Part shown: in pieces, positions 1 to 41,438 of the stretch
Numbering within the stretch: the stretch's first letter is position 1
Layout of the letters: each line of letters opens with the position of its first letter
The notes under the pieces: generated by a model
Databases searched by the model: none
Told to the model about the DNA's origin: nothing
The model's input: the letters and a program-made list of their open reading frames with translations, nothing else
Translations under genes and position numbers: made by a program
NCBI GenBank assembly: GCA_018645365.1
Contig: JABGOP010000016.1
Span: 1-41,438, forward strand
From: Candidatus Cloacimonadota bacterium
GTDB taxonomy: Bacteria > Cloacimonadota > Cloacimonadia > Cloacimonadales > TCS61
Direction: 5' to 3'
DNA length: 41,438 nt

Positions 1-126
1 TACAGGATGTCTGGAAACATCTACAGGTTGTCTGTAGACCTCTACAGGTCATCTGTAGACCTCTACAGGTCATCTGTAGACCTCTACAGGTTGTCTGTCG
101 ACTAAGACAGAATGTCGGGGGACATC
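1..126. repeat. 21-bp tandem repeat array, six units, cut by window edge
   Basis: Six consecutive 21-bp units start at 1, 22, 43, 64, 85 and 106. Units 2-4 are nearly identical and units 1, 5 and 6 have diverged. Each unit is an inverted repeat (TCTACAG, 5-nt spacer, CTGTAGA). The junction between units is a second inverted repeat (CTGTAGA-CC-TCTACAG), so the array can fold in two alternative hairpin registers. Because 21 is a multiple of three, frame 1 would encode a repeating heptapeptide (YRLSVDL/YRSSVDL) ending in TAA at 103-105, and frame 3 is open until TAG at 213-215. No start codon is visible in the window. It could be the tail of a repetitive ORF or a non-coding hairpin array; the array probably continues upstream. 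Confidence 0.85.
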
Positions 127-468
127 CCTTTTTGACTGAAATAGTTAGTTATCTCGTCACAAATGGTGCAACAAATAGAGGTGATTGTATCTCTTTCTCA
201 TTTTTGGTTAATTAGAAAGAGGAACACAACAAACCAACCATCTCTTTTTTCTTTAAACTAAAAAACATCTCTCCCTCCTAATAAACTTTCTATTTATTAG
301 ACTGAAAAGATGTTATTTTTAGTGCGTACTTTGGGTTAACTTGTTATTTTGCTATGTGTTATCCTCGTGGGAATTGAAGATTCTTTCTACTAAGTTTTCT
401 TGCAGATTACCCTTCTTGAGTGGTTTTAACTTATTTAATGCTTCTTGCTTGGAGAAAGTGCGGAGTGG
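127..468. other. Intergenic stretch without a recognisable gene
   Basis: This AT-rich stretch lies between the 21-bp repeat array and the end of rodA. I see no ORF with a ribosome binding site, no tRNA-like cloverleaf and no transposon end. The only structure found is the interrupted inverted repeat at 264-314, listed separately. It is probably the downstream region of the rodA operon. Confidence 0.6.
264..314 (-). terminator. Possible terminator of the mre-rodA operon
   Basis: An interrupted inverted repeat has outer arms AACATCT (264-270) and AGATGTT (308-314) and inner arms CTAATAAA (278-285) and TTTATTAG (293-300). Read on the minus strand, the structure is followed directly by a run of six T, as expected of an intrinsic terminator about 155 nt behind the rodA stop. 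The mismatched middle makes it weaker than a textbook terminator. Confidence 0.4.
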
Positions 469-1677
469 TTAGTTGAAAACGCTTTTTTCGTTGATAAATT
501 TGAGGATGAGTCCGATGCCAATGACATTGATGAGTAAGCTGGAGCCACCGTAACTGATGAAGGGGAGAGGAATCCCAGTGGTTGGCATCACGCCAATGTT
601 CATACCAATATTGATGAACAATTGAAAGGTGAGGTAAGCGAAAATTCCTACTGATGTGTACCGCCACTCTTTGCGTTTGAGAGCAGAAATTTCTTTTATC
701 ATTGTTTTGAAGAAGAGGAAAAAGAGGGTCAACAAAAAGAGACAGCCCAAAAATCCAAATTCTTCCCCGATGACGGAAAAGATGAAATCTGTGTGGTGTT
801 CTGGTAAGAAATTGAGATTTTTTTGGGTTCCCAGCAAGAATCCTTTTCCCGCAAATCCTCCCGAACCGATAGCTATTTTTGATTGAATGACCTGATAACC
901 ACTGCCGAATGGATTTCGCATTGGGTTCAAAAAAGATAAGATGCGATTTTGCTGATATACTTTTAGATTGTTCCAAATAACTGGCGTGATGAAGAAGAAA
1001 AACGAGTTGATGACGACGGTGAAGCCGATGATGACCTTGGAAAGGTTTGCTCTGAATAACACGAAAATAAGGGTGCCGATGTAGATGATAAAAGCGACAA
1101 CGGAAAATGAAGTGATGATGCTAAAGAGGGGGCTAATCAATAAAATGAGGTAGAAAAGGGGTAAATCTGAAACTGCGAGAATGGTGAAAACGCTCATCAA
1201 AAGGGTGAGCGTAGTTCCCAAATCTGGTTCGCGTAAAATAAGTAGAGTTGGCACGATTAAGACTAAGAATGATTTTTTGATAATTTGCCAATCGCTGATG
1301 AGTGGTGTGGAAATTAATTTTGCGATTAGTAAAATAATGCTTATTTTACCGAGTTCGGAAGGTTGGAAGTTCATGATTCCCAAAAATATCCAGCGTTTTG
1401 AACCGTTTATCTCTGGCATAAAGAGGACAATGACCAATAAAATAATGGTGAGAATGTAAAGTGGTAGCACCATAAAGTCGATAATTGGATAGGGGATTTT
1501 GATGATGATGAAAAGAACAAAGATGGAGATAATAATCCAGAATATTTGTTTTAAATAGAAGCTTTCCGTTTGAATGGAGTCACCAATTTTAGTGGAAGAT
1601 GCCGAAAAGATAAAGAAAACTCCACTTGCTAAAAGTGCGATTAACAACAGAAAGATTGTCCAATTAAAATTTTTCAT
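469..1677 (-). CDS. rodA: RodA, SEDS peptidoglycan glycosyltransferase
   Basis: RodA polymerises lipid II into glycan strands in the inner membrane together with PBP2 during side-wall elongation. The protein is almost entirely hydrophobic segments. It carries SEDS-family motifs: NGSKRWI early, REPDLGTTL in the middle, and a C-terminal block with GEEFGFLG, MTGIPLPFISYGG-like (here TTGIPLPFISYGGSS) and a final membrane helix. Length about 402 aa is normal. I chose the ATG at 1675-1677, which overlaps the end of mrdA by 14 nt; an in-frame TTG at 1684-1686 would add three residues. It is the last gene of the operon and is probably translationally coupled to mrdA. FtsW is the alternative SEDS assignment, but the mre/PBP2 neighbours favour RodA. 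Confidence 0.95.
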   Translation of the reverse strand: MKNFNWTIFLLLIALLASGVFFIFSASSTKIGDSIQTESFYLKQIFWIIISIFVLFIIIKIPYPIIDFMVLPLYILTIILLVIVLFMPEINGSKRWIFLGIMNFQPSELGKISIILLIAKLISTPLISDWQIIKKSFLVLIVPTLLILREPDLGTTLTLLMSVFTILAVSDLPLFYLILLISPLFSIITSFSVVAFIIYIGTLIFVLFRANLSKVIIGFTVVINSFFFFITPVIWNNLKVYQQNRILSFLNPMRNPFGSGYQVIQSKIAIGSGGFAGKGFLLGTQKNLNFLPEHHTDFIFSVIGEEFGFLGCLFLLTLFFLFFKTMIKEISALKRKEWRYTSVGIFAYLTFQLFINIGMNIGVMPTTGIPLPFISYGGSSLLINVIGIGLILKFINEKSVFN

Positions 1678-3412
1678 AATACTCAACTATTTTTTTTGCT
1701 AATGGTGCACAGACACTGCCTCCGTGACCTGCACTTTCCATGAAAATTGTAAAGGAGATATCTGCGTTTTCTCCTTTTGCAAATCCCGCAAACCACGCGT
1801 GTGTTTTATCTCCCATGTGATTCTCTGCAGAACCTGTTTTACCATAAATTTTGATGTTTGGAACTCCGCCAGCTGCACCACCAGTACCATATTTTGCGTT
1901 TACCACTTTGAAGAGTGACTCTTCGAGAATGTTTAGGTTCTCTACCGAGATGGGTAGTTTCTCAGATTTAATTTCGTTGATGGTAGTTTTATCTTCGGAA
2001 ATCATTTTTTGTAGTAGATGGGGTTGATGCCAAACTCCGTTGTTTGCAAGGGCAGCATAATAGGCACAAATTTGGAGTGGTGTTACCAAGATTTCCCCCT
2101 GCCCGATAGCAAGATTTACTTTGTGTCCACGAATGGAGACGAATTTACCATAATTTTTTATGAACCACTCTTTGGTTGGGAAAAATCCCGTTCTTTCGTT
2201 TGGTAAATCGACATTAGTTTTTCTGGCTAATCTGAAATTTGTGGTGAATTCGTGTAACTTTTCGAGTGGAAAAATGAGAGATAAGTCATAGAAAAAGACA
2301 TCGCACGAGACTTTTAGTGCATCCACGATGTTTAATTTGCCATGCCCTTTGTGCCACCAACATTTAAATGAGCCAGTGCCTAGTTCAAATTCTCCGTCGC
2401 ATTCTGCTAACTTTGTTTTTTCATCAATGAGTTTTTCTTCTAATCCGAGTGTTGCCACAATTGGCTTGAAAACCGAGCCGGGTGGATAGGTGCCGTGAAT
2501 AATTCTATCCAACATCGGTTTGTTGGCATTGTTCAACAGTTCATTCCACTCTTTTGAACTGATGTTTTTGCCAAAGATGTTTAGATCGAAATCTGGTTTG
2601 CTCACATATGCCAAAATTTCGCCAGTTTTGGAATCCATTACCACAATTGCCCCGTTTGTATTTTTGGGGAAGATGTTGGAGAGATAATTTTGTAGTTTAT
2701 TGTCAATTGTCAAAATTAAGTTTGCCCCATTTTTGGGTGATTTATTTAGGTTATGTTTGAAGAAGTTGAGATCATTTCCACTAGCATCTACCTGTAATAC
2801 CTGATGTCCGTTTTCACCGCGTAAAAGTTTTTCATAAAAATTCTCCAACCCGCTTTTACCCAAAAAACTATTGATTGAGTATCCCTCTTCTTTGAGTGTT
2901 TTATACTCTTTTTCATTGATTCTACCCAAATGACCTGTAAAATGATTGGTATATTTATAGTTACGAATTGCTTCCGTTTTGAATGATAGTGATGGATAAT
3001 AATTGAACAATTCAGAAGCATTTAACATCTCTGTATAGCTTACATTTTGTACCAATAAAATTTCTTGAAAAAGGCGAAATCGATTTTGGTAAATTATCTT
3101 TTCGACCTCTTTTTTCTCAATTTCAAAATGGTTGCTGACGAAAGTGGTAATTTTTTCCTTATCCAAGATGTCACCTGGTGAAATGTAGAGGTTATGAGAG
3201 GGTTTATTGGTGACGATAGACTCGAAATTGCGATCGTAAATTTCGCCCCGAACAGGATAGAGTGTTTTAATGCGGATGAAGTTATTTTCAGCGATGCGTT
3301 TGTATTTTTTCTCATGTATAATTTGTAAATTTAGTAATGCTAAAATTAAAATAGTAAAGATGGCAATCAAAAAATAGAGTAAAATACGATTGAGATTTTT
3401 AGCTTTATACAT
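1664..3412 (-). CDS. mrdA: Penicillin-binding protein 2 (elongasome transpeptidase)
   Basis: PBP2 is the D,D-transpeptidase that cross-links peptidoglycan along the side wall, anchored in the inner membrane with its catalytic domain in the periplasm. Counting from the ATG at 3410-3412, a single transmembrane helix lies at about residues 8-30. The dimerisation-domain motif PVRGEIYDRN is near residue 53. The three transpeptidase motifs follow: GSVFK with the nucleophile Ser313, SCD at 369-371 (a variant of SxN) and KTG at 525-527. Length 582 aa is slightly short for the family. A TTG directly upstream of the ATG is a less likely start. The 5' end overlaps mreD by 8 nt and the 3' end overlaps rodA, the usual order in rod-shape operons. 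Confidence 0.95.
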   Translation of the reverse strand: MYKAKNLNRILLYFLIAIFTILILALLNLQIIHEKKYKRIAENNFIRIKTLYPVRGEIYDRNFESIVTNKPSHNLYISPGDILDKEKITTFVSNHFEIEKKEVEKIIYQNRFRLFQEILLVQNVSYTEMLNASELFNYYPSLSFKTEAIRNYKYTNHFTGHLGRINEKEYKTLKEEGYSINSFLGKSGLENFYEKLLRGENGHQVLQVDASGNDLNFFKHNLNKSPKNGANLILTIDNKLQNYLSNIFPKNTNGAIVVMDSKTGEILAYVSKPDFDLNIFGKNISSKEWNELLNNANKPMLDRIIHGTYPPGSVFKPIVATLGLEEKLIDEKTKLAECDGEFELGTGSFKCWWHKGHGKLNIVDALKVSCDVFFYDLSLIFPLEKLHEFTTNFRLARKTNVDLPNERTGFFPTKEWFIKNYGKFVSIRGHKVNLAIGQGEILVTPLQICAYYAALANNGVWHQPHLLQKMISEDKTTINEIKSEKLPISVENLNILEESLFKVVNAKYGTGGAAGGVPNIKIYGKTGSAENHMGDKTHAWFAGFAKGENADISFTIFMESAGHGGSVCAPLAKKIVEYYEKF

Positions 3413-3890
3413 CAATGTAGAGTTTTAATTTGTCCAAAATTAGGAAAAGATAGATTGTAAGAATAGTGATAGCTGTATTGTATGTTATGGTGAAAAGAGT
3501 AACCAAAAAGAGATTTAGATCAATCTCCAAGAAGATGAATTGAATCACAAAATTAATGAAATAATAGACAATATTTAAAAATAAAATGCTGAAAAAAACG
3601 ACAACAAATCTTTTTTTATTGATGCTTTTATGAAAATGATTTGTCAGCAAAGCTATCCAGATGAAAGTAAATGCATTCAGACCAAGTAGAAGCGGATTGA
3701 ATAAATCAAGTGCTAAGCCAGAAAGGAAAGCAATGGGCAACGTTGTTTTTAGGTTGATGTTGAGATTGATGTAGATGATAAAAGCGATGAAGAAATTTGG
3801 AATTATGCCTAAAATCGCAAAATTAGCAGCGAATAAAATCTGAAAATAGAGGAGTAGAATTCCCCAAAAGATGTATTTCAAAAATTTCAT
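3405..3890 (-). CDS. mreD: Rod shape-determining protein MreD
   Basis: MreD is the small integral membrane subunit of the elongasome that partners MreC. The protein is about 161 aa with five or six hydrophobic helices and the family-typical helix-loop pattern with GLALDLFNPLLLG near residue 60. The ATG at 3888-3890 is preferred because it forms a 4-nt ATGA overlap with the stop of the upstream CofE-like gene, a strong coupling signature. A TTG at 3909-3911 would add seven residues lying inside that gene. Identification rests on topology, the conserved Gly/Asp segment and position between mreC and mrdA, because MreD sequences are poorly conserved. Confidence 0.88.
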   Translation of the reverse strand: MKFLKYIFWGILLLYFQILFAANFAILGIIPNFFIAFIIYINLNINLKTTLPIAFLSGLALDLFNPLLLGLNAFTFIWIALLTNHFHKSINKKRFVVVFFSILFLNIVYYFINFVIQFIFLEIDLNLFLVTLFTITYNTAITILTIYLFLILDKLKLYIDV

Positions 3891-4561
3891 TTTGCTCTTC
3901 TGATGATGCAAATAGGCGTGAGTTCAGCACCTTGACCTTGCGGATTATCTTTCATTACTTTTTCCATAAATTCTTTATTAATACCGTCTGAACCACCAAT
4001 CATCCAACAGCCACCAATGTCGTTGATGTCCATTGCACAACATTCAAATCCGAGTTTATCTTTAATTCTTTGTGCTTCTTTTTCGGGGTGGAGTGGTCCC
4101 TTCAAAACACATTTTTCGTAAGGTGGAACGGGTGAAGTGGTGGCAGCATCGATGAGTGCGGCTTGCATTCCCGCAACACGGTAGAAATCACCTTTTCGCC
4201 CAATTAATTTGCCCAAAGCACCGACGAATGCAGCGAGTAGGATTCGCCAACTACCAACTTCATCGATGGCACATTGCATACTTGATGGTGCTCGTAACCC
4301 GATGCCATATTTTACATTTGCCACAAATCGCCACAAAATTTTCGCCAATAGTCCAATTTTCAGTTCACTTACAGGAACTGCTCTACCTTGTGTAATTGCG
4401 AGAGGACTTTCGCTAATTGAAATGATGTCTCCTTTTTGAAGTGTATCTTTTGCAAATTTTTCGATGATGTCTAGGATGTCATCATTGGCGGTTAAAATAC
4501 TGGTTTTAATCGGAATCCGTAAAAATTTTATGCCGTCAATTTCGATGAATTTCTCTCTCAT
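3887..4561 (-). CDS. CofE-like (F420-0:gamma-glutamyl ligase family) protein
   Basis: This 224-aa protein looks like the coenzyme F420-0:gamma-glutamyl ligase family (COG1478). Visible family features are the KGDIISISESPLAITQGR segment near residues 43-60, a Gly/Ala-rich core around residues 110-130, and the C-terminal DINDIGG and GSDGINKE blocks. Family members add glutamate by a gamma-peptide bond to F420; in Chlamydia a relative has been proposed to polyglutamylate folate in place of FolC. No other F420 gene is in the window, so folate or another acceptor is as likely. A strong AAGGAG precedes the ATG. The gene overlaps mreC by 26 nt and mreD by 4 nt, so it is co-translated with the cell-shape genes, an unusual context. 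Confidence 0.75.
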   Translation of the reverse strand: MREKFIEIDGIKFLRIPIKTSILTANDDILDIIEKFAKDTLQKGDIISISESPLAITQGRAVPVSELKIGLLAKILWRFVANVKYGIGLRAPSSMQCAIDEVGSWRILLAAFVGALGKLIGRKGDFYRVAGMQAALIDAATTSPVPPYEKCVLKGPLHPEKEAQRIKDKLGFECCAMDINDIGGCWMIGGSDGINKEFMEKVMKDNPQGQGAELTPICIIRRAK

Positions 4562-5318
4562 AATTTTTCTCCTTTTCGTAATGTAAAATCACAACTTGAT
4601 CTAGGCAAGTGGGCTTTACAAATGTTTCAATTTCTGCTTTCATAAAAATTTTATTGGGTGATTGAATGAGTTTTATGACTTTTCCGACGGGATAACCTTT
4701 GGGGAAAATCGATGAAATGTCGGAAGTCTGTAGAGTGTCGCCCAATTCGATATCTGAACCTATCGGAATCATCGTCATAAATGTGTTTCCCAAAATATCA
4801 GATTCCAACAAGCCTTGCAAATGGTTGCGTTTCAACATTACGCCTATTTTGAATTGGTGGTGATCGAGTGGTAATATTACCGCATAATTTTGTGAAACTG
4901 TGATTATTTTTCCCACAATTCCCTCGGTGCTGATGACGGGATAATCTTTTTTTATTTGTTTTATTTTGCCGATGTCAATGATGAAATTGTGTTCTTTAAA
5001 ACGACCGTCATAACCGATAATTTTTGCTAAACTAAAATCCATTTCATTCAAATCAAAGTTGAATTGGACGGTTTGTAAATCTTCAAATTGTTGTTGTAAA
5101 TTACGAATTTGAATAGTTTTTTGTACGATATTTTTGTTGAGGATTTCATTGTTTTTTTTAGTTTCAAAAAGAGATTGAATTTGCTCAATAGAACTTATAA
5201 ACGGGGCAAATAGAATATTTCCCAAAAAATTTGCTTTTTGCAAACGGTGTTCATCACTTCCCAATAAAAGTATAATCGTCAAAACGAGATAAATTAGGAA
5301 GTGAAGATTTTTTTTCAC
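4536..5318 (-). CDS. mreC: Rod shape-determining protein MreC
   Basis: MreC is the bitopic periplasmic scaffold linking MreB filaments to the wall synthases. The sequence shows a short cytoplasmic N-terminus, one transmembrane helix at about residues 6-21, a coiled coil at about 55-85 (polar heptads with ILNKNIVQKTIQIRNLQQQ) and then the beta-rich MreC domain with VISTEGIVGKI near residue 130 and GYPVGKV near 210. Length 260 aa is typical. The start is GTG at 5316-5318, two bases behind the mreB stop, with no ATG nearby and no clear Shine-Dalgarno, so it probably depends on translational coupling to mreB. Confidence 0.92.
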   Translation of the reverse strand: MKKNLHFLIYLVLTIILLLGSDEHRLQKANFLGNILFAPFISSIEQIQSLFETKKNNEILNKNIVQKTIQIRNLQQQFEDLQTVQFNFDLNEMDFSLAKIIGYDGRFKEHNFIIDIGKIKQIKKDYPVISTEGIVGKIITVSQNYAVILPLDHHQFKIGVMLKRNHLQGLLESDILGNTFMTMIPIGSDIELGDTLQTSDISSIFPKGYPVGKVIKLIQSPNKIFMKAEIETFVKPTCLDQVVILHYEKEKNYEREIHRN

Positions 5319-5320
5319 TT

Positions 5321-6358
5321 TTAGTCGTTAATTTTTTTAATGAGAACTTCTTGATATTCATCCATATTATCGAGTACCAATCCGCATCCTCTCAAAACAC
5401 AAGTTAACGATTCGGGGAAAACATGAACAGGTAAATCGACAGTTTCTTGAATTCGTTTGTCGAGCCCTTTCAAATTTGCCCCACCACCAGTGAGAATTAA
5501 ACCGCGTTCGGCAATGTCAGCAGCCAATTCTGGAGCGGTATTTTCAAACAGTCTTTTCACAGCGTCTATCATCGCTTCGACAGATTCGGAAAGCGCATCG
5601 CGAATTTCGGTGGAGTTTACTTCAATTGTGATGGGGTAGCCGTTGATAATGTCGCGTCCACGAACCTCCATCTTTAGCTCATTTTCGAGCGGATATGCAG
5701 AACCAATCTGCATTTTGATTCGTTCAGCGGTTTGGATTCCAACCGAGATATTATTTTTTTTACGAAGAAAATCAACAACTGCTTCATCCATTTTATCTCC
5801 ACCCACACGAATGGAATTGTGCACCACAATGTGAGAAAGTGAGATGATGGCAATTTCGGTAGTTCCGCCACCGATGTCCATCACGAGGTTACCTTGCGGT
5901 TTATGAATTGGTAAATCGGCGCCGATAGCGGCTGCCACTGGTTCCGAAATGAGGTGAACTTCTCGTGCACCCGCGTGGAGAGCACTATCGCGAACTGCTC
6001 TTTTTTCCACTTCTGTAATGCCAGATGGAACGCAAACAAGCACGCGTGGTTTAATGAGAAGTCGTTTTTTTTGTGCTCTCAAAATTAAATTTCGAAGCAT
6101 TAATTCGGTAACTTGAAAATCAGCGATTACACCATCTTTCAAAGGTTTAATGATTCTAACCTCGGTCGGATTTTTGCCCAACATATCTTTTGCAGCAGAA
6201 CCAATTGCAATGATTTTATTGCTATCATTTGAAATGGCAACAACCGATGGTTCATCGATTACAGTACCAAAACCTTTTCGGTAAACGAGCGTGTTTGCCG
6301 TGCCCAAATCGATGGCAATATCATTTGAAAATGATGTGAAAACTTTATCCCAAAACAT
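5321..6358 (-). CDS. mreB: Rod shape-determining protein MreB (bacterial actin)
   Basis: MreB forms membrane-bound ATP-dependent filaments that orient wall synthesis. All actin-fold signatures are present: DLGTANTLVY (phosphate 1) near residue 17, a SEPVAAAIGA segment, DIGGGTTEIAIISL (phosphate 2) near residue 165 and LTGGGANLKGLD (adenosine) near 290. Length 345 aa is canonical. The ATG at 6356-6358 has a strong GGAGGAT ribosome binding site. It is the first gene of the six-gene operon. A TTGACA hexamer lies upstream on the minus strand (6418-6423), without a good -10 hexamer at the usual distance. Confidence 0.98.
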   Translation of the reverse strand: MFWDKVFTSFSNDIAIDLGTANTLVYRKGFGTVIDEPSVVAISNDSNKIIAIGSAAKDMLGKNPTEVRIIKPLKDGVIADFQVTELMLRNLILRAQKKRLLIKPRVLVCVPSGITEVEKRAVRDSALHAGAREVHLISEPVAAAIGADLPIHKPQGNLVMDIGGGTTEIAIISLSHIVVHNSIRVGGDKMDEAVVDFLRKKNNISVGIQTAERIKMQIGSAYPLENELKMEVRGRDIINGYPITIEVNSTEIRDALSESVEAMIDAVKRLFENTAPELAADIAERGLILTGGGANLKGLDKRIQETVDLPVHVFPESLTCVLRGCGLVLDNMDEYQEVLIKKIND

Positions 6359-6442
6359 AAATCCTCCGCAAATTTGCGATTATTGTAAAAAGTACTAAAC
6401 TGAAAATAATGATTAACTGTCAAGACCGATTTTAGAAAAAAT

Positions 6443-7534
6443 TTAGTCAAAAAGGTTTTTGTCTAAATTTAGCTCGGAAATCATGATGTCGATATTTTTC
6501 TGCAAATTTTCGTTTACTACAATTCCATTTTTACGAATCTCTTTTTCAATCTCAAACTCTTTTTCACCGGCTACAAAAATGCGGTCTTTATTTGGCATTT
6601 TTACTGAATTTTGGAGTTCTTGCAAAATTTCGGTAGTAATTTTCTTGAAACTTTCTATTTCGGTAAATTTTGAAATATCCATTGCTAAAAAAATGTGTCC
6701 GAGTTTGTAGGGAATGCGTTCTCCATCTTTTCCCCAACCGTGAAGTTGATGCATAAAACTGCCAGCTTGAAGTGATGCCGAAAGAATTTCCACCATTACT
6801 GCAAGTCCATAACCCTTGTGTCCGCCTGTCTCTTCTTCCGTTCCACCTAGACCAATCATCGAAGCTTTGCCAGCGACCAAATCGATGAGAAGTTGTTTTG
6901 TGTCAGTATAAGTTTCGCCTTTTTCATTAATTGCCCAACCGGCTGGGGTTGGTTTTTCTGCTCTACCGTAAACTTCTACTTTACCACGTTGAGAAATGGA
7001 AGTAGCCGCATCGTAAATGAAATCGTATTCCAAATTTGTGGGTGCACCGAAACAGATAGGATTTGTGCCTAACATTGGGCTAACACCAAAAAGTGGTGCG
7101 ATGGAAGGACGCGCATTTGTCATTGTGATACCGACCATATTTTGTTCGCATGCCATTTTTGCGTAGTAACCACAAATGCCGTAATGCGTTCCGTTACGGA
7201 CGGTTACACAACCGATACCAAATTTTTTGGCACGATCGATGGCACTTTGCATTGCTCGCTCGGCGATAACATGCCCCATACCGTGATTACCATCCCAAAC
7301 GGCGATGGCATTAAAGTCTGTAATTATATCAATTTTTGTATCCACAAATTGCACACCTGCTTTGATGCGGTCATAATACATCTTAAGGCGTCCTACACCG
7401 TGTGATTCAATTCCACGTAAGTCACTTTCGATGAGTACATCTGCACAAATTTTTGCTTCATCTTCTGGTACGCCAAGTTTAGTGAAAACTTCCATCATTA
7501 ATTTGTAAATTTTTTCTACTGCAACTTTTTTCAT
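6443..7534 (-). CDS. Ldh-family (malate/L-lactate/ureidoglycolate) dehydrogenase
   Basis: This is a member of the NAD(P)-dependent Ldh_2 dehydrogenase family (PF02615), cytosolic enzymes that oxidise 2-hydroxy acids such as malate, L-lactate or ureidoglycolate. It has the N-terminal helical region with DLRGIESHGVGRL near residue 37, the HYGICGYYA segment near residue 118, TMTNARPSIAP, MLGTNPICFGAP and the glycine-rich GGHKGYGLAVMVE near 240. Length 363 aa is typical. The ATG at 7532-7534 follows a strong AGGGGGAT site. The gene is separated by 84 bp from mreB and is probably its own unit. Substrate cannot be decided from sequence alone; malate or a related 2-hydroxyacid is the default guess. 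Confidence 0.92.
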   Translation of the reverse strand: MKKVAVEKIYKLMMEVFTKLGVPEDEAKICADVLIESDLRGIESHGVGRLKMYYDRIKAGVQFVDTKIDIITDFNAIAVWDGNHGMGHVIAERAMQSAIDRAKKFGIGCVTVRNGTHYGICGYYAKMACEQNMVGITMTNARPSIAPLFGVSPMLGTNPICFGAPTNLEYDFIYDAATSISQRGKVEVYGRAEKPTPAGWAINEKGETYTDTKQLLIDLVAGKASMIGLGGTEEETGGHKGYGLAVMVEILSASLQAGSFMHQLHGWGKDGERIPYKLGHIFLAMDISKFTEIESFKKITTEILQELQNSVKMPNKDRIFVAGEKEFEIEKEIRKNGIVVNENLQKNIDIMISELNLDKNLFD

Positions 7535-7561
7535 AAATCCCCCTAAATAACAATTAGTGTT
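7528..7561 (-). promoter_or_regulatory. Leader of the dehydrogenase gene, duplicated at 9248-9281
   Basis: This segment holds the start codon, AGGGGG ribosome binding site and 5' leader of the dehydrogenase gene. A near copy with only three differences in about 34 positions occurs at 9248-9281 in the same orientation, where it precedes the YciI-cupin-VOC cluster. The similarity covers the start codon and the following adenines, so it is a sequence duplication and not just two similar ribosome binding sites. Confidence 0.7.
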
Positions 7562-7575
7562 GATTAATTATTTTA

Positions 7576-7589
7576 TGCTTAATTAAGCA
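7576..7589. promoter_or_regulatory. 14-bp perfect palindrome in divergent intergenic region
   Basis: TGCTTAATTAAGCA is a perfect 14-bp palindrome in the 125-bp region between the divergent dehydrogenase and yehS-like genes. Its location suggests an operator for a dimeric regulator. AT-rich palindromes arise easily in such DNA, so the functional call is tentative. Confidence 0.35.
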
Positions 7590-7659
7590 AGAAAAAAAAT
7601 ATTTGACATAAAAAAGACAATTTTGACTTTTGAATCAAATAATTCAAATGGAGAAGAAT

Positions 7660-8136
7660 ATGTTAAATAATGATATTTTACGCCGCATACGTTATACTTT
7701 TGATTTTAATGATACCAAAATGATTGAAATTTTCAAATTAGGCGGGCATAAAGTAACGCGAAGCGAAATTAGTGATTGGCTTAAAAAAGAGGATAATGGA
7801 GCTTACCAACATTGTGATGATGCTACTTTTGCGATTTTCTTGAATGGTTTGATAAATGATAAACGAGGCGAGCGAGAAGGTGCAAAACCAGAAATTGAAA
7901 CGCATCTAACAAATAATATTATTTTCAAAAAAATAAAAATTGCTTTAAATTTAAAAGCAGAAGATGTTTTGGGAATAATGAAATTGGCAGATTTTGAGAT
8001 GAGCAAACACGAATTGAGTGCATTTTTTCGCAGGCATGGTCACAGGCAATATCGAGAATGCAAAGATCAAATTCTACGAAACTTTCTTAAAGGAATGCAA
8101 ATTAAATATAAAAAATCTCAATTGCCCAAAAAATAA
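7660..8136 (+). CDS. yehS: DUF1456 family protein (YehS-like)
   Basis: This 158-aa protein consists of two copies of the DUF1456 domain. Each copy starts with an N-[ND]-I-[LI]-x-[RK]-[IL]-R block (residues 3-11 and about 86-95). The second ends with the hallmark KHELSAFFRRHGHRQYREC followed by LRNFLKGMQ. The family is cytosolic and widespread, with no established biochemical role; E. coli YehS is the namesake. The ATG at 7660 is chosen because GGAGAAG lies just upstream and the N-terminus then matches the usual M-x-N-N-D-I-L-R. A TTG at 7630 is open in frame but has no ribosome binding site. A TTGACA hexamer sits at 7603-7608. Confidence 0.9.
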   Translation: MLNNDILRRIRYTFDFNDTKMIEIFKLGGHKVTRSEISDWLKKEDNGAYQHCDDATFAIFLNGLINDKRGEREGAKPEIETHLTNNIIFKKIKIALNLKAEDVLGIMKLADFEMSKHELSAFFRRHGHRQYRECKDQILRNFLKGMQIKYKKSQLPKK

Positions 8137-8151
8137 ATTGCTAATTTATTT
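8131..8151. terminator. AT-rich hairpin between convergent genes
   Basis: AAATAAATT (8131-8139) and AATTTATTT (8143-8151) form a perfect 9-bp stem with a 3-nt loop. The hairpin spans the stop codons of the convergent yehS-like and VOC genes, which are only 13 bp apart. It may act as a bidirectional transcription stop. The stem is entirely A:T, so its stability is low. Confidence 0.45.
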
Positions 8152-8515
8152 ACGGTGTTCCCGCAAATTCAATCAAGTTGCCATCGGGATCCGTAATTCT
8201 GAATAAGGCAAAAGTGGGAGCGTATTCCGTATAATCAATCACGAATTTTATTTTTGCATCTTTTAAAGTATTGTATGTTTGTTTAATGCTTTCTGTAGCA
8301 AAGCAAGGTGAAAATTCAGAGTGTTTTCCAAATGTATTTTTCTCGGCTCTACTTTCTTCAAGATAAAGCATAATTTCACCTGTTTGCAAAATAATTCCGG
8401 GTGGCATCACCATTTTGCTTTTAGTAAACCCCAAAATCTCAGTATAAAATTTTACAGATTTCTTTAAATTTGTTACATAAATCGCGATAATATTTAAATT
8501 TATGATTTTTATCAT
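8150..8515 (-). CDS. VOC (glyoxalase/bleomycin resistance) superfamily protein
   Basis: The 121-aa protein is a single vicinal-oxygen-chelate module of two beta-alpha-beta-beta-beta repeats. Recognisable parts are the N-terminal IAIYVTNLKKSVKFYTEILGF strand-helix and the C-terminal FRITDPDGNLIEFAGTP with the terminal metal-ligand Glu. The family includes glyoxalase I, dioxygenases and antibiotic-binding proteins, and substrate cannot be deduced. A clear AAGGAG precedes the ATG at 8513-8515, and the gap to the cupin gene is two bases, so the two are co-transcribed. Confidence 0.88.
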   Translation of the reverse strand: MIKIINLNIIAIYVTNLKKSVKFYTEILGFTKSKMVMPPGIILQTGEIMLYLEESRAEKNTFGKHSEFSPCFATESIKQTYNTLKDAKIKFVIDYTEYAPTFALFRITDPDGNLIEFAGTP

Positions 8516-8517
8516 AA

Positions 8518-8856
8518 TTAACTCCTTTTTATTTTATATCTATCTTTTTCATTAAAGAAAGTTATGTCTGAATATCCAGCATAAATTATTGCAGAATGCT
8601 CAACTTCTTTTGGAATAAAATACCTATCACCTTTACAATATTTTTCTTTGTGCCCGTCAATAATTAGTTCTATCTCGCCTTCAAGAACAATTCCCCATTG
8701 TGCTGCGTGTTTATGAGGAGGAATCTCAATATTTTTGCAAAATTTCATAAACAAAATTTGATTGTTTTTTTCTTGTGCAAGATATGCCTCTAATCCGTCA
8801 ATGTGAATATCTGCCTTTGGAAGCTTAGTTATCGGTTTTGGAAATATTTTTGTCAT
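8518..8856 (-). CDS. Cupin-domain protein
   Basis: This 112-aa protein has one small cupin barrel. Motif 1 is PPHKHAAQWGIVLEGEIEL (about residues 46-64) with two His; motif 2 is GDRYFIPKEVEHSA (about residues 75-88). The metal-binding His pattern is largely kept, with Gln in place of one usual His/Glu position. Such single-domain cupins are often small-molecule binding or isomerase/dioxygenase-like; function is not assignable. GAGAGG lies ahead of the ATG. The gene sits between the YciI-like pseudogene and the VOC gene and is probably part of one transcript starting near 9281. Confidence 0.85.
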   Translation of the reverse strand: MTKIFPKPITKLPKADIHIDGLEAYLAQEKNNQILFMKFCKNIEIPPHKHAAQWGIVLEGEIELIIDGHKEKYCKGDRYFIPKEVEHSAIIYAGYSDITFFNEKDRYKIKRS

Positions 8857-8872
8857 TTTTTAACCTCTCAAT

Positions 8873-9181
8873 TTATTTACTTAAAAATGTGCTAAACTCT
8901 GTCAGATGTGAAATTAATAGACCTTGCTTTACTGCGGGATCGTTATCGATAATATTTTTTGCTTCTATTTTGCTGGTTGCATTGATGATTACAATTGCAA
9001 AATGTTCTTCGTCCTTTTCAAAAGAAGTTCCTACAAATTCGAGAAAATTCTGGTTAAACTTTTCTTGAATATAATTTGTATGCTGTTCAAAGATTTCAGC
9101 TTCTTTTTGGGTAACCGTTGCGTGCATATCTGGTCAGCACGGTTTTAGAATACTGATGAATTGGTTCAATTTTTCTGTCAT
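8873..9181 (-). pseudogene. YciI-like protein gene interrupted by in-frame TGA
   Basis: From ATG 9179-9181, with a strong AAGGAAG upstream, the frame reads MTEKLNQFISILKPC, then TGA (9134-9136), then PDM and an uninterrupted 84-aa YCII-related domain ending SHLTEFSTFLSK. The N-terminal strand needed for the YciI fold (FISILKP) lies before the TGA, so the two halves belong together. The remaining ATG at 9125-9127 has no ribosome binding site. The simplest view is a CGA (Arg) to TGA nonsense change, since related YciI proteins commonly have Arg-Pro there. I found no selenocysteine hairpin behind this TGA. Known YciI proteins are small ferredoxin-like-fold proteins of uncertain function. Confidence 0.7.
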
Positions 9182-9293
9182 ATTTTACTTCCTTTTTGAT
9201 TTTGATAATTTCTCTTTGCCATCCCAATGAGTGGCTGTAAAACAAGTTTTTCATAAATCTCCCTAAATAACAACTAGTGCTAATTATTTTTTT
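9182..9293 (-). other. Leader duplication and possible gene remnant
   Basis: The segment 9248-9281 nearly repeats the dehydrogenase leader (7528-7561), including ribosome binding site and ATG (9252-9254). The ATG opens a 52-codon frame that overlaps the YciI start and resembles nothing I know. A second frame here reads a peptide with FTATHWDGKEKL ending in TAA just before the YciI ribosome binding site, which could be the tail of a lost gene. It looks like a recombination joint in which a copied leader was placed upstream of the YciI-cupin-VOC cluster. Confidence 0.45.
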
Positions 9294-11378
9294 TCATTTC
9301 AAGAGCATACATTTTTTAATTGAGATAACTTTACTATTTACAATTAATTTGTAGAAGTAAATTCCTGAGCTGACTAATTTACCTGAATCATCATCACCAT
9401 TCCAAATAATTGAATGGTAGCCACTTGTAAAATCATGATGCGCTAAAGTTTTGGTTTTTTGCCCTTTTAGATTGTAAATGAGTAAAGCGATTTTGCTTTC
9501 TTCAGGAATTGAGAATGAAATTGTAGTGCTAGGATTAAATGGATTGGGACAGTTTTGCATAAATGAGACATCATTATTGATAATGATGTTATCATTTATT
9601 CCTACTAGGTCAGAGAGAGGATATCTCCAAACACCGCCTGCATTAAGACCAGCATAAATAAAGTCATCAAAAACATACATTGATAGAACTGGTGAACCAA
9701 TCAAATTTTCTGTTATATTTATCCAATTATTAGATTGATTACTACTGATGAATATCTCACCGACACTGTTGCTTAAAAGCATTGTGCCATCGAAAATGTG
9801 CATCGTTCGAATGTATGAATTCGGTGGTAATCCTTCTGATGCTGGAAACCAATTTGAGCCTTGATCTGAAGACACGAATATTCCGTTTTCTTTTGTTCCT
9901 GCAAAAAGAAGATCATTTTCATAATCATATTGAATAGTAGTTATGTAATCAGCGTTTAATCCATTATTAATTTCTGTCCAATGCAGTCCCATATTTTGCG
10001 TTATAAAAATTCCTGCATCAGATGTTCCTGCAAATACATTTTCTCCATCTGATTCCAGAGATATAATGTTTAGGCTTCCCAATCCATTATTTATGGGACT
10101 CCAATTTGAACCAACATTCTCTGATATAAAAACACCTTCTTCTCCGCTTCCTGCAAAGATATTTCCATCACATATTGTAAAGGCATTGAACCAGGCACTG
10201 GTTAATCCATTATTGCATCGAGAGAATGAATAACCATTGTCAGAGGATTTATAAATTCCCAACATATCTGTTCCTACAAATACAAATTGATTTAAAGAAA
10301 TTAGCGATCTAATCTCGACAGTTCCGATGCCGTTTGGTTGAGTCCAACTTTCTCCACCATCTGGTGATGAATATAATTGTGCACCGTGTGTTCCAGCAAA
10401 TAATACAGAATTATTACTACATAAAGAACCAACATTTGATTTAAATTCAGCATTACAGACAAGGCTCCAGTTATTAGCGGCATTGTTTTTTTTATAAATA
10501 TTTCCATTAACTGTTCCTGCAAAAATATGAGTATCGCTTTTGCCGATACTTCGGATATTTGTTTCTGTAAGTCCACTATTTATCTGAATCCAAGTGTGGC
10601 CTTCATCAGTAGATTGATAAACTCCTTGGTTTAAAGTGGAAGCGTATAGGATGCCATCTAAATGTGTAAAATCAAAAATCAAGGACATATTTGTGTTAAG
10701 CTGTGTCCATGAATCTCCCGCATTATTAGAGAGAAAAAGTCCAGATGTCAAAGTAGAGGCAAATAATTTATCTTCGAAACTGAGAAGGGCGATTATGCTG
10801 GAAGCATTTAAACCGTTGTTAAGTTGAATCCAACTTTCACCCATATCAGAAGAGCGGAATAATCCATCCAGATAGGTTCCACAAAAAATGTTTGTGCCGT
10901 CAGTTTCTAGATAATAAGCATATTTAGCAGGGAATCCATTACTAATGGAAGTCCAAGAATTACCATAATCTGATGAGCGGAACATTCCTCGCAAATAACT
11001 AGCAGCAAAGATTACATCGTTGCACACGGTTAGATTTTTTATGTAAATTCCCTCCAAATCATTTCCAGCAGCTTCCCAAGACAATCCTTCATTATTGGAA
11101 CGGAAAACATTTTCATCAGTAGAAACAAATATATATTCGCCTAATTGGACTAAAGATTTTGTGTCGCAGCTTCCCAGCCCTTCGTTAGTAAATGACCATG
11201 AATTACCTTGATCGTTACTTGCGATTATTCCACCACATCCACCTGCAAAAACTGTAGAACCGTCATAAAGGATGCTTCTAATCTGTCCTCCGGGAGGACC
11301 ATTTAATTGTTGCCAATCCGCGAGAATTTCTGCACTAATAAGCATTAAAGTTATAATAAAAATAACCTTTGTTTTCAT
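9294..11378 (-). CDS. Secreted beta-propeller-like repeat protein with FlgD-type type IX sorting tail
   Basis: The 694-aa protein begins with a signal peptide (residues 1-20, hydrophobic ITLMLISAEI then LADW). Residues about 25-590 are some fourteen repeats of about 41 residues with the pattern [IV]FAGT-x(3)-G-[IL]-[FY]-x-S-x-D-x-G-x-SW-x(4)-N-G-L. This is the BNR/sortilin-like Asp-box repeat that builds beta-propellers. The last 90 residues carry NCPNPFNPSTTISFSIPEES and a terminal G-I-Y-F-Y-K-L block, the FlgD-like C-terminal domain that marks cargo of type IX secretion in FCB bacteria. AAGGAAGG precedes the ATG. It is monocistronic and likely displayed on the surface or released; a ligand cannot be named. 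Confidence 0.9.
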   Translation of the reverse strand: MKTKVIFIITLMLISAEILADWQQLNGPPGGQIRSILYDGSTVFAGGCGGIIASNDQGNSWSFTNEGLGSCDTKSLVQLGEYIFVSTDENVFRSNNEGLSWEAAGNDLEGIYIKNLTVCNDVIFAASYLRGMFRSSDYGNSWTSISNGFPAKYAYYLETDGTNIFCGTYLDGLFRSSDMGESWIQLNNGLNASSIIALLSFEDKLFASTLTSGLFLSNNAGDSWTQLNTNMSLIFDFTHLDGILYASTLNQGVYQSTDEGHTWIQINSGLTETNIRSIGKSDTHIFAGTVNGNIYKKNNAANNWSLVCNAEFKSNVGSLCSNNSVLFAGTHGAQLYSSPDGGESWTQPNGIGTVEIRSLISLNQFVFVGTDMLGIYKSSDNGYSFSRCNNGLTSAWFNAFTICDGNIFAGSGEEGVFISENVGSNWSPINNGLGSLNIISLESDGENVFAGTSDAGIFITQNMGLHWTEINNGLNADYITTIQYDYENDLLFAGTKENGIFVSSDQGSNWFPASEGLPPNSYIRTMHIFDGTMLLSNSVGEIFISSNQSNNWINITENLIGSPVLSMYVFDDFIYAGLNAGGVWRYPLSDLVGINDNIIINNDVSFMQNCPNPFNPSTTISFSIPEESKIALLIYNLKGQKTKTLAHHDFTSGYHSIIWNGDDDSGKLVSSGIYFYKLIVNSKVISIKKCMLLK

Positions 11379-11462
11379 TTATTTCCTTCCTTACATTATT
11401 ACAAAGACGATTAATGTCATCAATATTTTATCTTGCCTATTTTCTTTTAACTAATTTTTAGA

Positions 11463-11675
11463 TTAAGTAGTTTTATCATTTTTCTCAAATATCATTTTTG
11501 CAAACATCATGCCAGGACAGAAACCTGTGATTACCGCAAAAACGAAAGAAACGGCCGGAATGTAGAGTATCCAATGTGCATTTCTGAAACCAGTTAAGTA
11601 AATTCCTAACCAAATAACTATTGCCGAAACCGCAAAGAAAAGTCTTTGAGATTTATCAATTTTGGAATTTTCCAT
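11463..11675 (-). CDS. Small DUF2892-like membrane protein
   Basis: This 70-aa protein has two hydrophobic helices (about residues 11-29 and 34-52) followed by ITGFCPGMMFAK, resembling the G-x-C-P motif of DUF2892 inner-membrane proteins, often linked to rhodanese or sulfur metabolism. The ATG at 11673-11675 has an AAGGAG site lying inside the end of the upstream acetyltransferase gene, a 20-nt overlap. It is the last gene of the dinG-recG cluster. Membrane topology is clear; the family call is moderate. Confidence 0.72.
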   Translation of the reverse strand: MENSKIDKSQRLFFAVSAIVIWLGIYLTGFRNAHWILYIPAVSFVFAVITGFCPGMMFAKMIFEKNDKTT

Positions 11676-12231
11676 TTTTATTCTCCTTTTTAATAATCAA
11701 ACATTTTTTCTCTTTTGATTTTATGTTTTTCCAACCGTAGGTAACGCCAATTTGATTGCCACTTCCGATGTGATATTCTTTTTCTTTCAGGAATTGCCCA
11801 CCCATTTTTTCGTAGAAATATTTTGAATTGTTATCTCGTAAAACCCAAATAACCATATTGGTAAAATTGCGTTTCAGTAATTCTTGCTTGAAGGTTGTGA
11901 AAAGTTTTGAACCAAGACCTTTTTGTTGATATTCTTTGAAAATGTAAATTGCCATTAATTCACCATCGTATTCTGGTAAAAGTTCTTTTTCTCGATTTGC
12001 TCCGCCACTAATAAATCCAACGATTTTACTATTTTCATCCTCTATAATGAAATTAATAAAATCTTTGTTATTGATGGTTTTTCTCCAGTTATTTTCACTG
12101 CGTTTGGTAGATAAATTATCGAGGAAATCTTGCGGGATAATGCTCTGATAGGTAGTTTTCCAAACTGCTATATGAACTTTAGCAATTGCTTTTACATCAC
12201 TTAAATTTGCCTTGCGAATGTTATATTTCAT
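11656..12231 (-). CDS. GNAT-family N-acetyltransferase
   Basis: A GCN5-related N-acetyltransferase of 191 aa that would transfer acetyl from acetyl-CoA to an amine. The N-terminus (IRKANLSDVKAIAKVHIAVW) and the acetyl-CoA pyrophosphate loop YQQKGLGSKL (about residues 100-109) are typical, followed by the NSKYFYEKMGG motif near residue 135. The fold normally ends around GVTYGWKNI at 170. The last 20 lysine-rich residues overlap the next gene and may be a late read-through extension. AAGGAA precedes the ATG. Substrate unknown; phosphinothricin/YjaB-like GNATs are the nearest type by appearance. Confidence 0.9.
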   Translation of the reverse strand: MKYNIRKANLSDVKAIAKVHIAVWKTTYQSIIPQDFLDNLSTKRSENNWRKTINNKDFINFIIEDENSKIVGFISGGANREKELLPEYDGELMAIYIFKEYQQKGLGSKLFTTFKQELLKRNFTNMVIWVLRDNNSKYFYEKMGGQFLKEKEYHIGSGNQIGVTYGWKNIKSKEKKCLIIKKENKNGKFQN

Positions 12232-12247
12232 AATTTTTCCTTTTTAT

Positions 12248-14326
12248 CTAATAATCAAATAATTTTTCTCTTTTGAAGTAGGTTTGAAAGTAAATTTCTT
12301 TTAAAATCACATTTTCAGGAAGCTGTAAATTTTCATCTTTTGCGATAATGTCGAATGCCAAAATTCTGGCTTGATTAAGTAATTCTCTATCTCGCACAAT
12401 GTTGGCGTGTTTGAAGACTGGTAAGCCAGATTGTTCGGTGCCAAAAAAGTTTCCTGGTCCGCGAATTTCCAAATCTTTTTCCGCAATCACAAAGCCGTCA
12501 TTAGTGGCTACCATTGTATTTAATCGTTCTCTACCATCGTTACTAATGGGCGGATAGCTAATGAGATAGCAATAAGATTTTTCTTCACCGCGTCCAACTC
12601 TACCACGCAATTGATGAAGTTGGCTGAGTCCAAATCTTTCAGCGTGTTCGATGAGCATCACAGTTGCGTTTGGTATATCAATCCCTACCTCGATAACAGT
12701 GGTAGAAACGAGGACATCTATTTTTTTTTCTTTGAAATTTTGCATAATTTCATCTTTTTCGGCGGCTTTCATCCTACCGTGCAAAATAGCCGATTTAAAT
12801 TCTGGGAAAATTTTAGTAGAAATAGTGGCGAAAAGTGTTTCCGCATCAAGCAAATCCATTTTTTCGGATTCTTCTACGAGCGGACAAACGATGTAGATTT
12901 GGTGTCCATTTTGCAATTCCGTGCGGATTTCTTCATAAATTATATGTTTTTTGGAAGCACCTCGCCAAACAGTCTTAATTGATTTGCGATTGGGTGGAAG
13001 TTCATCTAAAATACTAATGTCGAGGTCGCCATAGACAGTGAGTGCAAGTGAACGCGGAATGGGTGTGGCAGAGAGATACATCAAATCGGGAGCATTATTT
13101 TTTTGTGATAAAATTGCACGCTGTTCCACGCCAAAACGGTGCTGTTCGTCAATCGCAACAATGCCAACTTTTTTGAAATTCACATCTTTTTGAATGAGCG
13201 CGTGCGTGCCGATAATGATGTCAATTTCGCCATTTTGAATTTGCTCTTTTACCAATTTTTTACCTTTGTAATTTCCACCTTTCAAAAGAGCAATTTTGAT
13301 ATTTCGTTGGTTTTGTAAAAATGCTGAAATGCTTTTGAAATGCTGTTCTGCCAAAATTTCTGTGGGAGCCATTAGCACGGCTTGAAACCCATTTTCGAGG
13401 GCGAGTAAAAGGGCAAAAACTGTTACAATCGTTTTGCCAGAGCCAACATCTCCTTGTAAAAGGCGATTCATTTGTTGGTCGGAAGTCATATCGTCCAAAA
13501 TTTCCTGCAGAACTCGTTTTTGTGCATTTGTCAATTCAAAGGGAAGTGATTTTTTCAATTTTGAAGTAAATGTTTTCTGTAAAATAAATTTGTTACCTTT
13601 TGTTTTTTCATGGTATTTTTTGCAACGAGCTAACATCAATTGAGTGAAAAAAAGTTCTTCGAATGCAAATCGTTTTTTTAGTTTTGGAATTTCTTTCAAA
13701 TTTTGGGAAAAATGAACTTTCTGGAGTGAATTATTACGACTTTCAAAATCGTATTTTTGCAAAATATAATCAGGCAAAGTTTCGGTAATATTTTTGCTGT
13801 AAATGGAAAACGCATTGTAAATTAATTTACGCATTATATTAGCTGAAATGCCGTCTGTAAGCGGATAAACAGGTAACATTTTCCGCGAATGCCAGAAATC
13901 GTTTGTCTCGTCTGCGTCGTCTAAAATTTCAATTTCAGGATGGATAATTTGAGGTGAATTGCGAAATTGTGTTACGAGTCCACTCACCCAAATTTGTTGA
14001 CCAGTTTCGAGTTTATCGGAAAGCCATTTACCAAACCGAAACCAAGTGCAAAAAAGGTTGTCATCGCCATCGGAAATGACGATATTTAGTTGCGATTTAC
14101 GCCGTCCAAAATTCTTTTTTTCAACTGCAATAATTTTACCAACAATCGCACAATTTTCGCCAAATTTTAGGTTGCAAATTTTGTCAGTTTTGGCACGATT
14201 GATGTAATCTCGTGGAAAATGCTCCAGGATATCACCAATTTTTTTGATTCCAAGTTTCTGGAGAAGTCTACCTCGATGTTCACCAACACCTTTCAAATAT
14301 TTTATCTCATTCTGGAGAGGATTCAT
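12248..14326 (-). CDS. recG: ATP-dependent DNA helicase RecG
   Basis: RecG remodels stalled replication forks and branched recombination intermediates. The 692-aa protein has an N-terminal wedge/OB domain (residues about 50-140, with FPRDYINR at 37-44), the DEAD-like motor with Walker A GDVGSGKT at 292-299, PTEILAEQH at 321-329 and DEQHRFG at 393-399, and the RecG-specific C-terminal QLHQLRGRVGRG and IRGPGNFFGTEQSGLP segments. Length is normal. The ATG at 14324-14326 has only a weak ribosome binding site and lies 6 nt behind the upstream stop, suggesting coupled translation. Confidence 0.97.
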   Translation of the reverse strand: MNPLQNEIKYLKGVGEHRGRLLQKLGIKKIGDILEHFPRDYINRAKTDKICNLKFGENCAIVGKIIAVEKKNFGRRKSQLNIVISDGDDNLFCTWFRFGKWLSDKLETGQQIWVSGLVTQFRNSPQIIHPEIEILDDADETNDFWHSRKMLPVYPLTDGISANIMRKLIYNAFSIYSKNITETLPDYILQKYDFESRNNSLQKVHFSQNLKEIPKLKKRFAFEELFFTQLMLARCKKYHEKTKGNKFILQKTFTSKLKKSLPFELTNAQKRVLQEILDDMTSDQQMNRLLQGDVGSGKTIVTVFALLLALENGFQAVLMAPTEILAEQHFKSISAFLQNQRNIKIALLKGGNYKGKKLVKEQIQNGEIDIIIGTHALIQKDVNFKKVGIVAIDEQHRFGVEQRAILSQKNNAPDLMYLSATPIPRSLALTVYGDLDISILDELPPNRKSIKTVWRGASKKHIIYEEIRTELQNGHQIYIVCPLVEESEKMDLLDAETLFATISTKIFPEFKSAILHGRMKAAEKDEIMQNFKEKKIDVLVSTTVIEVGIDIPNATVMLIEHAERFGLSQLHQLRGRVGRGEEKSYCYLISYPPISNDGRERLNTMVATNDGFVIAEKDLEIRGPGNFFGTEQSGLPVFKHANIVRDRELLNQARILAFDIIAKDENLQLPENVILKEIYFQTYFKREKLFDY

Positions 14327-14332
14327 TTATGT

Positions 14333-14632
14333 TTATTCTTTGAATTTTTCGAGTCCATCTTTCCTGATTTTTTCAAGGTTTTCGAGGCGATTGCTTTTGA
14401 ATAAAAAGTGGAATATTTTTGAGATAAAGTTGTTTAGTTTTTTGCAATCTTTAATGTTTGCAAATTCAGTGCAATCTGCACAAGTTGAGTATTTTTTCTC
14501 GACGTTACAGCGTTTTATTTTGCAATTTTTGTTCATTGGCTTTTCGCCGAAACAACCTTTACAACGTCCTTTTTTGAACGCTCCACATTCAGAGCAAATT
14601 AGACCACAATAAGCAACAATAATTTCTTTCAT
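14333..14632 (-). CDS. DUF3795-like cysteine-rich protein
   Basis: This 99-aa protein has a run of eleven cysteines in its first 70 residues, beginning with the YCGLICSEC motif and followed by CKGCFGE, CKIKRCNVEK, TCADCTEF and DCKK. This matches the DUF3795 family of small Cys-rich proteins, presumed to bind zinc or an iron-sulfur cluster and common in anaerobes. The C-terminal third is a basic helix. AAGGAG precedes the ATG. It sits between dinG and recG with gaps of 15 and 6 nt. Function is unknown. Confidence 0.82.
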   Translation of the reverse strand: MKEIIVAYCGLICSECGAFKKGRCKGCFGEKPMNKNCKIKRCNVEKKYSTCADCTEFANIKDCKKLNNFISKIFHFLFKSNRLENLEKIRKDGLEKFKE

Positions 14633-14647
14633 TTTACATTCTCCTTT

Positions 14648-17455
14648 CTAAAATTTACTGAACCAGCGTGCCAAATAATCCTCAATTTCGATGGCAGACT
14701 GCGGAAAAACTGTTTTGGCTGGAATAGTTTCGACAAAATAGCTTCCGTATTTTTTTGTTTTAATGCGATTATCCAAAACAAGCACGATTCCTCTGTCTGT
14801 TTTGTGGCGAATCAGTCGCCCGAAACCTTGCCGATATTTCAAAATAGCATTCGGTAGCATGTAGTGCATAAAACTGTTTTTTCCTTCTGCTTCCAGTTTT
14901 TCCAAAAATGCTTCCACAATCGGCTCGGAAGGCACCATAAATGGCAGTTTGAAAAGAATCAATAATTCTAGTGATTCACCGGGAATATCTACTCCTTCCC
15001 AGAAGGAACTCGTGCCGAACAAAACCGAATTTTTGTGTTTTTGAAATTCTTTCAAAATGGCGGTTCGACTCATCCCCTTACCTTGCGTAAAAAGGGGAAT
15101 ATCTTTTTGTTCAAAATGGTCGGAAAGTGCTTCGTATGCTTCGTTCATATTACGATAAGATGTAAAAAGTGCCATCGTGCCTGCTTTGGAAGTTTCGACA
15201 GAATTTTTGATTATTTCGATACTTTGTGATGAGAAAAAACGGTCTTTTGGGTCTGGTAAAAATCCAGCCACAATTACGAGTGCTTGTTTCTGAAAATCGA
15301 AAGGGGATTGCACGATTAGTTCTTGCACATCTTCCAATAAATCAAATCCCATTCGTCCCGAAAAATATTTGAATTTCTCACGAATTGTGATGGTTGCAGA
15401 GGTGCAAACGAGTGATTTTAAATTTTTGTAAAGCGAGTCGTTCAAAATATTTTCCACATTCAAAGGACAATAAACTAAAGTGCCATTTGGATATTTTTTG
15501 TCATTCGTTTTGAGAGCTTCCATCCAAAATGCAAAATTTTTCAAATCGGGGTTGTAAAGTGAGGTTAAAGTGTTGTAATATTCGTCAATTCGCATCGAGA
15601 TGTTGTCGAGAAAATCTTTGTGCTTATCGTAATCGATGAAGAGCTGTTTTTCGATGGTGCCAAAAACATCCTTGATGCGCATAATGTGTCGCGACAATTT
15701 TTGCCAAATGACAATAATTTTGCCTAATTCCTCAAAAATAAAGGGAAAATCATCGGAATTTACAATGCGTAATTTGCCGAAATTTCCTTTTTGTTCAACT
15801 GTTTCACCGACTTTTTTGAAAAGATTTTCGAAGATACTTTTCTCGTCTTCCAAAAATGAAATGGTTGTCTCAATTTTTTCCAAAAGTTTATCTTTTTGGG
15901 AAAATGTACTTTTCGTTGAAGCAGTTTTCAATCCGATTAAAATACCAGATTGGTATCGATTTTTCTTTGAATAAAGTTGTGCAAAAAAGTTGTTAAATTC
16001 TGGATAGGAGATTTCTAAACCCAATTCTTTTGGTGCCAAATGTGGAATGTTATGTGCTTCATCGATTATTAAATATTTGTATTCACCAAGTGCAGAATTT
16101 TGTGATAACATATTTGCTAAGAGCAAGTGGTGATTGATGATAACAACATTTGAATCTTCTGCTTTTTTGCGAATGTTCATTAAATAGCAATCTTGGAAAT
16201 GGGCACATTTTCTACCTTGACATAAAAAACGATCGGAGACAACTTTTTTCCAAACGCGACCATCTCGACTCAAATTAAAAGAGCTATTTTCAGAAATATC
16301 ACCAGTTTTGGTGAACTCTTTCCAAACGACTAAATTCAGATAAGATTTCACTTCATATTTACTGAACATTTTTCCAAAATCAAGAGTTGTTTCCAACCAT
16401 TTTCGTTGGCAAATATAGTTGCGACGACCCTTCAAAAGAGTTGCCTTAAATGGCGTTTTTACAGATTTTTTGATGGTCGGTAAATCTTTGTCAAAAAGTT
16501 GTTCTTGCAGATTTTTTGTGTTGGTGGAAATGATTACTTTTTCATTATTTTTGTTGGTGTGTAAAATCGATGGAATGAGATATGCCAAAGATTTTCCCAC
16601 GCCGGTTCCTGCTTCTACCAATAAAAATTCTTCGTTTTGGAAGTTGTGCAAAACTGCTTTTGCCATCTCAACTTGCCCATCACGCAATTCGTATTTTTCA
16701 AAATGATTATCCAATAATCCAGCGTTTTGGAAAACATGGTCAATGGTAATATCAGTGGGATTTGCGGGGTTGTGTTCGATGTAATTTGGACTTCCAAAAG
16801 TTATCTCTTTTCCATATTTTTTGTGAAGTAGTGCTGTCTTTTTTTGATGTTCCACGATTTTTCCCAAAAAGTATGTGAGTCCAAAATGATCCTTCAAAAA
16901 ATTAGATACTTCAAAGAGGCGGTGATTAACGATAAGTGGGATGTTTCGATCGATAAATAAAATTATCTCTTGCAGGACTTTACCAGTTGCTTCCGCATCA
17001 TAAATGGCCCGATGTGCGTTTGTTAAGTCAATCTTGAAATAATCTGCCACGGTTCCCAATTTGTGATTCAAAATGAAAGGTAAATAAATTCTGCTCAAAT
17101 CTAAGGTGTCCAAAACCTCATTCGAAAGAATAGGAAAGTTATTGTCTACAAGTTTCTGATTCAAAAAGCCGATGTCAAAACTTGCATTGTGACAAACGAC
17201 AATGTCATCGCCAATAAACTCACGGAATTTGGTGAGTGCTTCGACGAGTGAATCTCCTGAATTTAACTGTTCATCTGTGATGTGGGTAAGTTGTTTAATG
17301 AATTTTGGAACTTTTTTTTGTGGTTTTATGAAAATTGAAAAATATTCTGGTTTACTATTTTCCGTAAATCGCACTGCTCCAATTTCGATGATTTCACATT
17401 CCACAAAATCGAAGCCAGTGGTTTCTATATCGACCGCTACAAAATTTAATTTCAT
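14648..17455 (-). CDS. dinG: DinG-type helicase with N-terminal DnaQ-like exonuclease
   Basis: The 935-aa protein joins a DEDD 3'-5' exonuclease domain (ExoI DIETTG at 9-14, HNASFDIGF near 89, HRAIYDAEAT near 148) to an XPD/DinG superfamily 2 helicase. Walker A AGTGVGKS is at 282-289 and DEAH at 465-468. Four cysteines (349, 412, 417, 423) are spaced like the iron-sulfur cluster ligands of XPD/DinG helicases. This exonuclease-helicase layout matches Bacillus-type DinG, although several Firmicutes versions lack the Fe-S cysteines. It presumably unwinds or degrades damaged DNA, R-loops or G-quadruplexes. The ATG at 17453-17455 is only 3 nt from the upstream stop. Confidence 0.95.
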   Translation of the reverse strand: MKLNFVAVDIETTGFDFVECEIIEIGAVRFTENSKPEYFSIFIKPQKKVPKFIKQLTHITDEQLNSGDSLVEALTKFREFIGDDIVVCHNASFDIGFLNQKLVDNNFPILSNEVLDTLDLSRIYLPFILNHKLGTVADYFKIDLTNAHRAIYDAEATGKVLQEIILFIDRNIPLIVNHRLFEVSNFLKDHFGLTYFLGKIVEHQKKTALLHKKYGKEITFGSPNYIEHNPANPTDITIDHVFQNAGLLDNHFEKYELRDGQVEMAKAVLHNFQNEEFLLVEAGTGVGKSLAYLIPSILHTNKNNEKVIISTNTKNLQEQLFDKDLPTIKKSVKTPFKATLLKGRRNYICQRKWLETTLDFGKMFSKYEVKSYLNLVVWKEFTKTGDISENSSFNLSRDGRVWKKVVSDRFLCQGRKCAHFQDCYLMNIRKKAEDSNVVIINHHLLLANMLSQNSALGEYKYLIIDEAHNIPHLAPKELGLEISYPEFNNFFAQLYSKKNRYQSGILIGLKTASTKSTFSQKDKLLEKIETTISFLEDEKSIFENLFKKVGETVEQKGNFGKLRIVNSDDFPFIFEELGKIIVIWQKLSRHIMRIKDVFGTIEKQLFIDYDKHKDFLDNISMRIDEYYNTLTSLYNPDLKNFAFWMEALKTNDKKYPNGTLVYCPLNVENILNDSLYKNLKSLVCTSATITIREKFKYFSGRMGFDLLEDVQELIVQSPFDFQKQALVIVAGFLPDPKDRFFSSQSIEIIKNSVETSKAGTMALFTSYRNMNEAYEALSDHFEQKDIPLFTQGKGMSRTAILKEFQKHKNSVLFGTSSFWEGVDIPGESLELLILFKLPFMVPSEPIVEAFLEKLEAEGKNSFMHYMLPNAILKYRQGFGRLIRHKTDRGIVLVLDNRIKTKKYGSYFVETIPAKTVFPQSAIEIEDYLARWFSKF

Positions 17456-17458
17456 CTT

Positions 17459-17725
17459 TTAAAAATCGTCATCTTCGTCGTCAAAATCGTCATCACCCTG
17501 TATCCAATCTGGACAAAAAACTAGTTCTTCTGTTTTGTCCCAGCCGTCCACATTTTCCACTCCGAATTTTTCTAAAAGATCGTTTTCCCACAAAGAATAG
17601 CGGACTTTGTCGGCTGTAACTTCATACACCAGAACGGGTAGTTTGAATTTTCGTAATTTGTAGTCTTCATTTGTCAAATCAAAAAATTCTTGAATTTTTT
17701 TAATATTTTTTTCAGCAATCATCAT
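17459..17725 (-). CDS. Small acidic protein of unknown function
   Basis: I do not recognise this 88-aa protein. It has a mixed alpha/beta N-terminal part (LTNEDYKLRKFKLPVLVYEVTADKV-like; hydrophobic strands around residues 28-45) and an acidic tail with eleven Asp/Glu in the last thirteen residues. A strong TAAGGAG precedes two consecutive ATG codons at 17720-17725. It is the first gene of the six-gene cluster with dinG and recG, ending 3 nt before dinG starts. The acidic tail could mimic DNA or bind a basic partner, but that is only a guess. Confidence 0.7.
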   Translation of the reverse strand: MMIAEKNIKKIQEFFDLTNEDYKLRKFKLPVLVYEVTADKVRYSLWENDLLEKFGVENVDGWDKTEELVFCPDWIQGDDDFDDEDDDF

Positions 17726-17755
17726 TTGGAAACTCCTTATTTTTCAAAATTTATT

Positions 17756-17767
17756 GACCATTTGGTC
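17756..17767. promoter_or_regulatory. Inverted repeat in divergent promoter region
   Basis: GACCA-TT-TGGTC is a perfect inverted repeat in the 100-bp gap between the divergent dinG cluster and the exported-protein/tatD genes. It overlaps a TTGACC hexamer (17754-17759). Such a site could be a shared operator for the two units; no binding protein can be named. Confidence 0.35.
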
Positions 17768-17827
17768 GAGAATAAATTACTCGTTCACAAAAGTTGCAAA
17801 TTATGTCAAATAAAAGTAGGAATTATT

Positions 17828-19216
17828 TTGAAAAAGTTAGAAATCTTGGTTGTTTTAATCATTGTTAGTTTAGATTTATTTTCGTTTGAACCGAAAATAT
17901 CAGATTTTTCGTCACAATATCAATTTAAAATGTATGAATCTTGGTTAGAAAAAGCTGATTTAAAAACGAATTATCCAGCTGGATTTACCAAAAATAAAAT
18001 TGTCAAAAGTTTTTCGAAAGATGGTAAAATGATTTTTGTTGAATATGATTTGAAAAACCGAAAAATCGAGAATCAACGCGAATCGTTACCGTTTGCATTA
18101 CTACTTCAAAGTGATTTCAAAGTGCAAAATTATATCGAATATTTAGAGAGTTTCATTTACCGTTTGAATACAGATAAAATAGAATATTTGATGGATTTTG
18201 TCGATTTGAAAGAAGTGAAAATTGGTTATTCAGCTTACGAAAATAAAACAGCACTAAAAGTGTTGTTTCGCGATTTTATCAACCAGCGCGTTGAGGTGGA
18301 ACCAATTGAATTTTTATCGATTGAAGATGGTATCGGATTTTCTATTCAGACGCAAAAAAAAGTTATTACAATCGTGTTTCCGGCGGATTTAGATGTGGCA
18401 AAACTGCTTGAAGAAAAACGCACAAAATTTTCTAGAAAAATCCCTAAAAAAGATGAAGCAAAAGAAGAAAAAATCACCATTGTGCAACCGTCTAATATCA
18501 CGGTGGAAATACCCAAGAAATCGTTAAAAACGGGCACATTGCTATCTTATATTGATGTGAATTTTGCCAAGCCGCCGTCGCGTGAATTGCTAAATAATAA
18601 AGTGAAAAATGTGCGAAAATTTTTGACAGATGAATTCCCGAATCATGAAATTTCTTTTGTTGCAGATAAATTTTATTTGAAGAGTAAAAAATCAGCTGAC
18701 GGGCTTTATGCGGACATGAAATTAGAAGTTGTTTTCGGGAAAGATGGTGTTGATATTTATGCTTCGACGGATCATGAAATTCGTGAAAATAAATTAATTT
18801 TGAATCGACGTGAAACAATCGATTTATCTAAACTTTCCCCCACTGAAATTGCCGCAATTTCAACCCAAATTCCGTCACTCATTTATGAACATCGCTCTCT
18901 GTCTTCAAAGTTGCTGAATTTTTTACTCGTTCACGATAATGTTGCATCAACACTGGTTATTTACGGTGAAGAGCGTGAAGTTTACGAGATGGAATCTTAT
19001 GCAAATTTGCTTTTGCTCTTACATAATTTTTGGAAAAATGGCGAGATTTATTTTTCCATTACAGATATTTTACGGAAAAATGGAAATATCGAATTTGAAG
19101 CGATTTTGACTTGCCAGAATGGTGCTGAAAAAGATGTGGCAGAAGTGAAATTCCACCTTGATAAAGATTATAAAATTGACTTAATTATGATGATTTTGCA
19201 CCCCGAAAAAAAATAG
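17828..19216 (+). CDS. Exported protein of unknown function
   Basis: The frame is open from 17690, but the best start is the TTG at 17828-17830. It has an AGGA six bases upstream and gives a convincing signal peptide (KKLEILVVLIIVSLDLFSF). The mature protein of about 440 aa has no motif I recognise. A lysine/glutamate-rich linker at about residues 195-220 separates an N-terminal half rich in beta strands from a C-terminal half with KTGTLLSYIDVNFAKPPSREL near residue 235. It lacks a lipobox and a sorting domain, so it is probably periplasmic. It is followed 12 nt later by tatD and likely co-transcribed. Confidence 0.75.
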   Translation: MKKLEILVVLIIVSLDLFSFEPKISDFSSQYQFKMYESWLEKADLKTNYPAGFTKNKIVKSFSKDGKMIFVEYDLKNRKIENQRESLPFALLLQSDFKVQNYIEYLESFIYRLNTDKIEYLMDFVDLKEVKIGYSAYENKTALKVLFRDFINQRVEVEPIEFLSIEDGIGFSIQTQKKVITIVFPADLDVAKLLEEKRTKFSRKIPKKDEAKEEKITIVQPSNITVEIPKKSLKTGTLLSYIDVNFAKPPSRELLNNKVKNVRKFLTDEFPNHEISFVADKFYLKSKKSADGLYADMKLEVVFGKDGVDIYASTDHEIRENKLILNRRETIDLSKLSPTEIAAISTQIPSLIYEHRSLSSKLLNFLLVHDNVASTLVIYGEEREVYEMESYANLLLLLHNFWKNGEIYFSITDILRKNGNIEFEAILTCQNGAEKDVAEVKFHLDKDYKIDLIMMILHPEKK

Positions 19217-19227
19217 AAAGAGGAATT

Positions 19228-19983
19228 ATGAATATTTTTGAAACACATGCTCACTTAGATTTTCCGCAATTTAATAAAGATAGAAATGAACTTTTACAGA
19301 AATGTTTTCGCGAAGATGTGAAGTATATCATCAATGTGGGAGTGGACGCAAAATCTTGCAAAGCAAGCGTGAAATTAGCAGAAAAATACGAAAATATCTT
19401 TGCGTCTGTTGGTTATCATCCGCACGATGCAAAGGATTTTGATTTGATGTTAATCGAAAAGTTAGCAAAACACAAAAAGGTAGTGGCTATTGGCGAAATT
19501 GGCCTTGATTATTATCGTAATTTATCACCCCGAGATGTACAGAAAAATGTCTTGCGAAAACAGATTGAATTAGCGTTAAAGATAGATTTGCCGATTATTA
19601 TCCACGACCGCGATGCACACGCAGATATTTACGAAATTCTGACAGAATACAATCCTCCAAAAGTAGTATTTCATTGCTTTTCGGGGGATGAGGTATTTGC
19701 TGAAAAAATCATCGAAAAAGGGTGGTTTATTTCATTGACTGGTACGGTAACTTACAAAAATTCACATTTGGAAAATGTTGTCCGAATGGTTCCGAAAGAT
19801 AAATTTTTTATCGAAACAGATTCGCCATATCTTTCTCCCGTTCCCAAAAGAGGAAAACGCAACTCACCACTGAATTTAAGATATGTAATCGAGAAAATTG
19901 CCGACATCAAAAGATTGCCTCCCAAAATGATAGCAGAGATGTCATTCCAAAATGCAGAAAATTTTTTCCTAAAAAAAGCTTGA
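19228..19983 (+). CDS. tatD: TatD-family metal-dependent hydrolase
   Basis: TatD proteins are TIM-barrel metal-dependent DNases or hydrolases, implicated in DNA repair and in nucleic-acid or D-aminoacyl quality control depending on the homolog. All ligands are visible: ETHAHLDF near residue 5 (HxH), GEIGLDYY near 91 (Glu), HDRDAH near 128, FHCFSG near 150 and ETDSPYLSP near 200 (Asp). Length 251 aa is canonical. AGAGGAATT precedes the ATG. It lies between the exported unknown protein and the ferredoxin gene on one strand. Confidence 0.95.
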   Translation: MNIFETHAHLDFPQFNKDRNELLQKCFREDVKYIINVGVDAKSCKASVKLAEKYENIFASVGYHPHDAKDFDLMLIEKLAKHKKVVAIGEIGLDYYRNLSPRDVQKNVLRKQIELALKIDLPIIIHDRDAHADIYEILTEYNPPKVVFHCFSGDEVFAEKIIEKGWFISLTGTVTYKNSHLENVVRMVPKDKFFIETDSPYLSPVPKRGKRNSPLNLRYVIEKIADIKRLPPKMIAEMSFQNAENFFLKKA

Positions 19984-20034
19984 AAAATAAAAGAGATAAA
20001 TATTTTTGACACATCAAAAAATGGAGGGTGTATT

Positions 20035-20205
20035 ATGGCAGTAGTAATTAGTAAAGAACTTTGCGTTGGGTGCTCAGCTTGTATCGACACATGTCCAACA
20101 GAAGCACTTTCAATGGTAGATGACAAGGCTGTAGTTGATGAAGCAAAATGTGTAGATTGTGGCGCTTGCCTCGATGCTTGTCCAACAGAAGCAATTACAT
20201 TATAA
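20035..20205 (+). CDS. 2x[4Fe-4S] clostridial-type ferredoxin
   Basis: A 56-aa protein (MAVVISKELCVGC...) with two complete C-x2-C-x2-C-x3-C-P cluster motifs: Cys10, 13, 16, 20 and Cys39, 42, 45, 49. This is the small low-potential electron carrier of anaerobes, serving pyruvate:ferredoxin oxidoreductase, hydrogenases or similar. GGAGGGTG precedes the ATG, and a strong terminator follows the stop by about 20 nt. A TTGACA hexamer lies at 20006-20011, only 24 nt from the ATG. The two halves are near repeats, consistent with the known ancient duplication of this family. Confidence 0.96.
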   Translation: MAVVISKELCVGCSACIDTCPTEALSMVDDKAVVDEAKCVDCGACLDACPTEAITL

Positions 20206-20226
20206 TTTGAAGACTACCCAAGAATT

Positions 20227-20258
20227 AAACCGACTTTTTAATAAAGTCGGTTTTCTTT
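20227..20258 (+). terminator. Rho-independent terminator of the ferredoxin gene
   Basis: AAACCGACTTT (20227-20237) pairs perfectly with AAAGTCGGTTT (20243-20253) around a 5-nt loop and is followed by a T-rich tail (TTTTCTTTT). This is the clearest intrinsic terminator in the window and separates the tatD-ferredoxin unit from coaX. Confidence 0.9.
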
Positions 20259-20270
20259 TATTGACAGAAG

Positions 20271-20300
20271 TTGACCTTTTTGGAAAAAAGGAAACACTAT
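20271..20300 (+). promoter_or_regulatory. Candidate promoter of coaX-sprA
   Basis: TTGACC (20271-20276) and CACTAT (20295-20300) are separated by 18 bp and lie about 60 bp upstream of the coaX start and directly behind the ferredoxin terminator. A second TTGACA at 20261-20266 has no good -10 partner. The assignment rests on hexamer similarity to sigma-70 boxes only. Confidence 0.4.
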
Positions 20301-20360
20301 TTTTCAATATTTAGCTATTCGTGAGATTATCAAGAAAATTTGATTGAGGTAAGGTGAAAA

Positions 20361-21137
20361 TTGAGAGAAAGGAATTTTGTTGTAGATATTGGCAACACGA
20401 ACATCGTTTTAGGTATTTATATCGGTCAAGACTCAGAATATTTTTGGCGTTTGAAAACTGACGACACCCAAACGGAAGATGAATATTTTAGTGTAATAAA
20501 TTCCTTATTTGCAGATGTTTCATTAAGTGTTAATGAAATAAAAAATATTGCAATTTCATCAGTTGTACCAACTTTGACGCAGATATTTTCTGTGATGGCG
20601 AATAAATATTTTCCCGAAATTTCAACAAAAATTATTGATGCAAAGTTAGATTTAGGTTTGAGCTTTGCTGTCGAAAATCCAGATTTCATCGGAGCAGATT
20701 TATTGGTTAATGCTTTTGCTGCGAAAGAAAAATATCAAACGAATTGCATTATCTGTGATTTCGGTACTGCAACCACTGTTCAGCTTATCGGAGCTGATGG
20801 TTATTTTTATGGAACTGCCATTATTCCGGGCGTCAAAACTTCTGCTAAAAACCTGTTTCAAATTGCATCTCAACTTTCCGAGACAGAATTGGAAAATCCC
20901 CAAAATATTTTGGGCAAATCAACAAAAGAGTCGTTACTCTCTGGAATTATAAACGGAAATTTATTTATGATTGATGGTTTTGTGCGTGCAATTCGTGAGA
21001 AATATGGAAACCTCGGTGAGATAAAAGCAATTGCTACTGGCGGCTTGGCGTCAACAATTTGTGAAAATTCACGTGAAATAGATTTGATAGATGTTGAACT
21101 CACCCTAGATGGTCTTAACTTAATTTGTCAAAAATGA
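20361..21137 (+). CDS. coaX: Type III pantothenate kinase
   Basis: CoaX phosphorylates pantothenate, the first committed step of coenzyme A synthesis, and differs from types I and II in being feedback-insensitive and needing a monovalent cation. The 258-aa protein has the ASKHA-fold phosphate-binding DIGNTNIVLG at 9-18, the conserved GADLLVNAFAA near 105, CDFGTATTVQ near 129 and the C-terminal ATGGLAS near 223. The start is TTG at 20361 preceded by AAGGTG; no alternative start codon lies close in frame. The stop overlaps the sprA start (ATGA), so the two are translationally coupled although functionally unrelated. Confidence 0.96.
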   Translation: MRERNFVVDIGNTNIVLGIYIGQDSEYFWRLKTDDTQTEDEYFSVINSLFADVSLSVNEIKNIAISSVVPTLTQIFSVMANKYFPEISTKIIDAKLDLGLSFAVENPDFIGADLLVNAFAAKEKYQTNCIICDFGTATTVQLIGADGYFYGTAIIPGVKTSAKNLFQIASQLSETELENPQNILGKSTKESLLSGIINGNLFMIDGFVRAIREKYGNLGEIKAIATGGLASTICENSREIDLIDVELTLDGLNLICQK

Positions 21138-24100
21138 AGAAAAAAATATTTTTCCTGATTATTCTGACTATTATTTGCAATTTTTTTTTTGCAGAAAATT
21201 TGCGACCAAATATTTTTATCGAAAACTTTTATCAATTTGAAAATAATCGGCTAAATTATTTTCAGTATGATGCAGGTTTTTCGATTTCCGAATACCACCG
21301 AAACTCTTTTGGGAATGATTTGGTAGCCCAAAAAATTGAGATTGATTTTGATGAAAAATCCGTTAAAATTGAAACGGAATTTAATCGTAAAATCACTCTA
21401 TTTCAAACAGTTTATGTTTCGTTAGATAGCTATTTTCAAAATAATTTTATCGCCCTTTTTAAAGAAAAATTTGCCGAGCAGATTGGTACCATTTTCAAAG
21501 AGGAAGAACGAACTGATGGACAAGGTATTTTGGGGAAAATGGAACTCGATTTTTCACAAATTGGTGTAACTTTACCGAAATCAGTTCGCCGAATTATGGG
21601 TAATAAAGTTGGTAGTTTGAATCTCGATGGTAGCCAAAAATTAACCATCGAAGGTAGCAACACGACGCGCGATAATGCCACGATGGGTGAAGGCGACGAT
21701 AAAAATGATTTCAATATGCGTTTCAAACAAGATTTAGACCTTCGTTTGCACGGCACAATTGGCGAAAAAATTCATGTAAAAGTAAATCATCGTTCTACTT
21801 CAGACGACAATGTGATGCCCACTCCGAGTGAGATTAACATTAATTATGAAGGTATTGATGACGAAGTTATCAAACGGATTGATGCTGGCAATATATCACT
21901 TTCGTTAAGTGGTTCGCAATTCATCAGTTATAGTGCTTCTTCGGAGGGACTTTTTGGGATAAAATCGGAATTGAAAGCAGGTAATTTGGAATTGACCACA
22001 ATTTTTGGTAAAGATGAAGCCAAAAAAGACACCAAAAAATATAATGGTAATTCGCAAGCAGATTCAACCGAAATTGAAAGTAGAAATTTTGTGAATAGAA
22101 CTCACTATTTCATAACACAACCAACTGCCCTCTTTGAATTATACGATGAAAATGATACAGAAATCTATCCCGAAAGTTGGAAGGGTAATGCGATAAAATT
22201 AAATGAGTTTGGTGATTGGATGGTGAAATCGCCAGAGTTATTACCGAACCCAGACGAAAATTTCACTCTCTATCTGGATGACCATAATACAAACAATAAT
22301 ACTAACACGATTGCGGGTCGCGAGATAGCTCAAGATGATTATATCTACAATTTTGAAGTTTTACTGGAAGGGACAGATTATTTCGTGAATTACAATGCCG
22401 GTTTGATTACTTTGAACAGAACAATCAATAAGCTTTATACGATTGGTGTTAGATATTTTAAAAGTGATTCCCCAAGCACTGAAATTGGTTCATCAGATAC
22501 TACTGGTGTAACGGTTCAACTTTTACGTAAATCAAATCAAGATGACGATGATACCGATTATTGGGATTTACAAGTTCGAAATATTTACAATCTCGGTATG
22601 ACTAACATCAAAAATGATGGTTTTAGTTTGAATGTTTTCACGAAAAATGAAGATGGTACTCCCAATTATTATGTGCCAACCGATGTAGCAGATGGCGACT
22701 ATTCCCTTTTGAACGATTATTTGCGCCTCGATGGCAATAGAGATGGGCTGATAAATGGGGAAGATGCGACTGTAAATCTGGAGTCAGGTTTTATTATTTT
22801 CCCATTTTTGAAACCATTTTTTGCTTTGAATGACAGCATAATCTATCAAGAAGATTTTGTAAACTACAATGAATTTGAAAATTATATTGCTGTGAAAGGT
22901 AATATTGGTCGCGATAAAATTTCGTTAGGTCAAATGAATATTTTACCAAAGAGTGTGGTAATTTACATCGGTTCCGCAAAAGATAAATTAAGCGAAAATG
23001 TTGATTATGTTGTTGATTACGATTTTGGAATTATTACAATGTTAACTTCGCGTGCGAAAGACCCAGATGTGGAGATCGAGATTGACTATCAATTCCGACC
23101 TTTATTTTCGGTGGATAGTCGTACCATTATTGGAATGCGTGCCGATTTGCGTTTTAACGAAAACGCCAAAATTGGAGGAATTTTTGTTTATCAATCTGAA
23201 AAAGTGAAAGAGGATAGACCGAAAATTGGTAACGAAAACAGAAGCATTATTTTGGCAGATATCGATGGTACACTGGAGTATGAACTTCCATTTGTAACGA
23301 AATTTATCGATTGGTTACCACTCATAAAAACCGATACAGATTCCAAAATAAATATTTCTGGTGAAGTGGCGATGAGTATCCCACAAATTTTTGGGAGTGA
23401 TAAACAGCACGACAAAAAAGAGGCGTATGTCGATGATATGGAATCAATTATGGATTCTTATCCGCTCGGCGTAAGCAGAGTAACTTGGTCGCCAGCAAGT
23501 AAGCCAGCGGGTGATTATTTTATCGGATACGGTGCATCGGATATAAATTATTTTATGCCAAAAAATATTTACAAACGCGATGTTTATGATAACGCAACCT
23601 TGACGGAAAATGAAGAACGCGAAAAAGTTTCGGTGCTCGTTTGCAAAATGACCCCGCAAGATTCATTAGATGCTTCAGACTATTGGTCTGGTTTGATGAA
23701 ATATATTGGCAATCAAGTGGATTTATCCGAAAAAAAATATCTAGAATTTTTGATAAAAGTAGATACGATAGATTCCCAATTGCCAAATTCAGTGAAAATG
23801 CACATAAATTTAGGTACGATAAATGAGAACTTCTACACCTTTACAGATACAATCACGGATGGTGAAATTAAGGTAAAGCTTGATAAGGAAGATGGTATTA
23901 TTTCCGCAGATGGTATTTTGGATTTTGGTGAAGATGTAGGTTTAGACGGTATTATAAATGGGGAAGATGGCGATGACCCAAACGATGATTGGAGCAATGT
24001 GGAAGAGCCATCCAATAGTGAAATATATCCATACATAAATGGCACGGAAGGAAATGGAAAGCTTGATTCCGAAGATTTGGATGATAACGGTATTTTGAAT

Positions 24101-27097
24101 GAAGAGGATGTTTATTTTGATTATTCGCTCGATTTATTGGAAGATAGTGAATATTTGCAGAACGATTACAATGGCTGGCGATTGTTTCGCATTCCTCTTT
24201 TAGATGAAACCGTTGCTGAATTTTCGTCTGTAGAGGGTAAATCTCCAGATTTAGAAAAGATAAGTTACGCTCGCATTTGGTTTGAACTTGATGGTTTAAC
24301 GCAGGTAAAACTTGTTTCGCTCGATTTAGTTGGCAATAAATGGCGTGAACTCGGCATTTGTGATGAAAATGGAGTGCCAGCAGATACAACCGAAACGATG
24401 CAAGTGGGGCTTATCGATAATCAAAAAAATGCACATTACACTCCCGCACCATACACAGTTATAGAAAAAAACGGTGTCGCAACTTTGGAACAGTCGCTCA
24501 TTATCGATTTCGAAAATGTGGCAGCAGGCCATTATGGAATGGTAACGCAAGAATTTAGGGAATCTTTTAACCTTCTCAGTTACAACAAAATTCGTTTTTG
24601 GGCGTATTGTGAGTCTGAAATTGAAACAGATTCGGAACATTCTGTGATTTTCCGATTGGGTGCAGATACTTTGGATTTTTATGAAATTCAGTATGATATT
24701 GAAGTTCATAATTCTACAGGTGAAATGGACGAAGGTAATTGGGAAAAAATTGAGATTGATTTTTCTGAAATTACTGCATTGAAAAATATCACTGCAGAAG
24801 GTGATACGGTCACTAATGGTCATTTTCGTATGGTGGGAAACCCAACTTTGACGAACATTGAAGAGATGTCATTGGGTTTAAAAGTTTCCGAAAATTTTTC
24901 TGGTCGTATTTATTTTGATGATATTCGAGTGGCAGAACCGTATGAAGATGTTGGTTTTGCGGCGCGAACATCCATCAATACTTCGTTTGCAGATTTTTCC
25001 ACTTTGAATATAACCTTCAATTGGAAAACGCAAAATTTCCAATCTTCCGCACGCCGAACGACTAGTCCAACATACAACGAGGATTTGAGTTTGAATGTGG
25101 TTTCAAAGTACAATCTGCACAAATTTTTTCCAACGGAATGGGGTTTTAGTATTCCGCTAACTTTAACGAGAAATCAATCGCTTGGAATTCCGCGTTTCAA
25201 AGCAAATTCCGATATTTTACGAGAAGATTTGCCAGCGGGAGAGGAAAAAGAGCGACAAAAAAATGAATCGCTCATTTATCGTGCTTCAATTTCGCTCAAT
25301 CAAAACAAAACACCGAAAAATAAAATTTTGGAAATATTGTTCAAAAATTCATCTCTTGCCGCAAATGTTGAGCAAAAAGAGATTTTGGCACCGACCAGTA
25401 CAGATACCACTTTTTCTTTCGATGTGAAACATGAATATGATTTTGACATCCAGAAAGATGACATTGATTTGAAATTATTTGGTGATTATAAGTTTTATTT
25501 TTTACCAAAAGAATTTACCAATAAATTGCATTATAAGGAAAAAGATCCGCACAAATGGCGTTGGAATTCCCAGATTGATTCGGTAAATTGGGAGCCTGTT
25601 ACAACTTCATATCGAACTCGTACTTTTGAGACGGTAACTTCAATAAAATACGATATTTTTTCTGATTTTATTTCGACTTATAAATTGACGACAGAACGCG
25701 ATTTAATGTTGCAAAATATTTTGAAAAATAAGTGGAAAGATTTTAATGTAGGACAAGAAAAAGAACGCAAGCAGGACTTTTCTTTTGATTTTACTCCCCA
25801 TTATTTTGACGGCGTTTTTGTCTTCGATGCGGACGCAACTGTGAATTATGACGAGGGACATGTCAAGGCTAGTGCCACAAACGATACTTTATTTTATGAA
25901 GGTAGTGTAACCCGAAAAATAAATGGTAAAATTACTCTCAAAAATCGTGATATGCTTTCTGATTTTGCTACTTGGATAGATGAAAAATTTCCAGTTAAAA
26001 ATAGAGAAAATAAAGAAGATGTAATCGACAAAAAAGAGGAAAAAGCAGAACAAAAAGGCGAAAATGAAAAAGAGCCAGAAAAAGACAAGATTCAAGAAAA
26101 AGATGAAAACAAAGATAAAAATGATGACAAAGATAACGAATCTGAAAATCAGTCAAAACCACGAAAAAACTTTATTTCATCAATTGTGAACTACATTGCA
26201 CGGCTCGATAACATTTCCTTAAATTACGATAATTACTACAAAACATCTTACGAAAATAGACGAGACAGACCAGAGTTTCTCTATCAATTTGGTGCACCGC
26301 ACATTTTAATTGAAGAGGGTGATGAAAAAGAGATTGAATCCAAACAATTGAATGACAAATATTCCACATCTTTTGGTTTCGCAATTTTGGATAATTTGAA
26401 CACAAGTTTAAGCTATTCACTAGATATAAAGAGAACTTACAGCGATCACAGCAATATGGATATTTCTACTATTTTCCCAAATATTAGCGTCACTCTCTCC
26501 GAATTTGAAAAATTGATTCATTTTGAAGAAATTTTGACGAGTTCTCGCATTACGAGTAGTTTTTCCCAAACAATTACAGAATCTGGTGAACTTGATTTTG
26601 AAACGCCGGAAACGAGAAATACAACCATCAATCTTTCACCTCTTTTTTCGTGGCGTGGTAATTGGGCACATGATTTTGCGAGCAACATTAGTTTGAATTA
26701 TCGAGCCGGTAAAAACATCAGATATTACGATAGTTATGAAGTTGTCACAAAAACAAATACGCAGTCGATTTCTGGTAATGTTTCGTGGTCATTCAAAAAT
26801 CCGAAAGGTGTGAAAATTCTCTTCTTCAAAAGAACAAATATGAAAAATGAGTTTTCTACAGATATCAACTTTTCGATGGAAAATATACATAATACGAATG
26901 AGAATACTGGTAATGATGAGTCACCGTCAGATGAAGTATCCAAATTTTCATATTCAGTAACACCAGGTGCTTCCTACAAATTTAATAAAAGCATAGCGGC
27001 TGGTTTGAGTAGCAAATACGAATGGAATGACGATAAAAAAAGAAATAAAAAGACGAAAATTATCAATTTGGGGATTTGGGTTGAGATTAAGTTTTAA
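21134..27097 (+). CDS. sprA: SprA-like giant outer-membrane protein (type IX secretion translocon)
   Basis: SprA (Sov in Porphyromonas) is the very large outer-membrane beta barrel through which type IX cargo crosses. This 1987-aa protein starts with a signal peptide (KKKIFFLIILTIICNFFFA). Family hallmarks follow: SLNLDGSQKLTIEGSNT near residue 165, HGTIGEKIHVKVNH near 213, then NYEGIDDEVIKRIDAGNISL and GSQFISYSASSEGLFGIK, which match SprA_N closely. Alternating beta-strand pattern continues to the C-terminus. Calcium-binding-like loops (DGNRDGLINGED at about 22735-22770 and a cluster at 23926-24110) occur, and a highly charged Lys/Glu linker lies at about 25990-26165. It is shorter than Bacteroidetes SprA (about 2,300-2,500 aa). 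The ATG overlaps the coaX stop. Confidence 0.92.
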   Translation: MKKKIFFLIILTIICNFFFAENLRPNIFIENFYQFENNRLNYFQYDAGFSISEYHRNSFGNDLVAQKIEIDFDEKSVKIETEFNRKITLFQTVYVSLDSYFQNNFIALFKEKFAEQIGTIFKEEERTDGQGILGKMELDFSQIGVTLPKSVRRIMGNKVGSLNLDGSQKLTIEGSNTTRDNATMGEGDDKNDFNMRFKQDLDLRLHGTIGEKIHVKVNHRSTSDDNVMPTPSEININYEGIDDEVIKRIDAGNISLSLSGSQFISYSASSEGLFGIKSELKAGNLELTTIFGKDEAKKDTKKYNGNSQADSTEIESRNFVNRTHYFITQPTALFELYDENDTEIYPESWKGNAIKLNEFGDWMVKSPELLPNPDENFTLYLDDHNTNNNTNTIAGREIAQDDYIYNFEVLLEGTDYFVNYNAGLITLNRTINKLYTIGVRYFKSDSPSTEIGSSDTTGVTVQLLRKSNQDDDDTDYWDLQVRNIYNLGMTNIKNDGFSLNVFTKNEDGTPNYYVPTDVADGDYSLLNDYLRLDGNRDGLINGEDATVNLESGFIIFPFLKPFFALNDSIIYQEDFVNYNEFENYIAVKGNIGRDKISLGQMNILPKSVVIYIGSAKDKLSENVDYVVDYDFGIITMLTSRAKDPDVEIEIDYQFRPLFSVDSRTIIGMRADLRFNENAKIGGIFVYQSEKVKEDRPKIGNENRSIILADIDGTLEYELPFVTKFIDWLPLIKTDTDSKINISGEVAMSIPQIFGSDKQHDKKEAYVDDMESIMDSYPLGVSRVTWSPASKPAGDYFIGYGASDINYFMPKNIYKRDVYDNATLTENEEREKVSVLVCKMTPQDSLDASDYWSGLMKYIGNQVDLSEKKYLEFLIKVDTIDSQLPNSVKMHINLGTINENFYTFTDTITDGEIKVKLDKEDGIISADGILDFGEDVGLDGIINGEDGDDPNDDWSNVEEPSNSEIYPYINGTEGNGKLDSEDLDDNGILNEEDVYFDYSLDLLEDSEYLQNDYNGWRLFRIPLLDETVAEFSSVEGKSPDLEKISYARIWFELDGLTQVKLVSLDLVGNKWRELGICDENGVPADTTETMQVGLIDNQKNAHYTPAPYTVIEKNGVATLEQSLIIDFENVAAGHYGMVTQEFRESFNLLSYNKIRFWAYCESEIETDSEHSVIFRLGADTLDFYEIQYDIEVHNSTGEMDEGNWEKIEIDFSEITALKNITAEGDTVTNGHFRMVGNPTLTNIEEMSLGLKVSENFSGRIYFDDIRVAEPYEDVGFAARTSINTSFADFSTLNITFNWKTQNFQSSARRTTSPTYNEDLSLNVVSKYNLHKFFPTEWGFSIPLTLTRNQSLGIPRFKANSDILREDLPAGEEKERQKNESLIYRASISLNQNKTPKNKILEILFKNSSLAANVEQKEILAPTSTDTTFSFDVKHEYDFDIQKDDIDLKLFGDYKFYFLPKEFTNKLHYKEKDPHKWRWNSQIDSVNWEPVTTSYRTRTFETVTSIKYDIFSDFISTYKLTTERDLMLQNILKNKWKDFNVGQEKERKQDFSFDFTPHYFDGVFVFDADATVNYDEGHVKASATNDTLFYEGSVTRKINGKITLKNRDMLSDFATWIDEKFPVKNRENKEDVIDKKEEKAEQKGENEKEPEKDKIQEKDENKDKNDDKDNESENQSKPRKNFISSIVNYIARLDNISLNYDNYYKTSYENRRDRPEFLYQFGAPHILIEEGDEKEIESKQLNDKYSTSFGFAILDNLNTSLSYSLDIKRTYSDHSNMDISTIFPNISVTLSEFEKLIHFEEILTSSRITSSFSQTITESGELDFETPETRNTTINLSPLFSWRGNWAHDFASNISLNYRAGKNIRYYDSYEVVTKTNTQSISGNVSWSFKNPKGVKILFFKRTNMKNEFSTDINFSMENIHNTNENTGNDESPSDEVSKFSYSVTPGASYKFNKSIAAGLSSKYEWNDDKKRNKKTKIINLGIWVEIKF

Positions 27098-27105
27098 ATT
27101 TATTC

Positions 27106-27133
27106 TTGACACCACAAAAAGATAAAATATTAG
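27106..27133 (+). promoter_or_regulatory. Candidate promoter of the MCE operon
   Basis: TTGACA (27106-27111) is separated by 16 bp from TATTAG (27128-27133), about 30 bp ahead of the mlaD start codon and just after the sprA stop. The -35 box is perfect. The -10 is only a moderate match, and an alternative TAAAAT lies too close to the -35. Confidence 0.5.
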
Positions 27134-27160
27134 ATTCCACACGCAAAAAAGGAGCGTTAA

Positions 27161-28093
27161 ATGGTAACGAAAGCTCAAAAATTTCGATTAGGAATTTTCA
27201 TTTTTACAACATCAATGTTACTAATTATTTTTCTCGTTTTGGTCGCGGGTAAAAAAATTATGGAAAAACGAGACACTTATTTTATTCGATATGAAAATAA
27301 GTCGGTAACAGGCTTACAAATTGGTGGTCCAGTAAAATATCATGGTATAAATATCGGCAGAGTTGATGAAATAAAAATTGAAAAAAATAATGTGGAAAAT
27401 ATCGTAGTTGCTATCGGAGTTAATGGCGGAACGCCAATCAAAACAGATGTTGAAGCTACTTTGGTGCCGATTGGAATAACGGGTCTTTTACAAATAGAAT
27501 TGATTGGTGGCTCGAACGAAGCAGATTTTTCCACACCGCATTCATTCATCAAAGCTGGTAATTCTACCTTTGAATTAATCACTGGCAAAGCAGAGATTAT
27601 TGCCACAAAATTGGAAATGTTACTCAATAATTTTGTTAATATAACTGACAATGAAAATCAGCAAAAGATAAAAAATATCTTGGCAAATGTAGATGAAATG
27701 GTCTCCGAAAACAAAAATGCAATCAACGAAATAATGCACAATGTGGACGATGCTTCCGACGATTTAGCCGCTTTGGCGAAAAACATCAACGAAAGTGCGG
27801 AAGAGATTAATCGATTATTGACTGACGGGAAAGTAGAAAAAATTATAACTAATTTAGATAAAACGACTTCCGAATTTGCCGAAGTGGATATGGCAAAATT
27901 ACTGAATAATGCGGATGAAACGGTGCGAAAATTGACCAAAACGATTGATGAAATTAGCTTTACCCACATTCGTAGTCGGCAAGATATTTTGGACATTATC
28001 GCCAATTTAGAAGAAACAGTTGAGTATTTGAACGAATTTTCGCGTCAAATAAATGAAGACCCAACTTTGTTGATTATCCCACGAAATAAATAG
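27161..28093 (+). CDS. mlaD: MCE-domain protein, MlaD-like
   Basis: MlaD-type proteins form a hexameric ring anchored in the inner membrane that binds lipid and hands it to or from an ABC transporter. The 310-aa protein has one N-terminal transmembrane helix (residues about 9-28), then a single MCE domain at about 38-115 with the hallmark VTGLQIGGPVKYHGINIGRV and PIGITGLLQIELIGG. A long helical, coiled-coil C-terminal part follows (about 150-310), rich in Asn/Asp/Glu. That tail is longer than in E. coli MlaD and resembles the needle-forming tails of larger MCE proteins. AAGGAG precedes the ATG. It heads a four-gene operon with the auxiliary lipoprotein, permease and ATPase. Confidence 0.93.
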   Translation: MVTKAQKFRLGIFIFTTSMLLIIFLVLVAGKKIMEKRDTYFIRYENKSVTGLQIGGPVKYHGINIGRVDEIKIEKNNVENIVVAIGVNGGTPIKTDVEATLVPIGITGLLQIELIGGSNEADFSTPHSFIKAGNSTFELITGKAEIIATKLEMLLNNFVNITDNENQQKIKNILANVDEMVSENKNAINEIMHNVDDASDDLAALAKNINESAEEINRLLTDGKVEKIITNLDKTTSEFAEVDMAKLLNNADETVRKLTKTIDEISFTHIRSRQDILDIIANLEETVEYLNEFSRQINEDPTLLIIPRNK

Positions 28094-28104
28094 AGGAAAA
28101 AGTT

Positions 28105-30135
28105 ATGAGAAAATTATTATTATTTGGAATTATTTTGTTAATTTTGGTCGGTTGTTCCACAAATGCGTTGCTGGAAAAGAATTATTACATTCTAGAAAAT
28201 TTGAGTCACATCAAAATGGATAAATTGCATCAGACTGAACCGATAGACGCATCTGTGCTTATTTTCGATGCATCTATTCCGCGTTCTTACAAGAAAAAAC
28301 AGATGGTCGTGCGTCATTTTGGTCCGCGTCTAACTTACACCAAAAATCATCTTTGGGCTGTTGATCTTTCCGAAACGATTCCAGATATTTTATTAAATAG
28401 ATTATTTGATTATAATGTTTTTCAAAGTGCGAAACGGGAATTTTGGCAAGAGCAACCGGAATATGAAATTTTGATGACAATCCATAACTTGGAACAAAAT
28501 ATAGCTTCAAATGCACTTCAAGCACGCCTAAATATTTCGTTTATTCTCAAAAAAAGTGAAACAGGTGAGCAAGTCGTTAAACACGAAATTGATGTAGAAA
28601 AATCCTTTTTTAACGAAAAATTTGACACATATATTCAAACAATAAATCAAATGTTGATAGAAGAATCAGACACGTTTATCCAAAAAATATTGGTTAACTT
28701 TGGAAAAATAGCACCTTCCAAAAATATTATCAAAAAAGAACAAAAAAATACGATAGAAAATGCAAATATCTCTATTGAAAAAGGGATTTTACTTTTTCCA
28801 GCTTTGACCAAAACGGAATTTGAAGAGTTTTATACAATTATCGATAGTAATGGCTACGAAATTGAAGAAGCTTCAAAAATTGGTGACGAGGTTGCTTTGA
28901 ATAAAGGTATTTATTCCATTAAATATGGTTCTGGTTCCAAGCAACAACAGATGACTCAAAAAAATATTGAGATAATCCCCCGTTATAAAACGATTATTGA
29001 ACCCGATTGGGGTTGCTTATCAGTGAATATCATCAACACAGAACGAAATTTCGTCAAAGTTAGATACGAATTATTTGACAACACGGGTTCGACTTTTGGT
29101 AGTTTATTTCCAGCCGAAACAGAGGTGGGGGAACACAATAAAATTTGGATTTTAAAGCCAGGTATTTACAAAATTACGGTGAATAACGAATCTTTCAATG
29201 CATACCAAGATTTCACAACTGTAAAAGTGGAAAAAGGGGAAGTGGCAGAGTTGACAATCGTGATGGATACGGATGAAAATGGAGACCCAACAAATTTAAT
29301 TGGAAGCGGCGTTTTGGAAAAGAATTTATTGAAGGGAACTTCTCAAAAAATGAGAATTAATAGTGCTATTCACGGAAATGTGAACTTTAATAGTGATAAT
29401 GAAAATACTGAAAATAACAGACAAGAATATTCGTTGGCTTTAAATGGACAGCTAGATAATCGTTTAATTTACCGAAATGGAATGTTCAACTATACTTTGA
29501 AACATTTGATGGAAATTGGTGTTACAAAAGAATATGATGACGATTTTCACTTAGCTACCGATAACTTTGATTTGAAAAATACGGGAATCATTTATTTTTT
29601 GAAAGATTTAGGGTTTTACGGTAGAATCGATTTGAATACACATCTTTTTGAAAAAAACGAGGCAGATTCTGATATGGAGGAAATTGTGATTGAACCGAGT
29701 TTTTTCCCATTAAAACTGAAAGAAGGTTTTGGAATTAACTATCGCATTTTGAAATCCTCGAAAGTTAATTTGAGCATTCGTGGTGGTTTGGGTTTCAGGC
29801 AAGATTTTAATGAGAATGTTTTGGAATGGACAGATTATTCTGATGGCTCATATAAATATGTTTCTAAGGAAACTACAATTGAAAAAGGGATAGAATTTTC
29901 TGCAGTTGGGAATTTTAGATTGCCTTTTAATCTGTCGTATTCAGTGAATGCGGATGTGCATTTCCCGTCTCAAGATTTCACAGAATTTACGATGGAATGG
30001 GAAAATATGTTCAATTTAAAATTGACGAAATTTGTATCATTAGACTATAAACTTAAATTAGCAAATGAAGATGGTTATGAAGATATTTTAACTAATCATA
30101 GTCTCTTTGTGAGAATTACATATTTTCTTAGGTAA
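28105..30135 (+). CDS. Auxiliary MCE lipoprotein fused to an outer-membrane beta barrel
   Basis: The 676-aa protein has a lipoprotein signal with lipobox LILVGC (Cys17). Residues about 20-200 resemble the ABC_trans_aux/PqiC family (DASVLIFDASIPRSYKKKQMV, LWAVDLSETIPDILLNRLF), the outer-membrane partner of MCE transporters. Residues about 220-400 look like two small beta-sandwich (PEGA-like) modules. Residues about 410-676 show amphipathic beta strands with alternating aromatics (for example IHGNVNFNS, YSLALNGQL, YGRIDLNTHL, LSYSVNADVHF) ending in FVRITYFLR, typical of an outer-membrane barrel. PqiC-like proteins normally stop near 190-220 aa, so this is an unusual fusion. GAGGAAAAAG precedes the ATG, 11 nt after mlaD. 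Confidence 0.8.
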   Translation: MRKLLLFGIILLILVGCSTNALLEKNYYILENLSHIKMDKLHQTEPIDASVLIFDASIPRSYKKKQMVVRHFGPRLTYTKNHLWAVDLSETIPDILLNRLFDYNVFQSAKREFWQEQPEYEILMTIHNLEQNIASNALQARLNISFILKKSETGEQVVKHEIDVEKSFFNEKFDTYIQTINQMLIEESDTFIQKILVNFGKIAPSKNIIKKEQKNTIENANISIEKGILLFPALTKTEFEEFYTIIDSNGYEIEEASKIGDEVALNKGIYSIKYGSGSKQQQMTQKNIEIIPRYKTIIEPDWGCLSVNIINTERNFVKVRYELFDNTGSTFGSLFPAETEVGEHNKIWILKPGIYKITVNNESFNAYQDFTTVKVEKGEVAELTIVMDTDENGDPTNLIGSGVLEKNLLKGTSQKMRINSAIHGNVNFNSDNENTENNRQEYSLALNGQLDNRLIYRNGMFNYTLKHLMEIGVTKEYDDDFHLATDNFDLKNTGIIYFLKDLGFYGRIDLNTHLFEKNEADSDMEEIVIEPSFFPLKLKEGFGINYRILKSSKVNLSIRGGLGFRQDFNENVLEWTDYSDGSYKYVSKETTIEKGIEFSAVGNFRLPFNLSYSVNADVHFPSQDFTEFTMEWENMFNLKLTKFVSLDYKLKLANEDGYEDILTNHSLFVRITYFLR

Positions 30136-30137
30136 CA

Positions 30138-31205
30138 ATGAGATACGAAGATAAAACACTATATTTAGAAGGTGCGTTAACTAAAGATACTATTGCCTTC
30201 AAATTGGAAAAATTATTATTGACTGAAGTTAGCAAAATTGACCTTGTCAAAATCAGCAAAATCGATAGTGCCGGAGTTGCTTTTCTTGATGAATTGAAAG
30301 ATAGATTTGATAATCCGAAAATAATAAATACTTCTGATGAAATTGTTCAAAGTATGCGGATATTTTCCCCTCAAATTTTACCAAAAACAGAAGAAAAAAT
30401 TAAAGAAAATATGTTTGTCAAAATTGGTGGATTAGTTGTTGATCACTTGGTTTCGGTCAAAAACGCATTCTACTTAATTGCAGATGTTTTTTATTGGTCT
30501 ATTTTTGGCATTTTCAATCGCAAAGGTCATCGTAAAGGCTCGGTGGTTCAACAAAGTATTTTAATCGGAATGGATGCAGTCTGGATTGTCGCGTTACTTT
30601 CGTTTATTTTGGGCTTGATTTTGGCATTACAAGCGGCGGCACAATTGCGTCAATTTGGAGCCAATATTTTTGTGGCAGATTTAATGGCACTTTCGATGGT
30701 TGTTGAAATGGGACCTTTTTTGACGGCGATAATTTTGGCTGGCAGAAGTGGCTCTGCGATAGCTTCCGAAATAGCCACAATGAAGGTGACAGAAGAGATT
30801 GATGCACTCAAAATGATGGCGATAAATCCGATTCGTTACATTGTGGTACCAAAATTTCATGCGATTACAATTTGCATTTCGTTACTTGTCATAATTTCCA
30901 CTTTAGTAGGGATTTTAGGCGGTTTAGTGGTGGCTGTAACCTATTTAGATTTAAGTCCCGTTGCCTTCTTAACTCGTGTTTTTGAAGTGGTTAAACTTAG
31001 AGATGCGTTGATTGCTTTGGGCAAAAGTTATTTCTTTGCGTGGATTATTGTGATAATCGGTAGCTACTATGGTTTTAGTGCGAAAGGTGGTGCAGAGGGA
31101 GTGGGGAAAGTTACCACAAAAGCAGTGGTTGCATCCATTTTTTGGGTGATTATCATTGATGCAATGAGTAGTTTGATTTTTTACTACAATGTGAAGTTGA
31201 TATGA
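30138..31205 (+). CDS. mlaE: MlaE-family permease with N-terminal STAS domain
   Basis: MlaE-type permeases form the membrane core of MCE lipid transporters. The 355-aa protein has an N-terminal STAS-like domain (residues about 1-75: strand, KIDLVKISKIDSAGVAFLDEL), corresponding to the separate MlaB subunit of E. coli. It is followed by five or six transmembrane helices with the family-typical SEIATMKVTEEIDALKMMAINP near residue 210 and PKFHAI just after. The fusion makes a separate mlaB unnecessary. It starts 2 nt after the lipoprotein gene and overlaps the ATPase gene by 4 nt (ATGA). Confidence 0.94.
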   Translation: MRYEDKTLYLEGALTKDTIAFKLEKLLLTEVSKIDLVKISKIDSAGVAFLDELKDRFDNPKIINTSDEIVQSMRIFSPQILPKTEEKIKENMFVKIGGLVVDHLVSVKNAFYLIADVFYWSIFGIFNRKGHRKGSVVQQSILIGMDAVWIVALLSFILGLILALQAAAQLRQFGANIFVADLMALSMVVEMGPFLTAIILAGRSGSAIASEIATMKVTEEIDALKMMAINPIRYIVVPKFHAITICISLLVIISTLVGILGGLVVAVTYLDLSPVAFLTRVFEVVKLRDALIALGKSYFFAWIIVIIGSYYGFSAKGGAEGVGKVTTKAVVASIFWVIIIDAMSSLIFYYNVKLI

Positions 31206-31954
31206 AAAAAAAAGTAAAAGAAGCAATAATATCCGTGCGTAATTTGACTGCAAAGTTTGGCGAAAAGACAATTTTGGAAAAGATAGATTTGGATATTTTT
31301 CCAGAAGAAATTACTGTCATTTTGGGAAATAGTGGTTGCGGAAAAACAACGTTCATCAAAAATATTTTGCGATTGTATCAACCGCATTCTGGCGAAATTA
31401 AAGTTTTTGGACGAGATGTTGCTCAAATTGAAGAAAGTGAATTTAATCAAATTTTACAGAAAATTGGCATGCTTTTCCAAAATGGTGCTTTACTAAATTC
31501 GATGAATGTTTTCGATAATATCGCAATTCCGCTCGAGCAGCACACAAATTTACCTAAATCGATTATCGAAAAAATGGTGAATGTGAAGTTGCAACTCGTA
31601 AATTTAGAAAATGTGCGTGAAATGATGCCAGCCGAACTTTCGGGAGGTATGAAGAAACGAGCTGCATTAGCGCGTTCGATTATTCTCGATCCTACTATTT
31701 TGGTTTGCGATGAACCATCAGCTGGGCTCGACCCAATTACAAGTGCCGCACTCGATGAGTTAATTTTAAATTTGCGGAAACTTTTAAAGATGACAATTGT
31801 GGTAGTAACACACGAATTAGCGAGTATTCATCGCATTGCAGATAGAATTATTTTCCTCGATGATGGCAAAATTTTATTTAGTGGAAATTTGGACGATGCC
31901 AAAAAATCAGAGATTGAAGCGGTGCAAAATTTCTTTGAAGTTGGTAGTTTTTGA
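31202..31954 (+). CDS. mlaF: MlaF-like ABC transporter ATPase
   Basis: The ATPase powers the MCE lipid transporter. The 250-aa protein has Walker A GNSGCGKTT near residue 41, a Q-loop (LFQNGALLNSMNVFDNI) typical of MlaF-type subunits, the ABC signature LSGGMKKRAALARSI near residue 145, Walker B ILVCDEPSAGLDP near 166 and the switch His in VVTHEL near 199. The MKKR following the signature motif is characteristic of the Mla/Ttg2 subfamily. Overlap with mlaE by 4 nt and with the next gene by one base shows a tight operon. Confidence 0.95.
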   Translation: MKKKVKEAIISVRNLTAKFGEKTILEKIDLDIFPEEITVILGNSGCGKTTFIKNILRLYQPHSGEIKVFGRDVAQIEESEFNQILQKIGMLFQNGALLNSMNVFDNIAIPLEQHTNLPKSIIEKMVNVKLQLVNLENVREMMPAELSGGMKKRAALARSIILDPTILVCDEPSAGLDPITSAALDELILNLRKLLKMTIVVVTHELASIHRIADRIIFLDDGKILFSGNLDDAKKSEIEAVQNFFEVGSF

Positions 31955-32421
31955 TGGCTAATTCAAAAAGACAAAAATTCTTACTCGACGAAAATTTAAA
32001 TAAATTGGCAAAATGGTTACGCATTTTGGGGTATGATGCGGCAATTTACAAAAATATCTCATTTTTACAGCGTGCAAATTTAACAAAAAAGGAGCGTCGC
32101 ATCTACTTGACGCGAAGCAAAAAAAAATCTAAATCTCATTTAGTTTTTTCACGAATTTTACTCAAATCAGATGATTATTTACAGCAAATTAAAGAGTTGA
32201 GAGAGTTGTTGCATTATGACGAAAACGAAATGTTTTTGCGTTGTACGAAGTGTAATAGAAAATTATATTATATTGATAAAGAAAGAGTTAGCGGTAAAAT
32301 ACCCCAGAGAGTATTTGCTCATTTTACCACTTTTTATGTGTGTAGAAAATGTGGGAATTTTTATTGGAAAGGTTCTCATTTTGTTGTACTCAAAAAAAAA
32401 CTAGAAAAAATATTTCTGTAG
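31954..32421 (+). CDS. Mut7-C domain protein with zinc ribbon, catalytic Asp apparently lost
   Basis: This 155-aa protein resembles the Mut7-C PIN-like putative RNase family (PF01927): N-terminal FLLDENLNKLAKWLRILGYD, a middle strand YLTR, and a C-terminal zinc ribbon C-x2-C (near residue 97) with a second C-x2-C (near 132) and FYWKGSHF. In the family the middle strand normally reads LTRD followed by a short basic stretch. Here it is YLTRSKKKSKS, so an Asp expected at the active site is Ser. The protein may be non-catalytic or use another residue. ATG at 31954 shares one base with the mlaF stop; a functional link to lipid transport is not obvious. Confidence 0.82.
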   Translation: MANSKRQKFLLDENLNKLAKWLRILGYDAAIYKNISFLQRANLTKKERRIYLTRSKKKSKSHLVFSRILLKSDDYLQQIKELRELLHYDENEMFLRCTKCNRKLYYIDKERVSGKIPQRVFAHFTTFYVCRKCGNFYWKGSHFVVLKKKLEKIFL

Positions 32422-32542
32422 TTTCTTTCATTTTGGTAAGTTAGCAGATTTTTCTGAAATTATCTTAAAAAACTATTTGACAAATTTCATCATTTTCTGC
32501 TTCCGTTCCCTAAATCAATATTCAATAAAAATGGAGATTTTA

Positions 32543-33283
32543 ATGAAGAAAGTGTATTTTTTGTTTTTGTTTATTTTTTGTGTACTGATGCTTTTTGCCA
32601 CTTCAGAAATTACTTTCAAAGAGCCTATTTATGATTTTGGCGATGTCTATGAAAAAGATGGTCCTGTCGAGCACGAGTTTGAATTCACAAACACTGGTGA
32701 TGAACCGCTCGAACTAAAACGCGTTAAAGCGTCGTGAGGGTGCACCACACCCAGCTGGTCAGCTGGATTTATTCAACCCGGTGAAACAGGTGTTATCAAA
32801 GCAGCATACGATGTGAAAAATCGTCCCGGAAAATTCAATAAAAAAATTACAGTTACCTCAAATGCTTCCACGCCAATTTTGAAAATCCAGATTTCTGGAA
32901 ATGTGATTCCAATTCCTGGGATTTTTAGATATGAAGTAGGGGATTTCAAAGTAAAATCACAAAATGTCACTTTTAGAAAAATGCAGAATAACACCGTCAA
33001 AACCGTTAAAAGAGAGACACGAAATGATGGTGATAAACCAATTACGGTTAGTTTTGAAAATGTGCCAAGTTATATTACCTTAAATGCGGTTCCAGATACG
33101 TTGTTGCCGGGCACAAAAGGTAATATTGTGGCTGTTTATGATGCTAATAAAAATGCCAAGTTGAGATTTAATAATGACATCGTAATTATGGTGGTGGATG
33201 ATGGTGAAACAAAGCAGAGAGGTAAACTGAAAGTAAGTGCAACCATTTTGGCGACCAAGCCAAAGCTGAAAGGTAAAAAATAA
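32543..33283 (+). CDS. DUF1573 exported protein, predicted selenoprotein (Sec65)
   Basis: The ATG at 32543 (GGAG ten bases upstream) starts a signal peptide (KKVYFLFLFIFCVLMLFA) and a DUF1573 domain with YDFGDVYEKDGPVEHEFEFTN-like sequence. At codon 65 the frame meets TGA (32735-32737), then continues without break to a TAA at 33283. The context is VKAS-TGA-GCTTPSW, whereas DUF1573 proteins typically have SCGCTTP, so TGA stands where the first Cys of the Cys-Gly-Cys pair belongs. A strong hairpin with a GGUC loop follows 19 nt downstream (separate entry). Read through, the product is 246 aa with a full Ig-like domain and a C-terminal second domain. DUF1573 proteins are periplasmic Ig-like proteins of unclear function. 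A plain nonsense mutation is the alternative. Confidence 0.8.
32735..32766 (+). promoter_or_regulatory. Predicted bacterial SECIS: UGA codon plus GGUC-loop hairpin
   Basis: TGA (32735-32737) is followed after 19 nt by a GGUC tetraloop (32757-32760) closed by a perfect 6-bp stem, CCAGCT (32751-32756) with AGCTGG (32761-32766). The E. coli fdhF SECIS has the same GGUC loop 18 nt after its UGA, where it binds SelB. The hairpin lies inside the coding frame, as bacterial SECIS elements do. Whether a bulged base needed by some SelB proteins exists cannot be judged. Confidence 0.75.
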
Positions 33284-33575
33284 AATGGAAAAATGTAATT
33301 TGTTGGCGGAAATTTGTGTTGAGGTAAAAAATGATTTTAATAAAATTAAATCAAAAAAACGTTTGACAAAACTTATCAGTTTGAATTCTTTGGAATCAAG
33401 TCGAGGTTTTAGCCTCAATTTGAAAATAAAAGTTCTTTGTAAGATAAGAGTATGAGTGTTTCTATCGTAATTTAATTTAATGTGAGATGTTAATTTCGAA
33501 AATTAAAATTGATGTGTTTCTATCGAAAATTTGGAGATGTATTTTTGTGTGAATTTCAAAAAAAAAGGAGATTTT
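33284..33575 (+). other. Intergenic leader region of the giant protein gene
   Basis: No gene is seen here. The region contains a perfect TTGACA (33363-33368) without a good -10, a weak stem (GAGG/CCTC around 33403-33416), and a 12-bp direct repeat GTGTTTCTATCG at 33456-33467 and 33514-33525. The AAAGGAG ribosome binding site of the giant gene ends it. The long AT-rich leader suggests regulated or strong expression of the downstream gene. Confidence 0.6.
33456..33525 (+). repeat. Paired 12-bp direct repeats
   Basis: GTGTTTCTATCG occurs at 33456-33467 and again at 33514-33525, with start points 58 bp apart. Both copies are followed by AT-rich DNA. They lie upstream of the giant gene's start and could be regulator binding sites on nearly the same helix face, or the footprint of a small duplication. 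Confidence 0.5.
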
Positions 33576-36500
33576 ATGAAAAAATTATTCTTAGTTTTAC
33601 TGGTTTTTGCGTTAGCTACGACACTCGTATTTGCTGATGCAAAAAAAATCGATCTTCTGGGTGATACTAAAACAGAAGTTGCCAAAACTTGGCAACCTAC
33701 TGTAACTCAGAAAGAAATGGAAGTTGCGCCGAACAGTGTGTTTAGTGCTGATAAGCGTCAGAACCTTCCAACACTGATAACGCCTACGCATATCAATGTT
33801 GGCAGAACTGAAGATTTTACGCTTGTTCTTACTGACTCTTATGGAGACGGTTGGGACGGTGCTTACATCCATGTTTATGTGAATGGCGCTGAGCTTTATG
33901 GCGGACACATTACCGTTGACGGTAGTGAGTATGTTGGTACGCTCGCTGTTGATAATGGCGATGTGGTAAGTACAGTTTATACTGCTGGCGCTTTCGAAAA
34001 TGAACATTCATACGCTTTCTACGATAATGCTGGTCAATTAGTTGCTTCTGATGGGCCTTCACCAGGTGCTGGTATTGAGTTTATCGTAGCAATTAGTGCT
34101 GATGTTTACGGTTGTACAGATCCAGAAGCTACAAATTACAATGCTGATGCAACAGTTGACGATGGTTCTTGTGTATATCCTTGTTTGGATACAGAAATCA
34201 CAAGAACATTTGTTGCTGGTTCATATGCATCTGAAACTTCTTGGACAGTTGTTGATGCTGGTGGTGTTGAAGTTGACGCTGGTGCTGGTGCTGTTGATGT
34301 AGATCCTACTATTCTTTGCCTTGCTGACGGTATTTATACTGTTAACATGGTTGACAGTTATGGTGATGGCTGGAACGGTTGTGTTATTAACTTTACAAAC
34401 CCTGAAGGTGCTGTAATTGGAACAGGTACGATTGCTTCTGGTGCAGAAGGCACTTTTGATTTTGAAGTTGGTGGTGTAGTTCCTGTGTTTGGTTGCACAG
34501 ACGAAACAGCTATCAATTACAATCCAGATGCAAATACAGATGACGGAAGTTGTTTCTACACTGGCGATACTTGCGAATACCCATTTGATGGTGTAATTGG
34601 CACAAACTCTTCTCTCGGTGGAGAGCAGTGGTTTGCAATTGATGTTGCTGTAGAAGGCTTCCTCGCGATTGACCTTCCTGAATACGAAGTTTTCCAAGTT
34701 GTGGGTGAATGTGGTACTGATGAAAGCGGTAACTTTATTGATTTCATTGGTGGCTTCTATCAAACTGGTGAAGTTTACATTGATACTGACCATATTGGTA
34801 CAGTTCATGTAAGAATTGCTGGTTGGTATGTTGCAGATCCAATGGATTTCACAATGGGTTGGACAGACGCAGTGTTTGGTTGCATGGACGAACTTGCTAA
34901 CAACTATAATGCAGGTGCCAATGTTGATGATGGCTCTTGTACTTATGATGCGTGTGAATACAATGAATTAACTGTTACTCTCGTTGACTCTTATGGCGAC
35001 GGTTGGGACAGTGCTTCACTTACAATCGGCGAATTGTCATTTACAGTTGCTGCTGGTGCAAGTGCAGAATATACTATTTGTCTCGAAGATGGTGCTTATC
35101 CCGTTACTTGTGGTGGCGGAAGTTATCCTGGTGAACATTCTTGGACTATTTACCAAGATACATTGTTAATTCTTGAAGGTGGAGATCCATTCGATGGTTT
35201 TTTCCTTTTAGGCGAAGGAATCCCTGGTTGTACAGATCCAGAAGCAGACAACTACGATCCAGAAGCAACGGTTGATGATGGTTCTTGTGCTTATATTCCA
35301 GATAATGACCTTTGCGAAAATGCTATCCTTATTGACACATTCCCTGCTGCTGGTTCTGGCACAACAATCGATGCTACTGTAGATTGTGCTGACCTTCTTG
35401 CTTGGAATGCGGTATGGTACACATTTGACCTTCCATATGAATCTAATCATGTAACATTCTCATTAATTGGTACTACCGCTACTTTAGATAATGGTGGCAT
35501 TGTTTTAATGAACGATTGTTTGTGTGATGATTACATTGCAAACGCTGGTTACACATTTGAAGCAGGTGTTCTTACTGTTGAATTTGCTGAACTTCCAGCA
35601 GGAACAATTTACTGGCCAGTAATGGCAGAAGCTGGTGGTTTTGAAATAGACTTCGACTATACTTTAAATGTTGTGGAAGAAGTTTATGGTTGTACAGATC
35701 CAGAAGCTTCTAACTATAATCCAGATGCTACTATCAACGACGATTCTTGCGAATATGCTTGTGATTTCACTCTCGTATTCTTTAATCTTGTAGATAGTTA
35801 TGGTGATGGTTGGAATGGTAATAATATTCTCTTCGGTGAAGATGTATTGACAGTTGCTAGTGGTACTGATGCTCAATTTATGTATTGTTTAGAAGATGGT
35901 GATTATACATATTCTTATGATTCAGCTGGTAGCTGGCAAACAGAGAATAGTTGGGAAATTGTAACAGATGCTGGCGTTGTACTCGGAATGGGTGCAGGTG
36001 GAACAGTGCCTGCTGACTATATATTCACAGTTGGTGGAGTGCCAGATGTTTATGGTTGTATGGACGAAACAGCTATCAATTATAATCCTGAAGCAACTAT
36101 CGATGATGGCTCTTGTCTTTATGCCGGTGATACTTGTGAATCAGCATTTGATGGTGGCGTTATCAACGGTGATGCAATTGTTGCTGCCACTACTGTTGAA
36201 TATGATGTTGACTGGTATTCATTCGTATTAGATGCAGATTACGATGTGGTTACAGTTTCTCTTTGTGGCTCAGCTTTCGACACAAAACTCGAAGTTTGGG
36301 ATGCTTGTGATGCAGAAACTTACATTGGTTATAATGATGACTCTGCTGCTTGTGATGGTCGTGCATTACAATCTCAAGTTGACCTTGCTAATCTTGTAGC
36401 TGGAACTTATTACGCAAAAGTTTATGGTTATACTACTAGTTTTGGTGAGTATACTTTAAATATTACTGGAAGTTCTGCTCCAACAGCTCCGCTTCTTACA

Positions 36501-39500
36501 GCGACTGGTGGTCCAGTAGAAGTAGCTCTCGAATGGGCTCCAGTTCCAACAGTTCCTGTTGTTAGAGCTGCTGATTTAGCACATTTCGACAAAACTGCTG
36601 AATTGAAAAAAGAAGCTTATTTACAAAGAAGACGCGAAAATATGCCGGCTATTCAAATGCCAGCTACTTTCGTTAATAATACAAGAACTGAAGATTTCAC
36701 ACTTGTTTTGACTGACGCTTATGGAGACGGTTGGGACGGTGCTTACATGCATGTTTATGTGAATAGTGTTGAGCTTTACGGCGGACACATCACATGTGAT
36801 GGTGGAGAAGGAATCTTTACACTTGCAGTTGATAATGGTGATTTAGTAGAAGCTGTTTACACTGCTGGTTCTTATGAAAGCGAGCATTCATACGCGTTCT
36901 ACGATCAAGCTGGAAACTTCATTATTGGTGACGGCCCCACACCTGGTGCTGGCGTCAATTTCACAGTTGAAATTTCTTATGATGTAGAAGGTTGTACAGA
37001 TGAAACAGCTCTTAATTACAATCCAGATGCAACTATTGATGATGGAAGTTGCTGCTATACTAACTACCTCTTAACAGAAGTAGGTGGTGGAAGTTATCCA
37101 GGTGAAGTATCTTGGGAAATATTGGATACTGAATCTAATATACTCTTCGCTGGTGCTGCTCCATACGCAGATTACCTTTGCTTAGCAGATGGTAATTATG
37201 TACTTCACGCAATCGATTCTTACGGTGATGGTTGGAATGGTAATATGTTCACTATTACAGGCGACGAAGGTGTTGTGTTTAGTTATAGTCTTACAGAAGG
37301 CGCAGACGCTTTAGTTGACTTTGAAATTGGTGGAGAAGTTCCAGTTTATGGTTGCACAGATGAAACAGCTCTTAACTACAATCCAGATGCAAATACTGAT
37401 GATGGTTCTTGCTACTGGGTAGGCGATGTTTGTGATGCTCCAATCGCTGTTGTAGAAGGAATTTATTCAGCAACTGGTGCTGAACAATGGTATGAATTTA
37501 CTCCTACTATAGACCAAATGGTTACAATCTCTTCAGATGGAACTACAGAAGATACATATCTTGTGGTTTATGAAGATTGTGCTTGGACTTTCGTAGCGGG
37601 TAACGATGACATTGCTGGTGACAATTATGCTTCAGCAGCAACATTTGTTGGTTATGCTGGTGTACCATACAAAATCTTGTGGGCTCCACAATACTCACCA
37701 GGACCATTTGATTTTGCAGTTTCTACATCAGAATACATAGCAGCTCCTGCGAATGATCTTTGCGAAGATGCACAATTTGTTGGTGTTGTAGATCAAGGCG
37801 TAGCAATCGATGGTACAACACTCGGTGCTACAGAAGATTGTATTGATGTAGGTTGGAATGGTGTATGGTATGAAATTGAATTACCATATGACTTTAACAA
37901 TCTTACAATCTCTTTAACTTCAACAGAACTTTTGGATAATGGTGCAATTCTTCTTGAGCAAGATTGTACATGCGACCTTCCAATTTACAGTTCTGGTTAT
38001 GAGTGGCCAGGTGGCGGTGTTGATTACACATACAGCGTATGGTTCAACGAATTAGTTGGTGGCACAATATTGTTCCCAGCTCAAATCGCTCCAGCAGCTG
38101 ATTTCCAAATTACATTTACAGTTGAAGAAGCTTATGTTCCTTCATTTGATGTTTATAAAGAAGGTCCATTCGGTTATGCATTGTTGTTAGATGATGTTAA
38201 CGAACTTTCTTATGTAGATTATGATGTTGTAGCTGGTGTGGAAGAATGCTATTATGTAGTTCAAAATTTAGAAGACGGTTCATTGTCTGATGATTCTGAA
38301 ATTGCATGTGCTGTTCCACTTGATGCAGTATTTGGCAATCCACCTCGTAGTTTAACTGCACTTCCTGGTGATACTTGGGTTGATCTTGCTTGGGCAGCTC
38401 CACTTAACCCAGCTACTGAATTTGTTGGCTATGATGATGGTGAAAATTTCACAGCAATCGGTACAGGTGGCGGTTCATTCTACGCTTGTATTAAATGGGG
38501 TGCTGGTGAACTTGCAGCTTACGATGGACAGTACATCACAGATGTATCTTTCTTCTTAGGTGAAGAAGCTGCAACAGCTATAATTGAAGCAGTTGTATTT
38601 GTTGATGGTGAATTAGTAGTTTCAACACCATGCGAAATTGTTCCTAACGATTGGAATACAATTGGTCTTGGTGAAGTTGTTCTTATTAACGCAGCTTCAG
38701 AAATTGCAGTTGGTATTCACAGTGCAGGCGGTAATTACAATGCTGGCGCTGATGCTGGTCCTGCTGTAGCTCCAGGATTTAGTGATCTTGTATCATACGA
38801 TGGTGCTGAATGGATTTCAATGGCAACTGAATATGGTTTAGATTATAACTGGAATTGCAAAGCTGGTATCACAGATTATGCAGTGAGAGGCGTTGCAACT
38901 AAGACAATCTTTGTAGAAAAAGATTATTTAGGAAAAAATACAGATACAGTTATGCAAGGTGCTATAAACGAAGCTGGTCATAAATTCGTTCATAACACAA
39001 ACGCAATGCGTGATTTCTTGCATTACAATGTATCTCGTGATGGTTTGTTCATTGATACAACAACAGAACTTGTTTATCAAGATAGTGGGCTTCCAATGGA
39101 AGTTGAATTCTGTTACACAGTTAGTGCTGAGTACACAGAAGGTACTTCTGCTCAAACAAATGTAGCGTGCGCAATACCTTGTATTTATGGTTGTACAGAT
39201 CCAGAGGCAGATAACTTTGATCCAGAAGCAGTTTGTGATGATGGTTCTTGTACTTACATTGGTGATTCTTGTGATAATCCATACGTAGCAGTACTCGGTT
39301 TGAACGAAGGCACAATCGGTGGAACTTGGTTCGAATTCACACCAGAAGCTGATGGACTCTATTATGTTTCTTCATTAGACAATGGTGCTTGTGTTGATAC
39401 ACAAGTTGAAATTTGGGATGCCTGTGATGCTGAAACTTACATTGCATTCGGTGATGATGAGAGTGGATCTCCATGTTGGGAATCTTATGCAGAATGGACA

Positions 39501-41297
39501 GCTGTAGCAGGTCATACTTACTACATGCACTGGACAGGTTTTTGGAATGATGTAGATCCTTTCAATTGGACGCTTGGTTTGGCTGAATTCCCAGAAATGA
39601 CAATTAGTGCTACTGAACTTATTCAGACAGGTGCTGGTGACCAAGTTCTTACAATTGGTAACATTGGTAATGCTGACCTTGCATTCGAAGCTACTCTTGC
39701 TTACGATTATGGTAGAAGAGAAGTTGTTTTCTCTGAAAACTTTGAAGGTGGAGTACTTCCAGAAGGTTGGACAGAATCTACAAACGCAATGGCTGGTTGG
39801 ATCATTACAGAAGATGGTTCAAGTTCATATTGGGCAGTCCCAGTTGGTGATGGATTCTACGCTTGTGCTAACGATGATGCGGGTGGCAGTGGTTCTGATG
39901 GTAGTGTAGATTACCTTGTTACACCACTTATCGATCTTGCTGGTTATCCAGTTGCTTCATTGACATTTGATAGCTTCTTTACAGCAGCTTACAGTCAAGT
40001 GGCTACAGTTGAAGTCAGTACAGATGGTGTTAACTTTGATGTTGTTAGTACTCTCGAAGGTGGAGCAGATTGGGCAACTACAACAGTTGACCTTACTGCT
40101 TATGTTGATCAAGCAATCTATGTAGCATTCCACGCTGATGATAGTGGTGCTTGGGCTTCAGGTTGGGCTGTAGATAATGTAGTTATAGATGGTATTTCAG
40201 AATCATTTAGCTGGTTATCAATTGCTCCAACATCTGGTACAGTTGTTCCAGAAGCTACTGTTGATATGGCAGTTACTTTCGATGCAACTGATTTAGCAGA
40301 TGGAACTTACCTTGCTGAGATCTCAATCGTTACAAACGATGTAGATGTAGTTGTTCCTGTAACTTTCGTTGTTGAAACTGTTGCAGTTCCAACGATTGAT
40401 GTAGATGTAACATCAATTACACAAGCAGGTAACGGCGATGCAATCTTCAATATTTCTAATGTTGGAGAAGAAGGTTCAGTTCTTAACTATGCAATCACAT
40501 CAGGTTACACAATGTTAAGTTCAATTCCTCAAATTAAGTCAATGGACAGAGATAGAACACCACATCCAGTTTACGCTAATGTATTGTGTTATGTGCCAGC
40601 TGTGAGAGAAGAGTGGTTAACGATTACTCCAATTTCTGGTGATGTAGCTTATGGCGTATCAGATGCAATTACAGTAAGCTTTGATGGTACTGATCTTGTA
40701 GCAGGATTCTATACAGCAAATATCGTAGTTACTAGTGATGGTGGCGACGATGTAGTAATTCCTGTAGAATTCACTGTAGAGGGTGGAATTGATGTTTATC
40801 CAGAAGCTATTACATTCGAAGCTTGGATTTTAGAGCGTCCAGACGAAGTACTCACAGAAACATCAACCGGTTGTGGTTATGGCGATCCACTTGCTGCACC
40901 GGGAATGTTGGTAGTTCAAGTTGGTACTTTTGAATCACAATGGGATGCAGGTGAAACATTACACATCCGCGTTCAAGAAGTAGCAACTGGAAACATTGCT
41001 AACGCAGAAATTGTATTAACTTATGATGGCTTCCAAATGATGGATGACATTATGGTTTCTCCACTTCCACCGGTAGCTCCTGTGAATATTACAATTGATG
41101 TATCCGCATCAGTAACTCCAGGGCGTGTAATTCGTGTAATTGGTTGGGAAGCTTCAGCAACAGCAACATCATATACTGTTTACGATTGTGATACTGTGAA
41201 TGGACCATGGGAAGTTGTTTATGAAGGTACTGAAACTAGCTTTACTACAGAAGGTTCTTCTTCAGTGAAATTCTACAGAGTAACAGCGAGCAACTAA
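33576..41297 (+). CDS. Giant secreted multi-repeat protein (YGDGW and DDGSC modules)
   Basis: From ATG 33576 (AAAGGAG upstream) this encodes about 2,573 aa with a clear signal peptide (KKLFLVLLVFALATTLVFA). It holds nine copies of a 22-24-residue cysteine motif, GC[TM]D-x-x-A-x-NYN-x-[DE]A-x-x-DDGSC, near 34107, 34487, 34877, 35222, 35686, 36052, 36991, 37348 and 39187. Six copies of a beta-sandwich module with D[SA]YGDGW lie near 33836, 34350, 34984, 35790, 36712 and 37217. Later parts include pre-peptidase-like domains, fibronectin-III-like segments, a cleaved-adhesin/choice-of-anchor-J-like domain (about 39720-40200) and Ig-like repeats with WL[ST]I-P-SG. It ends in a fibronectin-like segment with no recognisable type IX sorting tail. 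Probably an adhesin or surface-layer component; function unknown. Confidence 0.9.
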   Translation: MKKLFLVLLVFALATTLVFADAKKIDLLGDTKTEVAKTWQPTVTQKEMEVAPNSVFSADKRQNLPTLITPTHINVGRTEDFTLVLTDSYGDGWDGAYIHVYVNGAELYGGHITVDGSEYVGTLAVDNGDVVSTVYTAGAFENEHSYAFYDNAGQLVASDGPSPGAGIEFIVAISADVYGCTDPEATNYNADATVDDGSCVYPCLDTEITRTFVAGSYASETSWTVVDAGGVEVDAGAGAVDVDPTILCLADGIYTVNMVDSYGDGWNGCVINFTNPEGAVIGTGTIASGAEGTFDFEVGGVVPVFGCTDETAINYNPDANTDDGSCFYTGDTCEYPFDGVIGTNSSLGGEQWFAIDVAVEGFLAIDLPEYEVFQVVGECGTDESGNFIDFIGGFYQTGEVYIDTDHIGTVHVRIAGWYVADPMDFTMGWTDAVFGCMDELANNYNAGANVDDGSCTYDACEYNELTVTLVDSYGDGWDSASLTIGELSFTVAAGASAEYTICLEDGAYPVTCGGGSYPGEHSWTIYQDTLLILEGGDPFDGFFLLGEGIPGCTDPEADNYDPEATVDDGSCAYIPDNDLCENAILIDTFPAAGSGTTIDATVDCADLLAWNAVWYTFDLPYESNHVTFSLIGTTATLDNGGIVLMNDCLCDDYIANAGYTFEAGVLTVEFAELPAGTIYWPVMAEAGGFEIDFDYTLNVVEEVYGCTDPEASNYNPDATINDDSCEYACDFTLVFFNLVDSYGDGWNGNNILFGEDVLTVASGTDAQFMYCLEDGDYTYSYDSAGSWQTENSWEIVTDAGVVLGMGAGGTVPADYIFTVGGVPDVYGCMDETAINYNPEATIDDGSCLYAGDTCESAFDGGVINGDAIVAATTVEYDVDWYSFVLDADYDVVTVSLCGSAFDTKLEVWDACDAETYIGYNDDSAACDGRALQSQVDLANLVAGTYYAKVYGYTTSFGEYTLNITGSSAPTAPLLTATGGPVEVALEWAPVPTVPVVRAADLAHFDKTAELKKEAYLQRRRENMPAIQMPATFVNNTRTEDFTLVLTDAYGDGWDGAYMHVYVNSVELYGGHITCDGGEGIFTLAVDNGDLVEAVYTAGSYESEHSYAFYDQAGNFIIGDGPTPGAGVNFTVEISYDVEGCTDETALNYNPDATIDDGSCCYTNYLLTEVGGGSYPGEVSWEILDTESNILFAGAAPYADYLCLADGNYVLHAIDSYGDGWNGNMFTITGDEGVVFSYSLTEGADALVDFEIGGEVPVYGCTDETALNYNPDANTDDGSCYWVGDVCDAPIAVVEGIYSATGAEQWYEFTPTIDQMVTISSDGTTEDTYLVVYEDCAWTFVAGNDDIAGDNYASAATFVGYAGVPYKILWAPQYSPGPFDFAVSTSEYIAAPANDLCEDAQFVGVVDQGVAIDGTTLGATEDCIDVGWNGVWYEIELPYDFNNLTISLTSTELLDNGAILLEQDCTCDLPIYSSGYEWPGGGVDYTYSVWFNELVGGTILFPAQIAPAADFQITFTVEEAYVPSFDVYKEGPFGYALLLDDVNELSYVDYDVVAGVEECYYVVQNLEDGSLSDDSEIACAVPLDAVFGNPPRSLTALPGDTWVDLAWAAPLNPATEFVGYDDGENFTAIGTGGGSFYACIKWGAGELAAYDGQYITDVSFFLGEEAATAIIEAVVFVDGELVVSTPCEIVPNDWNTIGLGEVVLINAASEIAVGIHSAGGNYNAGADAGPAVAPGFSDLVSYDGAEWISMATEYGLDYNWNCKAGITDYAVRGVATKTIFVEKDYLGKNTDTVMQGAINEAGHKFVHNTNAMRDFLHYNVSRDGLFIDTTTELVYQDSGLPMEVEFCYTVSAEYTEGTSAQTNVACAIPCIYGCTDPEADNFDPEAVCDDGSCTYIGDSCDNPYVAVLGLNEGTIGGTWFEFTPEADGLYYVSSLDNGACVDTQVEIWDACDAETYIAFGDDESGSPCWESYAEWTAVAGHTYYMHWTGFWNDVDPFNWTLGLAEFPEMTISATELIQTGAGDQVLTIGNIGNADLAFEATLAYDYGRREVVFSENFEGGVLPEGWTESTNAMAGWIITEDGSSSYWAVPVGDGFYACANDDAGGSGSDGSVDYLVTPLIDLAGYPVASLTFDSFFTAAYSQVATVEVSTDGVNFDVVSTLEGGADWATTTVDLTAYVDQAIYVAFHADDSGAWASGWAVDNVVIDGISESFSWLSIAPTSGTVVPEATVDMAVTFDATDLADGTYLAEISIVTNDVDVVVPVTFVVETVAVPTIDVDVTSITQAGNGDAIFNISNVGEEGSVLNYAITSGYTMLSSIPQIKSMDRDRTPHPVYANVLCYVPAVREEWLTITPISGDVAYGVSDAITVSFDGTDLVAGFYTANIVVTSDGGDDVVIPVEFTVEGGIDVYPEAITFEAWILERPDEVLTETSTGCGYGDPLAAPGMLVVQVGTFESQWDAGETLHIRVQEVATGNIANAEIVLTYDGFQMMDDIMVSPLPPVAPVNITIDVSASVTPGRVIRVIGWEASATATSYTVYDCDTVNGPWEVVYEGTETSFTTEGSSSVKFYRVTASN
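33786..34179 (+). repeat. Large internal duplication in the giant gene, copy 1
   Basis: This segment encodes RTEDFTLVLTDSYGDGWDG through a DDGSC motif. Its closest relative is copy 2 at 36682-37056, and the two align over about 130 residues with long identical stretches (GDGWDGAY, HVYVN, ELYGGHIT, EHSYAFYD). The other YGDGW modules in the gene are much more divergent. Confidence 0.8.
36682..37056 (+). repeat. Large internal duplication in the giant gene, copy 2
   Basis: This is the second copy of the 130-residue unit starting RTEDFTLVLTD. It is preceded by a stretch (about 36590-36680) resembling the post-signal-peptide region of the protein, including a basic segment EAYLQRRRENMPAIQMPATF. 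This suggests that the whole N-terminal unit was copied inwards. Confidence 0.8.
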
Positions 41298-41305
41298 ATA
41301 AGGTA

Positions 41306-41335
41306 GGTAGAATCGGCCTTCGGGTCGGTTCTACC
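41306..41335 (+). terminator. C(UUCG)G hairpin behind the giant gene
   Basis: GGTAGAATCGGCC and GGTCGGTTCTACC form a 13-bp stem with two G:U pairs around a UUCG tetraloop closed by C:G, an exceptionally stable loop. It starts 8 nt after the stop codon of the giant gene. There is no T-run behind it, so it may stabilise the 3' end or partially attenuate transcription into the next gene instead of acting as a simple intrinsic terminator. Confidence 0.75.
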
Positions 41336-41371
41336 AAATATTGAGTGAAAACTAAAAAAAGAGGAGTAATA

Positions 41372-41438
41372 ATGAAAAAATTATTAGTAATTGGAATGGT
41401 ACTCGTGTTTGCAAGTTCAATGTTCGCATTGGAGTCAG
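41372..41438 (+). CDS. Start of another exported protein (truncated by window end)
   Basis: ATG 41372 with a GAGGAG ribosome binding site opens a frame reading MKKLLVIGMVLVFASSMFALE, a signal peptide with cleavage probably after MFA. Only 22 codons are in the window, so the mature protein is unknown. Its leader strongly resembles that of the giant gene just upstream, suggesting a related surface protein in the same transcription unit. Confidence 0.7.
   Translation, partial: MKKLLVIGMVLVFASSMFALES

Follow-up and report, generated by a model that had tools for sequence, protein, structure and literature searches.

A UGA-containing DUF1573 gene in Cloacimonadota: evidence for selenocysteine decoding and a recurring association with rhodanese

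A contig of 41,438 nucleotides from a Candidatus Cloacimonadota bacterium (JABGOP010000016.1, assembly GCA_018645365.1), analysed here as a whole and referred to as the window, carries a DUF1573 gene whose reading frame passes through an in-frame TGA. The locus raises the question of whether this UGA is a sense codon for selenocysteine (Sec) and, if it is, what role the resulting protein might have outside the cytoplasm. A preliminary description made from the sequence alone had proposed a selenoprotein whose Sec replaces the first Cys of the family's CGC motif, and had pointed to a hairpin just downstream. In this study, we examine the conservation of the codon and of the hairpin across the phylum, the Sec machinery of the genomes concerned, the known relatives of the protein, and the genes and domains that accompany it. 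The data indicate that UGA 65 is very probably a sense codon decoded as selenocysteine, and point to rhodanese as a recurring companion of the Sec-containing domain. The features of the locus are collected in Table 1.

Table 1. Features of the Sec-DUF1573 locus, in window coordinates
Feature	Position	Strand	Basis or remark
Ribosome site GGAG	32533-32536	+	Upstream of ATG 32543
Sec-containing DUF1573 coding sequence, 246 residues, U65	32543-33283	+	ATG start, TAA at 33281-33283; homology through the TGA, 29 genomes
Predicted N-terminal hydrophobic export signal, residues 1-20	32543-32602	+	MKKVYFLFLFIFCVLMLFAT; helix 2-16 in the model
PF07610 (DUF1573) domain with Ig-like fold, residues 23-121	32609-32905	+	PF07610 match; AlphaFold2; Foldseek
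UGA, probably read as Sec (U65)	32735-32737	+	TGA in 33/33 top DUF1573 domains of the phylum; same column where aligned
C67 codon; C67 is the proposed resolving Cys in U-G-C	32741-32743	+	Invariant in 22 aligned proteins
Predicted bacterial SECIS hairpin, 6-bp stem	32751-32766 (GGUC loop 32757-32760)	+	Covariation; frozen synonymous codons; absent from Cys homologs
Second Ig-like domain, more diverged and lacking U-G-C	32930-33250	+	Second DUF1573 stretch; model strands 130-236
Giant exported surface-type protein, about 2570 aa, 63 Cys	33576-41297	+	Directly downstream; nine paired-Cys CTDxxAxNYNxxAxxDDGSC repeats

Conservation of the UGA codon and of the downstream hairpin

The frame across the TGA translates as ...RVKAS-U65-G-C67-TTPSWS..., which aligns U65 with the first Cys of the DUF1573 CGC motif. 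A PF07610 match spans the codon (139.1 bits against the Pfam curated cut-off of 26.1, residues 23-121) and, together with the translation, confirms that the TGA lies within a DUF1573 frame, as the preliminary description had stated. Gene callers that take the TGA as a stop would cut the gene into two.

The window protein and the Pfam model served as queries in a search of 123-125 genomes of the phylum. The 33 top-scoring DUF1573 domains, found in 29 genomes, all carry TGA, and the codon occupies the same column in every extracted copy and in 22 fully aligned proteins, usually in the context A-[SG]-U-G-C-T. None of the aligned phylum copies of these domains has Cys at that column. Among the matches listed, the domains that lack TGA are lower-scoring ones, being either second Ig repeats of the same proteins or parts of giant proteins. 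Residues also invariant in the 22 aligned proteins are G33, F48, N50, G52, V61, G66, T68, S73, G83, N93, R94, K100 and G119; these include no His, and no Cys other than that of the U-G-C motif. Tandem duplicates of the gene occur at four loci (L059, L063, L074, L083), with the UGA kept in every copy.

In other named lineages, 11 more distant DUF1573 domains read CGCT, with Cys at this column. Such Cys-type proteins, from genomes labelled Bacteroidetes, Phycisphaerales and Thermoanaerobaculia, share the PF07610 domain and have C-G-C-T in the same place, but they carry Cys instead of Sec, and the GGTC hairpin is absent from the 11 Cys homologs.

The hairpin CCAGCT-GGTC-AGCTGG lies exactly where it had been reported, with its stem starting 13 nt and its GGTC 19 nt after the TGA, and neither strand of the window has another 6-bp hairpin with a GGTC loop. 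Across 31 distinct aligned copies, pairing holds in 94% of stem cells, and four stem pairs have been altered on both sides (A-U to G-C, U-A to C-G, U-A to A-U and C-G to U-A). The covariation score of these copies was matched by none of 500 shuffles, and it collapses once the pairing is slid. The GGUC loop is invariant, even in three copies where a Trp codon (TGG) has become Arg (AGG). In 24 coding sequences, the hairpin codons for S-W-S-T are frozen (Ser AGT in 19/21, Ser TCA in 23/24, Thr ACT in 19/22) and the remaining codon choices within the hairpin are exact compensations; well-conserved codons outside it generally vary at synonymous positions. This freezing of synonymous codons implies selection at the level of RNA. 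When folded singly, the hairpin is not unusual against shuffles (z about -1.4 or weaker). The Rfam model SECIS_1 (RF00031) matched nothing in this genome, a null result that is uninformative because none of 14 control genomes gave a match either. Judged by the alignments, the predicted hairpin is a SECIS element under RNA-level selection, for which the comparative evidence is decisive and single-sequence folding is not.

Selenocysteine machinery and the reading of the codon

The source genome (1.79 Mb, 59 contigs, 96.9% complete) encodes a tRNA-Sec (57.6 bits against the Rfam cut-off of 47; TCA anticodon by ARAGORN) that adjoins a full-length selB on contig 30, together with selA (440.8 bits), selD (357 bits) and selU/MnmH. 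The four genes for which the preliminary description had advised a search, selA, selB, selC and selD, are thus all present. The selD gene (L054, G000:C31:7181-8104) itself contains an in-frame TGA, in the context KAAG-U-AGK and followed by a hairpin, and is of the Sec type. Because all of these components are encoded, selenium use is beyond doubt, and the genome is, by its gene content, able to make and insert Sec. Among the 29 genomes with Sec-DUF1573, selA was found in 25 and a full-length selB in three of the other four, the last genome being 61% complete. Co-occurrence of selA with Sec-DUF1573 (25/29 against 35/94 genomes) is significant by Fisher's test at p 4e-6 with kinship ignored. A relative assembled as a single contig and 99% complete (G048) has neither selA, nor a selB over the cut-off, nor a UGA-type DUF1573.

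Two explanations would leave the codon without Sec. The TGA could go undecoded, as a sequencing error, a pseudogene or a regulated truncation, and a 64-residue truncated product is conceivable under selenium shortage; moreover, in one relative (L052, G012:C114:450-1133) the copy contains a further in-frame TGA and its frame is in pieces, by decay or assembly error. Against this stand the retention of both the TGA column and the downstream protein in 29 genomes, the covariation of the hairpin and the frozen codons. A miscalled TGC or TGT, which had been allowed for at the outset, is untenable with the same TGA in 29 genomes, and the random decay that homologs might have displayed at this column was not found, every aligned copy having its TGA there. 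Loss of decoding is accordingly very improbable. Even less credible is a genome-wide reassignment of UGA, to Trp as in code 4 or to Gly as in code 25, which has the in-frame TGA itself and nothing more in its favour. Frames of 1990 and 2588 aa stay open in the window under the standard code, no component of the Sec machinery is missing, and selB, selA and the other reference genes found in the genome are free of in-frame TGA, with the one exception of selD, a known selenoprotein. The selenoprotein first proposed, in which Sec takes the place of the first CGC Cys, is the reading favoured by the TGA in 33/33 top domains, the covarying hairpin and the frozen codons.

Predicted fold and known relatives

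The AlphaFold2 model of the window protein (mean pLDDT 91.5) comprises two Ig-like domains, with U65, modelled as Cys, in the loop joining strands 56-63 and 68-72. Foldseek relates the protein to Ig domains of the HYDIN/CEP192 type at low TM-scores of 0.3-0.4, and since these matches are generic, no function can be read from the fold. A sequence search of the PDB with the window protein as the sole query gave no significant match. The solved but uncharacterised Porphyromonas gingivalis protein 2QSV contains an Ig-like pair that resembles the second and third domains; its sequence match covers profile positions 133-349, leaving the U-G-C-bearing domain outside.

The preliminary description had not counted DUF1573 among the described selenoprotein families, and on this point it was mistaken. 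A DUF1573 selenoprotein is listed as OS_HP2 (pfam07610, UxC) in PMC2398784 (2008), "DUF1573 ... UGC" stands in tables of two further papers, PMC9312934 and PMC13188914, each with reference to Zhang and Gladyshev 2007, and NCBIfam holds a model for the OS_HP2 (seleno)protein, NF041425. The relevant passages of these papers deal with the Olavius algarvensis symbiont and with ocean sequences; neither a rhodanese fusion nor a giant surface neighbour is mentioned there. OS_HP2 likewise has Sec in place of the first CGC Cys of its DUF1573 domain, and all 22 aligned proteins match its model (best E 8.7e-35). The window protein is of the same kind, which has been listed since 2007-2008; its score of 73.5 bits falls below the curated cut-off of 100, and it is therefore filed as a Sec-type PF07610 protein outside the OS_HP2 subfamily. 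The evidence given above extends a bare table entry (DUF1573, UGC) to a phylum-wide selenoprotein that is well supported and whose SECIS covaries. In the literature searched, we found no description of its fusion or adjacency to rhodanese, or of its frequent giant secreted neighbour.

Rhodanese association, gene neighbourhood and proposed function

Most relatives are longer, with a third Ig/ASH domain followed at the C terminus by a rhodanese that has a catalytic-type Cys (YCKSGxRS), and PF00581 matches 17 of the 21 aligned proteins. At L068, L073 and L078, which belong to another family of the class, the gene immediately after Sec-DUF1573 encodes the rhodanese. A profile search of the window protein found no C-terminal PF00581 domain; elsewhere in the source genome, an exported double-rhodanese of 282 aa (L127:979-1827) could be its stand-alone partner. 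The catalytic Cys has been lost in two tandem paralogs (one each at L059 and L063), which implies that sulfur transfer is not obligatory in all copies. TsoB, a rhodanese/DsbD fusion-like selenoprotein (NF045694), likewise unites Sec chemistry with a rhodanese domain, but its model is matched weakly and by the rhodanese part of the relatives alone, and by name it is not a DUF1573 protein. Of the observations made here, the recurring rhodanese is the first to give a concrete hint at the role of the CGC/UGC motif in DUF1573, and suggests extracytoplasmic thiol or sulfur chemistry.

Of some 24 loci with sufficient sequence, about 16 encode a large exported protein next downstream on the same strand, in a count that disregards very short frames. 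A type IX sorting domain is present in three of the four giant neighbours that were checked, the window's copy being without one, and the CTDxxAxNYNxxAxxDDGSC repeats were found, among the neighbouring giants, in the window's copy alone. Members of the giant-neighbour cluster have repeats and tails in common and no one clear orthologous body, so the link between Sec-DUF1573 and a giant protein is suggestive only. Their Cys content differs widely, and a specific redox partnership deduced from that content was dropped as inconsistent. The giant neighbour in L070 gives a partial match, far under the cut-off, to a model of the anammox S-layer glycoprotein.

From the fused or adjacent rhodanese and the giant exported neighbour, we infer that the window protein acts in thiol/selenol redox chemistry outside the cytoplasm, in conjunction with sulfane sulfur. 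SelB and tRNA-Sec very probably recognise the GGUC-loop SECIS 13 nt after the UGA and insert Sec at the first position of U-G-C. Outside the cytoplasm, the U65 selenol would attack a disulfide, persulfide or peroxide-type substrate, and C67 would then resolve the U65 intermediate as a Se-S bond, the resolved state of the U-G-C pair; we regard this attack and resolution as nearly an even call. In the relatives, the C-terminal rhodanese Cys would pass on or remove sulfane sulfur, a step that the separate exported double-rhodanese could take over in the source genome. More tentatively, the phylum may possess an undescribed extracytoplasmic selenol-persulfide module, made up of Sec-DUF1573 and a rhodanese in the same protein or the adjacent gene, in many cases with a giant secreted surface protein encoded after them. 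Such a module would act on surface-layer proteins, handling sulfane sulfur or else forming and isomerising disulfides. It is quite doubtful that the client is the giant surface protein encoded next door.

The main rival to a redox role accepts that Sec is real. Soft metals can be bound by U-x-C and C-x-C pairs, and U65 with C67 could form a site for Cu, Hg, Cd or Zn in an exported metal-binding or chaperone protein that is not a redox enzyme. Several metal-related selenoproteins appear in the same review tables as DUF1573. However, the partner linked to the gene is a rhodanese, which is associated with sulfur transfer, and no metal transporter or sensor, and the invariant residues offer neither His nor a further Cys. 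We consider a soft-metal site unlikely, and the thiol/selenol redox role remains the preferred reading.

Upstream of the gene, the window also encodes an SprA-like protein of 1990 aa (PF14349; 21125-27097), a component of type IX secretion and motility, and, just upstream of Sec-DUF1573, an operon of MlaD, an auxiliary protein, MlaE and an ATPase (27161-31954). In a genome from another family of the class (G111, L058), the Sec-DUF1573 gene and the same Mla operon are about 5 kb apart.
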